Shown here piece by piece: positions 1-64,000 of a stretch of DNA of 64,000 nucleotides. The position numbers were made by a program, and so were the translations under genes. Within the stretch, counting starts at the first letter, position 1. The number at the start of each line of letters is the position of its first letter. A model generated the notes under the pieces. The model saw nothing but the letters and a program-made list of their open reading frames with translations. It had not been told where the DNA came from and made no database searches. The DNA is from an uncultured Aquimarina sp. (GTDB taxonomy: Bacteria; Bacteroidota; Bacteroidia; Flavobacteriales; Flavobacteriaceae): the NCBI GenBank assembly GCA_947500845.1, contig CANMTP010000019.1, positions 1 through 64,000 of the forward strand, read 5' to 3'.

Positions 1-83
1 CATCAATATGAGTTAATTAGAATATTAAAAATATCGTATTTTTATGACCTAGGCTTGGGAAAGGGCTTTACATAGGACATGTT

Positions 84-382
84 GTTATGCGCGGGCTTTT
101 CATTCAGCCGAGACTTTTTAAAAAAGCCTAAAGCAAAGCGATAACTGCTTGCGAACCACTTGCGAACTGCTTTTTCCAATTCCCGCGATCGCTTTGCGAC
201 TTTGGGTTGAACGATAACCATCACAAAATTGCAATGGCCTTTCTTTCGTCAGTTGCGGATAGGAGCGAACCTTTGAATCATTAAAAATCTTTGAAAAATT
301 ACTCGGATCTTTGGTCTGGCGTTTGTCAGTTTTGAGTGTTGCTTGCGATTTGTTTTTCGCACCTTCGATGCTGGCGCATAAC
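84..382. repeat. Segment bounded by a 9-bp perfect inverted repeat
   Basis: GTTATGCGC at 84-92 is matched by its reverse complement GCGCATAAC at 374-382, enclosing about 280 bp. The interior is visibly more GC-rich than the surroundings and contains repeated words such as cttgcgaacc/cttgcgaact (about 149-170). Two small overlapping open frames on the minus strand (42-224 and 118-405) show no family resemblance and I do not call them genes. Small dispersed intergenic elements of this sort occur in flavobacterial genomes, and integron attC sites also use GTTRRRY/RYYYAAC boxes, but the GTTATGC box does not match that consensus exactly. Nature unknown. Confidence 0.35.
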
Positions 383-557
383 GCCAAATATATGAATCGG
401 AGCAAGGCAAGGTAAGCCTAAGCCAATCGATCTATTTGCGCATTTTTATTTCTTGTTTAATTTATAAAAATCTAGCGCCACTGCAAAAAAGGAAATGACC
501 TTTCGATCCAACACTAGACTTTGCTCTGATTTCATATATGATGTTACAAGCTGGCCT

Positions 558-917
558 TTATTTTTTTATTAGATACATAAACTGACTTTCGCTTGGGCTA
601 CAAGTCAAAGTTTTATAAATGTCTTTTTGATTGTTTGGCAATCTTTGTTCGGCATAATTTTCAATAATTTCTACACAAACCTGTTGAGGAGACTTAGAAT
701 TCATAATTATTTTTTCAGTTTCGTTCTCATCAATAAGGCAATGAATTACTACTTTGTCAAACTTTTCAAGATTCAAATCATTTGGTAATAACCTAGTTGA
801 ATTTGGTAATGGGGAACTAATTAATTTTTCACATTCCGAAAATTCCTTGTGAATCGAGATTTTTGCGATTATTTCAATTCCATTTAAGTCATATTTGATT
901 TCTGTTTCCATTGTCAT
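558..917 (-). CDS. Small hypothetical protein (119 aa)
   Basis: I recognise no family. The 119-aa product is soluble, with no signal peptide or membrane segment, and is rich in Asn, Glu, Ile and Lys. Two starts are possible: Met1 at 917 or Met3 at 911. It begins only 3 bases after the stop of the minus-strand gene at 921-1307, so the two are almost certainly cotranscribed with this gene second. Codon use looks like the AT-rich background. Function unknown; it may be the soluble partner of the upstream membrane protein. Confidence 0.6.
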   Translation of the reverse strand: MTMETEIKYDLNGIEIIAKISIHKEFSECEKLISSPLPNSTRLLPNDLNLEKFDKVVIHCLIDENETEKIIMNSKSPQQVCVEIIENYAEQRLPNNQKDIYKTLTCSPSESQFMYLIKK

Positions 918-920
918 TTT

Positions 921-1307
921 TTATGTAAGTTTAATTGAGTACTTTTTCCTGAAGTAAAGAAATAAAAAAATCAGTATTGTGAGAATAACAAAATAAATTA
1001 AGTCTTCTTTTATTGCTTTTAGATAATAGGGTAATTTATTAAGATATGATTTGTGAAAACTACTGTCAGAATATTGAACATCAGAGTAATTCATTCCTTT
1101 ACCATCGGTTATAACTTCATTTCCCAAAAGTGTTTTATAAGTAATTTTTATTAGAGGGGTCTTATAAGGTTGTTCTCCTCCATAATAAGTGTATAGAAAT
1201 TTTCCAAAATGTTCAATTATGAAAAAAGCTATTAAAGATAGCATAGCTGAAATTAGAACTTTTTTAATTATAGATTTATTAATTCGAATTTCCTTTTTTT
1301 CTTGCAT
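921..1307 (-). CDS. Small two-pass membrane protein, hypothetical (128 aa)
   Basis: The protein has a basic N-terminus (KKEIRINKSIIKK), one hydrophobic helix at about residues 17-40 and a second at about 100-120 followed by a basic tail (FRKKYSIK). This predicts two membrane spans with an approximately 60-residue non-cytoplasmic loop. No family is recognised. It is the first gene of a probable two-gene unit with the 119-aa gene that starts 3 bases downstream. Function unknown. Confidence 0.55.
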   Translation of the reverse strand: MQEKKEIRINKSIIKKVLISAMLSLIAFFIIEHFGKFLYTYYGGEQPYKTPLIKITYKTLLGNEVITDGKGMNYSDVQYSDSSFHKSYLNKLPYYLKAIKEDLIYFVILTILIFLFLYFRKKYSIKLT

Positions 1308-1669
1308 ATCATTTGTTGATTTAGCTTGCTTGTAACAACTAAATATAAGACATATATCCTTATATTTCCATTTATATTTATGTCCATTTATATTCGTATT
1401 TAAATATGTATAAGCTTTTGCAATCGCCTATAATTATATACAATTATAGAGTACATGATCCCAAAAGTCAACAATCTTTCTCAATTATTTTTACGGGTTT
1501 CCACAGTTTTCAATATTTTTTGTAGACAGCAATATTTTAGAACATAGGCAGATTGCTTTGCCATGCTCCCTATAACACTTTTTTAAAAAAAAATAACGAG
1601 TTTCAAAAAACGAAACTCGCAGCTCTTATTATTGCACTCAATATATAACCTATTAAATATTTTAAAACC
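1308..1669. other. Intergenic region upstream of the 240-aa gene
   Basis: There is no credible gene in these 362 bases, which are very AT-rich and include a run of TATATTTATATTC-like sequence (about 1365-1410). TTTTACGGGTT occurs at 1489-1499 and is repeated exactly at 2913-2923 on the far side of the 240-aa gene; its core resembles the ACGGGA motif of the array at 2559-2804. A hairpin lies at 1597-1619 and is listed separately. Confidence 0.5.
1581..1619 (-). terminator. Hairpin with T-run, terminator-like on the minus strand
   Basis: CGAGTTTC (1597-1604) pairs with GAAACTCG (1612-1619) around a 7-nt loop. Read on the minus strand the stem is followed by TTATTTTTTTTT (1596 down to about 1585), the form of an intrinsic terminator. 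No minus-strand gene ends just upstream of it, so it may insulate the two small genes at 558-1307 from antisense transcription, or act as a 5' leader hairpin for the plus-strand gene at 1670. Confidence 0.4.
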
Positions 1670-2392
1670 ATGTCAAAAGACAATTTTGATCAAAAAGTAG
1701 CGGTGCTTAATACCATAGCACCCAAAGATGTAAGAACCCCTAATATGCCGGTAGATGCGCTGCTGCAAGAAGCAGAAAACCTGTTTGTATGGGCGAGTGA
1801 GGATAAGGTGATGCTAGAGAACAACTCTGGGCTCGACTGGGAAACCTTTGGTGTCGATCTTCCTATTCGTGCGGGAGCCCTGCGCCATGCACAATCTCTA
1901 TGGATTAGCGAACGCTATAGCCAGGAAGAGGCTAACAAAACCTGGAGAGAAGAATCTCCAAAAGCCTATCAGCTTCGGGATGATTTGCTGGATGATTTTA
2001 GATACGCGTTTAGAAAACGTACCGATTTGCTAAGTCGTACTCGCCAAATTGCCAATGGTTACGGCGATGCCAATATGATACAGGATCTTAGTGATCTAAG
2101 TGTTTTGGGTAAGGCAAACCCAAAAGAACTTATGGCTTCAAAATTTAAAATGGAAAAGCTGGATCAGGCTGCTACCCTTTCTAATGATATGGCAGAACTA
2201 CTTGCAAAAGCCAATGGGGCTACGCAAGAAAATTCTTTAGCCAAAATGGTACGGGACAAAGCTTATACGCATCTTAGAGAGGCTATTGAAGAACTAAGGG
2301 CTGCCGGTAAGTATGTTTTTAGGGATTATCCCGAGCGGTTCAAAGGGTATGTAAGTCGATACCATCGCAAACAAAACGCTACACGGGCATAG
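1670..2392 (+). CDS. Conserved-looking hypothetical protein (240 aa)
   Basis: I do not recognise a named family. The 240-aa product has no signal peptide or membrane segment and is strongly helical in composition. Three Trp sit in the N-terminal third (FVWASEDK, LDWETFG, SLWISERY), followed by a charged region rich in Arg/Asp (DDLLDDFRYAFRKR) and a basic C-terminus (RYHRKQNATRA). The gene is noticeably more GC-rich than its neighbours and stands alone, with its own strong terminator at 2422-2459. Downstream lies the 21-bp-phased array, so an array-binding role can be imagined, but nothing in the sequence shows it. Confidence 0.75.
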   Translation: MSKDNFDQKVAVLNTIAPKDVRTPNMPVDALLQEAENLFVWASEDKVMLENNSGLDWETFGVDLPIRAGALRHAQSLWISERYSQEEANKTWREESPKAYQLRDDLLDDFRYAFRKRTDLLSRTRQIANGYGDANMIQDLSDLSVLGKANPKELMASKFKMEKLDQAATLSNDMAELLAKANGATQENSLAKMVRDKAYTHLREAIEELRAAGKYVFRDYPERFKGYVSRYHRKQNATRA

Positions 2393-2421
2393 AAACCCAT
2401 GCTATATTATTTACCCTCTAG

Positions 2422-2459
2422 ATCCCGGGATACTATCTACAAGTTCCGGGATTTTTTTT
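2422..2459 (+). terminator. Intrinsic terminator of the 240-aa gene
   Basis: ATCCCGG (2422-2428) pairs with CCGGGAT (2446-2452), followed directly by a run of T (2452-2459), 30 bases after the stop codon at 2392. Confidence 0.85.
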
Positions 2460-2558
2460 ACTCGATAATTAAAGTTGAAATGCTGCAGGCATGCCGCCAC
2501 AGCAAAATTAATTGCTAACCAATGCCTCTAAGGCATGCTTTTGCGGTTAGACAGGCTT

Positions 2559-2804
2559 TCCTGTAGATTATTTTATGCTTACCGTAGGTTAATCTACCTC
2601 TCCCGTTGGTATATTTTTGTTTCCCGTTACTTGCATACCCCTTCCCGTGCCCTTTTTTGTCGTTCCCGTCTTACGGGAGCATGATCTATACCTACAGGAA
2701 GGGGTTGTACTCCTACGGGAGCACCAAAATACCTTACGGGAAGGGGTTCTAGGGTTACGGGAAGGGTCTGTATACCTACGGGAGGGGGTTCTAGGGTTAC
2801 GGGA
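2559..2804. repeat. Array of a 6-bp motif every 21 bp, reversing orientation at its centre
   Basis: TCCCGT starts at 2601, 2622, 2643 and 2664. One-mismatch copies at 2559 (TCCTGT) and 2580 (TACCGT) extend the same phase. Its reverse complement ACGGGA starts at 2673, 2715, 2736, 2757, 2778 and 2799, with a one-mismatch copy (ACAGGA) at 2694. Every step within each half is exactly 21 bp. The halves are mirror-placed: each left copy and its right partner have start positions summing to 5337. The right-hand copies extend to YTACGGGAR. The 15-bp spacers are mostly different, except AGGGGTTCTAGGGTT-like sequence that recurs (2742-2756, 2784-2798). Twenty-one bp is two helical turns, so all copies would face the same side of the DNA. 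Confidence 0.85.
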
Positions 2805-3012
2805 CGAGTAAAATCAGGCCTGGGACAAGCGCTCTATGTATAATTTGGCAATTAATTTTTAGGAGTACCATGAGTTTTGATATACACCTTATTGGTTATT
2901 CGTCTCTTACTGTTTTACGGGTTCCTCCCTCCTATGATTACAGGCTGGTTTTATAACATTAATACCCTACAATATAATGACAAATAATTCAGATGGTTAC
3001 ATGATACCCTAG

Positions 3013-3270
3013 TTTAACGTGAGTTCGATCTAAAGATTTTATTTATAAAAGGCGAAACCTACCTGCATTGTACTTCGGCAGGCAGGTTGAGTGATTTTTT
3101 GTAGTGAAACGAAGAAAAATTAGCCTGTCCGCCTGTAGAGGGTATCGAAATTAGGCTTTTGATTGAAAATTTACTTGTCTTCGATAGTTCTGCTGAGTGT
3201 GTCGAAGTACGATTTTCTATCGAAAATCACTCTGACTGACGTAAATTTTCTTACATCGAACTCACGTAAA
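3013..3270. repeat. MITE-like palindromic intergenic element
   Basis: TTTAACGTGAGTTCGAT (3013-3029) and ATCGAACTCACGTAAA (3255-3270) are inverted copies differing by one inserted base. Internal hairpins include CCTACCTGC/GCAGGCAGG (about 3059-3088), CTTCGATA/TGTCGAAG (about 3179-3208) and GATTTTC/GAAAATC (about 3211-3229). The arrangement, about 258 bp with inverted ends and no coding frame, fits a miniature inverted-repeat element or a flavobacterial dispersed repeat. No target-site duplication was identified. Confidence 0.55.
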
Positions 3271-3326
3271 TTTAAGGATAGAAATTTAATGTCGAACTAT
3301 TTTCCTTTCAATAAAAGGAAGAATCC

Positions 3327-3974
3327 TTATACCTTGGTTACCTTCGCTATTTTACTCTTTAGCTCCTCTTTGATGGTATCGTGCCATTCCTCTTTTAAAA
3401 TGCTTAAAAAAATAGCATCTATTCGATGTCCATCATTATCGAGGCAGTAGTTTCTAAAAACACCTTCGACGGTACAACCAATACTTTTCATAGCGTTAAT
3501 ACTCCTTGTATTCAAATTACTCGCCGCAAATCCGATACGTTCGACATTCATGTTTTCGAATGCAAATTCTAATAGTAAATATTTACAGTTTTTATTGGTG
3601 CCGTCGCCGTGAGACTGTTTTCCGTACCAGGTATAGCCTAAATCTACGGTATTGTTAAACGGTTTGAAATTATAGAACCTGGTGCTTCCCACATATTTAT
3701 TTTTCCTTTTATCAAAAACAATAAAAGGGTATTCGTTTTGATCCTCTCTCTGCCGAATAGCATTCTTGACATACTTTTCCAGGTTTTCGGCACCATTGGC
3801 ACCACCAGAATTAAACCTCCAAAGCTCTGGTTCATGTATAGAATACGCTAATAAATGTTCAAAATCAGAGACTTTTAAGGGTCTTAATCGTACGAAGGCA
3901 TTCTCTAAAATATAATCTTTATTGAAGTCAATTTGCATATAGTTTCTATTCTGATAAGGCAATTGGCTAAACAT
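3327..3974 (-). CDS. GNAT family N-acetyltransferase, RimJ/RimL type
   Basis: This 215-aa protein resembles the ribosomal-protein/amino-acid acetyltransferases that move an acetyl group from acetyl-CoA to an amine. It shows the usual order: beta-1 LRPLKVSDFEHLLAYS, a central strand with GSTRFYNF and VDLGYTWYG, an acetyl-CoA loop region (KQSHGDGTNKNCKYLLL) and the family C-terminal signature ASNLNTRSINAMKSIGC. The acetyl-CoA loop is atypical: Q/RxxGxG/A is represented by KQSHGDG. Met13 (codon at 3938) is an alternative start giving the more usual N-terminus. The stop of the upstream beta-lactamase-like gene is 37 bases away, so cotranscription is likely. Substrate cannot be told. Confidence 0.85.
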   Translation of the reverse strand: MFSQLPYQNRNYMQIDFNKDYILENAFVRLRPLKVSDFEHLLAYSIHEPELWRFNSGGANGAENLEKYVKNAIRQREDQNEYPFIVFDKRKNKYVGSTRFYNFKPFNNTVDLGYTWYGKQSHGDGTNKNCKYLLLEFAFENMNVERIGFAASNLNTRSINAMKSIGCTVEGVFRNYCLDNDGHRIDAIFLSILKEEWHDTIKEELKSKIAKVTKV

Positions 3975-4011
3975 TAATTACTGCTAATATGTAAGCGATA
4001 GTTACAGCTTT

Positions 4012-5259
4012 TCAATTCAACTTTTCCTGGTATTCTTCTAAGGTATCCCATATTGAAAAAAACTGTTTAACCCCCTTCTTATTGTTTAAATCGGTATTGA
4101 TCAAGAGTACCCTTCCTATCTTTTTCTTTGAATCAAAAAACATAAAAGTAGACACGCCGGGATCTCCTCCGGTATGACCTACATAACCTTTTGCAGAAAA
4201 TCCCATAAAAATTCCTGAATTATATTCGTCGTTATATGGATTTTCCTCATTCCGTTCGGTAAAGTGATTAGCATCCAATTGTTTCGTAAACAACTCTTTG
4301 TAACTCTCATTAGTCAGCACTGTTCCATTTCCTGAATATCCGTTGATCAATTCGATGAGATATGTACTCATATCGTGACTTGAAGTGATAAATCCTCCAT
4401 CAGGATAAGTGATCAATGAATAAAATGGTAATTCTGTGGTCGGGGTTTTATATAATTTTGAATGCATAGAAACATCTATCATATCAAATGACCAACCTGA
4501 AGCATTCATCTCTAAAGGTTTAAGAATATATTTGGTAGTAAACTCATTAAATTTTTCTCCGGTAGCATTTTCAATAATCAATGCTGCCAGAGTTGCTCCT
4601 ACATTAGTATATTCGAAGAGTTCACCAGGTTCTTTATTTAAAAAACCTTCTTTAGAGTACCACTTTCCATTTTCACTAAGTACGCTTTGTAAGAAATCGC
4701 TCATCGGTGTCTTCTTCTCGGGAGCATTGAAGTTTTCGGGAATCTCTATTGACTTCGCATTTACACTATCTCGCTCTGTCTTTAATATATAAGATTCTTC
4801 GTCATAAACATCGGTATCCACAATAGTTGACGTATGTGTAGCCAAATGTCGAATGGTAATCGGTTTTTCAGGAAAAAAGGGATTTTCGACTGTAAAAGGT
4901 AGATGTTTTTGAATAGGGTCATCCAGTTTTAGCTTTCCCATTTCCTGTGCTTTGAGCAGTGCAATCCCGATAAACGTTTTCGATATAGATGCGATATTTT
5001 GGAGTGTATTTTGAGTATACGCTACTTCATTGTCCAGATCTGCATATCCAATTCCGTTTTCATAAAGTACCGTATCCTTATTCACGATAGCCACCCCAAA
5101 ACCATTGATTAGCCCTTCTTTCTGAATTTTTTGTAGGGCTAACGTTAAAGAGTCTGCCACAGCAGATATTTCCTTTTCTGGTTCTTTATTTGAAGTTCCC
5201 TTTTGATTACATAATAGAAGAAAAAGCCCAATTACTACCGGTATTATTGATTTGCTCAT
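4012..5259 (-). CDS. Serine hydrolase of the beta-lactamase class C / PBP4* family, lipoprotein
   Basis: The 415-aa product begins with a lipoprotein signal (lipobox LLLC, Cys17), so it is probably anchored in the envelope. The catalytic motifs of the family are present: S91-x-x-K94 (ASISK), a YxN motif in FEYTNVGA, and an HTGG box near the C-terminus (YVGHTGGDPG) replacing KTG. These enzymes act on D-Ala peptides, beta-lactams or esters through an acyl-serine intermediate; the lipoprotein version in Bacteroidota is more often a peptidase or esterase than a resistance enzyme, and the substrate here is unknown. It lies between fhs and the GNAT gene on the same strand. Confidence 0.9.
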   Translation of the reverse strand: MSKSIIPVVIGLFLLLCNQKGTSNKEPEKEISAVADSLTLALQKIQKEGLINGFGVAIVNKDTVLYENGIGYADLDNEVAYTQNTLQNIASISKTFIGIALLKAQEMGKLKLDDPIQKHLPFTVENPFFPEKPITIRHLATHTSTIVDTDVYDEESYILKTERDSVNAKSIEIPENFNAPEKKTPMSDFLQSVLSENGKWYSKEGFLNKEPGELFEYTNVGATLAALIIENATGEKFNEFTTKYILKPLEMNASGWSFDMIDVSMHSKLYKTPTTELPFYSLITYPDGGFITSSHDMSTYLIELINGYSGNGTVLTNESYKELFTKQLDANHFTERNEENPYNDEYNSGIFMGFSAKGYVGHTGGDPGVSTFMFFDSKKKIGRVLLINTDLNNKKGVKQFFSIWDTLEEYQEKLN

Positions 5260-5378
5260 ATTTTATAGATTATGTTGAACGTAATTTAAATTTAGTGTTT
5301 AGCTCACTGATGCTGTTAATCCCATTATTCAAAATAAGTATAGCGTCTGAATTTTTTAAGCACTTGGCCTCTCCAGAT

Positions 5379-7046
5379 TCAAAACAATCCTGTAATTTCC
5401 CCTTCGTCATTAACATCTATACCTTCTGATGCAGGATGTGCGGGCAATCCCGGCATTCGCATGATATCACCTGTTATCGGGATTAAAAACCCTGCTCCAG
5501 CGGCTATTTCGATCTCTCTCACTGTGATCATAAAGTCTTTTGGACGCCCCAGTAGTTTGGGATTATCAGACAATGATTTTTGAGTTTTTGCAATGCATAC
5601 AGGTAAGTGATCCAAACCTAAATCAGAAATTGTCTTTAAATGAGCTTTTGCTTTTGAGGTATAATCTACATACTCGGCCCCATAGATTTCTGTAGCTATG
5701 GTTTCTATTTTATCGGTAACACTAGCTTCCCATCGATATAGTGGTTTAAAATCAGAAGTGTCTGAAGATATGACATCAATAACACATTGAGCCAATTCGA
5801 TGGCTCCTTCCCCTCCTTTCTCCCAAACTTCGGCCAATGCCACTTTTACACCTTTAGAGGCGGCAAAATCACGAATGATATTAATTTCATCGTCACTATC
5901 TGAGGTAAATTTATTAATGGCGATCACCGGTGCTACCTTAAATTTAGCAATATTTTCGAGGTGTTTTTCTAAATTGGGCAGCCCTTTCTTAAGCGCTTCA
6001 GTATCAGGAGTAGTTAAAGAATTTAAATCTGCCCCGCCATGATATTTTAAAGCACGTATGGTTGCAGTAAGCACTACGGCTTTTGGTTTTAATCCTGCAC
6101 TTTGACATTTGATATCAAAGAATTTTTCTGCCCCCAGATCAAATCCAAAACCTGCTTCGGTCACCGTATATTCTGAATACGACATTCCCATGAGTGTGGC
6201 AATAACAGTATTGGTTCCCTGGGCAATATTGGCAAAGGGTCCCCCATGAATTATAGCCGGATTCCCTTCTATAGTTTGCACCAAATTAGGCTTTATGGCA
6301 TCCTTGAGTAAAGCCGTCATGGCACCTTCAGCTTTTAGGTCTTTGGCATAAATAGGATTTTTATCATAGGTATATCCGATAAAAATACGACCCAATCTGT
6401 TTTTTAAATCGCTTAAGTTCTCTGCCAGGCAAAGAATGGCCATAATTTCTGAAGCTGCTGTGATATCAAAACCGGTTTCTCTTGGTACTCCCGAGGTGGT
6501 TCCGCCCAGACCTACAATAACACGTCGCAATGCACGATCATTTAAATCGACTACTCGTTTCCAGCTTATGGTTCTTGGGTCTAGTGATACGGAAGCCGTC
6601 TTACTTTGAATATTGTTATCGATAATCGCAGCAAGTAAATTATGCGCTTTTTCGATAGCTGCAAAATCACCTGTAAAGTGAAGATTAATATCTTCCATAG
6701 GTAATACTTGCGCGTATCCGCCACCGGTAGCCCCTCCTTTTATACCAAAAACAGGTCCCAAAGAAGGTTCTCTTAAGACTACCGTTGTCTTTTTTTGCAG
6801 ACGATTTAAACCTTCAGACAAACCAATTGACATCGTAGTTTTTCCCTCGCCAGCGGGTGTTGGAGAAATAGCAGAAACAAGTATCAAATTACTTTTACTT
6901 GCATTTTGTTTGTTGATCGCCTGTAAAGGTAATTTGGCTTTATACTTGCCGTACATTTCAATCTGATCTGGATCTATCCCAAATTTTTCTGCAATAGTCG
7001 AAATAGGTTGAAGAGTGACTTTTTTTGCAATTTGTAAATCGGTCAT
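5379..7046 (-). CDS. fhs: Formate-tetrahydrofolate ligase
   Basis: This enzyme makes 10-formyltetrahydrofolate from formate, ATP and tetrahydrofolate, in cytoplasmic one-carbon metabolism. The 555-aa length equals the family norm. Recognisable features are the ATP-binding loop PTPAGEGKTT (about residues 62-71), LREPSLGPVFGIKGGATGGG after it, FTGDFAAI, the conserved LGGTTSGVPRETGFDITAASE stretch in part, and the C-terminal PGLPAHPASEGIDV. The start is the ATG at 7044-7046. It appears to be a single housekeeping gene with 210 bases of upstream sequence carrying a possible promoter element at 7159-7166. Confidence 0.97.
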   Translation of the reverse strand: MTDLQIAKKVTLQPISTIAEKFGIDPDQIEMYGKYKAKLPLQAINKQNASKSNLILVSAISPTPAGEGKTTMSIGLSEGLNRLQKKTTVVLREPSLGPVFGIKGGATGGGYAQVLPMEDINLHFTGDFAAIEKAHNLLAAIIDNNIQSKTASVSLDPRTISWKRVVDLNDRALRRVIVGLGGTTSGVPRETGFDITAASEIMAILCLAENLSDLKNRLGRIFIGYTYDKNPIYAKDLKAEGAMTALLKDAIKPNLVQTIEGNPAIIHGGPFANIAQGTNTVIATLMGMSYSEYTVTEAGFGFDLGAEKFFDIKCQSAGLKPKAVVLTATIRALKYHGGADLNSLTTPDTEALKKGLPNLEKHLENIAKFKVAPVIAINKFTSDSDDEINIIRDFAASKGVKVALAEVWEKGGEGAIELAQCVIDVISSDTSDFKPLYRWEASVTDKIETIATEIYGAEYVDYTSKAKAHLKTISDLGLDHLPVCIAKTQKSLSDNPKLLGRPKDFMITVREIEIAAGAGFLIPITGDIMRMPGLPAHPASEGIDVNDEGEITGLF

Positions 7047-7158
7047 GGAGTAAGCTTTACATTGTTGAATTTTTAATACTTAAATGTATTGTTTTTTCAG
7101 GTGGGGTGCAATGCTTTTTGTATAAATCACTGGTACTAGCTTCTCATAGCTAATTATA

Positions 7159-7166
7159 CAAATGTA
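7159..7166 (-). promoter_or_regulatory. Possible Bacteroidetes -7 element upstream of fhs
   Basis: CAAATGTA on the plus strand reads TACATTTG on the minus strand, matching the Bacteroidetes -7 consensus TAnnTTTG. It lies 113 bases before the fhs start. No clear -33 TTTG was found at the expected distance, so the call is tentative. Confidence 0.35.
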
Positions 7167-7256
7167 AGTGATCAGTTAAGTTTACTGTTTCGTATTAAAT
7201 ATTTATTAATAAATGACGGCAAACAAAAATACTACGCTAAATATTGAGCCAATGGA

Positions 7257-7745
7257 TTACTTATGCCTAATTTCAAAAATATGATTAGAATGAAACCATA
7301 CTTCCTTTTCATTCACTAAGTTATGGATAGAAAAAGAATCGTTTTTTAAAATTCCTTTAAAAACATTTCTATCCCTCTCAGCTACTTCTACCCACATTCG
7401 TTCAACATTTTGATCTTTATCCATAAATTTCAATTTCACATCATCTCCATTTTCGATGTTCTCCTTTTCTCGTTGATTAGGAATTGGATTATCATAAATC
7501 ATTTCTGTAGCAGATCTGGCAATATCCACTAACTCAAATCCGTTGTTTTTAAATGAAGGAAGGCGAGAGTCGAATTCTATTTCTGTATATTCTGCCTTAT
7601 ATTTTTCTAACGTTTTTAATTCTTTTTTGGTAAAGGAAACTTTTTTTCCAAAATATTTATCTTCTTTTCTTTTTTGTTTTTTCAGTATAAAGAATAAAAC
7701 AACTCCAAGTATGATGAAAGGGATAATATTAACTAGGTAACTCAT
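7257..7745 (-). CDS. Membrane-anchored protein with DUF2314-like C-terminal region
   Basis: The 162-aa protein has one N-terminal membrane segment (about residues 4-21, IIPFIILGVVLFFIL) followed by a basic KKQKRK stop-transfer, so most of it is probably cytoplasmic. Residues about 100-160 (DDVKLKFMDKDQNVERMWVEV... FKGILKNDSF... EVWFHSNHIFEI) resemble the DUF2314 pattern of a MWVxV strand, a G-x-L-x-N turn and a final V-F-x-x-x-H-I strand. No enzymatic residues are evident. It sits alone between the fhs promoter region and the terminator of the chitinase/astacin unit. Function unknown. Confidence 0.6.
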   Translation of the reverse strand: MSYLVNIIPFIILGVVLFFILKKQKRKEDKYFGKKVSFTKKELKTLEKYKAEYTEIEFDSRLPSFKNNGFELVDIARSATEMIYDNPIPNQREKENIENGDDVKLKFMDKDQNVERMWVEVAERDRNVFKGILKNDSFSIHNLVNEKEVWFHSNHIFEIRHK

Positions 7746-7861
7746 TTTACATATTGAATAGTGCTTATATCTTCAACAATATAATTAAATCTCTTGAACC
7801 TTTAAAATAGAAAAACAAAGCGGATCATTTAATATACAAACCAACATATCACTACAGCTCA

Positions 7862-7893
7862 TAAAAAACCCCGAGCCATTATGGCCCAGGGTT
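7862..7893 (-). terminator. Intrinsic terminator after the astacin gene
   Basis: On the minus strand ACCCTGGGCCATAATGGCTC is the start of a GC-rich hairpin (arms around 7869-7878 and 7884-7893) followed by GGGTTTTTT (7868 down to 7863). It lies about 85 bases after the stop of the astacin gene and would end the chitinase-astacin transcript. Confidence 0.8.
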
Positions 7894-7976
7894 CTCCCCA
7901 ATTCAAAAACAAATTATATTCCGCTTCTATCAGAATGATAATTTGAAACTTTGAGATTACTCTCGAGAAGATTAAT

Positions 7977-9008
7977 CTAGCTTATATAATACCAGGTGGT
8001 TCCTCTCAGTTCTACTCGTCTCCAACGGCTTTGGTTGTTATCATAATACCACCAATCATTACTCCAACGATACACTCTTACGCCATGAATGGTATAGTAG
8101 TTTCCATTCTCATAAACTTCTCCACCGCCATCACCAGGATACATTTGACTGATCCCCGAAAGATCTCCAGAGGATAAACCGCTACGTTGGGTGCTATAAC
8201 CACTACCATCTTTTCTGGTAATCGTACGTTGTCTATTAGTTGAGAACGCTCTGGAGCTATACATCATAATCGATCCAAAATCGAGACTATTGGTATACTC
8301 ATCACCGTCACGACCTCTTTGTACGTAGGTCTGAAAATTGTGTTCTTTACCAGCCTGAATGTTTTGCCACTGTATTGTGATCCAGTTATTCCTGTCTGCA
8401 CGGCTTTGCTCATGCCATAATCCTACTGCATGACCGATCTCGTGAATGGTGCTACCTGTAGAGCATCCATCTGCCAGATTGATATTTTGACGACCGCCAA
8501 TCATACCAACACTAGAAGAACAACCCGATCCTTTTCTAAAGCGAATATAGTTACGTTGATTCGTTCTTCTTACAAATTTTAGTGAAGTGTTGGCTTCCCA
8601 ATGTGCAATAGCATCACTCACCCGATATTGTTTTGGTAAACCACTATCTATGGTATAATATACCGTGTTATTAGGCCATCTTCCGCCTGTTCTACCTACA
8701 CTTTTGGTTGTGGAGGATTCTCCTTCTTCAAAAACCAATCTCTGTGGCGTCTTAGAGAGCATATCTTTTTCGAAGATGATGTCACCTTCGTAGATAAATT
8801 CACCGTTTACCTCTTCGATGGCAAGTTTTTCACCAGCATGATACATCTCTGTCACCTTACCGGTGTCATCGGGATATGCCTTTTCGACAATATCACTCTC
8901 TAAAGTTTGATCTACAGCTGTGGCTGATTCATCAAATTGTTCTGTGCTACATGCGACTAATAAGAGCCCCATGATTGACAATTGTGTGATTTTCATTTTT
9001 TTCATCAT
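7977..9008 (-). CDS. Astacin-like zinc metalloprotease (M12A), lipoprotein
   Basis: The 343-aa protein has a lipoprotein signal (lipobox LLVAC, Cys20), a propeptide-like stretch of about 90 residues, then an astacin catalytic domain at about 105-290. The zinc motif HEIGHAVGLWHEQSRADR begins at about residue 188, with the catalytic Glu and three His, and the Met-turn SIMMYSS with the Tyr ligand follows. The last 45 residues (YYTIHGVRVYRW..., WWYYD, TWYYIS) form an aromatic-rich tail of unknown role, perhaps for polysaccharide binding. It starts 40 bases after the stop of the GH18 chitinase and is probably cotranscribed with it, ending at the terminator at 7862-7893. A role in processing secreted enzymes or in digesting chitin-associated protein is an inference. 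Confidence 0.9.
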   Translation of the reverse strand: MMKKMKITQLSIMGLLLVACSTEQFDESATAVDQTLESDIVEKAYPDDTGKVTEMYHAGEKLAIEEVNGEFIYEGDIIFEKDMLSKTPQRLVFEEGESSTTKSVGRTGGRWPNNTVYYTIDSGLPKQYRVSDAIAHWEANTSLKFVRRTNQRNYIRFRKGSGCSSSVGMIGGRQNINLADGCSTGSTIHEIGHAVGLWHEQSRADRNNWITIQWQNIQAGKEHNFQTYVQRGRDGDEYTNSLDFGSIMMYSSRAFSTNRQRTITRKDGSGYSTQRSGLSSGDLSGISQMYPGDGGGEVYENGNYYTIHGVRVYRWSNDWWYYDNNQSRWRRVELRGTTWYYIS

Positions 9009-9048
9009 AATTAGATTTGTGTTACGTTTATTTATTTAAGTTTGTAGT

Positions 9049-11742
9049 TTACTGTTTAATGATCTTTCCTAAAAAGTCCTGGTTGTTGGTTTCAATTTTG
9101 TAAAAATAAAGACCAGGTTGCAAATGGTGTAGGTCTATTTTAGTATTCGCAGGCATTTTTTTAGTATTTGAAACTTTGTCTTTAAAAACCTGAGTACCCA
9201 CTCTATTATAAATTGTGATGGTATAAGGTGTCCCGGGAAGATCGACATCCAAATACAGTTCATTTTTTATAGGATTTGGATACATTTTTATGGTTGATTT
9301 TTTTTGTGGTGCTTCAAGAGTTTCCAGTACGGAAGTACTTCTTCCTCCTAATCCATCCAAATAGGTTCTAACTGCATTAGAAAATTGGAGATTTTCGAAG
9401 GCATCCCAATTTATAGACCAGCTCATCACACCACGTAAATTTGGATACGTTTGTGACAATTTATATTGTCCTCCAAAAGAATTTCCATTAATTAGGTAAT
9501 CCAAAGAGTTGATGACACTTTGAGTTCCTATATGTCCTCCTCCTGCTCCTACGGTGGCAGGTACACCAATTAATACCTGATCTTGTCTTAGCGCAGGAAA
9601 AAACTTTGATGCATCTCCCGTGATAGGAAATCCTTTTAGCAACATATCGACCAACGAAACATAAAAATCTGGTCCTGATCCTGGTATATACCCTTGATTA
9701 TCCAAGGCAGTAATAAAACCAGAATTATAATATTGTACCTGTAAAAAGGTGAGCTTGTCTCGTAACGCATGTATCAGTGGTAGATAGGCCCCTGATCTTC
9801 TATCTGCACCAGTAGAGATCCCACCATAGAATGTATATCCTAATTGTACAAAGAAGGTTTCTGGTGCCATGGTTAAAATGAAATCATCACCAAAGTGATT
9901 ACAAACGCTTCGTACAGCCTCTATAGTATTTACAATAAGTGGAGTGGTTGGGTTTCTAAAATCGGTATCTCCCAATGCAAAAGAAAGTGATTGTCCTTCA
10001 AAATCTATATCCATACCGTCAAAACCATAGTCTTCGATAATAGCAATCATAGAAGTGATAAATTTGTCTCTTGCCGAAGTAGAGTTTAATTGTACCTGGC
10101 CATCCTGACCTCCAATTGAGACTATGATTTTTTTACCCCGGCTTTGTAGCAATTGTATATCAGATCTGAACGCTGCCTCGGTATAATTTATGGCATCAAA
10201 ATCTGAGGATAATTCGAATCCTATTTCACCATCGGTAGGAGAGAATTTTGGTACGGCAAAAGAAACATTAATTACATCCCAGTCGGGTGAAACTTCACGT
10301 AACGGAATAAGCCCTGTACCGTTTTGGAAATTGTGCCAATATCCGTTCATGATTCTTGCCGGGAGTGGATCTGGTCCTCCCCCAGAACTTGTCACTCGAA
10401 TAGTAACGGGGCTTGATATGGTAGACAAATTATCATTATCAGTAGCTTTGGCTGTAAGTGAATAGTTGCCTATTTCTAATCCATTTATAGCAAAACTATA
10501 AGGACTTGAAGTATCTTCACCTACTTTATTTCCATTGCTAAAAAATTCTACTTTGGTAACATTCCCGTCGCTATCTGAGGCAGTAGCATTAATAACAATA
10601 GCACTTCCCTCAACAAAGCTTTGTCCGCTCCCCGGTGAAGTTATTGATATGGTAGGTTCGCCATTGCCATCGGGGTCACATTCTCCCACCAAAGTCCACG
10701 CATCTTCCCAATTGGTTCCTGTTCCCGGTGCATATGCCGCGGCACTGCCATTACACCATCCTGTAAAAGGCCAGGGTTTGCACTCGTATATATTCCCCTG
10801 GTTCTGTACCTGGCTACCTGCTACGTATCCTCCATCCTCTACATATTGATCGGCATCGCAATTACCGCCACCGCCAGAAACTGTAATTGATACGGTATTT
10901 GAGGTAGTACTTGCGTTATCATTATCAATTGCTGTAGCGGTAAGCGTAAAACTACCTTCAGTAGCTGTCCAGTTTGTAGTATAGGGCGCAGAAGAATCTT
11001 CGCCAATCAAATTTCCGTTTGCATAAAATTCGACCTTGCTCACCGTACCATCTACATCATTTGCCTCTGCAGCAATACTTACATTTTGACCTATCGTAAA
11101 TGTTGAACCGCTTGATGGATTTGTGATGGTTACCGAGGGAGGCTGATTTCCCGTATCTTGACTAACTGAAATAGAAACTGCTGTTGACAATGTTACTGCT
11201 CCTGCATTATCTGTAGCTCTTGCAGTTAACATACGATTACCTTGGGTAGCTGTCCAAATGGTTGAATATGGTGCTGAAGTATCTGTTGCTATTATAGTAC
11301 CATCAACAAGAAATTCAACTGTAGTTACAGCGCCATCTGTATCTGAAGCATTAGCATTAATAGTAACATTGTTTCCCACTGTAAAAGCTGTTCCACTTGA
11401 TGGAGATGTTATTGATACTATGGGAGCTGTATTACCCCCGCCGCAAGGACCAATGACTATCCATGGCCCCCATTGCGAATTATTAGTTGCCGGATTTTGA
11501 TTTCGGGTCCAATAAAATGCTTCATATTCAGTTCCCTGATAGGCAACTCTATCGCCTTTTGTGTATACCTGATCAGACACCCACGATGGTGTAGTACATA
11601 CGATAACTTCAATATCTTCAGTAATCTTTACTAAGGCTGTAGATGCACTGAGTTGCTGCGATAATGCGGTCAATAAGAATAATACGATCAGATCATACCA
11701 TCTAATTGGATTCTTGATGAGTTGTATATTTAGTATTTTCAT
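9049..11742 (-). CDS. Secreted GH18 chitinase with chitin-binding and Ig-like modules and T9SS sorting domain
   Basis: This 897-aa endo-acting chitinase candidate starts with a long basic-plus-hydrophobic signal peptide (about 1-34). In order it then has a CBM5/12 module (about 49-100, PSWVSDQVYTKGDRVAYQG), two Ig-like Big_7 repeats (about 102-195, 197-290), a Cys-rich chitin-binding-like module (about 294-355), a third Ig-like repeat (360-450), a GH18 barrel (460-805) and a type A T9SS sorting domain (814-897). The GH18 signature DGMDIDFE (residues 575-582) places the catalytic acid at Glu582. The barrel closely resembles the third GH18 domain of the 1994-aa protein (GYWHNF, WDVINVSFA), so the two probably arose by duplication. 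It lies between the GH8/GH19 gene and the astacin gene. Confidence 0.95.
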   Translation of the reverse strand: MKILNIQLIKNPIRWYDLIVLFLLTALSQQLSASTALVKITEDIEVIVCTTPSWVSDQVYTKGDRVAYQGTEYEAFYWTRNQNPATNNSQWGPWIVIGPCGGGNTAPIVSITSPSSGTAFTVGNNVTINANASDTDGAVTTVEFLVDGTIIATDTSAPYSTIWTATQGNRMLTARATDNAGAVTLSTAVSISVSQDTGNQPPSVTITNPSSGSTFTIGQNVSIAAEANDVDGTVSKVEFYANGNLIGEDSSAPYTTNWTATEGSFTLTATAIDNDNASTTSNTVSITVSGGGGNCDADQYVEDGGYVAGSQVQNQGNIYECKPWPFTGWCNGSAAAYAPGTGTNWEDAWTLVGECDPDGNGEPTISITSPGSGQSFVEGSAIVINATASDSDGNVTKVEFFSNGNKVGEDTSSPYSFAINGLEIGNYSLTAKATDNDNLSTISSPVTIRVTSSGGGPDPLPARIMNGYWHNFQNGTGLIPLREVSPDWDVINVSFAVPKFSPTDGEIGFELSSDFDAINYTEAAFRSDIQLLQSRGKKIIVSIGGQDGQVQLNSTSARDKFITSMIAIIEDYGFDGMDIDFEGQSLSFALGDTDFRNPTTPLIVNTIEAVRSVCNHFGDDFILTMAPETFFVQLGYTFYGGISTGADRRSGAYLPLIHALRDKLTFLQVQYYNSGFITALDNQGYIPGSGPDFYVSLVDMLLKGFPITGDASKFFPALRQDQVLIGVPATVGAGGGHIGTQSVINSLDYLINGNSFGGQYKLSQTYPNLRGVMSWSINWDAFENLQFSNAVRTYLDGLGGRSTSVLETLEAPQKKSTIKMYPNPIKNELYLDVDLPGTPYTITIYNRVGTQVFKDKVSNTKKMPANTKIDLHHLQPGLYFYKIETNNQDFLGKIIKQ

Positions 11743-11880
11743 TTATATAAAATTTAAATAATCATTGATAAATCAGTTAGCGATATCTGTTGGTTACGAC
11801 TATTGGTTACCAAATGCCTATTATAGGCTTTGATGATATCTGTATTTTAATTCATTTTGAATTTTTTGAAATAATCCACC

Positions 11881-14800
11881 CTATCGTTTAACCAGCTTAA
11901 ATACTTTTGTATTTTTTCCTATCATTACTTTATAAAAGTATATTCCTTTAGGATACTTCGAAGTATCCCAAGAAAATGTATACGTTCCTTCTGTTAACCT
12001 TTTATTCTTTATTTCCTTTTCAAATTGCTTGCCTCTAAGATCCGAAGCATGAATCGATACTATTTCATTTTGTTTTAACTCGAATGTGATAGACACCTTA
12101 TCTTCAAAAGGATTAGGGAACATATTCATTTTTGTTGATTCTATAGTTTGTAAAGTTCGAGTGAGTGCTTCCGGTTCTATGCCTGTCATAGGTTCCATTA
12201 GCCCGCAACCACATTCAGAACAATCATTATTATCAAGATCTGTAGATACATTAAAAATCCCTGTAAATTTTTTGTAATGTCCAATACGATGTGTTGGTTT
12301 TAGTTCTTCATAACCTTCTCCACATTCCACACCACCGTTAATAATATTGATGGTCATACCGAACCCGGGTTTCCTGTTACGCTCCAGATCATTAGCTGTC
12401 GGAGTCCAGTTACCCACCATCACATCGTGAGCCGAAGGCTTTGGATATTGAGGTGTCATCCAGAACCAGATTGCAGTTTGAAATGCTAGTGCACCATCTT
12501 GTAATACCCTTTCTGGGTTGCTAAGTAGTACATTCTTATCACCAAATAGAAATTCACTTACTTGTCCGTAATTATAATTGTAGCTAAGTTGAATCGGGCC
12601 ACGACCATGATATGATTGTCCGGGTACTGCCGGATAAGTAGTACTTCCTACGGTGTAAGAACTACCAGGATTAACTTCTTCTCTAAAATATAATCCCCAG
12701 GCATATCTTCCTCCTGGTGCAGTATCCCAACCCCCCGTAGTTTCTTGTGCAATATTGGCAAAGAATGCGGCTAACTCTCGTTTACGAATCACCTCACTGC
12801 CTTCATTACTAAACATCCCATAGTCTACGATTTGTGTCATGATGGGCTTTGATTGATTCCAGCTAGCGTCAAAATCCTGATCTGTTCTAATCACTATCGT
12901 TTGATCGGTTGCTTTATCCTTTCTGGTTAATCGATATAAATTGGTTCCTTTTCTTCTTTCAAAAGTCACCTCGATGTTTTTCATACGTTCTATAGCTTCT
13001 ACAAAAGCCTCATAAGTGAAGAAATCCTTTGCCGGATCTATCTCTAAAGTTTCTAGATCGACACCATATCGATGTGGAAATAAATCATTGTATTCTTGTT
13101 TTGAAATTAAGAAATCTCCTCCTTGGGTTCGTTCTTTTATCGTGATTTCTATCTCGAATTGTGTAACTGCACCTTTGATATCAACTGCTGTTCCGCTATA
13201 TGTATAGGCTTTATACTCATAGAATGACCAGTCAGCTTCATATTCATCATTTCCCTGAGCCAATAAAGGCAGCGCTCCCCCGGGAACATTCATATAAATC
13301 GGAAACTCCAGACCATCGGGATCTTTAGCACGTATTCTAAAAGGTACAGTAACCGGTAGCGCATCTGCATATACAATGGTTGGTGTAAGCACAGTTACCT
13401 CTGGCGGTGTGTTGCCACCTGCACATGGGCCGAGTTTTTGCCAGGCTAAAGGCCATGCCCAATCTTCTGGTCCGCCCGGAGTGTAGGCACCCCCTACTGA
13501 ACACCATCCACCAACCAGACAACGATATTTATAGCCTAGATTGGCTACTTCGTCGCCTGTTTGATAAGTATTTCCATCTTGATAAGGTTCAGTGTCACAG
13601 TCTCCTTCTTCAATAACAAAAACACCAACACTAGATGACCTGTTTAATAAACCTTTATCATCTACAGCTTCAGCCAATAAATTATGATTACCACTACTGT
13701 CTGGAACAAAACTAAACTCATAGGGTGCCGAAGTATCTTCCCCAACTATAATACCATCAACGACAAAGGTTACTTTGGCTATGCTTCCATCTGGATCTGA
13801 AGCATCAACCTTTATAACAACCTCATCCCCAAATTGATATTGAGTTCCTTCTTCAGGACTAGTTATATTTACTATAGGTAGTTGATTATCAGAACCTCCA
13901 TCACAAGGGCCGATTTCATCCCAAGCACTGGGCCAAGCCCAATCGTTTGGTGTACCAGGAGTATACGGGCCTCCTAAAGAACACCATCCTGCTACTTTAC
14001 ACCTATATTTTTTACCAAAATTTTGCACTTCATCACCAGCCTGATAAGCAGCTCCATCCTGATAAGAGGCTACATCACAAATAGCTTTGTAAGATTGTTT
14101 TATGCTGTCTAAATAACTGAAACTAGTGCCACAATTACCTATTTCTTTCCATGCATTTGGCCAAGCCCAGCCTCTACCCGGTTCGTAGGGTCCGCCAAGA
14201 CTACACCATCCTCCCACTAGGCATTCATATTCTTTACCTTGATTCTGCACTTTTTCACCCGTAGTATATACATTACCATCTACATACTGTGCAGCGCTAC
14301 AAGTACTACCTCCTCCTGGCCGATTGACTGTAATGGAAACTGGTGAAGAAACGGTGAAAGCCCCTTGATCGTCATAGGCTTTGATTGTCAAAGAATAGGT
14401 TCCTTCCTGTATAGAAGATATTGTGTATTCATAAGGAACTGAAGAATCGGTACTAATTAATGTACTATTTCTAAAAAACTCTACTTTTGTAATACGCCCA
14501 TCACTATCCGTAGCATTTGCTTTAATTGCCACCTGGCTTCCCTCTTCAAAGATTTGATTATCTAAAGGATTTATAATACTGCACACCGGCAGTTGATTAA
14601 CAGGTGTATCGGCATTAAAAAATTCCAATCGATTTAAATTGAAATCATTTGAATCCATTACTATACGCAGAACTTGTTGTCCTTTGTTTAAAAACACGTT
14701 AGAAGTTACTGTCTGCCAATTTTGCCATCCATTCGTATTCGGAATATTAATAGGACCACTTACATCTTGACCGTCTATTTCAACATGAAACCTTCGCCCT

Positions 14801-16575
14801 GTTGAAATTGCAGCCACTCTGGATTCTAAAATGTAGGTTTTTGATTCGGCTACATTGACTGTATATTCTAACCATTCACCAGATTTTATCCAGCCTACAT
14901 TGTATCCGCCTTCTGAACAAGGCTCTATATCTACTAAATCACTTCGATAAGAGCCTCCTTCATTGGCGTTGGTAACATCATTAAAAGCTACATTCTGACC
15001 CCCAAGATCATAATTTTCAGCTTCGATTTTACCGGGAATACTCCAAAGAGTACCTCCATAGGGAGCTTGTTGAGAAGTCGTATTTACGGTTATGAATATT
15101 GGTGATGACGTTTTTGAGGCACCCTGGTTATCTGTTGCTTTTGCTGTAAGAGTGTATGATCCAGATGCAATGTTTTTCCAATTATAGGTGTAGGGAGCAG
15201 TAACGTCCTGACCTATTTTGGTACTACCATTATAGAATTCTACTTTAGATATAGAACCATCCTGGTCTGAAGCAGTGACGTTTATCTGAATACTTGCCGG
15301 TGCATTATAAGTACTACCGTTTGTGGGAGCGGTTATATTTACTGTTGGAGGTTGATTATTTACAGTTTCAGGCTCTGGTACCCACCAGTTGCCTGAAATC
15401 ACCAACATACTTAGCAAATTAATACTCGCTCCATAATAGTCTTCCTGTTTATTTTTAATGTAATCCCAACCGGCGTTTAAAAAGTTTTGGTTAGCACTAT
15501 TGGTTATCGATGCCGCTACTAGCGGAGCTACAAATGCCGCTGGTCCATAACGGCTTCCCACTACTTGTCCGTTCACATTGTATCCTGAAGCAAAGCGCCC
15601 AAAATTAGTACCTATGTCAGTTTTGGCCCAGTTCACAAACCTGTTTGATTGTGTTTTTGCAGCTTCCGTTCCATAATGAGCAAAATCTGTAGAGATTCGC
15701 ATGGGAGTTCTACAAGCATTCCAATAGTAATCCTGAGAATTTGGTTCACCGGTAGCATTATTGGCATCTGGTCTTGCGGGATTACCATCAACAAAATCAG
15801 GCAAAATCCCGAGGTTATTTGTGTTGAGCTGATCGATCATTTGATATACCGAATTCGCTACATTATCCCAGAAAACGTCTCCTGTTGCTTTTTGATACGC
15901 CCTAAGATGAGCGGTCATCCAATCTGATGAACGAGTCTCTAAAGCATTATTATCCCAATCTCCCATCATTACACGAAGTGACGAAGGATGTATTAGAGAG
16001 GCTTTGATTCCCCTGGTAATCATATCTTTTGCTTCTTGTAAATAGTTAATAGATCCACCAGATCCCCATTGATAATGAGCTAGTAGTAAGGCATATGCAA
16101 TATCCATGTCGCCGTCTGCAGCAGAACTGAAGGAATTAGTGCGTTCATCTACTGCAACGTTCCACCCCATCAATTCGGCGTTGATTGTACTTCGATGTGT
16201 ATCAAAAAATTTATACAAACCATCGAAATAGATTTTTGCCTGAGTATCATAACCCCCCATAAGTGCAGTAATAATCATTCCGTACCCATGGCCTTCAGAG
16301 GTTCCTTTACTAGGTACTGTACAACCTGTACATCCTCCTTTTACGTAATACCCGCCAGGAAGATTTGTAGGTTTTAAGAAATTAGATTTCCAGTAATTGT
16401 ACATATTCTGTACAGAAGTATTCATTTGTTGCTGAGAGACATTGTTTGGCTTTATGCAACCATTCCAATCTATTTGTTGTGGAAAAGGTCTGTTTTGCGC
16501 ATAAGATTGAAAGAGAGCACTTACAATGAAGAAACAACAACATAATATTTTTAGTATTGTAGATTTTGCTTTCAT
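11881..16575 (-). CDS. GH8 + GH19 bifunctional chitosan/chitin-degrading enzyme with CBM6, T9SS sorting domain
   Basis: The 1564-aa secreted protein combines two unrelated catalytic domains. After the signal peptide (about 1-27) comes a GH8 domain (28-395) with SEGHGYGM (Glu94) and DGDMDIAYALLLAHYQW (from Asp154), as in chitosanases and endoglucanases. Then follow an Ig-like Big_7 repeat (405-500), a CBM6 module (515-651, GKIEAENYD... LNRLEFF), another Ig-like repeat, two Cys-rich chitin-binding-like modules (755-890), a third Ig-like repeat, a third Cys-rich module (992-1050), an Ig-like segment and a GH19 chitinase domain (1152-1445). GH19 signatures are FFANIAQETTGG (catalytic Glu near 1277; Gln replaces the common His) and YHGRGPIQLSYNYNYG. 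A T9SS sorting domain ends the protein. It probably attacks both acetylated and deacetylated stretches; chitosan as the GH8 substrate is inferred from context. Confidence 0.93.
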   Translation of the reverse strand: MKAKSTILKILCCCFFIVSALFQSYAQNRPFPQQIDWNGCIKPNNVSQQQMNTSVQNMYNYWKSNFLKPTNLPGGYYVKGGCTGCTVPSKGTSEGHGYGMIITALMGGYDTQAKIYFDGLYKFFDTHRSTINAELMGWNVAVDERTNSFSSAADGDMDIAYALLLAHYQWGSGGSINYLQEAKDMITRGIKASLIHPSSLRVMMGDWDNNALETRSSDWMTAHLRAYQKATGDVFWDNVANSVYQMIDQLNTNNLGILPDFVDGNPARPDANNATGEPNSQDYYWNACRTPMRISTDFAHYGTEAAKTQSNRFVNWAKTDIGTNFGRFASGYNVNGQVVGSRYGPAAFVAPLVAASITNSANQNFLNAGWDYIKNKQEDYYGASINLLSMLVISGNWWVPEPETVNNQPPTVNITAPTNGSTYNAPASIQINVTASDQDGSISKVEFYNGSTKIGQDVTAPYTYNWKNIASGSYTLTAKATDNQGASKTSSPIFITVNTTSQQAPYGGTLWSIPGKIEAENYDLGGQNVAFNDVTNANEGGSYRSDLVDIEPCSEGGYNVGWIKSGEWLEYTVNVAESKTYILESRVAAISTGRRFHVEIDGQDVSGPINIPNTNGWQNWQTVTSNVFLNKGQQVLRIVMDSNDFNLNRLEFFNADTPVNQLPVCSIINPLDNQIFEEGSQVAIKANATDSDGRITKVEFFRNSTLISTDSSVPYEYTISSIQEGTYSLTIKAYDDQGAFTVSSPVSITVNRPGGGSTCSAAQYVDGNVYTTGEKVQNQGKEYECLVGGWCSLGGPYEPGRGWAWPNAWKEIGNCGTSFSYLDSIKQSYKAICDVASYQDGAAYQAGDEVQNFGKKYRCKVAGWCSLGGPYTPGTPNDWAWPSAWDEIGPCDGGSDNQLPIVNITSPEEGTQYQFGDEVVIKVDASDPDGSIAKVTFVVDGIIVGEDTSAPYEFSFVPDSSGNHNLLAEAVDDKGLLNRSSSVGVFVIEEGDCDTEPYQDGNTYQTGDEVANLGYKYRCLVGGWCSVGGAYTPGGPEDWAWPLAWQKLGPCAGGNTPPEVTVLTPTIVYADALPVTVPFRIRAKDPDGLEFPIYMNVPGGALPLLAQGNDEYEADWSFYEYKAYTYSGTAVDIKGAVTQFEIEITIKERTQGGDFLISKQEYNDLFPHRYGVDLETLEIDPAKDFFTYEAFVEAIERMKNIEVTFERRKGTNLYRLTRKDKATDQTIVIRTDQDFDASWNQSKPIMTQIVDYGMFSNEGSEVIRKRELAAFFANIAQETTGGWDTAPGGRYAWGLYFREEVNPGSSYTVGSTTYPAVPGQSYHGRGPIQLSYNYNYGQVSEFLFGDKNVLLSNPERVLQDGALAFQTAIWFWMTPQYPKPSAHDVMVGNWTPTANDLERNRKPGFGMTINIINGGVECGEGYEELKPTHRIGHYKKFTGIFNVSTDLDNNDCSECGCGLMEPMTGIEPEALTRTLQTIESTKMNMFPNPFEDKVSITFELKQNEIVSIHASDLRGKQFEKEIKNKRLTEGTYTFSWDTSKYPKGIYFYKVMIGKNTKVFKLVKR

Positions 16576-16610
16576 AGCTTAGGTTTTAAGTTGAGGCTAG
16601 GTATGAGGCT

Positions 16611-16663
16611 TATGAAAAAATAAAACCACCCGATGATGTGGTTGAAATGATCACCGGATGGTT
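16611..16663 (-). terminator. Terminator between the tri-GH18 gene and the GH8/GH19 gene
   Basis: On the minus strand AACCATCCGGTGAT (16663-16650) pairs with ATCATCGGGTGGTT (16637-16624), 14 positions with two G-U-type mismatches, then TTATTTTTT follows. It lies just after the stop of the 1994-aa chitinase and would end or attenuate its transcript, implying a separate or reduced supply for the downstream GH8/GH19 gene. Confidence 0.8.
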
Positions 16664-16677
16664 AAAAAAATAGAGGC

Positions 16678-19600
16678 TTAACGTTTAATAAGTTTTCCTG
16701 TAGTTTTACCTTTTGCTGTAGAAATTGTATAGAAGTATAATCCTTCCTCTAATTTACTCACATCAAAAGTTCTAAGGTTATTCCCTTTTTGAATTTTGGT
16801 ATTTCTATAATCCAATACCTGAATACCGGTTGCATTAAATATCTGAAGATCGAATGTTGAATTCAACATATCACTTTCAACATTTAAATTAATCACGTCT
16901 CCGCTTACCGGGTTAGGGGATACCGTAGCATCCATAACGCTTTGATCTTGAACAAGAGCCGCTCTACTGTCTAAACCATCAAGATATGCTCTATGAGGAT
17001 TTGAGAAACCAAAGCCTGCAACTATATCCCAGTTAATAGACCATGTCATTAATCCTCTAAAGTCTCTATATCCAGAAGGATTTCGAAGCGTATATCGTCC
17101 TCCAAAAGACTGACCTTTGATCAAATAATCTAATGCTTTATGTACTTCTGCTGCTGGTGTAAATCCACCATTAGGTGCCGCAGAATTATTGGCTGGTAAC
17201 CCAATTGCAACCTGATCCGGACGTAAAGGTGGGAAGTCTCCTCCACCCCCTCGAACGGGAAAACCATGTAATAACATTTCTGCCATGGCAACTTGAAAAT
17301 CTGCTGTTCCCTGGAAATAATTCTGACCATCGAGTGCGGTCATATTTCCGGTATTATAATGCTGCACATGGATATAATCCAAATCGTCTCTTAGAGCATA
17401 AATAATAGGTAAGTAAGCACCTGTTGCTCCTCCATAACCGCTTATTCCGCCTTGCACAAATAACGTTTCTGGAGCCATGGATAAAACAAAATCTGGTCCG
17501 AATTGTGATAAGATTGTTTTAAAAGCAGTAATTAAATTCACCACTTTTGGTCCTACAGGATTTCTAAAATCTGTATCTCCTGATAAACTAACAGAGCTTC
17601 CTTCAAAATCTATATCCATTCCGCTAAACCCATATTCTCTTATGATGTTAATCATCGAATTACTGAATTCCTGGGCATCAGCAGGAGAACTTACATCTAC
17701 CGCTCCCGTAGCACCACCCATAGAGATCAATACCTTCTTGCCTCTACTTTTTAATAATGCAACGTCATCTTTAAACTCTTGTATACTAGAATAAATGGCA
17801 GGATCCGGAGTAAATATCATATTAGAACCGCCAAGAACTGTTGGTATAGCAAAAGATACATTAATCACATCCCACTTATCAGATACATCTCTTAATTTTA
17901 TGACAGTAGATTGATTATCAAAATTATGCCAGTATCCTACAAGTAATCTGTTAGGAAGATTTCCTCCTGGATTAGGCGGGTTGGTTGATCCTACTGAGAT
18001 ATTTACAGCCGTAGATTCTCCCGTAGCATTCTGGTTATCTGTAGCTCTTGCTGTTAGAGTATAATTACCAGATGAGGCATTATTCCAGGTAAAACTATAC
18101 GGATTTGTAAAGTCTTCACCAATTTTAGTTCCATTTCTAAAGAACTCGACTTTAGTAACGTTTCCATCGCTATCTGATGCTGATGCATTGATAGTAATCG
18201 TACTTCCTGTGGTAAAAGACTGTCCGCTTCCTGGTTGTGTTATTGAAACAGTAGGAGATTGATTTCCTCCAGGAGGATTTCCACCGCTACAATCACCCAG
18301 CTCTTTCCAGGCATTAGGCCAAGCCCATCCATCTGGATCACCAGGAGCGTAAGGGCCACCTACAGTACACCATCCACCTACAATACATTCGTACTCTTTA
18401 CCAAAGTTTTGCACTTTATCACCAGTATTATACTGTGATCCATCGACATATTGCGGGGCATCACAACCTCCTCCAGTGTCATTTTGAACTGTGATACTAA
18501 TTGCTACAGAAGTAGTACTTGCATTATCATTGTCGGTTGCCATTGCAGTTAAGCTATGGCTGCCTACTGTTGAAGTCCAATTTGCTGAAAACGGAGCAGA
18601 AGTATCTTCACTAATCATGTTTCCATCTACGTAAAATACAACTTTACTCACATTTCCATCCGTATCGTTGGCATTTGCAGTAATCGCTACGTTCTGTCCT
18701 GTAGTAAATGATGAATCATTACCGGGACTAGTTATTGAAACTATTGGGGCTTGATTAGTTGAGTCTCCATTTACTGAAATCGAAACCGCAGTTGAAGTTG
18801 TTACCGCACCATCGTTATCTGTGGCTCTTGCAGTGATCGTATGATTTCCTACAGTTGCTGTCCAATTGGCAGCATAAGGTGAAGTAGTATCTTCACTAAT
18901 TAAGTTTCCATCTACATAGAAAGCAACTTTGGTAACATTCCCATCACTATCTGAAGCATTCGCCCTGATGTTGATCGTGTTTCCAGTAGTAAATGCCGCC
19001 CCACCTGTTGGTGCAGAGATAGCTACTGTTGGGGATACGTTATCAGGTTCGCAAGGATTACCAGCCACCTGATTTATTGCTGTAAGCAAGGATGTTGATT
19101 GGTCGTTGGTGTCATGAGACAGCTCCCACATCATTATTCCGCCGGCTCTTTGCAGTGCCATTTCGGTTTTGGCCTTTATTGTTGGGATTCCGTTATAATT
19201 ATTTCCTTGAAAAGAATCGCTATTAGGGCTGGCACCCTGAGCCAGTAATGAAGCATAGCTTTGTGCTTGCGGACGACTGTAAAAAGGTACTCCAAGTACT
19301 GCTTTCTCCTTTGGTAATCCACGACCTAACCAATAGTCTAGACCACCTTGGGCTTGTGCCATCGTAGAGTGATCCGGGCCGTCATAAGCCATAATGTTCA
19401 AGAAATCTACATCGTCAAAAACTCCATCTAGTACCCCATCTGCATTCCAACCTGAAACGACAACCGCTGCAGTCAATAATTTTCCTCTGCTATGCATTGC
19501 CTGTCCCAGTTCTTGCATCAATAATTCAAAATTTTGAGGCTCATTACCTTCACGAGGGTATTCCCAATCCATATCGACTCCATCAAGATTGTATTGATTT

Positions 19601-22600
19601 ACAAAATTGACCAGATTGTTTATAAAAGTAGTTCTCGTAGAGGGATTTGCTGCCAATGTTGTAAATGCAGAATCATTACCATCCATCCATCCTCCTACAG
19701 CAATCAATACTTTTACTCCCTGTGCATGTCCTAAAGAAACGATCTGCTGCATTTTTGAAGTATTTTCAAGAGGTCGTAAACTACCGTTACTATTAGGTAG
19801 CAGGAAAGAATAGTTAATATGAGTTAATTTATCATACTGAATATTACTTGCACTACCTTGCCAGCTGGGGCTATATCCAACTACTTTAAAACCACTACCA
19901 TCACAACCGCCACCATCAGAAGTAACTGCGATAGTTACAGCTGTTGATGTAGTAGATTTATTAGCATTATCTGTAGCTTTGGCTGTAATTGTATGATTTC
20001 CTAAAGTCGCTGTCCAGTTTGTAGTATATGGAGCAGAAGTGTCTTGCCCAATCATATTACCATCGACATAAAACTCAACCTTGGCAATAGAACCGTCTGC
20101 ATCTGAAGCATTAGCATTGATCGTTACCGTATTACCGGCTACAAAAGACTGTCCACTACCTGGAGAGGTAACTGAAACTTGTGGTGCTCCGTTTGGAGGA
20201 TTTCCTCCACCATCACACGCTCCAAGATCTTCCCATTCCGAACTTCCTACCGGATTTTGTTGCGTCCACCATTTGGCTTTATATTCACGATTATCAAGAG
20301 ACACAATAGCACCACCACTATAAGCCTGCCCTGACACCCAGGCTGGAGCAGTACATGTTCCCGGATTTCCTCCTCCATCGCATGCCCCTAAATCTTCCCA
20401 TTCAGAACCTCCTGGAGTTTGTTGTGTCCACCATTTGGCTTTATATTCACGCCCTTGATAAGATACTATTTGTCCTCCGGTATATGCTTGTCCCGAAACC
20501 CATGCTGGTGCGCTACAAGATCCACTTCCGCCATTAACAGTTATTGAAACCGAAGAAGAACCTTCTCCATTTTCATTGTCAAATGCTTTTGCTGTGATGT
20601 TATAGCTTCCTGCTGATACGTTCATCCAATTATAACTGTATGGGGCACTTGTATCATTGCCTAATAGCGTTGTACCATTGTAAAATTCTACACGATTAAT
20701 AGTACCGTCTGTATCTGATGCGTTTGCCGAAATTGTAATATTAGAACCCGCTGTAAATGTTTCACCGGGAGCTGGGCTTGTAATAGTAACCGTGGGCAAC
20801 TCATTTCCGCCTATCCCCGTTACCGATATAGTAACTGTTGCTGTTGCATTTGCACCTTTATCATCGTATGCTTTTACAATAATTGAGTGATTTCCTGCAG
20901 CAACATTATTCCAGGCGTATGAGTAAGGAGCACTATTGTCCTCTGATAATAGCGTAGTTCCTTTATAAAACTGTACTCTTACGATACTTCCGTCTGGATC
21001 ACTTGCACTAGCAGAAATTGTAATAGTATTCCCTGCCGAGAAAGTGTCTCCATCACCTGGAGAAGTTATCGATACTACGGGTGGTTGGTTACCTACATCC
21101 CCACCAGCAAATACTTCATTTATAGTATTTACTAAAGGAGATTTTACATTAGACCACCTTTTTAATTTATTACCAAATGATTGAGGTGAACCCGAAAATT
21201 CGAGGTCTCCAAAAACAGTCCAGATAATGGTTCCTGCAAGATTGTTTGCATTAATAAATTTAGCCTTTTCGGTTATAGATTCTTCATCATCATAACTCAA
21301 AAAGAAGTTCCCTTTTGTCATATAAGGAACTTTTGCTTGATCATCCCATTTTCGAGTCCATCCACTACCAGGTCCAGTTTTTTGTTTAATAAAAAAGTGG
21401 TTTGGTGTGCCATCATAAACTTCTTGTGGCCAATTGGTATAATCTGCTGCGGTACTTACCGGACCGTCAGGCTGTATCGTGACATTTCTTTTTACAGTAG
21501 GAGCATTTAAATCTGCCGTTCCGCTGGTAACAACACCTCTACCATAAAACGGAGCACCAAAATTAATTTTATAAGTAGGCACTCCCATACCTACCATTTT
21601 ATTCAGTAATGTTTGCCAATTAAAATCAGGCGCTTCGGCTCCGTCATAAGGATATACCGGTGCATTATGTCCTGCAATATTTGACCAACCTCCATTAAAA
21701 TCATAGGTCATCATATTGAAATAATCCATAGTATTGGCCAATTTTGACCAATTAAAACCTTCTAGTTTTTTATAATCGGCCGCCATTGCAGCAGTAATCA
21801 ATTTATCTGGCCCTATAGCATTTCTGATTTCTTGTACCAAGTTTTCGAAATTAGCATAGTCGGCATTGGTTCCTGTAAAGTTCATTCCAGGAAATGGCCC
21901 TGGATATTCCCAATCAAGATCAATACCATCAAAGCCCATGTTAATGAGCTTTTTACAATCTTCAATAAAACGGGCTCTTTTTACAGGATCAGCCGCCATT
22001 TCAGGAAAATGCTTACACATACTCCACCCACCAATAGACGCCATTACTTTTACGCCATTAGCTTTTGCTAGTTCTAATAATCCTTTTGCACCACTACCTT
22101 CTTTTGGAAGCGGTAAAGGTAAAACACCACTAAGCCCCCATTCTGGGTGAGTCCAAGTAGTTCCACCAACGGCAACCTGAAAACCTAAAGCTTCTGCTCT
22201 TTGTTTCACAGACTCGTTGATCCATTGAATAGGTTCAATCTCTCCAAAAAGTATATGAAAATCCCAACTGCTGTAGACATCACCATATAATAAATCGGCC
22301 GGTTGTTGAATCGCTGTGGGTTGATAAATATCCTTGTTTCTTAAGTCTCCACTATGCAAGGATCCATCGACAGCAACTCCAAAAAAGGAATAATTTAAAA
22401 TAGTATATTTCGAATAATCAATGTTTAATTGTGTTAATGCTCCTGCTGAAGGAACTCCAGCGCTGGCTGCTTTCCAGGCATCCCAGTTTGTGATATAACC
22501 TATCACCTGCTTGTTATGGTTCGAAGTGGTTGCACTACCACCAGTATTAACTTGTGCATAAGTAGAACTTGTAATACATACAAGAATTAAAAAGAGAAGT

Positions 22601-22662
22601 GACATAGGAAACGATTTCCAACAACACCACCACTCTTTGAGAGTAAATTTTGGGTCTTTCAT
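16678..22662 (-). CDS. Giant secreted chitinase with three GH18 catalytic domains, T9SS sorting domain
   Basis: The 1994-aa protein has, after an N-terminal signal (about 1-36), GH18 domain 1 (48-505, FDGIDLDWEYPGP near residue 244), two Ig-like Big_7 repeats (524-710), two near-identical CBM5/12 modules (714-760 and 767-815, APAWVSGQAY), an Ig-like repeat (820-910), GH18 domain 2 (924-1200, LDGVDMDWEYP near 1025), two Ig-like repeats (1210-1390), a Cys-rich chitin-binding-like module (1397-1457), an Ig-like repeat (1465-1555), GH18 domain 3 (1570-1905, FSGMDIDFEG near 1678) and a type A T9SS sorting domain (1909-1994). All three DxxDxDxE motifs are intact. Flavobacterium johnsoniae ChiA, the best-known T9SS chitinase, has two GH18 domains; this one has three. 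It is transcribed divergently from the first lytS gene. Confidence 0.95.
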   Translation of the reverse strand: MKDPKFTLKEWWCCWKSFPMSLLFLILVCITSSTYAQVNTGGSATTSNHNKQVIGYITNWDAWKAASAGVPSAGALTQLNIDYSKYTILNYSFFGVAVDGSLHSGDLRNKDIYQPTAIQQPADLLYGDVYSSWDFHILFGEIEPIQWINESVKQRAEALGFQVAVGGTTWTHPEWGLSGVLPLPLPKEGSGAKGLLELAKANGVKVMASIGGWSMCKHFPEMAADPVKRARFIEDCKKLINMGFDGIDLDWEYPGPFPGMNFTGTNADYANFENLVQEIRNAIGPDKLITAAMAADYKKLEGFNWSKLANTMDYFNMMTYDFNGGWSNIAGHNAPVYPYDGAEAPDFNWQTLLNKMVGMGVPTYKINFGAPFYGRGVVTSGTADLNAPTVKRNVTIQPDGPVSTAADYTNWPQEVYDGTPNHFFIKQKTGPGSGWTRKWDDQAKVPYMTKGNFFLSYDDEESITEKAKFINANNLAGTIIWTVFGDLEFSGSPQSFGNKLKRWSNVKSPLVNTINEVFAGGDVGNQPPVVSITSPGDGDTFSAGNTITISASASDPDGSIVRVQFYKGTTLLSEDNSAPYSYAWNNVAAGNHSIIVKAYDDKGANATATVTISVTGIGGNELPTVTITSPAPGETFTAGSNITISANASDTDGTINRVEFYNGTTLLGNDTSAPYSYNWMNVSAGSYNITAKAFDNENGEGSSSVSITVNGGSGSCSAPAWVSGQAYTGGQIVSYQGREYKAKWWTQQTPGGSEWEDLGACDGGGNPGTCTAPAWVSGQAYSGGAIVSLDNREYKAKWWTQQNPVGSSEWEDLGACDGGGNPPNGAPQVSVTSPGSGQSFVAGNTVTINANASDADGSIAKVEFYVDGNMIGQDTSAPYTTNWTATLGNHTITAKATDNANKSTTSTAVTIAVTSDGGGCDGSGFKVVGYSPSWQGSASNIQYDKLTHINYSFLLPNSNGSLRPLENTSKMQQIVSLGHAQGVKVLIAVGGWMDGNDSAFTTLAANPSTRTTFINNLVNFVNQYNLDGVDMDWEYPREGNEPQNFELLMQELGQAMHSRGKLLTAAVVVSGWNADGVLDGVFDDVDFLNIMAYDGPDHSTMAQAQGGLDYWLGRGLPKEKAVLGVPFYSRPQAQSYASLLAQGASPNSDSFQGNNYNGIPTIKAKTEMALQRAGGIMMWELSHDTNDQSTSLLTAINQVAGNPCEPDNVSPTVAISAPTGGAAFTTGNTINIRANASDSDGNVTKVAFYVDGNLISEDTTSPYAANWTATVGNHTITARATDNDGAVTTSTAVSISVNGDSTNQAPIVSITSPGNDSSFTTGQNVAITANANDTDGNVSKVVFYVDGNMISEDTSAPFSANWTSTVGSHSLTAMATDNDNASTTSVAISITVQNDTGGGCDAPQYVDGSQYNTGDKVQNFGKEYECIVGGWCTVGGPYAPGDPDGWAWPNAWKELGDCSGGNPPGGNQSPTVSITQPGSGQSFTTGSTITINASASDSDGNVTKVEFFRNGTKIGEDFTNPYSFTWNNASSGNYTLTARATDNQNATGESTAVNISVGSTNPPNPGGNLPNRLLVGYWHNFDNQSTVIKLRDVSDKWDVINVSFAIPTVLGGSNMIFTPDPAIYSSIQEFKDDVALLKSRGKKVLISMGGATGAVDVSSPADAQEFSNSMINIIREYGFSGMDIDFEGSSVSLSGDTDFRNPVGPKVVNLITAFKTILSQFGPDFVLSMAPETLFVQGGISGYGGATGAYLPIIYALRDDLDYIHVQHYNTGNMTALDGQNYFQGTADFQVAMAEMLLHGFPVRGGGGDFPPLRPDQVAIGLPANNSAAPNGGFTPAAEVHKALDYLIKGQSFGGRYTLRNPSGYRDFRGLMTWSINWDIVAGFGFSNPHRAYLDGLDSRAALVQDQSVMDATVSPNPVSGDVINLNVESDMLNSTFDLQIFNATGIQVLDYRNTKIQKGNNLRTFDVSKLEEGLYFYTISTAKGKTTGKLIKR

Positions 22663-22844
22663 AATCGACTGTGTTAAGTTTTAAAAGAATTTGTTTTGTG
22701 TTCAACAGAAAAGATTTTCTGGGATCTTTTCTCGATATGAAAATTATAAAGAAGTGTTAATCTCTAAAAACTAATTAGCTGAATGACTCAAAATCATAGC
22801 TGTTTAGGGTTTAAAATGCAATAAAGGTATTGTTAACGTAATAT

Positions 22845-22895
22845 TGTTTGTAATACTAAAAACATCGTTGTTTAGCTAAAAAACAGTAATGTTTA
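22845..22895. promoter_or_regulatory. TGTTTR direct repeats, candidate LytTR operator
   Basis: TGTTTG at 22845, TGTTTA at 22869 and TGTTTA at 22890 lie as direct repeats between the divergent tri-GH18 gene and the first lytS copy. The last two are 21 bp apart and share flanks of the form AAAACA-N4-TGTTTA-C-AAAA. LytTR regulators are known to bind two direct half-sites about 21-22 bp apart. A similar 21-bp-spaced pair lies upstream of susC (43781-43807). Operator function is inferred. Confidence 0.45.
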
Positions 22896-22928
22896 ACAAA
22901 AAATAGGTATTTTCATTACATATTTATA

Positions 22929-23009
22929 ATGTATAAACTTTCGTCAAAATCAAACTCAATAAAGAAATATTACATCATTGCCTGTTCTGGCTTATTTATT
23001 TTACATTAA
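22929..23009 (+). pseudogene. Out-of-frame N-terminal remnant of the first LytS-like kinase
   Basis: An ATG at 22929 opens a 26-codon frame ending at TAA 23007-23009. Its first part (SKSNSIKKYY) matches the N-terminus of the second kinase (YSNSISLKYH). From about 22974 the homology moves to another frame (HCLFWLIYF... LRWGSYFDDYSYS... SNLVEF), which runs without interruption into the kinase frame below, against LLFWVCYF... IRWGSYFGDYTYS in the paralogue. A lost base or two extra bases near 22974-22980 explains this. Restoring the frame gives about 352 residues, against 349 for the paralogue. Confidence 0.75.
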
Positions 23010-23080
23010 ACACATTAAGATGGGGTAGCTATTTTGATGACTATTCCTATTCTTTTCAATCAAATCTAGTTGAATTCTCT

Positions 23081-23989
23081 GTGCATCTTATTCTGGTATA
23101 CTTTAATCTATATTTCTTATTGCCAAGGTTAATCCCTAATAAATATCTTGAATATATTTTTATACTTCTGATCGCAGTCTTAACCATGACATTGGTACGG
23201 ATATTATTTACTTATGAATATGTAACCACAGATGTTTTCCCAGAGTCTGAAAGGTCTGAAGATTCGATTTTTGATATTAATTACATTACGGCTGCATTTA
23301 TAGGAGAAATTTATGTTATTGGTTTTACTACCGCGATTAAGATTACTATTGACTACGTGAAAAACTTACGTAAAACAGAAGAATTAGAAAAACAAAGCCT
23401 GAAAAACGAACTTTCTCTGCTTAAATCGCAGCTTCAACCTCACTTTTTCTTTAATACCCTTAACAATTTGTATTCTTTAACTCTCGAAAAATCAGATCAT
23501 GCGCCTGAAACAGTTGTCAAACTTTCTGAGTTTATGAGTTATGTTATTTATCAGGGAAATAAGAAAAGAGTTTCATTAATGGACGAGATAAAATATATTC
23601 AAAATTATATTGATCTGGAACGTTTACGATTTGGAGATCGTGTGCAGGTTGAATTTTCTATAACAGGTAATATAGAAGGTCAAACTATTCCTCCTTTACT
23701 TCTTTTACAATTTGTTGAAAATTCCTTTAAGCATGGTACCGATCATGAATTGGGAAAAGTAACATTGTCCTTTAATCTTGAAGTCAAGCAGTCTTGGTTA
23801 ATTTTCAAGACCAAAAACAAAAAACGTAATGGCATTTCCGAACCTAAAACAAAAGGTATAGGTTTAAAAAATACTACACGAAGATTGAAATTATTATATG
23901 AATCCAATTACGATTTAATCATCAATGAAAATGAAACTTATTATACAATCACCTTAAAAATTCCACTTGAAGGAAATCATGAAGAATAA
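23081..23989 (+). CDS. LytS-like sensor histidine kinase, first copy (N-terminus frameshifted)
   Basis: This is a membrane sensor kinase of the LytS/YehU (His_kinase) family, which would phosphorylate the LytTR regulator at 28266-29000. The open frame of 302 codons begins with GTG and contains hydrophobic spans, then the His-phosphorylation box QPHFFFNTLNNLYSL and an ATPase region ending in GIGLKNTTRRLKLLYES. The similarity to the second kinase (43945-44994) extends upstream in this frame to about 22975, where no start codon exists, because the gene is frameshifted near 22974-22980. It may be a pseudogene, a sequencing error, or expressed as the shorter form lacking the first span. The hybrid sensor gene starts 57 bases downstream. 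Confidence 0.8.
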   Translation: MHLILVYFNLYFLLPRLIPNKYLEYIFILLIAVLTMTLVRILFTYEYVTTDVFPESERSEDSIFDINYITAAFIGEIYVIGFTTAIKITIDYVKNLRKTEELEKQSLKNELSLLKSQLQPHFFFNTLNNLYSLTLEKSDHAPETVVKLSEFMSYVIYQGNKKRVSLMDEIKYIQNYIDLERLRFGDRVQVEFSITGNIEGQTIPPLLLLQFVENSFKHGTDHELGKVTLSFNLEVKQSWLIFKTKNKKRNGISEPKTKGIGLKNTTRRLKLLYESNYDLIINENETYYTITLKIPLEGNHEE

Positions 23990-24046
23990 ATTTTGAATGT
24001 TTACTAGCTATTCCTAATCATTTTCTTACAAATATCATCATACACA

Positions 24047-27000
24047 ATGACCAAATCTAAAGCGTATATAGTTATCGTACTACTCATTGCATCTCAATCT
24101 ATGTGGGCTCAAAGAGAGCACACCAACCATGTGATTACACATTTTGGAAGTAGACAGGGGCTATCTCATGGTCATGTGAATGCTATTGTAAGTGATCAAC
24201 AAAATATTAAATGGATTGGAACAGAAAACGGTATTACTAAATATAATGGCTCTGAATTTGACTACATACGACTCAATAAAAAATATGCCGAATTAAAAAA
24301 CGAAAATATAGGAGTATTATTTACAGATAGTAAAAACAACCTATGGATCGGAACAAAAGGCGGCGGAGTTTCTATGTTTAACATTGAAAAAAATGCAATC
24401 AAAAATTACAACTACCTTATAGATCCTGATAATAAAAGTGACCAACGCATTCTAAGCATTGCTCAAGATGCACAAGGAAATATTTGGATCGGTACCTGGG
24501 GTAATGGAATTTTTGTAATTAATCCTGAAAATGAAACGCTTTTAAACCATTTTAATACGACCTGTCTTGTTTATACAATCTTAAAAGACATTTACGGAAA
24601 TATGTGGTGGGGTAATTATAATATACTAACCAGATATAATCCAGTATCGAAAGAATTAAAAGAGTTTCCTCTCGACACAGAAATAACCGATTTAATTAAT
24701 GATCCCTTTCGAAATAAAATTTGGATAGGAACGGCTCTCAACCCTAGTACTAATATTTACAATTTTGATCATACTACTCAAAAAATAAACCCTTTGAAAA
24801 CTGATGTGCAAACTAGTTTTGCTCGTTACCTGGCAATGGATCAAGAAAATAAATTATGGATTGGAACCTGGAGTAACGGTTTATACGTAAGTGATACCGA
24901 TTTAAAAACCTTTACAGAAGTCAATATTCAAAAAACAAATACTCGAAAAGACAACATTAATTTTGAAACTGTTTTAGACATACATATCGATAAGAATAAT
25001 ATTATATGGTTATCTATGGCATACGGTGGCGGAGTTATTCAAATAATCCCTAACAAAAAATTCATGAATGCTTATCATCAATTAGAGAATAGTATGCTTC
25101 AAAGAGATTTTAATGTTCAATCTATATATAAAGATGCTAATAAACTTTGGATCGGAACTTTCGAAAATGGTCTTTTCATGGGTGATAGCTTTTCTTCTTT
25201 GAAAAACGTAGAATTACAACACCATAAAAGTGCTTCGTATACATATAAAAATAAACTGTTTGTAGGTTTTCTAGAAGGGTTTAGAATATACAATACTGAA
25301 AATCAGGAAGAAATCTTTAGATATCCAACCATTGAGAGAGTCAATTCATTTTTGATAGACAAAAAAGAACGTTTATGGATCGGTACAGAACATGATGGTA
25401 TCGCTATGGTACCTTTAAAAGATATTTCCGATTCAAAAAGTTATAGGTATTTTCATGACGGTGGTTCTGGAAATTTCAGGCTTAATAATACCGATAGAAT
25501 AACAGATATAAAATTAGATAAACAAGGTAATGTTTGGGTTGGAACCCATAATGGTTTCCATCTATTTGATGAAAACTCACAATCATTTATACACAATACC
25601 TTATTAATGGATGAGGATTTACCGAGTACCATAGTAAATAATATTCATTTTACAGATAATATCGCCTGGGTAGGAACGGCTAATGGTTTATTAAAGTTGA
25701 CATTTGTAAATAACAAATTGATTCTCAAAAAAAGATATACTACCGCCGACGGACTTGATAATGATTTTATTTCTTCGATAACCAATGATAAGAATAATAA
25801 TTTGTGGTTGAGTACGACCACAGAAATTGTAAAATTTGAAGTAGAGAAAAACATGTTCATTAATTACGGAGAAGTCGACGGTATTGAGACCTCTTCGTTC
25901 AATCAAAAATCAGTATTCAATGATGGTGACTATATATATTTTGGAGGTATCGATAATGTTACTTATTTCGATCCAGAAAATATTACAACTATTTCAATAA
26001 AACCTGAAGTGGTCATCTCTAAAACCGTCATAGACAATCAGCATATAACTCCCGGACAAATGCTAAACGGCAGGATTATATTGGATAAAAATATTAATTC
26101 AACTCGTGAAATTGTTCTTACACATAGAGAAAAAGCAATTCTAATCAACTTTGGTTTAAATGATTATTTAGGAGAACTAAATGCTAAATATAAATATAAA
26201 CTAGAAGGATTTCAGGATACATGGATCGACCTTAAAAACAGAAACCAAATTAGTTTTACAGGCCTACCCAGTGGAACATATAATTTACACATCATTGGTT
26301 CTAGAGATAATCAAGAATGGAGCGAGCCAAGGACCCTTAGCTTAGTGATAAGACCTTCTCCTTTTTTAAGCATCTGGGCGTATGTTTTTTATATCTTACT
26401 CTGTTTTGGCTTTTTGTGGTTACTATATTTCATCAAAACACGGCAGGATAAACTAAAAAGCACCCTGGAGATTGCACGGATCGATAAAGAAAAAGAAACA
26501 GAATTAACTGAAGCCAAGCTCAATTTTTTTACCAATATTTCTCATGAATTTCGCACCCCACTTACTCTAATTGTTAGTCCGTTAATCGAAATACTTGAAG
26601 ATAAAAGTCTCAGCCCAATTGCGATAGAAAAATTGACAGTAGTACAAAAAAATGCAAATCGCTTATTGAATCTAGTAAACCAATTATTAGATTTCAGAAA
26701 AGCAGATCATAATCTTCTTACACTTACGGTAGAAACTGACAATTTTGTAAGTTTTGCCAAAGAAGTTTTTATTTATTTTAAGGAGCTTGCTGATTCTAGA
26801 AACATAAGTTATACTTTTCAATCCAGCTATGATGAAATTTTTTTTCCATTTGACAGAAATAATATGGAAATCGTATTGTGTAATCTATTGTTTAACGCAT
26901 TTAAAAACACAGCCGATGGTGACTGTATTTCATTAGAGATAAAAAAAGATAAAAATCATTGTGTTATCATTATAAAAGATACCGGAAAAGGAATTGAGAA

Positions 27001-28081
27001 AAAAGATCTTGAAAAGATTTTCGACCGTTTTTATCAAATCAAGACTAGTGAATCGGCAAAAATTATTGGTAGTGGTATTGGACTGGCTTTTTCTAAAAAA
27101 ATTATAGAACTTCATCAAGGTTCTATAACCGTTAATAGCAAGATCAATATCGGGTCAGAACTCATAATAACAATGTCTTTATTTCCCGTTTATCCAAATC
27201 AACAAAAAACGCATACCGATTTTGTTTCCAAAGCTGAGACTCTCTCTGAATTTAATGAAATAACTGAGCCCCTAGCAGAAGAAGGTATAGAAGAAAACTC
27301 GAATAGAGACTCCATACTGATTATTGATGATAATAGTGATATACGAAAATATCTTCATACCTTATTATCTGACAAATACAACATAGAAGAAGCGAAAAAC
27401 GGAGAAATTGGATATAAAAAGGCATTACAACAACATCCTGATTTAATTATCTGTGATGTTATGATGCCAGTAAAGGATGGTCTATCTGTTTGTAATGATC
27501 TCAAAAAACGAATGGAAACCTCTCATATTCCGATTATTTTATTAACCGCCCGTAGCTCTGTCTTCTTTGAGCTCGAAGGATTAGAAACAGGAGCCGATGA
27601 CTACATTACCAAACCTTTTAATCCTGTGATTGTAAAAACTAAAATTGCCTCAATATTATCGAATCGTAAAAAATTGAGAGCTTATTTACAAAACAAAGTA
27701 AGGTTTGAACCTAAGGATGATGAAATACTTCAATTTAATGAAGAAGAAGAATTTGTGCGTCAAGCCATAGCACTTGTAGAGGCCAACTTACAAAACAATG
27801 AGTTTGGTATTGATGAAATGGTAGACCAGTTACACATGAGTCAATCTTCATTATATAGAAAAATGAAATCATTAACCGGGCTTTCACTTACGGGCTTTAT
27901 TCGTTCTGTTCGTTTAAAAGCGGCAAGTCAAATGATTTTAAGTAGTAATGCCAAATTGAGTCATATCGCATATGAAGTTGGCTTTAACGATTATAACTAC
28001 TTCAAAAACTCCTTTAAAGAACATTTTAAATGTTTACCATCAGAATATCGATCTCAAAAAAAGAACAAAAAACAATTATAA
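24047..28081 (+). CDS. Hybrid two-component system sensor/regulator (HTCS)
   Basis: The 1344-aa single-chain regulator of a polysaccharide utilisation locus senses oligosaccharide in the periplasm and binds DNA in the cytoplasm. It has a signal peptide (MWAQ at the cleavage region, about 22), a long beta-propeller built from repeats with the WIGT/NLWIGT signature (about 25-650), a Y_Y_Y domain (about 690-765), one membrane span (about 773-794), a HisKA domain with His833 in NISHEFRTPL, an ATPase domain with GSGIGLAFSKK, a receiver domain with phospho-acceptor Asp1137 (IICDVMMP), and a C-terminal AraC-type HTH (about 1245-1340). All key residues are intact. The ligand is presumably a chito-oligosaccharide, judging from the neighbours. 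Confidence 0.96.
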   Translation: MTKSKAYIVIVLLIASQSMWAQREHTNHVITHFGSRQGLSHGHVNAIVSDQQNIKWIGTENGITKYNGSEFDYIRLNKKYAELKNENIGVLFTDSKNNLWIGTKGGGVSMFNIEKNAIKNYNYLIDPDNKSDQRILSIAQDAQGNIWIGTWGNGIFVINPENETLLNHFNTTCLVYTILKDIYGNMWWGNYNILTRYNPVSKELKEFPLDTEITDLINDPFRNKIWIGTALNPSTNIYNFDHTTQKINPLKTDVQTSFARYLAMDQENKLWIGTWSNGLYVSDTDLKTFTEVNIQKTNTRKDNINFETVLDIHIDKNNIIWLSMAYGGGVIQIIPNKKFMNAYHQLENSMLQRDFNVQSIYKDANKLWIGTFENGLFMGDSFSSLKNVELQHHKSASYTYKNKLFVGFLEGFRIYNTENQEEIFRYPTIERVNSFLIDKKERLWIGTEHDGIAMVPLKDISDSKSYRYFHDGGSGNFRLNNTDRITDIKLDKQGNVWVGTHNGFHLFDENSQSFIHNTLLMDEDLPSTIVNNIHFTDNIAWVGTANGLLKLTFVNNKLILKKRYTTADGLDNDFISSITNDKNNNLWLSTTTEIVKFEVEKNMFINYGEVDGIETSSFNQKSVFNDGDYIYFGGIDNVTYFDPENITTISIKPEVVISKTVIDNQHITPGQMLNGRIILDKNINSTREIVLTHREKAILINFGLNDYLGELNAKYKYKLEGFQDTWIDLKNRNQISFTGLPSGTYNLHIIGSRDNQEWSEPRTLSLVIRPSPFLSIWAYVFYILLCFGFLWLLYFIKTRQDKLKSTLEIARIDKEKETELTEAKLNFFTNISHEFRTPLTLIVSPLIEILEDKSLSPIAIEKLTVVQKNANRLLNLVNQLLDFRKADHNLLTLTVETDNFVSFAKEVFIYFKELADSRNISYTFQSSYDEIFFPFDRNNMEIVLCNLLFNAFKNTADGDCISLEIKKDKNHCVIIIKDTGKGIEKKDLEKIFDRFYQIKTSESAKIIGSGIGLAFSKKIIELHQGSITVNSKINIGSELIITMSLFPVYPNQQKTHTDFVSKAETLSEFNEITEPLAEEGIEENSNRDSILIIDDNSDIRKYLHTLLSDKYNIEEAKNGEIGYKKALQQHPDLIICDVMMPVKDGLSVCNDLKKRMETSHIPIILLTARSSVFFELEGLETGADDYITKPFNPVIVKTKIASILSNRKKLRAYLQNKVRFEPKDDEILQFNEEEEFVRQAIALVEANLQNNEFGIDEMVDQLHMSQSSLYRKMKSLTGLSLTGFIRSVRLKAASQMILSSNAKLSHIAYEVGFNDYNYFKNSFKEHFKCLPSEYRSQKKNKKQL

Positions 28082-28265
28082 TCCATTTAAAAAAGAATTT
28101 AGAAAATTTTATTGAAGCATTTTCTTCATTAATGATCAAAAAATAGGGCTTTGAATTATTTGTATTAGGTTTTGCACTATTTGACCTATTTCAACTGTTA
28201 AGATTAGAATACATTAGTCCCGATAGCACTTAGTGTAACACAAATAATCATAATACCCCCAACTC

Positions 28266-29000
28266 ATGAAAATAAAATGCCTAGTACTCGATGATGAACC
28301 ATTAGCTATAAAAATTATTCAAAAACATTTAGAAAGTTTTGACAATTTTGAGGTAACTCATACCTTCAGCAATCCAGTTGACGCTTTTAACACGATCTCA
28401 AAAGAGCCTGTAGATCTGGTTTTTCTGGATATCAATATGCCAAGATTAAACGGTATTGAATTTATAAAGAACCTTACAACTTCACCTTTTATTATTATTA
28501 CTACTGCGTATCGAGAATATGCTGTCGAAAGTTTTGAACTTGATGTTATCGACTATCTGGTGAAACCAATTTCTTTAAAAAGGCTAATGAAAGCATTAAA
28601 TAAAGTTTCTCATCAAATTAACCTTCGTACAGAATCCTTTAAATATATACATAGTGATTCTTCTCTTTCTCCCAGACAGGGTAATCATTTTTTTGTAAAA
28701 GTAAATAAGAAAATGATCAAAATTTATTTCGATGACATTTTGTATATCGAAAGTCTAAAAGACTATGTTTCTATCAAAACAGCTACCAAAGATTATATTA
28801 CTCACTATAATCTTTCGGCGATTACCAAATTGGTGCCTGAGTATGAATTTATGCGAATACATCGGTCTTTTACAATTGCATTAAACAAAGTAAATGCCAT
28901 AGAAGGAAATTGTGTTCAAATTCGTGATAAGATGATACCCATTGGCCGAAATTATGTCAAAGAAGTTAAGGGTAGAATTCTAAGTGGTTTTGTAGTTTAA
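28266..29000 (+). CDS. LytTR-family response regulator, first copy
   Basis: The 244-aa protein has an N-terminal receiver domain (acidic Asp9-Asp10, phospho-acceptor Asp55 in VFLDINMP, Lys in YLVKPIS) and a C-terminal LytTR DNA-binding domain (about 138-240, DDILYIESLKDYVSIKT... FMRIHRSF... IPIGRNYVK). It is closely similar to the regulator at 44991-45716. Its expected kinase is the frameshifted LytS-like gene at 23081, from which it is separated by the hybrid sensor gene. Convergent GH20 gene ends 17 bases beyond its stop. It probably controls the chitinase genes; the TGTTTR repeats at 22845-22895 are candidate binding sites. Confidence 0.93.
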   Translation: MKIKCLVLDDEPLAIKIIQKHLESFDNFEVTHTFSNPVDAFNTISKEPVDLVFLDINMPRLNGIEFIKNLTTSPFIIITTAYREYAVESFELDVIDYLVKPISLKRLMKALNKVSHQINLRTESFKYIHSDSSLSPRQGNHFFVKVNKKMIKIYFDDILYIESLKDYVSIKTATKDYITHYNLSAITKLVPEYEFMRIHRSFTIALNKVNAIEGNCVQIRDKMIPIGRNYVKEVKGRILSGFVV

Positions 29001-29017
29001 CCAATACAATACTTGTT

Positions 29018-31084
29018 TTATTTATTCATAACTTTTTCTTGTTTCTTAAGATGTTTAATTAACTTTTCAAAAGAAGGAACCAACACTAATTCGACATCTA
29101 CAACAGGTACTTTTGCCATTTCGATATATTTGTCAAGGACTTCTAATTGAGCAGAAGTAGTCTTATTGTTCTTGACATAATAATTTAGGATATATGATAT
29201 TTTTGAAAGGTTTTCTGCCATAGGTTTTATTTGATTTATGATAGGGTTATCAAAATCATCTAGATTACTGGACAATAAACTCCATCTTTGTAAATATTGA
29301 TTTAGTTGAATTCGTGTTTTCTTATCGTTTGGTTGTTCAATTAGTTGTGATACGAGTTTTTCAAATGCTTTAGCATCTTTCGCATCGCTGGTACAGGCAT
29401 CTGCAAACAAAGTAAAGGGAGCATAGGTCTGGTATTCAGTACCTCCCTTATTTCGAGTATATTTTTTTAAAGGCTCGCATACCTTTGATAAGGCTAAAAT
29501 TGCTCTAATATCATTACTTTTAGTAATATTTCTAAGTATAACCTCTTTGTTTCTAATATGCGTTATTCCCAGTTTTTCGAGTTGTAAGCTAACATTTTCG
29601 AGTCTTACATTCATACTTTCAATATCGGTTACTTCTCTGGGTGACCAAAATCTTTCTGCAATAGCAGCTGTTCTTGGCCAAATTCTTGAGTCAATAGTGA
29701 CCGGAGTTACCAGCTCGCTCCACATAGTCACCTCTCCACCTAAAATCATTTTTTCTTGTTCCTTTGTTAAATTGACTCCTTTTGGATGTGGGTCTACCAG
29801 GTAATGGTCTTCTACTGGCAACATCAAATCCACATAATACCCATTTGAGAGGATAGTTTGGTAACCTAATTTGATAGCCTGTATAAGAGATTCTCCTGCG
29901 GGTAATCCTTCATTCACTCCTCGCCAAGAATGGATTATTGCCGATTTTTCTATTTCCGGGCTCATGATCTCTTCCCAACCCACGATTTTTTTATTGAATT
30001 CCTTAAGAATTTTCTGTAATCTAATGTTAAAATGGGTTTGCAGTTCATGATTTGTTTTCATACCATGCTGCTCTTTAAATTTTTTGATTTTTTGATTCTC
30101 ATCCCAATGCTTACCCTCATTTTCGTCGCCCCCGATGTGAAAATATTCATCAGGAAATAAACTAGCCATCTCCTCAAAAAGTGAAGACAGGAGCTCATAA
30201 GTTTTTTCGTTAGTAGGATCCAATGTAGGATGGAAAATCCCAGCATTTCTTTCAATTTGATATGTAGTGTCTTTACTGGCAATCTCTGGATAGGCGGTTA
30301 AAATTGCTGTTGCGTGACCTGGGACATCAAATTCTGGTAATACACGTATACCCCTGTCTGAAGCATATTGAATCACTTCTCTTATTTGTTCATGAGTATA
30401 GTATTGCCCATCAGAGCCGAGTTCATGAAGTTTTGGATACGTTTTTGATTCTACCCTGAAACCCTGATCATCTGTTAAGTGCCAATGAAAGACATTTAGT
30501 TTAACAGCAGCCATGGCGTCCAGGTTTCTTTTAATAACATCTAAAGGTTGAAAATGCCTGGCCACATCAATCATTAATCCTCGCCACGGATATCTAGGGG
30601 AATCTATGATGTTTACAGAAGGTACATAAAAGTGTTCAGCATTCGAACGAATCAATTGTAATAGCGTTTCTAATCCTCTAAGAATTCCTATATCTGTAGG
30701 TGCACTAAGCTCAATATTCTTAGAACTAACATTAAGAATATACGATTCATCTTCAAATAATTTTAGTCTACCTTCTCGCTCATAAGCTATCTTAAAAGGT
30801 GATATATGATCCTTTTGTTTTACAGGAAAACCATGTTTGAAAAATACACCGGTTTCATTACTAAGTTTCCTAACAAAACGTGTTACTGCTTTCTCAATTC
30901 TTTTATTAGAGTTGTCCTGAATACTTACAACAAAATCCTTATCTATTATAAATTTCCCATCATAGAGCTCTATTTTCTTGGGTAAGGGCATTAAATTGCT
31001 TAGATTTTTATCTTTGTACTGGCCAAAACCTGATTGAATTATTAGTAAACTGAATAGTAAAGTAAAAAAATATCTTCTCATCAA
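29018..31084 (-). CDS. GH20 beta-N-acetylhexosaminidase
   Basis: This enzyme removes terminal GlcNAc from chito-oligosaccharides using substrate-assisted catalysis. The 688-aa protein has a signal peptide ending at about residue 22 (SGFGQ), an N-terminal GH20b domain (about 25-150) and the GH20 barrel. The catalytic pair lies in HIGGDENEG (His316 to Gly324; Asp320-Glu321). Other barrel motifs are DVARHFQ and WHLTDDQGFR. The C-terminal 170 residues are helical, longer than the minimal enzyme. No T9SS domain is present, so a periplasmic place is likely. It starts 6 bases after the nagB-PIG-L stop and is therefore cotranscribed. Confidence 0.96.
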   Translation of the reverse strand: MMRRYFFTLLFSLLIIQSGFGQYKDKNLSNLMPLPKKIELYDGKFIIDKDFVVSIQDNSNKRIEKAVTRFVRKLSNETGVFFKHGFPVKQKDHISPFKIAYEREGRLKLFEDESYILNVSSKNIELSAPTDIGILRGLETLLQLIRSNAEHFYVPSVNIIDSPRYPWRGLMIDVARHFQPLDVIKRNLDAMAAVKLNVFHWHLTDDQGFRVESKTYPKLHELGSDGQYYTHEQIREVIQYASDRGIRVLPEFDVPGHATAILTAYPEIASKDTTYQIERNAGIFHPTLDPTNEKTYELLSSLFEEMASLFPDEYFHIGGDENEGKHWDENQKIKKFKEQHGMKTNHELQTHFNIRLQKILKEFNKKIVGWEEIMSPEIEKSAIIHSWRGVNEGLPAGESLIQAIKLGYQTILSNGYYVDLMLPVEDHYLVDPHPKGVNLTKEQEKMILGGEVTMWSELVTPVTIDSRIWPRTAAIAERFWSPREVTDIESMNVRLENVSLQLEKLGITHIRNKEVILRNITKSNDIRAILALSKVCEPLKKYTRNKGGTEYQTYAPFTLFADACTSDAKDAKAFEKLVSQLIEQPNDKKTRIQLNQYLQRWSLLSSNLDDFDNPIINQIKPMAENLSKISYILNYYVKNNKTTSAQLEVLDKYIEMAKVPVVDVELVLVPSFEKLIKHLKKQEKVMNK

Positions 31085-31090
31085 AAATCT

Positions 31091-33064
31091 TTAAAATTGA
31101 TGTCGTTTAAATGCTTCGATTGCGGCATAATCTGCCAGTCCTAATTGGTGGTATTTTTTAGCTGTTTGTTGATTACGCTCTTCCGCTCTAACCCAAAATT
31201 CTCTTGAATCATCGCCTTGAAACATAACTCCATCTTTTTGCGATTGATGAAAAAAGATAGCTTTTCTCTTCTTTAACACTTCATCGGGGCTTAGGGGGAC
31301 AGCCATTTCAATATCATGAATATCCCATTCTTGCCATGCTCCCCGATAGAGCCAAACCCAGCAATCTTTCATAAAATCCTCTTCTTTTAACGTTTCTAAG
31401 GCTTTAAATAAAATATCAAGACATACTTTGTGAGTACCATGAGGGTCTGCCAAGTCTCCTGCAGCAAAAATCTGATGTGGTTTTATTTCTTTGATTAATT
31501 TTACGGTCATCGATACATCTTCTTTCGAAAAAGGTTTCTTTTTTACCGTTCCTGTTTCATAAAAAGGTAGGTCTAGAAAATGTACATAAGCGTCTGGAAG
31601 TCCAAAAAAACGAGTGGCTCCCAAAGACTCGCCTCTTCTGATTAATGCTTTAAGATTTCTCACCTCGACCGAGTCTATAGTATTTTCTTGTTTTGTTTTT
31701 AAATCATTTAGAATAGAAGTTGCTTTGTTATCTATTTCTGTTTGTGACTCTATATTCTTTATCACCTCAGCATACTTAATAGCCTCTTCATCAGACACCG
31801 CAATATTACCAGAAGTCTGATATGCAATATGCACTATATGACCCTGTTCTACCAAACGTAGAAATGTTCCTCCCATAGAGATGACATCATCATCTGGATG
31901 CGGACTTAAAATCAACACTCTTTTTTTATGAGGCGTATTTCGCTCTGGTCTATGAGTATCATCTGCATTTGGTTTCCCTCCAGGCCATCCTGTAATGGTA
32001 TGTTGTAACGTATTAAACATTCTTATATTTAGGTCATATGAAGAGCCTTCATCTGCCAGAAGACTAGACATTCCATGATCGTTGTAATCTTTCTCAGTTA
32101 GTTTTAAAATTGGTTTTTGTACCTGATGACTTAACCAAATAATTGCTTTACTTTTCAGTTTCTCATTCCAGCGACAAGGTCCTACCAACCAGGGTGTTTT
32201 GATTCGGGTAAGTTCTTCTGACGCTTCCTGGTCTAAAACAAAAGTAGTATTGCTATGATGCTGAAGATAAGTTGCGGGGATATTTGGAGAAACAGGCCCT
32301 TCGATAGTTTGTTTTACGACCTCTGCTTTCTTATGCCCCCAAGCCATAATTACAATACGATTTGCTTTTTTAATTGTTCCTATTCCCATAGTAATAGCCC
32401 TCTTTGGAACATTATCTATACCAAAAAAGGCAGGAGCCGCATCAGATCTTGTTAGGTGGTCTAAACTTATGCTTCGGGTTACAGAATTATAATGCGAGCC
32501 CGGTTCATTAAATCCAATATGGCCGGTTCTTCCTATTCCTAATAATTGAAAATCCAGTCCGCCAAATGAATTAATTTTCAATTCGTAATCTATACAGTAC
32601 TGATGAAGATTATCTTGCGGTATAGTTCCGTTTGGTATATGAATATTCTCGGGTAAAATGTCTATATGGTCAAACAAATGTTGATTCATAAAATAATGAT
32701 AGCTCTGTACATTATTTTTATCCATGGGATAGTATTCGTCCAAATTGAAAGTCACAACATTGGCAAAACTTAATCCCTCTTCTTTATGCATTCGCACCAG
32801 TTCTTCATAAACTTTAATTGGCGAAGAACCTGTAGCAAGGCCCAAAACACAAAATTCTTGTTTATCTTGCTTTTCTTTAATTAATCCCGCAATTTCCTGA
32901 GCAATAATAACAGAGGCATAGTCTGAACTTTTAAAAATGACGTTATGAATTTTTTCGAATCGAGTATCTTCAAACTTACCCGCTTCTCGATAGCTAATAT
33001 CTTTGTAATATGGCACAGTATTATTTTTATTTAATGTACTATCATACTGAGTTTCTGAATTCAT
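31091..33064 (-). CDS. nagB: Glucosamine-6-phosphate deaminase fused to a PIG-L/LmbE-type deacetylase
   Basis: The 657-aa cytoplasmic protein joins two steps of amino-sugar breakdown. The N-terminal NagB domain (about 40-300) converts GlcN-6-P to fructose-6-P and ammonia; it has GLATGSSPIKVYEEL, FNLDEYY (base Asp) and GIGRTGHIGFNEPG, where Thr replaces the Asp of the usual GNDGHIAFNEP triad, a variant I associate with this fused subfamily. The C-terminal domain (about 385-640) is PIG-L/LmbE-like, with the zinc motif HPDDD and a distal HGTH, suggesting an N-acetylglucosamine deacetylase. No separate nagA is in the window, so the fused domain might supply deacetylation; this is inference. First gene of the nagB-GH20 unit. 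Confidence 0.93.
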   Translation of the reverse strand: MNSETQYDSTLNKNNTVPYYKDISYREAGKFEDTRFEKIHNVIFKSSDYASVIIAQEIAGLIKEKQDKQEFCVLGLATGSSPIKVYEELVRMHKEEGLSFANVVTFNLDEYYPMDKNNVQSYHYFMNQHLFDHIDILPENIHIPNGTIPQDNLHQYCIDYELKINSFGGLDFQLLGIGRTGHIGFNEPGSHYNSVTRSISLDHLTRSDAAPAFFGIDNVPKRAITMGIGTIKKANRIVIMAWGHKKAEVVKQTIEGPVSPNIPATYLQHHSNTTFVLDQEASEELTRIKTPWLVGPCRWNEKLKSKAIIWLSHQVQKPILKLTEKDYNDHGMSSLLADEGSSYDLNIRMFNTLQHTITGWPGGKPNADDTHRPERNTPHKKRVLILSPHPDDDVISMGGTFLRLVEQGHIVHIAYQTSGNIAVSDEEAIKYAEVIKNIESQTEIDNKATSILNDLKTKQENTIDSVEVRNLKALIRRGESLGATRFFGLPDAYVHFLDLPFYETGTVKKKPFSKEDVSMTVKLIKEIKPHQIFAAGDLADPHGTHKVCLDILFKALETLKEEDFMKDCWVWLYRGAWQEWDIHDIEMAVPLSPDEVLKKRKAIFFHQSQKDGVMFQGDDSREFWVRAEERNQQTAKKYHQLGLADYAAIEAFKRHQF

Positions 33065-33618
33065 TTTTAAATTAAATTAGTTCATTAATAACTTATAAAA
33101 AATGAAGCTATCACCTATCTGGTTTTTATGAAAAGTTTTTCGACAGATGACACAAAAGGAATTACAAATGACTCAAAATATCGATTGTATGGTTCTATAA
33201 AACAATTCATAATTATGTTTACAAAATATTGAAGGCTCTAAAACTCAAAACTCCTTAAAATCAATATCGTGTGGTCATAGTCAAAATCAAGTTGTTCGTC
33301 GATAAAAGTCGGTTGTCTGGAGGATAAATTGAAAATCAAAAAAAATGTTCACTAATTTGAATTGTTCAGCTGTTATTCCATTAATGTGATTATGAACTCA
33401 CCTTGACTTTGTGTTTTTAACCAGGATCGACCAAAAGGGAGTGGCCAGAAGTAGCGATAGCAAAGAAATTTGTCCAGATGAGGCACTTTTTGAAAGCTAT
33501 AGCAGCGCTACAGACAAGAAAAGTAACGAAATATGATTGAATTTCAGACCTTTTTTAGGAAATAGAAAAAGCCAAGATGAGTTCTATATCAAGTTATCAA
33601 TAAAACCAACAAAATATA
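33065..33618. other. Divergent intergenic region, with an unexplained GC-richer segment
   Basis: These 554 bases separate nagB from the ASPIC/UnbV gene. From about 33419 to 33540 the base composition rises and two frames are open at once (EWPEVAIAKKFVQ... and ICPDEALFESYSS...), ending before AT-rich DNA. This may be a dispersed repeat or a worn gene remnant; I cannot identify it. No promoter motif was convincing. Confidence 0.35.
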
Positions 33619-36600
33619 ATGTTTAACAGAATTTACATACTACTTATAACAGTAGTACTACTCAGTTGTAATAATGAGAAAAAAGATAATCATGAATCAA
33701 TAACTCTTACTCAAAAAGAATTATTTAAAAAACTTCCTGAATCACATACCAAGGTTGATTTTAAAAATATAGTGACCGAAACATTGTATTTCAATTTTCT
33801 TAATTACTCATACATTTATAATGGCGGTGGAATTGCAGTTGGAGACATCAACAATGACGGACTAGAGGATTTATATTTCGGTTCGAATCAGGAAAGTAAT
33901 ATACTATATCTTAATAAAGGAGATTTTGTTTTTGAAGATATTACCACAAAAGCCAATGTTACTGATGACTCTGGATGGACCACAGGGGTTTCTATGATCG
34001 ATATCAATGCTGATGGATGGTTAGATATTCATGTTTGCAAGTCAGGCTCTCTTCAAAATGAAGAATTAAGAAAGAATAAACTTTATATCAACCAAAAAAA
34101 CGGTACTTTTTTGGAACAGGCAAAGGCGTACGGCTTAGACTCTAAAGCATACTCAACCCAAGCATATTATTTTGATTTTGATAAAGACGGGGATTTGGAT
34201 ATTTATCTTGTGAACCATAGATCAGATTTTAATAATAATGTTGCTATTGATCTTAAGATTCAGCTTGATTTTCGCCAAGATAGTACAGATCAACTTTTTG
34301 AAAATATAGGTGGAACTTTCAAAGATATTACCACTACTTCAGGGATTCTTAATAAAGCCTGGGGGTTAAGTGCAGCTATTGGTGATTTCAATGAAGATGG
34401 TTGGCCTGACATTTATGTTGCTAATGACTTTTTGGAACCAGACTTTCTTTATATCAATAATCAAGACGGAACTTTTACAGATAGAATTCTTGAAATATTC
34501 GATCACATTCCTGCTAATAGTATGGGTTCTGATTATGCAGATATCAATAATGACTTGAGACCCGATCTGATAACTCTTGATATGCTTGCAGACGATCATC
34601 AAAGAAGTAAAGAGAATATGGCCACGATGAGTACCGAAAATTTTAACTATTTGGTGAATTCGGGATATCATCATCAGTATATGTCCAATATGCTGCAGTT
34701 AAATCTTGGTAACGGTGTTTATAGCGAAATAGGACAAGTTTCAGGAATTGCGAAAACCGATTGGAGCTGGGCTCCACTCATTGCTGATTTTAATAATGAT
34801 GGCTTAAATGATCTCTTCGTAACCAATGGAATACAACATGATTTATCCAATCAGGATTTTAGGAATCAAATGAAAGACAATATCCGTAATCGAAAAAAAG
34901 TCACGCTAGAGCAAGCGATTAGTTTGATGCCTTCATCCAAATTGCAAAACAAAATGTTCGCTAATCAAGGGGATCATACTTTTTTGCCAAAATCTGAAAA
35001 CTGGGGATTATCAGAAAAAGTGAATTCAAATGGTGTTGTCTATTATGATCTTGATAATGATGGTGATCTGGATCTTGTTCTTAATAATCAATCTGAAGTC
35101 GCCACTATTTATAGAAACTACCAGTCCAATAATTTTATCTCAATGACTATCAAAGGCCAGCATCATAATCCAAACGGAATCGGGGTCAATGTAACCGTAT
35201 ATACAAAAAGTTCACAACAAGTAAAAGAATTATATACCAGTAGAGGGTTCCAGTCATCGGTTACCAATAAAATTCATTTTGGATTGGGAAAAACTAATCA
35301 TATTGATAGCATCCTGATCCAATGGCCCAAAGGTAATATTAGCAAATTAAATAATATTCCGGCTAACCAAAATCTAGTTATAGACTATCCAAATGACAAA
35401 AATGATTTTATTTCAACTATCAATAAGCAATCCCAATTTTTATCGGTACACGACGCTTCAAAATTCGGAATTAACTACAAAAATTATGAACAACCCTTCG
35501 ATGATTATGCGCTGCAACTCCTGTTACCACAAAAACAAAGTGAGAAAGGAGCTGCACTGGCTGTAGCCGATGTTAATAATGATGGAAGAGATGACTTTTT
35601 TGTAGGTAATGGCAAAGGCGCCACTGCTACTCTCAACATTCAAAATGAAGACGGAAGCTTTAAATTATCAAGTCGTGAAGCTTTCCGAAAGGACAGTGAT
35701 TATGAGGATAAAAAAGCGATATTTTTTGATATGGACAATGACAATGATCTAGATTTGTATGTTGCTACCGGAAGTTATGAAGACGTTATAGATAGTACTT
35801 TGCTTCAGGATAGGATTTATGAGAATGATGGAAAAGGAAACTTCAAAAGAATGAATGTATTGCCGAAAATACCCTCAAACTCAAATGCAATTGCTGCTGC
35901 AGATGTTGATCAAGATGGGGATCAAGACCTTTTTGTCGGTGGTGGCATTATACCCGGAAAATATCCATTGTCTTTTCCCTCATTTCTATTAAAAAACAAC
36001 AATGGGACTTTTACCAAAATGGAAAATAAAGACATTGTAGGTTTTGATACTTTAAAAATTGTGAATGACGCTGCTTTTTCAGATTATGATCAGGACGGTG
36101 ATCAAGATCTTTTGGTTGTTGGCGAATGGATGTCGATCCATATTTTTGAAAATACCAATGGTTCTTTTAAAAAGTCAGAAATTCCTGAATTACATAATTA
36201 CAAGGGCTGGTATTTTAAAATTCATCCCTCTGACCTCGATAAAGATGGTGATACAGATTACCTAATCGGAAATTTAGGTCAAAACAATAAATTTCATCCA
36301 AATCAGGAAAAACCGCTACATATTTATGCAAAAGATTTTGATGACAACGATAGTTTTGATATCATCCTTAGTAAGGAATCTAAAGGAGGATTGTTATTAC
36401 CCGTTCGTGGAAAAGAATGTTCATCAGAACAGATCCCAGAATTAGCACAAAAATTCAAAACATATAGAGAATTTGCTTCAGCTTCTTTAATAGATATCTA
36501 TGGAGATAAAGACTTGAAAGAAGCTACTCATTATATTGCTACCGATTTCAGTAATATGATAATGCTAAATAACGGAAACGGAACTTTTGACATACAGGAG

Positions 36601-36936
36601 TTACCTAAAGCTGCACAATTTGGGCCAACCACAGATTTTCTAATCGCAGATTTTAATGCTGATGGAAACAAAGATATTTTTGGAATCGGCTCACTATATG
36701 AAGCCGAAGTTGAAACCGTAAGATACGACGCTTCTAAAGGGTATTTTATTTTTGGAAATGGAGTAAAAGATCAAATAGCTTCATCAGTAAAGCTTCCTAA
36801 CGTTCTAAACCGCTTGCAAACTAGGGCTATGGAGTTTATAAAAATAAACGGAAAAGAGTATATCATTCTCTTAAGCAAAAATGACAAATTAAAATTTCTA
36901 GAATGGAACTTCAATAAAGAAAACCCCAATAAATAG
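33619..36936 (+). CDS. ASPIC/UnbV and FG-GAP (VCBS) repeat lipoprotein
   Basis: The 1105-aa surface-type protein has a lipobox (VLLSC, Cys at about residue 17). It carries many Ca2+-binding FG-GAP repeats of the form DxNxDGxxD, in two blocks (about 60-500 and 645-1070), typical of beta-propellers. Between them is an ASPIC/UnbV domain (about 515-590, GIGVNVTVYTKSS... HFGLGKTNHIDSILIQWPKG). Members of this family commonly accompany SusC/SusD pairs in Bacteroidota, and binding of glycan or protein partners at the outer surface is a reasonable guess. It faces the GH18 lipoprotein gene, with a shared hairpin at 36924-36962 between the two stops. Confidence 0.92.
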   Translation: MFNRIYILLITVVLLSCNNEKKDNHESITLTQKELFKKLPESHTKVDFKNIVTETLYFNFLNYSYIYNGGGIAVGDINNDGLEDLYFGSNQESNILYLNKGDFVFEDITTKANVTDDSGWTTGVSMIDINADGWLDIHVCKSGSLQNEELRKNKLYINQKNGTFLEQAKAYGLDSKAYSTQAYYFDFDKDGDLDIYLVNHRSDFNNNVAIDLKIQLDFRQDSTDQLFENIGGTFKDITTTSGILNKAWGLSAAIGDFNEDGWPDIYVANDFLEPDFLYINNQDGTFTDRILEIFDHIPANSMGSDYADINNDLRPDLITLDMLADDHQRSKENMATMSTENFNYLVNSGYHHQYMSNMLQLNLGNGVYSEIGQVSGIAKTDWSWAPLIADFNNDGLNDLFVTNGIQHDLSNQDFRNQMKDNIRNRKKVTLEQAISLMPSSKLQNKMFANQGDHTFLPKSENWGLSEKVNSNGVVYYDLDNDGDLDLVLNNQSEVATIYRNYQSNNFISMTIKGQHHNPNGIGVNVTVYTKSSQQVKELYTSRGFQSSVTNKIHFGLGKTNHIDSILIQWPKGNISKLNNIPANQNLVIDYPNDKNDFISTINKQSQFLSVHDASKFGINYKNYEQPFDDYALQLLLPQKQSEKGAALAVADVNNDGRDDFFVGNGKGATATLNIQNEDGSFKLSSREAFRKDSDYEDKKAIFFDMDNDNDLDLYVATGSYEDVIDSTLLQDRIYENDGKGNFKRMNVLPKIPSNSNAIAAADVDQDGDQDLFVGGGIIPGKYPLSFPSFLLKNNNGTFTKMENKDIVGFDTLKIVNDAAFSDYDQDGDQDLLVVGEWMSIHIFENTNGSFKKSEIPELHNYKGWYFKIHPSDLDKDGDTDYLIGNLGQNNKFHPNQEKPLHIYAKDFDDNDSFDIILSKESKGGLLLPVRGKECSSEQIPELAQKFKTYREFASASLIDIYGDKDLKEATHYIATDFSNMIMLNNGNGTFDIQELPKAAQFGPTTDFLIADFNADGNKDIFGIGSLYEAEVETVRYDASKGYFIFGNGVKDQIASSVKLPNVLNRLQTRAMEFIKINGKEYIILLSKNDKLKFLEWNFNKENPNK

Positions 36937-36962
36937 CAGCCACAAAGCTATTTTATTAGGGT
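36924..36962. terminator. Bidirectional hairpin between convergent genes
   Basis: CCCCAATAAATAGC (36924-36937) pairs with GCTATTTTATTAGGG (36947-36961) with one bulge. On the minus strand it is followed by GTTTTCTTTATT, fitting a terminator for the GH18 lipoprotein gene; on the plus strand the T-run is weak. Confidence 0.6.
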
Positions 36963-37000
36963 TTCCAACAATTAAAAACTAACTTATTCAAAAAGTTTTA

Positions 37001-38842
37001 TTAATTACAAGTCCCGATAGTTTTCCACCAGTGTTCTCCACTGCCAGGGGTTACCCAAAGAGGACCTGTTTGTGCTTCGTATAGCGTTCCTTGGTAAACC
37101 GCTCGATCTCCTTGATTATATATAGTAGGATAGGGTTGCCATGCTGAAACTGTGCTGCAAGATCCGCCTCCTCCACCAGAGGATTGAACGGTAATTGCGA
37201 CTGTAGCCGAAGTATTGGTTGTTCCCAAATTATCTGTAGCTACTGCTGTAATGTTGTAATTCCCTACAGCCACATTAGACCAATTATACGAATACGGACT
37301 TGAGTTATCTTCTCCTAGCTTGGTACTTCCTTGAAAAAATTCAACTTTAGCTACACTTCCATCACTATCAGAAGCAGTTGCAGATATGGTGATCGTTTGA
37401 CCTACTGTTACGGTAGAATTGTTCGACGGGGCCGTTATGGTTACCGAAGGAGCTTGATTACCAGTTCCTCCACCTCCATCGCAATTCCTTATAAAATCCC
37501 AAGGGTTAGGATCTGTATTGGCTGAAGGAATGTCTCCTCTTGTCCACCATTTTGCTTTGTACAATTTGTTTTGATATACAGCTTCCTGACCAGCGGTATA
37601 CGTGTTGGCAGCAGCCCATGATGCTGAATCACAACCGGTACCACTACCGCCTCCACCTCCATCTCCTCCTCCGGAGTAAGGTGATTCTGGGTAATTCTCG
37701 GCATTAGCAATTGCCTGTGATTGTGATATTCCTCCCAATACTTGACTGGCGACATGTAAATATCCATAAGCCGATGATGCACCATCACCCAATAACAATT
37801 GCCAGATCATGATACCATCATTATTAGAATTATTCGCCGCAATGTGACCTGAAAGATCTGCCATTGTCTGGTAGGTATAGGTATAATAGGGACCCCAAGG
37901 TTCGTTAGGATAATGGGTTCCTGCGGCAATAGAAAATCCATATTGATTTGCATAATGCTTGTAGGCATCATACATAATTTTTCGATTACTTGCGGCACCT
38001 GTATTGTATCCTTGATAGGCAATTAAATCAATTTTATCACCAACGGCCTTCATAACGGGTATCATATGCCCGGTCGTAGCAAAACCAAACAAGCTAATCG
38101 CTTGGTTTGGTGAAGTAGCATTGTATAAATTTGCGTCAGATTCTCCTGTAACTATATTTCTTCTGCTATATGCAAAAGGAGAAGCAGTATCATCATTATT
38201 TAATCCCCCCAAAGCGCCAACACCAGCAGGTGCACACGCTAGCAAATATTGACCTTTTGGCATGATAGCCCTAGAGTTATTAAAAAAATCAATAAAACGT
38301 TGAATATTAATAGGATCTCCGATAGTTGCAAAACTTCCATTAGGTTCAAAATCCCAGTCAATTCCTTCGAACCCAATATCATCCACCAGATCTTTTATTT
38401 GCTGATAATTAATGTCATAAGCAGCATTGGATCCCCAGTAGGTTTCCCCTCCTACCGATAAAATCACTTTGATACCTTTGGATTTTAAAACGGCCACAGA
38501 TTCTTTTAGTGTGGCTCCTCCATAAGGTGTTTGAATACCTGTGGCAGTAATATCTAAAGAACCTTTTTGATATCTCAGATTAGGTTTGGCAAAGGCTAAA
38601 AAGACATGAGTTACGTGCTTAGGGATGTCTCTTAATTTAGATCCCTGACCTGTAGTTGTCCAACTTTCTGACCAAGAGGGAAAGTATCCTAGAACAATGG
38701 GCTCGGTAAGTGCTTTATTAATACTCAGGGACTCATTGGGATTTTCGGCCTCAAGTGTTTCATCTAAAAAATTTTCATGGGTACATGAAAATAAGCAAAG
38801 CTGCAATAGAATGACTGCGGTAAGTTTTTTAAGTAGTTTCAT
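37001..38842 (-). CDS. GH18 surface lipoprotein with two CBM5/12 modules
   Basis: The 613-aa protein has a lipobox (CLFSC, Cys20), so it is membrane-anchored rather than T9SS-released. The GH18 barrel (about 46-385) has FEGIDWDFEPNG with catalytic Glu166 and the SxGG motif in ILSVGGETYWG. A Gly/Ser linker (SGGGDGGGGGSGTG) leads to a CBM5/12 module (about 406-453, YKAKWWTRGD), an Ig-like Big_7 repeat (459-553) and a second CBM5/12 module (562-613) at the C-terminus. It follows susC and susD on the same strand, the usual place of a surface glycan-binding protein or surface endo-hydrolase of a PUL. It is probably the surface chitinase feeding SusCD; endo-beta-N-acetylglucosaminidase activity is the alternative. 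Confidence 0.93.
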   Translation of the reverse strand: MKLLKKLTAVILLQLCLFSCTHENFLDETLEAENPNESLSINKALTEPIVLGYFPSWSESWTTTGQGSKLRDIPKHVTHVFLAFAKPNLRYQKGSLDITATGIQTPYGGATLKESVAVLKSKGIKVILSVGGETYWGSNAAYDINYQQIKDLVDDIGFEGIDWDFEPNGSFATIGDPINIQRFIDFFNNSRAIMPKGQYLLACAPAGVGALGGLNNDDTASPFAYSRRNIVTGESDANLYNATSPNQAISLFGFATTGHMIPVMKAVGDKIDLIAYQGYNTGAASNRKIMYDAYKHYANQYGFSIAAGTHYPNEPWGPYYTYTYQTMADLSGHIAANNSNNDGIMIWQLLLGDGASSAYGYLHVASQVLGGISQSQAIANAENYPESPYSGGGDGGGGGSGTGCDSASWAAANTYTAGQEAVYQNKLYKAKWWTRGDIPSANTDPNPWDFIRNCDGGGGTGNQAPSVTITAPSNNSTVTVGQTITISATASDSDGSVAKVEFFQGSTKLGEDNSSPYSYNWSNVAVGNYNITAVATDNLGTTNTSATVAITVQSSGGGGGSCSTVSAWQPYPTIYNQGDRAVYQGTLYEAQTGPLWVTPGSGEHWWKTIGTCN

Positions 38843-38900
38843 AATCTAAATGGATGTTTGTGTTAGGTAATTGTCTCCTCATATGTCCTTTCAATTGATA

Positions 38901-38942
38901 AAAAGAGAGAAACCAGATTGACATTCTAACTTCCCTCTTTTC
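38901..38942 (-). terminator. Hairpin between susD and the GH18 lipoprotein gene
   Basis: On the minus strand AAAAGAGGGAA pairs with TTCTCTCTTTT with one mismatch and continues into TTTATC. It lies 21 bases after the susD stop and may partly terminate the susCD transcript before the GH18 gene, letting the porin pair outnumber the enzyme. Confidence 0.55.
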
Positions 38943-38962
38943 GGAATTTATAGCAATTCAAA

Positions 38963-40585
38963 TTAAAAATTTCCTCCGGGTACATCCCACCAAAGTCTTG
39001 TACCTGCATTATCAGGACCTTTCAGTAGTGCTCTTGCAGCTTCAACACCTTGAGGATTAGTATTTCTTTCACTTGCAGGAAAAGCCAATCTACGTACTTG
39101 AATATCAGTATCAACGGTACCATCACTATTGTTAACAACAACTGGAAAAATTTTGGGATATCCTGTTCGCCTAAATTCACTCCAAGCCTCCTGTCCATCA
39201 GGGAACATGGCTATCCATTTTTGAGTGATGATCTTTTCAAGTTTTTTTTCATTATCATCTGCATCGTCCCATGCGATTTTTATATCTGTTAGTGCCTCAA
39301 TATTATTAGATGAAGTCAATGGGTCAATATAATCAATAGGCGTATTTATTGAATTATTGATGTATTCAGTTCTTCCAGATGCCTCATATTGCGAAAAAGA
39401 GGTAGCAATACCTGTTTCGTAATTAGATCGAGCATTTCCAGCACCAGCCCACCCTCTTAAAGCTGCTTCTGCTTTTAAGAAATATGTTTCTGCAGCAACC
39501 ATTAGCTGAATATCTGTGGTTGGATCTCCTGATTGGTCATAAGTACTTCCTAACTTTGAAAATGCGACATAATCTGATTTCTGTTGAGAATCATCTCCAT
39601 TGTACTTATCTAATAGTGGCATACCGCCACGCAATCCTTTAAGGGTACCTTCTACTACTTCAGATTCTTGAAACATTTTTGTACCTCTGGGATCCTCATA
39701 ACCTACTAAAATCGACTCCATAGATGCGTTCATACGAACATCATTCCAACTCGAGTTAAACACTGTTAATGGATGGGTTTGGCCTCCTTTAATGATAAAA
39801 TTCTCATTATTTGTCTCGATTAATCCACCTGAGTTAGCAAGGGCTTTTTCTCCTTCAATTTTCGCTTTAACAGGATCTACTTTTGAAATGCGAATTGCTA
39901 ATCTTAATCTTAAAGTATTAGCAAATTTTACCCATGAAGGAAGGTTTCCATCATATACTAGGTCAAAAGCTGAAAATTGTTTATTATCTTCATCAAATTG
40001 TGATAAAACAGCTATCGCTTCATCTAATTCTTCAAAAAATTGAGCATAGACTTCTTCCTGAGAGTCAAATTGAGTGAAATCGACAACATCTACTCCATAA
40101 TTTGAATAGATTATTGGACCATATACATCTGTAACTCTATGCATGGCCTCGACTTTTAAAACTAAGGCCAAAGCAGAAAATAAAGGAAGATTTTTTTCTT
40201 CAGCTAAACTTTCAATAACTTCTACATTAACCATAACTCCTCTTGAGGAATATGGAACATCCCATGCCCATTGATCCCAAAAGTCTACAAAACCATAATT
40301 CGTAGTATTCACCCCTTTCACGAATGGAAGAGGTGGTGCCATATATCCACTAAATGTATCTGCATTTAAATTATGTTGCAATTGTGTATGCCATGCTGGA
40401 TCGTACCTATAAATATTTTGAAATATTGGGCTAAAAGGCCCTCCAATATCTAAAAAGTCCCCAGAACTTTGATCATCTGTAACACCATTCGGGTCTCTAT
40501 TCAATGACTCGAAGTCATCGGTACAGGAAAAGAGAAAGGACATTCCGAAGGTCAATATTAGAATGGTTCTTGTTATTATTTTCAT
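38963..40585 (-). CDS. SusD/RagB-family outer-membrane lipoprotein
   Basis: This lipoprotein caps the SusC transporter and binds oligosaccharide. I start it at ATG 40585, because the frame reaches 40648 only through a TTG codon, and from this ATG the signal is perfect (MKIITRTILILTFGMSFLFSC, lipobox LFSC). The product is then about 540 aa, normal for the family. The N-terminal FESLNRDPNGVTDD and helical TPR-like body (VLKVEAMHRVTDVYGPIIYS, FLKAEAALRGWAGAG) and the C-terminal WIAMFPDGQEAWSEFRRTGYP fit the SusD-like_2 branch. It starts 119 bases after the susC stop. Chito-oligosaccharide as ligand is inferred from neighbours. Confidence 0.94.
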   Translation of the reverse strand: MKIITRTILILTFGMSFLFSCTDDFESLNRDPNGVTDDQSSGDFLDIGGPFSPIFQNIYRYDPAWHTQLQHNLNADTFSGYMAPPLPFVKGVNTTNYGFVDFWDQWAWDVPYSSRGVMVNVEVIESLAEEKNLPLFSALALVLKVEAMHRVTDVYGPIIYSNYGVDVVDFTQFDSQEEVYAQFFEELDEAIAVLSQFDEDNKQFSAFDLVYDGNLPSWVKFANTLRLRLAIRISKVDPVKAKIEGEKALANSGGLIETNNENFIIKGGQTHPLTVFNSSWNDVRMNASMESILVGYEDPRGTKMFQESEVVEGTLKGLRGGMPLLDKYNGDDSQQKSDYVAFSKLGSTYDQSGDPTTDIQLMVAAETYFLKAEAALRGWAGAGNARSNYETGIATSFSQYEASGRTEYINNSINTPIDYIDPLTSSNNIEALTDIKIAWDDADDNEKKLEKIITQKWIAMFPDGQEAWSEFRRTGYPKIFPVVVNNSDGTVDTDIQVRRLAFPASERNTNPQGVEAARALLKGPDNAGTRLWWDVPGGNF

Positions 40586-40703
40586 TTGATTATAAATTAT
40601 GTTTTTTAAAATTATTTTCAATAACACTGAGTTTTGTTCAAACCTCAATTTATACGTAAAAAACGATGATTTTAAAATCGTTACTACGTTTATTTACTGT
40701 CTA

Positions 40704-43703
40704 TTAAAATGACAATCCAACATTTATACCGATACTACGAGTTGATGGAGAACCAAAAATATCTACACCTTGTAATCCATTACCAGTACTTAGAGATATG
40801 TTAGGGTCATATGGAGCATCTTTATAAAAAAAGAATAAATTTCTTCCTATGATCGAGGCATTTATTGAATTAAAAAAACTGTCATCTTTCAATCTAAAAG
40901 TATAACCCAATGATAATTCTGCCAGCCTAATATTAGTAGCATCATATATGTACTCACTTGTAAATCCACTTCGTCCACCAACACTTCGATAAAAATCTTG
41001 TGCGGATATACTCACCTCGGAGTTAGTAGCTGCATCAAAAATGAGAACCTCACCAGGTCTATTAATAGTACCCTCACCATCTGCAATAGCTTCAGTTAAG
41101 CTCATTACTTCGCCTCCAAATCTTCCATCAACCAAGAAATTTAAGGTAAAGTTTTTGTACGATATTGTATTGTTCCAACCTAACATAAAATCTGGGTTTG
41201 CATTACCCAACAAATCAAAGCCTCCTCTAGAAGTGTTTTCATCAGCTTCTACTTGATCAAAAAGACCAGCTTCATTTCTAATTGGTAACCCGTCTTCATT
41301 ACGTAATAATTTTCTTCCATAAATATCACCAAAAGAACCCCCTTCTCTTATTAATAATGCATAGGCATTCACCTGTATGGGAGTAAGTTCAATAAAATCT
41401 GAATCTAAAATATCACTTAGCACAATAATTTCATTTTCATTATATGCAAAATTAATATTAGAATCCCATGTTACCTGATCATTTTTAACAGGTACAATGG
41501 TTAAAGATGCTTCTATTCCACTATTCTCAAAATCACCGCCATTAAAAGCACTAAGGTCAGCTCCTGTAGAGGATTCAGCCTGAGCAGTTAAAAATTGATC
41601 AATGGTATTAGTTTTATAATATCCAATATCTAATCCAAACCTATTATTGAAGAATCTCCATTCTGTACCTACTTCGAACGATCTTTGTTCTTCTGGTCTC
41701 AACTCTTCCAGTGGTAAAATTGTAGGTCGATTAAGTCCCTGACCAGCTGGGCCTACTGTAGAAAGTGGATTATTGAGAAAGCTTGGGATATCGTTACCAA
41801 CTTCTGCATAAGACCCCCTTATCTTGGCAAATGTAATACTTTCAGGCATGTTAAGCATTTCTGATAATACCAGTGTAAGGCCGTAGGAAGGATAAAAGTA
41901 GGATTCGCTAACAGTTGACGACCAATCGTTACGAGCTGTAAGATCTAAATAAATCATCTCCTTAAATCCGAAAGTAGCACTTCCGAACACTGATTGTACT
42001 TCTTTTTGTTCTGCAATGGTCTGTTGCAAAATTGGATTAGAACCATCACCTAAAACAAAATTAGAAATGGTAAAAACATTAGGGACCAAAAGACGCCCCC
42101 CCATGCTAGAATCTAATAATAATCCTTCCCCTAAATCAGATCTTCTAACACTGGTACCCAGGTTAGTGCTAATGGAAAAATCATTTGCAAAAACAGTATT
42201 AATTGTGGCAATTACATCTCCGTAAAGTTGAAGATCTTCTACTTCATTATATAAATATCTCCCATTCTCTGGAGCAAGTGTAGGGTTGGTAGTAGCAAAC
42301 ATCCTTCTCTCGAATTGGTACATATTTTTGTCATAGCTTCCACGTGCCTGAATCGTCAACCAATCGGTAAACTTATATTTCAACGATAAAGAAGCTAACA
42401 GTTTTTGATTCTGGTCATCACTTTGATTTCTATTTAATATCCAATAAGGGTTTTGATCCACCAGATCGCTTCCTTCTCTAAACCAACGTTGAGAGAAAAG
42501 ATTTCTAGCTGGATTGAATTCTTCAAAATTTTCATAATCTCTTAATGTTTCAGAATCAGAATTAAAAGTATAGACGCCCACAAGAGGATTATAATACAAT
42601 CCAGATATCGGCTTATTTCTAATGCTTTGGGTAGATAATAATACACTAGCATCTATGGTAAGACGATCATTAAGTAGTTTTGCTGTTTCTCTTAAATTTA
42701 AAGTGTGCCTTTTAACATTATGAGTGGGTATAACTCCCTCGGCAAAGGTATTCGCATATGAAAAATATGTTTGGGCATGCTCAGTTCCACCAGATATTGA
42801 GATCGCATTGATAGCCGTGGTACCAGTATTTAAAAAACTATCAACACCTTCTTGGGCTTGATCATTAAAATCTAACAAATAAGCAGGACGATCTACTGTA
42901 ATGTTAGAAGAAACATTGGCCTTAAAATTACCTGATTTTCCTTTTTTAGTCGTAATCAACACTACACCATTGGATCCTTGACTACCATATAAAGCAGAGG
43001 CAGATGCACCTCGCAATATTGTTAAACTTTCTATATCCTCGGGATTGATTAATGACAAAGCATCTCCTCCATCCCTATTTCCAGCATTATCTATATCTCC
43101 AAATGAGTTATTGGGTTGAATAGCAGAATTATTCAAAATAGGAATTCCGTCGATTACATACAAAGGTTGATTATTTCTGGTAGAAGTATTACCTCTTATA
43201 GTTAACTTTACCGATCCACCAACACCAGAAGCACTTCTATTAATGACTACCCCAGCAACTTTTCCTGAGAGACTGTTAATTGGATTTGCATCTTTTACCT
43301 TACTAAGTTCATCAGCGTTAATATCTTGTGCCGCATAGGTTAGTGATTTTCTGCTTTTTTGGATTCCCAATGCCGTTACCACTACATCCTCAAGTTGTTC
43401 TAAGCTCTCTTCCATGGCTACATCAATTACGTTAGATACACCAATGGTTACAGAAGTCGATGCAAATCCTAAGTAGCTAAATTCCAGTACATCGCCTGGA
43501 GAGGCTTCTATTGAGTAGTTACCATCAAAATCTGTTTGCACTCCTTTTGTTGTTCCTTTTACAATAACATTTACTCCTGGAAGCGGCATTGAATTTTCAC
43601 CTTTAGAAGTTACTGTCCCCGATATTGTTTTTTCTTGTGCTTTTGCCTGCTCAATAATGAACAAGGATAAAAACATAGAAAAAATCAAAATAGTTTTTTT
43701 CAT
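40704..43703 (-). CDS. SusC/RagA-family TonB-dependent transporter
   Basis: The 999-aa outer-membrane transporter imports oligosaccharide with TonB energy. After a signal peptide (about 1-22, QAKAQ) it has a carboxypeptidase-regulatory-like domain (about 25-95, SGTVTSKGE... GVQTDFDGNYSI), the plug with the SusC marker DGIPILNN and VLITTKKGKSG, and a 22-strand barrel ending in aromatic Phe (GINVGLSF). It is the first gene of the susC-susD-GH18 unit and is transcribed divergently from the second lytS. Candidate LytTR sites (CAAACA at 43781 and 43802) lie in its promoter region. Confidence 0.96.
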   Translation of the reverse strand: MKKTILIFSMFLSLFIIEQAKAQEKTISGTVTSKGENSMPLPGVNVIVKGTTKGVQTDFDGNYSIEASPGDVLEFSYLGFASTSVTIGVSNVIDVAMEESLEQLEDVVVTALGIQKSRKSLTYAAQDINADELSKVKDANPINSLSGKVAGVVINRSASGVGGSVKLTIRGNTSTRNNQPLYVIDGIPILNNSAIQPNNSFGDIDNAGNRDGGDALSLINPEDIESLTILRGASASALYGSQGSNGVVLITTKKGKSGNFKANVSSNITVDRPAYLLDFNDQAQEGVDSFLNTGTTAINAISISGGTEHAQTYFSYANTFAEGVIPTHNVKRHTLNLRETAKLLNDRLTIDASVLLSTQSIRNKPISGLYYNPLVGVYTFNSDSETLRDYENFEEFNPARNLFSQRWFREGSDLVDQNPYWILNRNQSDDQNQKLLASLSLKYKFTDWLTIQARGSYDKNMYQFERRMFATTNPTLAPENGRYLYNEVEDLQLYGDVIATINTVFANDFSISTNLGTSVRRSDLGEGLLLDSSMGGRLLVPNVFTISNFVLGDGSNPILQQTIAEQKEVQSVFGSATFGFKEMIYLDLTARNDWSSTVSESYFYPSYGLTLVLSEMLNMPESITFAKIRGSYAEVGNDIPSFLNNPLSTVGPAGQGLNRPTILPLEELRPEEQRSFEVGTEWRFFNNRFGLDIGYYKTNTIDQFLTAQAESSTGADLSAFNGGDFENSGIEASLTIVPVKNDQVTWDSNINFAYNENEIIVLSDILDSDFIELTPIQVNAYALLIREGGSFGDIYGRKLLRNEDGLPIRNEAGLFDQVEADENTSRGGFDLLGNANPDFMLGWNNTISYKNFTLNFLVDGRFGGEVMSLTEAIADGEGTINRPGEVLIFDAATNSEVSISAQDFYRSVGGRSGFTSEYIYDATNIRLAELSLGYTFRLKDDSFFNSINASIIGRNLFFFYKDAPYDPNISLSTGNGLQGVDIFGSPSTRSIGINVGLSF

Positions 43704-43780
43704 GAAATTAAGATTGAATTTGTTCGTTTATTCTTTTCTAAAGGTATATCTGAATAAAATTAAAAAGGAAATTAAATATC

Positions 43781-43807
43781 CAAACAGCACAAAAAAAACA
43801 ACAAACA
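43781..43807 (-). promoter_or_regulatory. 21-bp-spaced TGTTTG pair upstream of susC, candidate LytTR operator
   Basis: CAAACA begins at 43781 and at 43802, which is TGTTTG twice on the minus strand with an exact 21-bp period. The pair lies between susC and the second lytS gene, 78 bases before the susC start. It mirrors the TGTTTA pair upstream of the tri-GH18 chitinase, and the spacing fits the double half-sites bound by LytTR regulators. Confidence 0.45.
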
Positions 43808-43944
43808 ACACTTTTTTGGACACCAGTGTTTTCGAGATTTACTCTTTTTAAAATAATCTTCCAACTATTTTGTTTTTGAACAAAAAAACACATAATTTTT
43901 TCACGTTTTTTAACACTTTTTCACAAAATCATAATAAAAACAAA

Positions 43945-44994
43945 ATGCTTACCGGTATATCTAGAGCGTATAGCAATTCAATTTCTTTGAAATATCACCT
44001 CCTATTTTGGGTATGTTATTTTATGATCAATTTTATACGTTGGGGAAGCTATTTTGGGGATTATACTTATTCTTTAAAATCCAACCTAGTAGAATTTCCT
44101 ATTCATATATTATTAGTTTATTTCAATATTTTCTACTTAATCCCAAAATTTATTCTAAAGAGAAAATTCTTGCTATATGTAATTTTCTTATCGCTTGCGC
44201 TAGTTATGGTTTATGTGGTAAGAACTGGACTCAATTTCTTTTTAGTTACCAAAAACATTTGGCCTGAAGCTATTGGAAGTCAAAAAGCATTCAGCTTTAA
44301 TCACATTTTGGCAGTAATCATAGGAGAACTTTATGTAGTAGCACTGGTCACTGCTATAAAGCTAACTGCAGACTGGATTACCGAACGTAAAAAGAATGAA
44401 TCACTTAGAGAGCTTCAATTACAAACAGAATTAAAATATTTAAAATCTCAAATTCAACCTCATTTTTTCTTTAATACCTTAAATAACCTTTATGCTTTAA
44501 TTATAGAGAAGTCTGAAAAAGCTTCTGATGTTGTTTTAAAATTATCAGAAATCATGCAATATGTACTTTATGATGTTAAAGAATCAAGAATAGGTCTACT
44601 TAGTGAAATAAATTATATCCATAGCTATTTAGAATTAGAAGAGCTAAGGCATGGAAATAAAGTAACTTCAAAAATTGAAATTAAAGGAGATATCGATGAT
44701 GTTAAGATTCCACCGCTATTACTTCTTCCGTTCATTGAAAATTGTTTTAAGCATGGAGCAAAAAATAATGACGATATTGCTTTAAGTATTTATTTTGAAA
44801 ATTCCGAAGATGAACAGCTTATCTTCAAAGCAAAAAACAATTTTAATCTACATAATGAGATCATTAAAAAGCATGGGATTGGGATTGAAAACATTAAAAG
44901 ACGGTTAGAATTACTATATAAAAATAAATATTTATTAGAAACCAAAATTATAGATGATACATATAATGTATTATTAAAAATCCCCATTTTATGA
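43945..44994 (+). CDS. LytS-like sensor histidine kinase, second copy
   Basis: The 349-aa product from ATG 43945 (the frame extends to 43870 only through TTG) has about four membrane spans in residues 15-140, then a coiled linker and the His_kinase domain. The phospho-acceptor box is QPHFFFNTLNNLYAL and the ATPase part has LPFIENCFKHGAKN and GIGIENIKRRLELLY. The stop overlaps the ATG of the LytTR regulator by 4 bases (ATGA), so kinase and regulator are translationally coupled. It is the intact equivalent of the kinase at 23081 and is probably the main sensor of this locus. Confidence 0.94.
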   Translation: MLTGISRAYSNSISLKYHLLFWVCYFMINFIRWGSYFGDYTYSLKSNLVEFPIHILLVYFNIFYLIPKFILKRKFLLYVIFLSLALVMVYVVRTGLNFFLVTKNIWPEAIGSQKAFSFNHILAVIIGELYVVALVTAIKLTADWITERKKNESLRELQLQTELKYLKSQIQPHFFFNTLNNLYALIIEKSEKASDVVLKLSEIMQYVLYDVKESRIGLLSEINYIHSYLELEELRHGNKVTSKIEIKGDIDDVKIPPLLLLPFIENCFKHGAKNNDDIALSIYFENSEDEQLIFKAKNNFNLHNEIIKKHGIGIENIKRRLELLYKNKYLLETKIIDDTYNVLLKIPIL

Positions 44995-45716
44995 TCATTA
45001 GATGCATAATAATAGATGACGAGCCATTAGCCATAAAGGTAATAGAATCGCATTTGGCTGAATTTAAAAATATAGAATTAGTTAATTCTTTTGATAATCC
45101 ATTAGATGCTTTACAAACTATTGAAAATGGAAACATAGACGCAGTTTTTTTAGACATTAATATGCCTGGAATGAGTGGATTGGACTTTATCAAAAACAGT
45201 CGACATGATTACCACATCATTATTACTACTGCTTATCGTGAATATGCAGTAGAGAGTTTTGAATTAGATGTTCTCGATTATTTGGTAAAACCTATTCCTT
45301 TTAATCGATTTTTGAAAACGATTAATAAGTTAAATCAAGCTCTTAACCAAAATCAAGCTAAAAACGATGATTATATCGGAAACAAGGATCCGTTTATTTT
45401 CTTAAAGGTCGATAAAAAACTGGTGAAAATTTTATTAAAAGATATTCTATTTATTGAAAGCCTAAAAGACTACATCAAAGTTATTACTGTACAAGGTAAT
45501 TATCTAGTTCATAAATCTCTAACAGGAATTACAGAAGAATTACCTAATTCTAATTTTATACGTGTTCACAGGTCTTATACTATAGCCATAGACAAAATAA
45601 AGTCAGTTGAAGGAAATTTGGTTGAGATTGGAACAAAAAAGATTCCCATTGGCCGTAACTATGTAAAGCATGTAAAAGAAACCATTTTTAATAACAATAA
45701 AGACTTACACGTCTAA
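44991..45716 (+). CDS. LytTR-family response regulator, second copy
   Basis: The 241-aa response regulator has a receiver domain (Asp9-Asp10, phospho-acceptor Asp55 in VFLDINMP, Lys in YLVKPIP) and a LytTR DNA-binding domain (about 137-238, DILFIESLKDYIKVIT... FIRVHRSYTIAIDKI... IPIGRNYVK). It overlaps the lytS stop by 4 bases and is followed after 12 bases by the symporter gene, so it heads, or is cotranscribed with, the downstream catabolic run. It is nearly the same length as the regulator at 28266 and shares long identical stretches, as expected of a recent duplication. Confidence 0.95.
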   Translation: MIIRCIIIDDEPLAIKVIESHLAEFKNIELVNSFDNPLDALQTIENGNIDAVFLDINMPGMSGLDFIKNSRHDYHIIITTAYREYAVESFELDVLDYLVKPIPFNRFLKTINKLNQALNQNQAKNDDYIGNKDPFIFLKVDKKLVKILLKDILFIESLKDYIKVITVQGNYLVHKSLTGITEELPNSNFIRVHRSYTIAIDKIKSVEGNLVEIGTKKIPIGRNYVKHVKETIFNNNKDLHV

Positions 45717-45728
45717 AAAATCATTTAA

Positions 45729-47669
45729 ATGATCACATTATCAACGCTTGACCTTATTCTAATATTTTCTTTTTTTACACTTACCCTGGTAATTGGAATT
45801 GTAGTTTCAAAAAAATCGGGAAAAAATACCAGCGAATTTTTTCTTTCCGGGCGCAACATGCCCTGGTGGCTTTTGGGTTTATCGATGGTTGCTACTACGT
45901 TCTCGACAGATACTCCCAATTTGGTAACCGATATCGTTAGAAAAGGAGGTGTATCAGGTAACTGGGCCTGGTGGGCATTTTTGATCACAGGACTACTTAC
46001 TGTATTTGTATATGCCAAGCTATGGAGAAAATCTAATGTAAACACCGACATCGAGTTTTATGATCTCAGATATGGCGGAAGGCCTGCGCACTTTCTAAGA
46101 GGTTTTCGAGCCTTATATCTAGGCGTTATTTTTAATGTACTGGCAATGTCCGGAGTTACTCTTGCCGCTATAAAGATTAGCCAGGTAATGCTTGGTCTTG
46201 ATCCTTTATATACCGTAGGAATTGCCGCATTAATCACTGTTGTTTTTAGTGCTGTCGGTGGTTTTAGAGGAGTAGTATATACAGACTTCGTGTTATTTTT
46301 TACCGCTATGATTGGTGCTATTGGTGCCGCCTATTACTGTATTAATCTTCCTGAAGTAGATGGTATTACAAATCTTATTGCGCATCCGCAAGTTATTGAT
46401 AAAATCTCCCTACTACCCGATTTTGATAATACAGAATTATTAATCACATTATTGATTATCCCACTTGCAGTACAATGGTGGAGTTCATGGTATCCTGGTG
46501 GAGAACCTGGTGGGGGCGGCTACATTGCACAACGTATGCTTGCTGCAAAAGATGAAAATCATGCGATAGGTGCAACTTTTTTCTTTAATATTATGCATTA
46601 TGCAATACGTCCATGGCCATGGATTTTAGTTGCTTTAGCTTCTTTGGTACTATATCCTAAAGATGATATCAATACTATGGAAGCCGCAAAACATAATTAT
46701 GTAGAAATGCAAAAGTTAGAAAGTACTAGAACATTAACAGATGAAGAAAAAGAACAAATGGATACGTATTACTTTGCTTCTGAAGGATTAACAGCTATAC
46801 GACAAGCTTTTCCCGAAGATAAGGTACAAAAGGATAAAATTGGTCACGATTTAGCGTATTCGGCTATGCTTACCAGATTGCCATCGGGTTTATTGGGATT
46901 GGTATTAGCTTCTTTAATCGCTGCTTTTATGTCGACAATATCAACACACCTTAATTGGGGATCTTCTTATATCGTTAACGATTTTTATACGCAACAGGTC
47001 AATAAAAATGCCACAGAAAAAGAATTGGTAAGAGTTGGAAGAATTTCTACAGCGGTTTTAATGATCATAAGTACAATTTTAGCTCTTAAACTAACCAATG
47101 CTAAGCAAATTTTTGACTATATCATTATGTTTGGTGCCGGTACCGGATTAATATTTATTCTGCGTTGGTTTTGGTGGCGCATTAATGCCTGGAGTGAAAT
47201 CTCCGGAATGTTTGCCTCTGGTATTGTTTCTGTTATTTTCAGTTTAGAATCGGTTAACCTGGCTTTATTTGAAGAAGGAATCCTACCGGGATGGTCCAAA
47301 TATCTTCTCGTCGTTGGTATCACAACAGTCATCTGGTTAGCGGTAACTTTTTTGACAAAACCAGAAGACAATAAAGTCTTATTCAATTTTTACAAAAAAA
47401 CACAACCCGGAGGACCGGGTTGGAAAACTACAATCAAAGCTGCTAAAGCACAAAAAGAAAATATACAATCCGATTTCAGTACATGGAGTGTTCCTTCGGG
47501 TATCCTGGCCATGTTAGTGGGTTGTGTTTTGATCTATGGAGTACTTTTTGCTACTGGATATTGGATCTATGGCAGATATACTCTCGCCATTATTTTGACC
47601 ATTGTAGTGATCGCAGCTACTTATATTTTAAGTAAGTTGTGGAAGAAAATTAAAACCACTATTTTGTAA
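45729..47669 (+). CDS. Sodium:solute symporter (SSS family)
   Basis: The 646-aa inner-membrane protein has about 14 hydrophobic segments and the SSS features near the start: SKKSGKNTSEFFLSGRNMPWWLLGLSMVATTFS, of which the SGRNMPWW element is typical. A cytoplasmic loop of about 60 charged residues (about 310-375) and a C-terminal amphipathic stretch before the last spans are also visible. It moves a small organic solute with Na+. Substrate is not shown; the five-gene run after it suggests an amine, amino-acid or peptide derivative, whereas the chitin locus before it would suggest GlcNAc. Start ATG at 45729, 12 bases after lytR. Confidence 0.9.
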   Translation: MITLSTLDLILIFSFFTLTLVIGIVVSKKSGKNTSEFFLSGRNMPWWLLGLSMVATTFSTDTPNLVTDIVRKGGVSGNWAWWAFLITGLLTVFVYAKLWRKSNVNTDIEFYDLRYGGRPAHFLRGFRALYLGVIFNVLAMSGVTLAAIKISQVMLGLDPLYTVGIAALITVVFSAVGGFRGVVYTDFVLFFTAMIGAIGAAYYCINLPEVDGITNLIAHPQVIDKISLLPDFDNTELLITLLIIPLAVQWWSSWYPGGEPGGGGYIAQRMLAAKDENHAIGATFFFNIMHYAIRPWPWILVALASLVLYPKDDINTMEAAKHNYVEMQKLESTRTLTDEEKEQMDTYYFASEGLTAIRQAFPEDKVQKDKIGHDLAYSAMLTRLPSGLLGLVLASLIAAFMSTISTHLNWGSSYIVNDFYTQQVNKNATEKELVRVGRISTAVLMIISTILALKLTNAKQIFDYIIMFGAGTGLIFILRWFWWRINAWSEISGMFASGIVSVIFSLESVNLALFEEGILPGWSKYLLVVGITTVIWLAVTFLTKPEDNKVLFNFYKKTQPGGPGWKTTIKAAKAQKENIQSDFSTWSVPSGILAMLVGCVLIYGVLFATGYWIYGRYTLAIILTIVVIAATYILSKLWKKIKTTIL

Positions 47670-47687
47670 GTTTTAAGCTCACAAATA

Positions 47688-49313
47688 ATGAGTAAATCTA
47701 TATTGTTTTCACTATTCGTGTTTCAAACTTTATTCTTGGCTGCCCAGGAGCAACTATTTACACGACAAGATACGTTACGGGGATCTATCACTCCTGAACG
47801 TGAGTGGTGGGATCTAACTTATTATCATTTGGATATTAAAGTAGATCCTGATCGCAAATATATCTCTGGTAAAAACACGATTCACTACGAGGTGCTAAAA
47901 GAGCATGAAGCCATGCAAATTGATCTTCAACCACCTTTAAAAATTGAAAAAGTACTACAAAATGGTAGAAACCTAAAAGTGAAATCTGCAGGTAATGCAC
48001 ATTTTATCACATTTTCAAAAGCACAAAAAAAAGGAAAACACAACAGCATTGAAGTTTACTATAGCGGAAATCCAAGAGAAGCAGTTCGTGCACCTTGGGA
48101 TGGCGGAATTTCATGGAAAAAGGATAGTAACGGCAACCATTTTGTCGCCTCTTCGTGCCAGGGATTAGGTGCAAGTATTTGGTGGCCGAATAAGGATCAT
48201 ATGTATGACGAGGTTGATAGCTTACTCATTAGCGTAAATGTACCCAAAAACCTGATAAACGTTTCTAATGGCAGGCTACGTGAAGTAGAAGAGCATAATG
48301 ATCATACTAAAACATTTCATTGGTTTGTAAGTAATCCAATCAACAATTATGGTGTGAATATCAATATAGGGGACTATGTACACTTTGGAGAAAAATATGA
48401 AGGAGAAAAAGGAACGTTGGACATGGATTATTATGTATTAAGAGATAATCTGGAGAAAGCAAAAAAACAGTTCCAAGATGCTCCCAAAATGATGAAAGCT
48501 TTTGAGCATTGGTTTGGTCCCTACCCCTTTTACGAAGATAGTTTTAAGCTGGTTGAAGTGCCATACCTGGGAATGGAACATCAAAGCTCTGTAACTTATG
48601 GCAACAAATATCTTAATGGGTATCTAGGGAATGACCTTTCTGGTTCAGGATGGGGCATGAAATTCGATTTTATTATTATTCATGAAGCCGGACATGAGTG
48701 GTTCGCCAATAATATCACTTATAAAGATGCTGCAGACATGTGGATTCATGAAGGGTTTACTGCCTATTCTGAAAATTTATTTCTTGATTATTACTACGGA
48801 AAGAAAGCAGCAAACGAATATGTGATTGGAACCAGAAGAAATATTCAAAATGATCGACCCATTATTGGTACATATGACGTAAATCATGAAGGATCTGGTG
48901 ATATGTATTATAAAGGAGCCAATATGCTACATACACTTAGACAACTTTTAGAAGATGATGAAAAATGGAGATCCATCTTGAGAGAGCTTAATAAAAGTTT
49001 TTATCATCAAACCGTAACCACAAAACAAATAGAAGATTATATTAGTACAGCTACACAAATTGATCTTACAGAGTTTTTCAACCAATATCTTAGAACTACT
49101 AAAATACCTACTCTGGAATATAGTTTCAGTGAAGGAAAATTAAGATACAGGTATACCAATATTATAGAAAAATTTGACATGCCTGTCCGTGTTTTTATAG
49201 ATAACAAAGCAAAATGGATACGACCTAATGCAGCGTGGCAAACTATAGATCTCAAAGGCAATGAATTCAAGGTAGATCCTAACTTTTATATTCATCTGAA
49301 ATCGCTACCATGA
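47688..49313 (+). CDS. M1-family zinc metallopeptidase, exported, short form
   Basis: The 541-aa protein has a signal peptide (about 1-20, LAAQE), an N-terminal beta-domain and a thermolysin-like catalytic domain. The zinc motif HEAGHEW is followed at the exact M1 distance of 18 residues by the Glu of WIHEGF. The exopeptidase motif is LGMEHQS, replacing the usual GxMEN. It lacks the large C-terminal helical domain of the 850-900-aa aminopeptidases. Its stop overlaps the next gene by 4 bases (ATGA), which ties it to the ureohydrolase and nitrilase genes. Probably periplasmic or outer surface. Confidence 0.92.
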   Translation: MSKSILFSLFVFQTLFLAAQEQLFTRQDTLRGSITPEREWWDLTYYHLDIKVDPDRKYISGKNTIHYEVLKEHEAMQIDLQPPLKIEKVLQNGRNLKVKSAGNAHFITFSKAQKKGKHNSIEVYYSGNPREAVRAPWDGGISWKKDSNGNHFVASSCQGLGASIWWPNKDHMYDEVDSLLISVNVPKNLINVSNGRLREVEEHNDHTKTFHWFVSNPINNYGVNINIGDYVHFGEKYEGEKGTLDMDYYVLRDNLEKAKKQFQDAPKMMKAFEHWFGPYPFYEDSFKLVEVPYLGMEHQSSVTYGNKYLNGYLGNDLSGSGWGMKFDFIIIHEAGHEWFANNITYKDAADMWIHEGFTAYSENLFLDYYYGKKAANEYVIGTRRNIQNDRPIIGTYDVNHEGSGDMYYKGANMLHTLRQLLEDDEKWRSILRELNKSFYHQTVTTKQIEDYISTATQIDLTEFFNQYLRTTKIPTLEYSFSEGKLRYRYTNIIEKFDMPVRVFIDNKAKWIRPNAAWQTIDLKGNEFKVDPNFYIHLKSLP

Positions 49314-50119
49314 AAATATTTTTCCCACAATGGCAAGGTTCTGGTACAGGAAAATCTATAGCATCGGGTGCAAAAGTAATTTCAGATAATATAGATGACC
49401 CCGAGTTTATCAAAATTCCTCTTTCAACAATTGAAGCCGGAGAAAACGTAATCCAAAAGTACTGTATCAATAATTATGACGCTATCTTCTGGCAATTATC
49501 GCGTTTAAAAAAACAAATTAGCGATAACGAACCTAAAACTCTAAAGATTATAGGTGGTGATTGTGGTTTAGAAATCGTTCCTGTTTCTTATCTAAATCAA
49601 AAATATCCTAACCTTGGCGTGATTTGGTTTGATGCCCATGCCGATATTAACAAACCATGCGACTCCCCCAGTTGTAATTTTCACGGAATGCCTTTACGGA
49701 CATTATTAGGCGAAGGAGAAGAACAAATGGACGATCTTTTGTTTTCAACTATTGATGCGTCACAAATTCATTATGTAGGACTTAGAGATATTGATAATGC
49801 TGAAAAAGATAGAATTGATCAAGGAAATATCTATGCTCCGGCTAATCTCAACATCCAAGATTTGATCACTACCTTAAAATCAAAAAAAATCTCACATCTA
49901 TATCTCCATTTCGATTTTGATTGCCTAGAACCCAATGAGTATAACAAAACGTACTATCAGGTTGATAACGGATTAAAAATAAAAGCTGCCGAAGCATGCA
50001 TTAAAGCTTTAAAAGATAACTTTAATGTAGTAGGGAGTAGCGTACTAGAATCTATAGCTACTATTCCTTCAGAATTGAGGCCGATACATAATATCATTAA
50101 TTTGTTAATGAAAAACTAG
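49310..50119 (+). CDS. Arginase/agmatinase/formiminoglutamase-superfamily protein with altered metal ligands
   Basis: The 269-aa protein has the ureohydrolase fold signatures: GGDCGLEIVP, WFDAHADIN and HFDFDCLEPNEY. Family members hydrolyse guanidino groups with two Mn2+. Two ligand positions differ: the His of GGDH is Cys here, and the last Asp of DxDxxD is Glu (DFDCLE). The DAHAD motif is intact. It may therefore use one different metal, a different substrate such as an N-formimino compound, or have lost ureohydrolase activity. Neighbours on both sides overlap it or lie within 3 bases (M1 peptidase before, nitrilase after), so it is part of one operon. No export signal. Confidence 0.85.
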   Translation: MKIFFPQWQGSGTGKSIASGAKVISDNIDDPEFIKIPLSTIEAGENVIQKYCINNYDAIFWQLSRLKKQISDNEPKTLKIIGGDCGLEIVPVSYLNQKYPNLGVIWFDAHADINKPCDSPSCNFHGMPLRTLLGEGEEQMDDLLFSTIDASQIHYVGLRDIDNAEKDRIDQGNIYAPANLNIQDLITTLKSKKISHLYLHFDFDCLEPNEYNKTYYQVDNGLKIKAAEACIKALKDNFNVVGSSVLESIATIPSELRPIHNIINLLMKN

Positions 50120-50122
50120 GAT

Positions 50123-51061
50123 ATGAAAGTAAAAGTAGGTGTAGTACAAGACAGTCCTGTATTCTTTGATAAGGAACAGACTATCAAAAAACTAGAACGT
50201 CTTACAAAGAAATATACTAAAGAAGGCTGCGAACTACTTGTTTTCCCAGAATCATTTATACCTGGATATCCAAGAGGTTTCTCTTTTGGGGCAACTGTTG
50301 GAAGCAGAACCGAAGAAGGAAGAAGATTATTTTCAGAATATTATAATAATAGTATCGATCTTGAAGGTAAGGATCTAAAAAGGTTAGAGAAGCTATCTAA
50401 GTCACAGAATGTCTACTTAGTCATAGGAGTAACTGAAAAACAAGAGATAAATGGAAGTTTGTATTGCTCTATGCTTTACATTTCTCCCAAACTAGGTTTA
50501 CTGGGAGTTCATAGAAAAATTAAACCTACCGGAACAGAACGCCTTATTTGGGGAGAAGCTGCAGGCGAATCATTAGTTACTTTTAATACCAAAATTGGAA
50601 GGTTAGGAGGTCTTATTTGCTGGGAAAATTATATGCCGCTTGCCAGAATGGCAATGTATCATAAAGGTGTTGAAGTTTATATTGCTCCAACCGCAGACTC
50701 ACGTGAAGAATGGACTGCAACCATGAAGCATATTGCTTTAGAAGGAAGATGTTTTGTATTAGGCTGCAATCAATACTATACAAAATCTATGTACCCAGAT
50801 AAATATCAGCCCTTTGTCAAAAATGAACCCGAAGACATGTGTCCAGGCGGCAGCGTTGTCATCTCTCCGCTAGGCAAAATTATTGCAGGACCGCTTTTTG
50901 GAGAATCCGGTGTTTTAACTGCAGAACTGGATCTGGAAGAAATTAAGCATAGCAAACTAGATTTTGATGTGATTGGCCACTATGCCAGAAATGATATTTT
51001 TAAATTAGATATAGAAAATCAACCTGAAACAAAAGTTGAAAATAATAATACAAAAATGTAA
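50123..51061 (+). CDS. Nitrilase-family carbon-nitrogen hydrolase
   Basis: The 312-aa cytoplasmic protein has the complete Glu-Lys-Cys triad: Glu43 in VFPESFIPGYPRG, Lys132 in HRKIKPTGTERLIWG and Cys166 in GLICWENYMPLAR. The FPESFIPGYPRG and ERLIWG stretches match branch 1, the true nitrilases (nitrile to acid plus ammonia), better than amidases or carbamoylputrescine hydrolases. Length is normal for the branch. It starts 3 bases after the ureohydrolase stop and its stop lies 5 bases before the FMN-binding lipoprotein. A physiological nitrile or amide substrate in this operon is not known. Confidence 0.9.
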   Translation: MKVKVGVVQDSPVFFDKEQTIKKLERLTKKYTKEGCELLVFPESFIPGYPRGFSFGATVGSRTEEGRRLFSEYYNNSIDLEGKDLKRLEKLSKSQNVYLVIGVTEKQEINGSLYCSMLYISPKLGLLGVHRKIKPTGTERLIWGEAAGESLVTFNTKIGRLGGLICWENYMPLARMAMYHKGVEVYIAPTADSREEWTATMKHIALEGRCFVLGCNQYYTKSMYPDKYQPFVKNEPEDMCPGGSVVISPLGKIIAGPLFGESGVLTAELDLEEIKHSKLDFDVIGHYARNDIFKLDIENQPETKVENNNTKM

Positions 51062-51066
51062 AAGTT

Positions 51067-51753
51067 ATGAAGCTAATCTCACTTTTAATAATACTTGTTT
51101 TTGTGAGTAGTTGTAAGCAAAAATCAAATACTATAATATCAACAGCTGCAGAATCAAAGAAAGAAATCAAAACCCAGGGTAAAGTATCTCCTATGGTAAA
51201 AGAGCTGATTGAATTTGCTCAGATTACCTATAACGAAGATTCGGATATGAATCAATTACTTCAAGCCAAAAAAATCGATACCAGAGGAGTTGTAACAGAT
51301 ATCAATTTAAAAAAGGGGATCAATATGTTTAAAGAAGTTATGAAATCGGGAGAATCTCAAGATGCATCCTTTTTTGAAGTTACAAATTCAAATAAGATCA
51401 TACTTTTAGCCACAAGTAGTGGGTATTCGGGCCCCATTTGGGCAAAAATACTCATAGATAAAACCACATTAGAAATTCAAAAAGTTCAATTTGATCATCA
51501 AAGTGAATCAGAAGGATACGGCGCTGATGTGGTCCTAAGTTCATTTGAAAATAAATTTACAGGCTCGAAAATATCTTTTACTTCGAATACATTTGGTTTA
51601 ATACAAGACAAAAAGATGATAATCGAAGGAAATCAAAAGATAGACGGGATATCTGGCGCCACCATAACTAGTGAGGCCGTGGTAAGAATGTTGAATAATG
51701 ATTTACTTACCTTCAAGAATTATCTGGTCGATCAAATGAATACCAAAAACTGA
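51067..51753 (+). CDS. FMN-binding domain lipoprotein (NqrC/RnfG-like)
   Basis: The 228-aa protein has a lipobox (VSSC, Cys16). The C-terminal half resembles the FMN-binding domain, with SGYSGPIWAKILIDKTTLE, which fits the YxGxI and strand pattern, and DGISGATIT (Asp193 to Thr201). The latter matches the flavinylation motif Dxx(S/T)GAT, so FMN would be linked to Thr199 by an ApbE-type flavin transferase. No ApbE gene is in the window. Periplasmic-facing electron transfer in the last position of a symporter/peptidase/nitrilase operon is unexpected, and its partner is unknown. Confidence 0.85.
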   Translation: MKLISLLIILVFVSSCKQKSNTIISTAAESKKEIKTQGKVSPMVKELIEFAQITYNEDSDMNQLLQAKKIDTRGVVTDINLKKGINMFKEVMKSGESQDASFFEVTNSNKIILLATSSGYSGPIWAKILIDKTTLEIQKVQFDHQSESEGYGADVVLSSFENKFTGSKISFTSNTFGLIQDKKMIIEGNQKIDGISGATITSEAVVRMLNNDLLTFKNYLVDQMNTKN

Positions 51754-51811
51754 AACTATGAATCTTTTTATAATAAACAGAAAATATAATTAAAAAACAC
51801 CAAGGTAAACA

Positions 51812-52342
51812 ATGACCGGCGACCTTCCTCAATTAAAAACTAAAAGACTATGGTTACGCAAAATTGACCAAAATGACAGTAAAGCAATTCATTTCTTGAG
51901 ATCAAACCAAACGGTTAATCATTATGTAAAACGACCTGAAACGCAAACACTGCAAGAAGCAATTGATTTTATAGATAAGATTAATAACGGAATTAGCAAA
52001 CAAGATTGGCTTTTCTGGGGAATCTCTACAATAGGTAATCCAGAGCTTATTGGCACTATTTGTTTATGGAATTTCTCAGATGATAGGAAAGTAGCAGAAG
52101 TAGGATATGATTTACATCCAGAGTTTCAAAGACAAGGAATTATGAATGAAGCTTTACGTTGCATCCTAAATTACGGATTTGAAACACTTAATCTTGATCG
52201 AATTGAAGCGTATACGCACAGGGAAAATGAATCTTCAAAAAAACTATTGATCAAAAATAATTTTGTTCTTATTCTTAATAGAAAGGACAATGAAAATGAA
52301 GATAATATCATATTCATAGCAGAACCTTTTGACTCAAAATAA
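51812..52342 (+). CDS. GNAT family N-acetyltransferase, RimJ/RimL type
   Basis: The 176-aa protein shows LKTKRLWLRKIDQNDSKAI at the N-terminus, the strand VAEVGYDLHPEFQRQGIMNEAL containing the acetyl-CoA loop QRQGIM, and the closing NLDRIEAYTHRENESSKKLLIKNNF. These match ribosomal-protein or small-molecule acetyltransferases. It stands 58 bases after the FMN lipoprotein and is probably separate from that operon. Substrate unknown. Confidence 0.9.
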   Translation: MTGDLPQLKTKRLWLRKIDQNDSKAIHFLRSNQTVNHYVKRPETQTLQEAIDFIDKINNGISKQDWLFWGISTIGNPELIGTICLWNFSDDRKVAEVGYDLHPEFQRQGIMNEALRCILNYGFETLNLDRIEAYTHRENESSKKLLIKNNFVLILNRKDNENEDNIIFIAEPFDSK

Positions 52343-52458
52343 AATTATTTTATCTACCAACGTGTCAATTGACTCAAAAAAATCCACATTTCAGTTCTTT
52401 TTAATTTGATAACCATACTGTTATTTACATTTTTGAATGATAACAAAAAAATAAATCC

Positions 52459-53121
52459 ATGGAACCAACAATAAAGATCTTCATTTATATTCACGCCATT
52501 TTTGGTGGATTGGGATTAATTTCAGGAATAACCAGTATAATCGCACAAAAAGGGAGTGTTTTACATAAAAAGTCGGGAACTTTATTTTCTGTTGGGATGC
52601 TTGCTAGTTCAATAATTTCTTTACCCATCGCATGTATGCCAAACCACGAAAATTTATTTCTCTTTTTAATTGGATTATTTACAATATACATGGTCCTTGT
52701 AGGAAATCGAGCACCTTCTTTTAAATCTAAATCAAAAACCGCCGCTAGTAGTGTCGACAAAATTCTTTCAGGTAGTATGCTATTGTCTTCGATATTAATG
52801 ATTTCATATGGAATTTACGGAATGATCTTTACCATTTCTAATAGTATCTTATTTTTATTTTTTGGTGGATTTGGTGTCTTTATGACACTTACTGATTTCA
52901 AATTCTATAAAACTTTTACTCAAAGAAAAAATTCATGGCTCGAAAATCATATCGGTAAGATGGTTGGCGCTTTCATAGCATCTACGACGGCTTTTATAGT
53001 TGCAGGTATAGGATTAGACACTATAATTGCCTGGGTGACTCCATCAATAATTGGCACTATATATATTGCATACTGGACAAAAAAAGTAAAACCATCTTCA
53101 GCGAAAAAAAATAAAGATTGA
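52459..53121 (+). CDS. Multi-pass membrane protein, DUF2306-like
   Basis: The 220-aa protein has about seven hydrophobic segments. The first contains IHAIFGGLGLISG, with a His in the membrane followed by a HKKSGTLFSVGM loop, the pattern seen in DUF2306-type proteins of Bacteroidota. A basic C-terminus (KKVKPSSAKKNKD) faces the cytoplasm. No catalytic motif is recognised. The gene is flanked by short AT-rich spacers and seems monocistronic. Confidence 0.65.
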   Translation: MEPTIKIFIYIHAIFGGLGLISGITSIIAQKGSVLHKKSGTLFSVGMLASSIISLPIACMPNHENLFLFLIGLFTIYMVLVGNRAPSFKSKSKTAASSVDKILSGSMLLSSILMISYGIYGMIFTISNSILFLFFGGFGVFMTLTDFKFYKTFTQRKNSWLENHIGKMVGAFIASTTAFIVAGIGLDTIIAWVTPSIIGTIYIAYWTKKVKPSSAKKNKD

Positions 53122-53204
53122 TATAAAGAATAGCTCACATATTTTATGTAAAGATGCTATCTTTAATCTAAAATTTAAACCAACCAGAACAAGACTGTAG
53201 CTCT

Positions 53205-54188
53205 ATGCAACTCATTTCTGAAGTAAAGATATCTGAGAAAAAATCACTTCAATTATTTAAAGGGGACTTAACCAGCATCCCAGACGAACACAAAATTGAT
53301 TTTTTAGTACTTTCAGCATTTCCTGATAATTATGCTCCTATAACCACATCATTGATAGGGGCACTGCACCGTAATGGACTATCGGTGGATATGTTATCGC
53401 AAAATAAAGAAATAGATTTAAGAGCCTACTCACATTGCTGGATTTCCAGAAAGTTTAAATATCCAAATATTGAGAGAATCTTATGTTTTGAGCCCGAGCC
53501 AGATCCGGCGGCCAATCCGTATTCACAAATTGCAGAAATATTTCAGAGCCTTACGCTAATCTCTAAAAGTCATTCGATCAAAACTATTGCTCTGCCACTA
53601 TTAATGACCGGTGAACAAAATTATGATGTAGACAAAGTAATTAAAGAACTGGTAAATACCTGTTTATTATGGTTAGAAAAAGAGCCTTTTGAGACGATCA
53701 AAATTGTAGAAATCAGTGAGGAGAAAGTCGCTTTGTTAAAAGCTGCTATTGATAAAAAACATAAGCGCTATCGTAAGGACAAAACCACTTATGACTATGA
53801 CTTTTTTGTAAGCTATAGTAGAAAAAATGAACAAGAGGTCGATATTATTAGAAAAGAACTAGGTGACACTTTTAATTTATTTATCGACACTCAAGACATC
53901 GATATAGGCACTAACTGGCTGGATAAAATAAACATGGCAATGGCGAACTCAAAACGTTTTATTGTCTGCTTGTCTGATACGTATGTGCAATCCAAAGTAT
54001 GTAAATACGAATATTCGTTTTGTAATTTAAAGTATATACAAGAAGGTGGTGACACTGTACTGCCGCTGTATCTTTATTCTGCAGATTTACCCTTTGAGAT
54101 GAGCATTCTTAATTTTTATAATGCGAGAGAGGGAAATGTAAAGAAAGTTGTAGATTTTTGTGAGATGATACGTTCAAAATATGTATAA
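53205..54188 (+). CDS. Macro-like domain fused to a TIR domain
   Basis: The 327-aa protein has two parts. Residues about 196-320 are a TIR domain: YDYDFFVSYSRKNE (box 1), LGDTFNLFIDTQDIDIGTNW, a conserved Glu269 in SKVCKYEYSF at the position of the NADase catalytic Glu (Cys replaces the frequent Trp before it), and a C-terminal strand VLPLYLY. Residues about 25-180 look like a macro-type ADP-ribose-binding fold: IDFLVLSAFPDNYAP, TSLIGALHRNG, then KTIALPLLMTGEQN and a helix-strand ending IKIVEI. Bacterial TIR proteins often act in phage defence as NAD+ cleavers or signal producers, and macro/TIR pairings are known in Thoeris. No partner gene is adjacent. Defence function is inferred. Confidence 0.75.
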   Translation: MQLISEVKISEKKSLQLFKGDLTSIPDEHKIDFLVLSAFPDNYAPITTSLIGALHRNGLSVDMLSQNKEIDLRAYSHCWISRKFKYPNIERILCFEPEPDPAANPYSQIAEIFQSLTLISKSHSIKTIALPLLMTGEQNYDVDKVIKELVNTCLLWLEKEPFETIKIVEISEEKVALLKAAIDKKHKRYRKDKTTYDYDFFVSYSRKNEQEVDIIRKELGDTFNLFIDTQDIDIGTNWLDKINMAMANSKRFIVCLSDTYVQSKVCKYEYSFCNLKYIQEGGDTVLPLYLYSADLPFEMSILNFYNAREGNVKKVVDFCEMIRSKYV

Positions 54189-54689
54189 CAAGAAATTGTA
54201 AGTATCCTTTTTCAAAGGAGATTATGTTAATTAACATTCATGTTTATTGCATTTTTGAGCTAATACGTATGGATTAAGCTTTTAGTATATACTCTAAATG
54301 TTTTTAAGTAATTATATTATGAGTACATCTTTTTAGGGAAGGCTACACTAGCAGGAAAGCTTATTGGCTTGAACTTCTCTGTTTTTAAAAAGTTTTAGAT
54401 TCTTTCCTGGTTTCCGTAAAAAAATTAATCCGCTGTACCATGTGACTCACCTCTTGATAATATATTGACAAAAAAACCGTAAATCGAGTTCAGGATGACA
54501 TCATCATACTTTTGGGTATTTTGCTTTACACCAAAAACTTAATCGATTATTATTCATCCGAAAGCCTATTTTTATACTTATGGAGAAACATTTAAGAAAA
54601 CATTCAAACTTAATTAACAGATATACTGTATTTTAGAGGGTAATTTTAACTTCAACCACAAACTAACCAATTTAATTACCCCACAACTC
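54189..54689. other. Gene-free spacer after the TIR gene
   Basis: These 501 bases contain no credible gene. CAGGAAAG (54352-54359) and CTTTCCTG (54402-54409) are inverted copies 42 bases apart without a T-run. A GC-richer patch at about 54335-54430 might be a small RNA or repeat, but I cannot support a call. Confidence 0.3.
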
Positions 54690-55988
54690 ATGTTACCCAA
54701 ACACACACTATCGTCAATTATCCTAATGCTCATTATGATACAGGGCATTATCGCACAAACAAAAGGGATCAGTAAGAAATCCTCTAAGACCGAATCAACG
54801 CCTTTGGCGTTTATACAACAACATAAACTTACTTCTAAATTTCTTGAGCAAGAGGTAGCTATAGACATCTACCTTCCTAAAACCTATGCCGAAGATTCTG
54901 ATTTACACAGTTACCCCTTGATTGTATTGTTAGAAAATGAATTCTTCTATCAAATAACCGGGGTAGTAAAACACCTTAGTTCTGTAAGCAGTATGCCTGA
55001 AGCTATCATAGTGAGTTTTCCAGATGGTTTTGACAAATTTTATGCCCCAAAGGTGTATACCAATAATAGTAATTTTTGGCCAAAAAGCTGGAAACAAATG
55101 CCGTTTGATGGAGCTCCTGATAAATTTGTTGATTTTTTTAAAGAAGAGCTTTTTAAATATATGTCAGAACAATATCGAATTGCAGACTATAAAATGATTG
55201 TTGGCACCTCTCCCACTTCCGCATTTCCATTGCATGCTTTTTGTAAAGCTCCCAAACTGTTTCAGGCACATATTGCCATTGCTGCAGGAGATATATTGGG
55301 CATGGGATATCAACCTGGAGAAACATTTATAGATGCCATCATTGAAAGTATTAATAACAACCAAGGTTATAAAGCACACCTTTATATTACTTCTGCAGAT
55401 GATGATGCAGAATATGATGCGACTATTGGAAAAAACTTAGAAGAGCTAGAACGGCAAATGTACGCTTTTACCACATCGAACTTAAAATTAAAGGCAGAAG
55501 TCTTTCCCAACGAAAGCCATTATGGAGTTGTACTACCTGCCTTTATTTCTGCCATGGAAACATTTTTCCCGAAAGAACGATGGAATCCGGATTTCAGAGA
55601 TTTTGAAAAGGAACCAGGAAATATGCTTACTAATATAGATACCTATTACCAGGAATTATCTGAAGAATACGGATATACTATATTGCCCAAAGCAGAACGG
55701 TGGAACAGTGGAAATAGTTTGCAAGCCAGTGCGAATAGATTATTAAGACAAAAGAGGTACGAAGAATCTATACAGGTTTATCGCCGCTTGGTAACGTATC
55801 GACCAAAATCAGCTCAGGCACATAGTATGCTAGCCTCTGCCCTTGAGGCCAATAACAATCTTGAAGAAGCATTAGTTATACACAAGAAGGCAATAGCGTT
55901 GGCTAAACAATACGATAATGGACACCTTCAATACTATACGGAACATATGAAGGAAATAGCTTCTAAAATTGAAGGCTCGAAAGAATAA
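54690..55988 (+). CDS. Exported alpha/beta-hydrolase (esterase D-like) with C-terminal TPR repeats
   Basis: The 432-aa protein has a signal peptide (about 1-23, GIIAQ). Residues about 45-290 fit the putative esterase family (PF00756 type): IDIYLPKTY, YPLIVLLENEFFY, the nucleophile region MIVGTSPTSAFPLHAF, and the C-terminal ESHYGVVLPAF with the catalytic His. The elbow is GTSPTSA, so the last Gly of GxSxG is replaced by Thr. Residues about 350-425 carry TPR-type helices (ANRLLRQKRYEESIQVYRRL, AHSMLASALEANNNLEEALV). Such proteins in Bacteroidota often hydrolyse siderophore or sugar esters; substrate here is unknown. Monocistronic. Confidence 0.8.
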   Translation: MLPKHTLSSIILMLIMIQGIIAQTKGISKKSSKTESTPLAFIQQHKLTSKFLEQEVAIDIYLPKTYAEDSDLHSYPLIVLLENEFFYQITGVVKHLSSVSSMPEAIIVSFPDGFDKFYAPKVYTNNSNFWPKSWKQMPFDGAPDKFVDFFKEELFKYMSEQYRIADYKMIVGTSPTSAFPLHAFCKAPKLFQAHIAIAAGDILGMGYQPGETFIDAIIESINNNQGYKAHLYITSADDDAEYDATIGKNLEELERQMYAFTTSNLKLKAEVFPNESHYGVVLPAFISAMETFFPKERWNPDFRDFEKEPGNMLTNIDTYYQELSEEYGYTILPKAERWNSGNSLQASANRLLRQKRYEESIQVYRRLVTYRPKSAQAHSMLASALEANNNLEEALVIHKKAIALAKQYDNGHLQYYTEHMKEIASKIEGSKE

Positions 55989-56186
55989 TTTTAGGTGGTG
56001 TACAAGAGACATTGGTATTAGTTCTATTGTAAATGCATTATTTATTGAGTATTATATTTTATTCGTTTCCTTTCTGTTTTTCAACACTTCTTAAACGATA
56101 ATTACTTTTTTTTGATTTTTTTTACTTGCGTGTAACAATTCATAAACTTCTGCATCAAAGGAAAAATTAAATCAAAAAAATAGAAC

Positions 56187-57038
56187 ATGAAAACATTTAA
56201 GATCACCCTTGTACTATTAGCAATTGTTAGTTTAGGATATAGTCAGACGCCTGCTATCATATCTCAAGTTATCGGAAAGGGAACTCCAATATTATTTTTA
56301 CCAGGTTTTACTACTCCGGGATCTATCTTTAAAGAAACAGCAGATCGCTTAACAATAGAAAATGAGGCACATTTTATTTCGTATGCCGGTTTTAATGGTA
56401 TCGCAGCTATACCTATTACAGACAAAACCCCCTGGTATAATACTATTAAAGAAGAACTGGTCGCATACATCAAAAATAATAACCTTGAAAACGTTACTAT
56501 TATAGGCCACAGTATGGGAGGCAATCTGGCAACCGATCTTGCCGCGATATTACCTGATACAATAACCAACCTCATTATTGTCGATGCAATCCCATGCATG
56601 AGAGAACTCATGATGCCAGGCGTACCCGCTAGTACTTTACACTATCAAAGTCCGTACAACATACAAATGATAGCTATGGAAGACGCTCAATTCAAGCAAA
56701 CTGCTACCATGATGTCGCAAAATATGACTAATAATAAAGATAAAGTAGAAACTTTAATCAATTGGATTCTCGAGGCTGATCGTAAAACCTATGTTTATGG
56801 CTACACAGATTTATTAAAACTGGATCTGCGGCCAGTATTAGATAAAGTGACTGCAAAAACTTTAATTTTAGGAGCATCATTTCCTAACGTGGAAGTTGCA
56901 AAATCAAATTATGAAAAACAATACGCTAAGTTGGCGAACAAAACTATTTCAATGGCTTCAGAAAGTAAACATTTTATTATGTTCGATCAGCCAGAGTGGT
57001 ATTACACCCAAATAAATGATTTCCTAACCCATGAGTAA
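56187..57038 (+). CDS. Exported alpha/beta-hydrolase
   Basis: The 283-aa protein has a signal peptide (about 1-20, LGYSQ) and the alpha/beta-hydrolase fold. Visible are the oxyanion strand ILFLPGFTTPG, the nucleophile elbow GHSMGGNLA, the acid region LRPVLDKVTAKTLILGAS and the C-terminal ESKHFIMFDQPEW supplying the His. All parts of the Ser-Asp-His triad have candidates. Its stop overlaps the start of the ECF sigma factor by 8 bases, so the enzyme, sigma factor and membrane protein form one operon, suggesting the hydrolase is either a sensor-linked enzyme or a target of the sigma factor. Confidence 0.88.
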   Translation: MKTFKITLVLLAIVSLGYSQTPAIISQVIGKGTPILFLPGFTTPGSIFKETADRLTIENEAHFISYAGFNGIAAIPITDKTPWYNTIKEELVAYIKNNNLENVTIIGHSMGGNLATDLAAILPDTITNLIIVDAIPCMRELMMPGVPASTLHYQSPYNIQMIAMEDAQFKQTATMMSQNMTNNKDKVETLINWILEADRKTYVYGYTDLLKLDLRPVLDKVTAKTLILGASFPNVEVAKSNYEKQYAKLANKTISMASESKHFIMFDQPEWYYTQINDFLTHE

Positions 57039-57525
57039 AAAGAACCAACAACTTTTTGAAAGCATATATAAGCAGTGCTTTCCTATGGTATTGCAAATGT
57101 GCCTGGGTTTTATGAAAGGTGATAAAGATTTGGCCAACGACTTATCTCAAGAAGTGTTTATTAACATCTGGAATGCTATCGATCGCTTCAAAGGTCAATC
57201 CACTCATAAAACCTGGGTATATCGAATCACAGTAAATACTTGTCTTCAGTATATCAGAAAAGAAAAGAAGAAAAACAGATTGTCTATAGAAAAAATATCT
57301 CATGTATTGATAGACGAATCAAAAAGTGTAGATAACGATCATAATAAAAGTTTATATCGTGCCATAGGTAAGTTAGAAGAATTGGATCGATTACTAATCA
57401 TGATGGTACTTGAGGGCCAAGATTATGAAAATATATCTCGTGTTTTAGGGATCAAACCTACTAACGTAAGAGTAAAAATTCATAGAGTAAAAAAACGACT
57501 AAAAAAAATATTAGACCATGAGTAA
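57031..57525 (+). CDS. ECF-type RNA polymerase sigma factor
   Basis: The 164-aa protein has sigma region 2 (about 8-75, FPMVLQMCLGFMKGDKDLANDLSQEVFINIWNAI, KTWVYRITVNTCL) and region 4 (about 110-160, LDRLLIMMVLEGQDYENISRVLGIKPTNVRVKIHRVKKRLKKIL) with its helix-turn-helix. Region 3 is absent, as in ECF sigma factors. It overlaps the upstream hydrolase by 8 bases and the downstream membrane protein by 8 bases, indicating one transcript. The downstream protein is a candidate anti-sigma factor. Confidence 0.95.
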   Translation: MSKKNQQLFESIYKQCFPMVLQMCLGFMKGDKDLANDLSQEVFINIWNAIDRFKGQSTHKTWVYRITVNTCLQYIRKEKKKNRLSIEKISHVLIDESKSVDNDHNKSLYRAIGKLEELDRLLIMMVLEGQDYENISRVLGIKPTNVRVKIHRVKKRLKKILDHE

Positions 57526-58120
57526 AAATTTCGAAGAATTGCAAAACGAATGGCAAAAGGACAAAGAAAACATAGAACGCACACCAGGAATAATGAACAA
57601 TATCCTATCTTCAATAAAGAAGAAAAAAAATATTACGGTTCGTTTTCAATATGGAAATATTGTTGTACTACTCATTACTATGTTAGGAATTTCTGCTTTT
57701 TTCTATTATGTGGCCCCTGTTAAGGAAATACTAAGTAGAATTGGAGTAGGTTTAATGATTGGTGGATTATTAATAAGAATAGCAATTGAATTGACTAGTG
57801 TTTTAAAATCAAAAAAGGTAATTCTAGTGGACAGCGTATTAAAAACCACCGAAGACACTATTGCCTACTATACATATAGAAAGAAAATCCATGGACCGGT
57901 GACGATTATCATTTTAGCCTTATATACCATTGGTTTTTTTATGATTACACCAGAGTTTAATCTTTACTTCACTACATGGCAAATGATTTTTATCGACGTC
58001 TCTTATATTATTGCTGCTTGTATTTTTATCCCGATCATTAGAAAAAGTATAAAGCGTGAACTACAAATTTTGTTTGAAATTATTGAAATGAAAGAAAAAA
58101 TGATGAATGAAAATATATAA
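57518..58120 (+). CDS. Membrane protein downstream of the ECF sigma factor, candidate anti-sigma factor
   Basis: The 200-aa protein has a charged cytoplasmic N-terminus of about 40 residues (NEWQKDKENIERTPGIMNNIL) followed by about four membrane spans between residues 45 and 180 and a basic C-terminal tail. It shows no known anti-sigma domain (no ZAS motif). Position immediately after the sigma gene with an 8-base overlap, and a soluble N-terminus, suggest it binds the sigma factor at the membrane. Function is inferred from context. Confidence 0.7.
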   Translation: MSKNFEELQNEWQKDKENIERTPGIMNNILSSIKKKKNITVRFQYGNIVVLLITMLGISAFFYYVAPVKEILSRIGVGLMIGGLLIRIAIELTSVLKSKKVILVDSVLKTTEDTIAYYTYRKKIHGPVTIIILALYTIGFFMITPEFNLYFTTWQMIFIDVSYIIAACIFIPIIRKSIKRELQILFEIIEMKEKMMNENI

Positions 58121-58161
58121 TGAAAATTCTTATTTGTCCGCAATACATCTAATACATAAGC

Positions 58162-58185
58162 TTTATTACGGTTACCCGTAATAAA
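58162..58185. other. Perfect 10-bp inverted repeat with 4-nt loop
   Basis: TTTATTACGG (58162-58171) and CCGTAATAAA (58176-58185) are exact reverse complements around TTAC. It lies 41 bases after the ECF operon and 62 bases before the GAF/PAS gene, with no T-run. It could be a terminator of weak type or a binding site for a dimeric regulator. Confidence 0.5.
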
Positions 58186-58247
58186 TATCAAAACTATTGT
58201 AGTAACTTCCTTATCTGAAAAATTCTTTTCGGATTATATTAAAAAAA

Positions 58248-59372
58248 ATGGTAGACAAACACAATAGACTTAAGGATTTAGAAGAGTATCTCATCATGGA
58301 TACTCCACCCGAAAAAGAGTTGGATGAGTTAGCACAAATTGCATCTGCTATTTGCGATACCCCAATATCCTTAATTTCTTTATTGGATGATACGCGTCAA
58401 TGGTTCAAGGCAGTAAAAGGATTAGAAGTGACACACACACCCATTGAACAAGCATTTTGTAGATTTACTCTTGATAATCCTGACGAAGTTCTTGTTGTCG
58501 AAGATTCATGGCTCGATGATAGATTTAAAGAAAATCCTTTAGTTATAGGGGACCCCAACATTAGGTTTTATGCCGGAGCACCCTTGGTAACCCCTAAAGG
58601 TAATGTTTTAGGCACATTATGTATCATAGATAAAAAACCAAGGCGTATTTCTGACAATCAAAAAAACGCCTTGCAATTACTAGCAAAAAAGGTAATGGAT
58701 TTCCTTGATACTCGTAAGCTAATGATTCAACAGGCAAAAGAAATAAAGTTCAATGCTGCACGACTTAAAAAGCTAACAGATCAGGTACCTGCTATCATAT
58801 TTCAATGTGAAACCACTACCCATAAAAAAATCTCCGTTTCATTTGTGAGCGAAGAAATAAATAGAATGAATTTGGGTTTTGATTTACGAGAAACTATTGA
58901 AAATCCAGAACTTCTTTTCAATGTTATTTACCAAAACGATCTTCAGGATGTCAAAAATGGTATTTGGGATTCGTTCATGAAAGAATCTACCTGGCAAGCC
59001 GAATTTAGGATCATGGATGCAGATCATAAAATTATTTGGATGAAAGGGATCGCTAAACCCGAAGTAAAACGCGACGGAAAGACAATATGGTATGGAATTC
59101 TTCAGGATATTAATATTCAGAAAGAATATGAGCAAACTATCGAACAAATTTCATTTGATATTTCGCATGTGTTACGCAAGCCGGTTTGCACCATGTTAGG
59201 ATTAACCAGACTTATAAAAAATGAAGAGATAGATGCAAAATCGTTGAAAAAATACTCAAAATACATCGAGTTAGTATCAGATGAGTTAGATAGTTTTACC
59301 AAAAAACTAAATGAAACGTATTACAACAAGAAAAAAAGAATGCACAAAATTCTTAGTCCAGAAAACTTATAA
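58248..59372 (+). CDS. GAF-PAS sensory protein with kinase dimerisation domain but no ATPase domain
   Basis: The 374-aa soluble protein has a GAF domain (about 25-155, SLLDDTRQWFKA, FYAGAPLVTPKGNVLGTLCIIDKKPR), a PAS/PAC domain (about 175-290, WQAEFRIMDADHKIIWMKGIAKPE) and a HisKA-like segment (about 295-360, QISFDISHVLRKPVCTMLGLTRLI). His of ISHVLRKP is the phospho-acceptor position. No HATPase domain follows and the protein ends shortly after. It could be a phosphotransfer protein, a dominant regulator of another kinase, or a truncated kinase. Monocistronic. Confidence 0.82.
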   Translation: MVDKHNRLKDLEEYLIMDTPPEKELDELAQIASAICDTPISLISLLDDTRQWFKAVKGLEVTHTPIEQAFCRFTLDNPDEVLVVEDSWLDDRFKENPLVIGDPNIRFYAGAPLVTPKGNVLGTLCIIDKKPRRISDNQKNALQLLAKKVMDFLDTRKLMIQQAKEIKFNAARLKKLTDQVPAIIFQCETTTHKKISVSFVSEEINRMNLGFDLRETIENPELLFNVIYQNDLQDVKNGIWDSFMKESTWQAEFRIMDADHKIIWMKGIAKPEVKRDGKTIWYGILQDINIQKEYEQTIEQISFDISHVLRKPVCTMLGLTRLIKNEEIDAKSLKKYSKYIELVSDELDSFTKKLNETYYNKKKRMHKILSPENL

Positions 59373-59523
59373 TTATTTCGTTAAAACCATATCACCAATG
59401 GAAATGCTCCTTTTGATTCAAACTATAAAAGGTAATCACATTTAATGCCCATTAAACATTTTTTCTTCCACATAGAAAATTGTTAACTTACTACATATTT
59501 TATTTGAGAAAACCTAGTAACAC

Positions 59524-60102
59524 ATGTCCGATAAACCCGAATTATATTTCAAAAATGATAAGGACTGGAGAATTTGGTTACATCAAAACCATGATATTTC
59601 TAATGGTGTATATCTTATCTTTTACAAAGTAGACACAAAAAAGCCCAGTATGCGATGGGAAGAAGCTGTAAAAGTAGCCTTGTGCTATGGCTGGATCGAT
59701 TCTACTGTTAAAAAACTAGATAAAGAACGTCGTAGACAATATTTCTGTCCTCGCAAGCAAAAGAGCGTTTGGAGCAAAGTGAATAAAAACTATATCGCTG
59801 ATCTTATTAAAAATGATCTTATGCATCAAAGTGGTTTAAAGAGTGTTGAAATTGCAAAAAAGAATGGCTCCTGGACTGCTCTAGATGACGTAGAAAACGG
59901 AGTTATTCCTGAAGACCTCCAAAATGCATTTGACCACAACCCCAAGGCTTTTCAGAATTACCAAAACTTTTCTCGAGGATACCGAAAGAGCTATCTCTAC
60001 TGGCTTAATCAGGCAAAACGGCAAGAAACACGCGATAAAAGAATTTTAGAGATCCTCAAACTTTGTGAGGCCAATCAGAAAAGTCGTGGTGATTGGGGCT
60101 AA
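59524..60102 (+). CDS. YdeI/OmpD-associated family protein
   Basis: The 192-aa cytoplasmic protein shows the YdeI family pattern: WRIWLHQNHDISNGVYLIFYK near the start, MRWEEAVKVALCYGWIDSTVKK, RRRQYFCPRKQKSVWSKVNK, and a helical C-terminal part with FQNYQNFSRGYRKSYLYWLNQAKRQETR. Members are linked to resistance to membrane-active peptides in other bacteria, but the biochemical role is not known. It stands alone. Confidence 0.9.
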   Translation: MSDKPELYFKNDKDWRIWLHQNHDISNGVYLIFYKVDTKKPSMRWEEAVKVALCYGWIDSTVKKLDKERRRQYFCPRKQKSVWSKVNKNYIADLIKNDLMHQSGLKSVEIAKKNGSWTALDDVENGVIPEDLQNAFDHNPKAFQNYQNFSRGYRKSYLYWLNQAKRQETRDKRILEILKLCEANQKSRGDWG

Positions 60103-60204
60103 AACTTATTTTCAAACATATCTTACCATACATCTTCCATTAACACCACTTTAAGATAAATATCCATGTAAATCTTTATTTTCGATTTAAATAAATCGCT
60201 CACC

Positions 60205-61662
60205 ATGCAAAACCCAAATTTTGCTTATGTATTCAATGTAAAAAAGACTATATTTTTTGTTTTTTTGTTTTTGCTACTTCAGAGTTGTTCGAATAAGGAA
60301 ACAATAAAATACGATATTGTAATTTCCAATATCAATATTATTGATATAGAAGATGGAATCATTTCGAAAAAAACTGTTTGTATCAACGGTGGAAAGATCG
60401 TAGACATTAAAGTTACAGATAGTCTAAACGATTATATTTCTGAAAAGCATATTGATGGTTTGGGTAAGTTCTTGATTCCTGGATTTTGGGACAATCATAT
60501 TCATCTTAGAGGGGGTGATTCTCTAATTGAAGAAAATAAAAATTTGCTACCGTTGTTTATTGCAAACGGTATTACGACAGTACGAGATGCAGGAGGAGAT
60601 TTAACTTCGGAAATATTACGATGGAGAAAAGAAATTAAAAATAACACAATAATAGGGCCTACCATCTATACATCAGGACCAAAACTAGATGGAGGTCAAG
60701 CAACGTGGGCAGGCTCTTTGGTTGTAACGTCTCAGGAGGATGTTACTAAAGCTCTGGATTCTTTGGAAAAAATACCTTCCGATTTTGTAAAAATCTATGA
60801 CAGTCGAATTTCAAGAGAAAACTATCTCGAAGTTCTTAAACAAGCCAAAGAAAAAGGCTTAATTTCATCAGGTCATATGCCTTTTACAGTAGAACTTAAT
60901 GAAGCTGTTACTTCGGGAATTGGAGCGGTTGAACATTTATATTATATCCTAAAAGGATGTTCTTCAAAAGAAAAAGAGATCACCCAAGCAATTATCAATA
61001 AAGAATTAGGCTTTTGGGATTCTATGGATCAATTAACGACTACTTATCATGACAGTACGGCACAAAAAACATTTCAATTATTAAATAATCACAATACTTA
61101 TGTAGTCCCTACCCTTCATATTGGCAATGTGCTAAGCTATTTGGATGAAGTTGATCATACAAATGATCCCTATTTAGATATTATGGGGAAAGGTATTGTA
61201 AAAACTTATAACGGAAGAATTAAACGTGCTCTTAGTGCATCGCCAGAGGCGCGAAAATCAAGAAAAGAATTAAACTCATTTTTTAAAAAGCTAACGAAGT
61301 CACTAAATGATGCTAATGTAAAATTACTTGCGGGATCTGATAGCGGTGCTTATAACTCGTATACTTATCCAGGAATATCGTTGCATAAAGAGTTAGAGGC
61401 TATGGTAGCTGCAGGTTTGGATCCGCTAGAAGCTCTGCAAACTTCATCATACAACGGATCCAGATTTTTACAAAAAGATAAAGAAGTGGGTGTCATTGAA
61501 GTAAACAAAGTAGCTGATCTCGTAATTCTGAATAGTAATCCCTTGCAAGAAATCAAAAATACACGTGATATTTATCAAGTCATCCAAGGAAATCAAATAT
61601 ATGATCCAAAAGAAATTGCTAAACAATATGATTGCACTGAGTGCTTTACTATACTACCATAA
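60205..61662 (+). CDS. Amidohydrolase-family lipoprotein
   Basis: The 485-aa protein has a lipobox (LLLQSC) and the metal-dependent amidohydrolase fold. Metal motifs are DNHIHLRGG (HxH), SGHMPFT, AVEHLYY and the final Asp in LLAGSDSGAY. A composite beta-domain surrounds the barrel (DIVISNINIIDIEDG at the N-terminus, VADLVILNSNPLQEIKNTRDI near the C-terminus). The closest general group is the imidazolonepropionase/Xaa-Pro dipeptidase-like secreted amidohydrolases. It would act on a cyclic amide or dipeptide in the periplasm. The next gene starts 13 bases downstream. Confidence 0.9.
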   Translation: MQNPNFAYVFNVKKTIFFVFLFLLLQSCSNKETIKYDIVISNINIIDIEDGIISKKTVCINGGKIVDIKVTDSLNDYISEKHIDGLGKFLIPGFWDNHIHLRGGDSLIEENKNLLPLFIANGITTVRDAGGDLTSEILRWRKEIKNNTIIGPTIYTSGPKLDGGQATWAGSLVVTSQEDVTKALDSLEKIPSDFVKIYDSRISRENYLEVLKQAKEKGLISSGHMPFTVELNEAVTSGIGAVEHLYYILKGCSSKEKEITQAIINKELGFWDSMDQLTTTYHDSTAQKTFQLLNNHNTYVVPTLHIGNVLSYLDEVDHTNDPYLDIMGKGIVKTYNGRIKRALSASPEARKSRKELNSFFKKLTKSLNDANVKLLAGSDSGAYNSYTYPGISLHKELEAMVAAGLDPLEALQTSSYNGSRFLQKDKEVGVIEVNKVADLVILNSNPLQEIKNTRDIYQVIQGNQIYDPKEIAKQYDCTECFTILP

Positions 61663-61675
61663 AAACTAAAACGTT

Positions 61676-62143
61676 ATGCACCTAGCACAAGTAAACATTG
61701 CCGAAATGGTTGCTCCTATTAATGATCCCCTGATGATTGATTTTGTTAATAATCTTGACAGAATTAATGCTTTAACCGAAGAAAGTCCCGGATTTGTTTG
61801 GCGCCTCAAAGGAGATGAAGGTAACGCTACAGCGATACGAGTTTTTGAATACGATTTCTTAATCATCAATATGTCTGTTTGGGAGAATATCGATACTTTA
61901 TTTGATTTTACATACAAAACAGCACATGTAGAGATACTAAAACGTAAAAAAGAATGGTTTCATAACATGAAAAAGATGCATATGGCATTTTGGTATGTCG
62001 AAAAAGGGCATGATCCAACGCCTGAAGAAGCCAAAGAAAGATTACATTACATAAGAAAACATGGAGAAACCCCTTATGCATTTACGTTTAAAAGTAAGTA
62101 CTCTATTGAAGATTTGAAAAACTATGAAACGAATACCAAGTAA
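61676..62143 (+). CDS. DUF3291-family protein
   Basis: The 155-aa protein shows the DUF3291 pattern: HLAQVNIAEMVAPINDP, DFVNNLDRINALTEESPGFVWRLKG, NMSVWENIDTLFDFTYK, and FHNMKKMHMAFWYVEKGHDPTPEEAKERL. The fold is a monooxygenase-like dimeric alpha/beta barrel by family knowledge; no activity is established. It follows the amidohydrolase by 13 bases and overlaps the next gene by 20 bases, so the three genes are probably cotranscribed. Confidence 0.9.
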   Translation: MHLAQVNIAEMVAPINDPLMIDFVNNLDRINALTEESPGFVWRLKGDEGNATAIRVFEYDFLIINMSVWENIDTLFDFTYKTAHVEILKRKKEWFHNMKKMHMAFWYVEKGHDPTPEEAKERLHYIRKHGETPYAFTFKSKYSIEDLKNYETNTK

Positions 62144-62738
62144 AAAAAGAACACTCCGATTACCTAAGATTAAGATGATTTTCTTTTGTTTCTATCTTAT
62201 TGGAGTTTCTGCTGTAAAGGCACAGAAAAAATTTGAAAGAGAATATCGCATTAATGTAGAAGAAGCTCCCAAAGCTGCAGTTACATTTATAAATGATGCT
62301 TTTGATGCACAAAAAGTGAAATGGTATGCCGAAGAAAGTCAGGATGGCAAAACCTTTGAAGCCAAAATCTGTTATTTAAAGATTAAACATAGTATTGAAT
62401 TTGACATGCTTGGTCATCTAATCGATGTTGAACGAAAAATTAAGTTTAAATCCCTAGAAAGAGAATTGAAGAATAAAATAATATCAACGCTTGACAATCT
62501 CTTTACAAAACATAAGATTATAAAAACTCAAATCCAATGGAAAGGAAATCCAGAAGAGGTATTACAATCTATAAAAAAGCAAGATAAAAATAACTTGCCG
62601 TATCAGCTTTACGAGATAGTAGTAAAAGCAAAAAAAGATACTGTCTTCAAAATGTATGAAATACTTTTTGACATTAATGGAAAAACGCAAAAAGTACTTG
62701 AGATCACTCAACGGCCTACCGATAATCTGGAATTTTAA
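62124..62738 (+). CDS. Exported hypothetical protein, PepSY-like
   Basis: The 204-aa protein has a basic N-terminus then a signal peptide (IFFCFYLIGVSAVKAQ, cleavage near residue 33). Met18 could be the true start, which would remove most of the overlap with the DUF3291 gene. The body has two repeats of a strand-helix pattern around AAVTFINDAFDAQKVKWYAE and YEILFDINGKTQKVLEI, recalling PepSY-like periplasmic proteins. The DUF2490 beta-barrel gene starts 20 bases downstream, so the two are likely to function together at the envelope. Confidence 0.65.
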   Translation: MKRIPSKKRTLRLPKIKMIFFCFYLIGVSAVKAQKKFEREYRINVEEAPKAAVTFINDAFDAQKVKWYAEESQDGKTFEAKICYLKIKHSIEFDMLGHLIDVERKIKFKSLERELKNKIISTLDNLFTKHKIIKTQIQWKGNPEEVLQSIKKQDKNNLPYQLYEIVVKAKKDTVFKMYEILFDINGKTQKVLEITQRPTDNLEF

Positions 62739-62758
62739 AGGGGAAGAATGCTTATCAT

Positions 62759-63436
62759 ATGAGAAAGGTTTTAGTCGTATTTTTATTTCTGGTTTTTGGT
62801 CATTCTATTAATGCTCAATCTTCTTTTTCAACAGGTATTTTACCTCGAGTACGAGTTTCGACCAAAGTAACAGAAAAATTAAAATGGGTGAACGGTATAG
62901 AATCAAGACAACTCTTTGTTGATGATACAAAGGACGAATCTCTTGACTATGAATATGTGCTCACAGACATATCATCATTGCTCTCTTTGAAGATTGGAGC
63001 TCATGGAGCAATCAACTGGGGTTATTTATTAAGAATTGAAGGTGAAGAAATAATTCATAGGGCTATTCAACAATTTACTATTGTACAAAACTATGATCTG
63101 ATACGATTGGGGCATCGCCTTGTCACTGACCAGACGTTCAGTCGAAATGAAGCACCAGAATTTAGACTACGTTACCGAATAGCTGTAGAAAAACCACTTT
63201 CGGGTAATACCGTAGACCCGGGTGAATTTTATTTTAAATTGAGTAATGAGTATCTTTTAAAGTTTCAAGATTCAGAATCGGATCTGGAAACTAGGATATT
63301 ACCGTTTTTAGGATATGAAATTAACAAAAAGAATAAGATAGAGTTAGGATTAGACTACCGTTTGGATGGGTTATTGACATCTGGTTCAGAAAATGATCTT
63401 TGGCTCAGTATGAATTGGTTCTATACAATGAAATGA
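62759..63436 (+). CDS. DUF2490 family outer-membrane beta-barrel protein
   Basis: The 225-aa protein has a signal peptide (about 1-19, SINAQ). The remainder alternates hydrophobic and polar residues as in transmembrane beta-strands (KLKWVNGIESRQLF, DYEYVLTDISSLLSLKIG, KIELGLDYRLDGLLT), and ends in an aromatic-rich strand (LWLSMNWFYTMK). The pattern fits DUF2490, small outer-membrane barrels of unknown role in Bacteroidota. It lies 20 bases after the PepSY-like gene. Confidence 0.85.
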   Translation: MRKVLVVFLFLVFGHSINAQSSFSTGILPRVRVSTKVTEKLKWVNGIESRQLFVDDTKDESLDYEYVLTDISSLLSLKIGAHGAINWGYLLRIEGEEIIHRAIQQFTIVQNYDLIRLGHRLVTDQTFSRNEAPEFRLRYRIAVEKPLSGNTVDPGEFYFKLSNEYLLKFQDSESDLETRILPFLGYEINKKNKIELGLDYRLDGLLTSGSENDLWLSMNWFYTMK

Positions 63437-63533
63437 AGGGCGAATCAATCTAAGGCACGAATTGGGTTTTAACCATTCATTATTATAATTTCTTATGCAA
63501 AAGCTATAAATTTCATAACATAAATTTTTATTC

Positions 63534-64000
63534 ATGTCTGCAATCATAAAGATTAAACCCTTAGACTTTGTATGGGAAACTAGCGATCCCTTTTTATTTT
63601 GTGCATATCACGAAGATCAATACCCAAAAGGAAACGGAAAACTTGGTCCCGATGCTTCATTAGAAGGTCGCAGCCTAGGTCAAGATTTCAATACAAAAGA
63701 TGGTTGGCGCATGTATCATGGCACGAGGGTTCCCGGATTTCCAGCACATCCACATAAAGGTTTTGAAACCGTAACCATTGTTCAAAAAGGGTTGGTGGAT
63801 CATTCTGACTCTTTAGGAGCTGCAGGCCGGTTTGGCAATGGAGATGTTCAATGGATGACTGCAGGTAAAGGTGTTCAGCATTCAGAAATGTTCCCCTTGT
63901 TAAATACAGAAAAAGAAAATCCTTTTTTATTATTTCAAATTTGGCTTCATCTTCCAAAAGATAAAAAAATGGTCGAACCTCATTTCAAAATGCTTTGGAA
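63534..64000 (+). CDS. Pirin-family protein, truncated by the window end
   Basis: The ATG at 63534 opens a frame that runs 155 codons off the window end. The product shows the pirin N-terminal cupin: [26 protein letters not shown], with the metal ligands HPH, followed by GQ/QHSE in GVQHSEMF. Pirins are cupins with one Fe; some are quercetinase-like and some act as regulators. It begins 97 bases after the DUF2490 gene. The 3' half is not visible. Confidence 0.9.

Follow-up and report, generated by a model that had tools for sequence, protein, structure and literature searches.

A dyad-symmetric 21-bp array linked to a small helical-protein gene family in Aquimarina: a candidate scaffold for cooperative protein assembly

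The 64-kb stretch of DNA analysed here (the window) raises the question of what kind of element would repeat a 6-bp motif at a fixed interval and then reverse its orientation. Positions 2559–2804 hold 13 sites of the TCCCGT/ACGGGA type, every step within an arm being 21 bp (Table 1), and three of the sites depart from the motif by one base each (TCCTGT at 2559, TACCGT at 2580 and ACAGGA at 2694). A motif-blind period-21 score reaches 12 at the array, as compared with a maximum of 8 over 100 dinucleotide shuffles of the window, and the peak score for the other periods from 15 to 30 is at most 8 in the window. TRF detects the array in part, at 2734–2804 with period 21 and 3.4 copies, and at 2688–2804 with period 42. 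A preliminary description of this DNA had reported strict 21-bp steps with an orientation switch, and left copies mirrored about 2671. Both statements are borne out: each of the six left copies has a right partner, the switch falls within the dyad centre, and a seventh right copy (2799) is without a left partner. Right-hand units have a weak extended consensus beyond the motif in common, and stops occur in all six frames across the array (1, 1, 4, 2, 4 and 10). The copies of TTTTACGGGTT that had been placed at 1489 and 2913 were both confirmed.

Table 1 Coordinates of the features in the window, and majority motifs of unlinked arrays in genomes of the genus
Feature	Position or contig	Strand	Details
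Gene for an all-helical protein of 240 aa, unnamed family	1670–2392	+	ORF, adjoining the array on its 5′ side
Left arm, six TCCCGT-type sites	2559–2669		2559, 2580, 2601, 2622, 2643, 2664; first two with one mismatch each
Dyad centre, TCCCGT and ACGGGA around CTT (TCCCGTCTTACGGGA)	2664–2678		15-bp palindrome, midpoint 2671, 9 bp between the starts of the facing motifs
Right arm, seven ACGGGA-type sites	2673–2804		2673, 2694, 2715, 2736, 2757, 2778, 2799; 2694 with one mismatch
Long imperfect hairpin predicted for a transcript that includes the gene	2555–2810	+	−117.7 kcal/mol, z −7.6; minus strand z −3.8
Concordant unlinked arrays	G000 C5; G045 C208 and C68		CGGG 13/14; CCGG 4/5 each
Concordant unlinked array	G032 C39		CCGG 12/13; self-palindromic CCCGGG in both G032 arrays
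Unlinked arrays concordant by majority only	G037 C1; G017 C39; G019 C5		CGGG 4/6; CCGG 6/11; CCGG 8/13
Discordant unlinked arrays	G017 C34; G019 C11

Homologues of the adjacent 240-aa gene (E ≤ 1e-10) occur in 22 of the 52 genomes of the genus, and a paralogue that is 62% identical lies on contig C6 of the same genome as the window. The preliminary description had suggested searching related genomes for the motif at its 21-bp period beside homologues of this gene, and held that absence of the period in close relatives, or arrays dispersed without regard to any gene, would argue against a specific role. We scored up to 900 bp 3′ of the gene at 29 homologue loci, drawn from 39 places by leaving out nine without a locus and one fragment (L299). 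The period-21 score was at least 6 at 24 of the 29 loci and at least 8 at 13 of them, one of these 13 (L293) owing its score to a 7-bp repeat, CATCAAC, that is also found within locus L331. Among 440 control segments, all taken from one relative, 26 reached 6 and one reached 8. Eight other periods between 17 and 25 reached a score of 6 at three of the 29 loci at most, and only 21 is clearly enriched; the suggested association with the gene is thus upheld as far as the period is concerned. Five of the 29 loci fell below 6. When larger neighbourhoods were considered, the single top period-21 peak adjoined the gene in 14 of 19 cases (18 family-gene loci and the window), one of the 14 being the 7-bp repeat at L331.

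The motif itself did not hold across relatives, among which ACGGGA, CCGGGA, CGGGGA, GCGGGG, CGCGGA, CGCTGA and others are found. Because the motif differs between species, a run of three exact ACGGGA copies spaced by 21 bp is confined to the window's own genome among the 52 of the genus. To judge from an unscored reading of the arrays, CGGGA-like motifs tend to accompany genes of subfamily A, whose products are at least 67% identical to the window protein, and TGCGSG-like motifs tend to accompany those at 62% identity or less. Inspection by eye also revealed an odd unit, approximately CCGMTGGTCGATAAAA, that replaces the usual motif in subfamily-B arrays (L289:2302-2390, L017:2311-2400 and matches of the TGCGSG pattern) and that is common to several species and paralogues. 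Several genomes of the genus carry an array, with or without the gene, in what we take to be an acs-pccB-argH region (L321, L325, L400, L406, L408-L410 and L435); in other genomes this region contains no array scoring 7 or more. Neither origin nor terminus could be placed from 20 skew samples of a relative with a single contig, the values being too noisy.

We used a position-weight scan to look for a reversed arm in 44 regions. A clear second arm was present in 36 and absent from the other eight, and the offset between facing motifs was 9 bp modulo 21 in 29 of the 36 (19 directly, and ten with a nominal value of 7 that reflects a scoring word starting one base earlier), although these 29 are not independent events, since many of the arrays are related by descent. 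The remaining offsets were 8 in three regions, 2 in two, and 3 and 10 in one each; an offset of 2 is what a self-palindromic motif is expected to give, as in the G032 array (CCCGGG). Motif and spacer have diverged, and the geometry has not. A fixed 21-bp phase amid diverging sequence, together with a fixed dyad, is the trace that selection for protein placement on B-DNA would be expected to leave.

Arrays of the same class also lie away from the gene. A pattern search of the window's own genome returned one further array of the same motif, on contig C5 at 86600–86867, and one isolated pair of sites on contig C1. The C5 array consists of four left and ten right sites, and its centre keeps the 9-bp offset of the window array around another triplet. 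The 240-aa gene has no copy beside it, and a tblastn search of 18 loci with the family (E ≤ 1) detected no gene remnants at unlinked arrays. We then searched 14 genomes of the genus, chosen by hand and related to one another, for four copies of CSGGGA with up to three mismatches. The pattern was present in all seven genomes with a subfamily-A gene and in none of the seven without, and the reversed-pattern control matched none. Unlinked CSGGGA arrays, lying either at a great distance from the gene or on a different contig, are present in six of the seven subfamily-A genomes; in the window's own genome, the unlinked C5 array alone reached the four-copy pattern. The majority motif of the gene-linked array agrees with that of the unlinked array in seven of nine unlinked arrays (Table 1). 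Of 15 chosen genomes that have the gene, eight matched a TGCGSG pattern, in part through gene-linked arrays, and one of 11 without a detectable gene matched it; the reversed control of this pattern also matched G017. The one exception, G023, belongs to the same genus and has an array with no gene detected at E ≤ 1e-10. Of the two outcomes named beforehand as adverse, absence of the period is not the rule in close relatives (24 of 29 loci show it), and arrays do also occur away from the gene.

Two further features of the same genome were seen near its arrays. The sequence TTTACGGRTTTCCACA has exactly two copies there (window 1490–1505 and C5:85968-85983), each 0.6–1.1 kb before one of the two ACGGGA arrays, and a near copy is found in the relative G015 (L320:7820), about 180 bp before a family gene. 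Direct repeats of about 100 bp (cctcctcgtagtgacggggtg...gcgattcgcctcgagcgaagaagcaatc) were noted by eye just before the C5 array, at L015:6050-6480.

The 240-aa protein has no significant Pfam match. Its AlphaFold2 model is all-helical (pLDDT 82), and Foldseek gave no match at E ≤ 0.001, with a viral library likewise yielding none at that threshold. The best VIA match was 2rld_A, an S23-family protein (Z 8.1, rmsd 3.0, 92 aligned), which is within the range common to helical bundles. A ribbon-helix-helix or helix-turn-helix domain was not recognised in the protein, either as a significant Pfam domain or as a clear match in the fold search. With a pI of 6.9, the protein is not basic; among three distant relatives, the helical domain is acidic in L316 and L310 (pI 4.9 and 4.8) and basic in L318 (pI 9.7). 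No homologue turned up among 72,556 plasmid records or 50,697 phage records, and none was confirmed among 29 stretches of viral contigs that matched a peptide pattern. With no confirmed homologue in plasmid, phage or viral collections, a mobile-element reading was dropped. PADLOC gave no match for any of eight proteins, and PHROGs gave none for the window protein and only weak or tail-fibre-like matches for some relatives. The nearest ORF on the 3′ side in the window encodes an acetyltransferase, and two ORFs on the 5′ side have no significant Pfam match; further 3′ ORFs presumably encode a beta-lactamase-type protein and a formate-THF ligase.

The window protein scores 16.2 bits against the NCBIfam family NF052641 (PQLLE), for which the curated cut-off is 80, and is not a member on that measure; all 20 members of an alignment match NF052641 weakly, at E ≤ 1, with a best E of 9.8e-6. 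When 295 genomes of the class were searched with NF052641, 13 loci were found, distributed over nine genomes. Period 21 is the top period between 18 and 24 at 12 of these 13, the exception being L307, the sole locus above the family cut-off. Among the 12, L313 owes its top score to a 7-bp repeat that adjoins a weaker array, and the signal is weaker at four AT-rich loci (L309, L314, L317 and L319), being weak at L314 and L319. The motifs are again different (TTCCGC, TTACC, CAGCCG and others). The period-21 stretches of these distant loci lie 5′ of the start codon, whereas those of the genus lie 3′ of the gene. The helical domain is common to the distant proteins, to which L310 and L316 add a carboxypeptidase-regulatory-like domain (PF13620, above the Pfam cut-off); in L316, this C-terminal domain resembles a transthyretin-like carboxypeptidase domain (5aq0_A, Z 13.4, rmsd 1.6, 81 aligned; Foldseek 9.2e-6). 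When helix lists were compared by eye, the L316 model (pLDDT 89) showed about ten helices in an order that matches the window protein, and a profile built from the distant proteins recovers members from the genus in a local ORF set, with E down to 1.2e-5.

Searches that were independent of the gene gave a broader picture. At least 119 genome_contigs stretches contain three exact ACGGGA copies; all were scanned by script for chains, and 35 of them, inspected by eye, include spaced arrays and also simple repeats, 7-bp repeats and near-perfect tandem repeats. A further 95 viral stretches with three exact copies were scanned by script for chains only. Among 397 genomes of the taxonomic family, four copies of ACGGGA with up to three mismatches matched eight, including the window's own, as compared with two for the reversed control; judged by eye, G148 and G349 are array-like and the others resemble simple or coding repeats. 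Period-21 arrays without the gene family beside them are found in another flavobacterial genus (G148 and G349) and on contigs of Bacteroidales and Bacillaceae. The presence of arrays with an orientation flip outside the family indicates that dyad 21-bp arrays are more widespread than this gene family. A Tannerellaceae MAG, Nc350_bin62, has at least five TCCCGT/ACGGGA arrays that flip at a constant 21-bp offset (L076, L088, L089, L123 and L132), and in Gracilibacillus massiliensis (L096:6929-7078) the mirror is the opposite one, three ACGGGA copies being followed by five of TCCCGT with an offset of 18. In another flavobacterial genus, an array of about 570 bp and about 27 units of 21 bp (L338:7622-8190) follows directly on a gene that we take to be guaB.

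We infer protein binding and cooperativity as part of a model in which the array is a cis-acting DNA scaffold for the assembly of a sequence-specific protein, with the linked gene involved, and we regard this model as about equally balanced between right and wrong. Each 21-bp unit, corresponding to two turns of B-DNA, would present one recognition motif on the same face of the DNA. The arms are tiled from the dyad as two units on either side of a central NNN, which suggests nucleation by a symmetric pair and outward growth; most likely, assembly would start at the fixed 15-bp dyad with such a pair and then extend unit by unit. Array and 240-aa gene would together form one module, whose reader is likely to be the product of the gene or a partner tied to the gene, and this reader could also serve, in trans, other chromosomal arrays whose motif is of the same class. 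Its likely roles would be to shape the chromosome locally or to anchor it in the manner of a centromere, with autoregulation in addition. We favour the gene product as reader because of the linkage, the co-occurrence and the partial motif concordance, and on this sequence evidence the array is probably, though not certainly, read by it; the neutral pI, the lack of a recognised DNA-binding domain and the arrays without the gene stand against this assignment. Against the model as a whole are the two discordant arrays among nine that are unlinked, the three further ones whose agreement holds by majority only, the five of 29 homologue loci with a score below 6, the open frames in six of eight distant arrays, and the side on which the array lies, 3′ in the genus and 5′ at the distant loci.

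Alternatively, the sites might serve a different, widespread DNA-binding protein, and the 240-aa gene might be a regulated neighbour or passenger. The arrays near other genes in Bacteroidales, Bacillaceae and the other flavobacterial genus, the array of G023, and the neutral charge of the 240-aa protein and acidity of some relatives are all in keeping with this explanation, which we nevertheless think somewhat unlikely: in the chosen genomes, CSGGGA-type arrays occur only with a subfamily-A gene (seven of seven versus none of seven), and distant relatives of the gene found with the protein profile mostly carry arrays. We consider it decidedly unlikely that the array is a functionless minisatellite, in which slippage and inverted duplication made 21-bp repeats that persist beside the gene by chance. 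Copy number does vary, L284 and G022 C66 are near-perfect tandem repeats, and the units have a weak consensus; however, the fixed phase and 9-bp centre outlast the divergence of motif and spacer, the linkage is to one gene family in many genomes, and period 21 alone is enriched. Decayed coding repeats, with 21 bp equal to seven codons, are highly improbable. Divisibility by three would suit such an origin, coding examples of 21-bp repeats are on record elsewhere (PMC8161180), and at least one frame stays open over 170–310 bp in L284 alone of the 11 genus arrays and in six of the eight distant arrays tested, for which a coding origin is conceivable. Against it, the window array has stops in six frames and ten of the 11 genus arrays are closed in all six.

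That the array might instead work as RNA, its transcript with the gene forming an extended hairpin duplex of 21-nt period either to control the mRNA or to serve as a small RNA, was considered in view of the folding of the window array (Table 1). The preliminary description had stated that the 15-bp spacers are not complementary. This is incorrect for the window array, since the spacers are partly complementary between the arms: they pair above chance, beyond what composition explains (z −5.7 when letters were shuffled within spacers), and the fold of the plus strand exceeds that of the minus strand. An RNA role would also be consistent with the position of the arrays, which a transcript of the gene would carry in its 3′ or 5′ UTR, with a sense z of −4 or below in eight of 28 genus regions, and with the transcription of some 52-nt repeats in Bacillus coagulans (PMC8161180). 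However, seven of the 28 genus regions have an antisense z of −4 or below, and such a lack of strand bias is what a DNA dyad would give. The C5 array folds weakly (sense z −2.3), sense values for 11 distant arrays, with 30 shuffles each, are between 0 and −2 (antisense −6.0 at L315), and eight of 44 regions are without a clear second arm. Rfam returned two matches in window positions 1–5000, both far below the gathering score and outside the array, and a strict period of 21 would suit B-DNA better than RNA. Small hairpins with the motif in the loop are not general either; low Watson-Crick permutation values were obtained for four of 21 arms, namely the C5 right arm (0.002), the L298 left arm (0.004), L297 (0.04) and L284 (0.0002, a small effect with alternating units). 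The RNA reading is striking for the window array, yet folding is strand-symmetric in the genus and weak at C5, and we judge it unlikely. The earlier preference for an array that binds protein cooperatively, over a CRISPR, an RNA hairpin or a gene, stands as the best fit to the phase, the 9-bp centre and the linkage, with the qualification that the window array does fold.

Several known systems resemble the array in part. CRISPR arrays have near-identical repeats of about 24 nt or more, unique spacers and one orientation; here, the motif is 6 bp, the 15-bp spacers have a weak consensus, and the orientation switches, so that a CRISPR was rejected. Plasmid replication iterons are direct sites spaced by about two turns, with a related palindromic site for the dimer (an inverted-repeat operator), but no replication initiator gene was recognised beside the array, in which both arms are continuous with the dyad. 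Subirana and Messeguer reportedly described a 22-nt repeat class in the Journal of Bacteriology in 2020. The closest published kind is the 20–21-nt bacterial tandem repeats of the same authors, which are intergenic and mostly noncoding, of constant length, with a short conserved core in each repeat; their families are particular to a species, a genome holds several arrays, and they have been catalogued as lacking both a conserved sequence overall and an evident function (PMC8161180). For these, the authors propose a protein that polymerises at a fixed spacing; ‘palindrom-’, ‘orientation’ and ‘spacer’ are absent from the main text (PMC8161180). Like those repeats, the window array has 21 bp per step, is noncoding, has a short core, and is one of two ACGGGA arrays in its genome. 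Unlike them, it has a mostly variable unit, arms that flip at a fixed dyad, and a linked gene family; with its opposed arms and variable spacers, it is not a head-to-tail repetition of a whole unit. BrickBuilt of Porphyromonas gingivalis, a 23-nt head-to-tail minisatellite without spacers inside a MITE, is likewise an intergenic short-period repeat in a member of the Bacteroidota, whereas a dyad and a linked gene family do not feature in the portion of the BrickBuilt account drawn on here (PMC4596501).

Plasmid partition sites are the closest working counterpart. Centromere-binding proteins act at parC (ParR), tubC (TubR), parH (ParG) and parS of pSM19035, where short direct and inverted repeats lie upstream or downstream of a gene for a small protein, much as they do here, and where nucleoprotein assembly is cooperative and accompanied by autoregulation (PMC5016525). 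Unlike partition loci, the array has 21-bp steps and a fixed dyad, and its gene has no homologue in the plasmid collection and no recognised ribbon-helix-helix or winged-helix product. We do not class it as a partition site, because no partition NTPase gene (ParA, ParM or TubZ) was seen adjoining the array among the window neighbours and no DNA-binding fold was recognised. The titles and abstracts searched, drawn from a collection with few subscription journals, contain no account of a 21-bp array that has both a dyad and a linked gene.

What this locus adds to the published 20–21-nt repeats is the dyad, the variable spacers and the linked gene; in one phylum, such intergenic repeats gain a symmetry of fixed geometry and a candidate partner protein. 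A layout that is kept while motifs differ points to an unrecognised DNA-protein system in these bacteria. More tentatively, and as a possibility that falls short of likely, this may be a dedicated, fast-diversifying protein-DNA system of the Bacteroidota, in which helical paralogues would each read their own motif in dyad 21-bp arrays, beside the gene and elsewhere, and build centromere-like or architectural structures; the unexplained 20–22-nt satellites of other bacteria would then be analogous sites. The function of such repeats thereby becomes amenable to a direct binding test on one small protein, for which phase and dyad provide built-in controls. If the model is true, these arrays would belong to an unrecognised, sequence-specific system that organises the chromosome or regulates genes.
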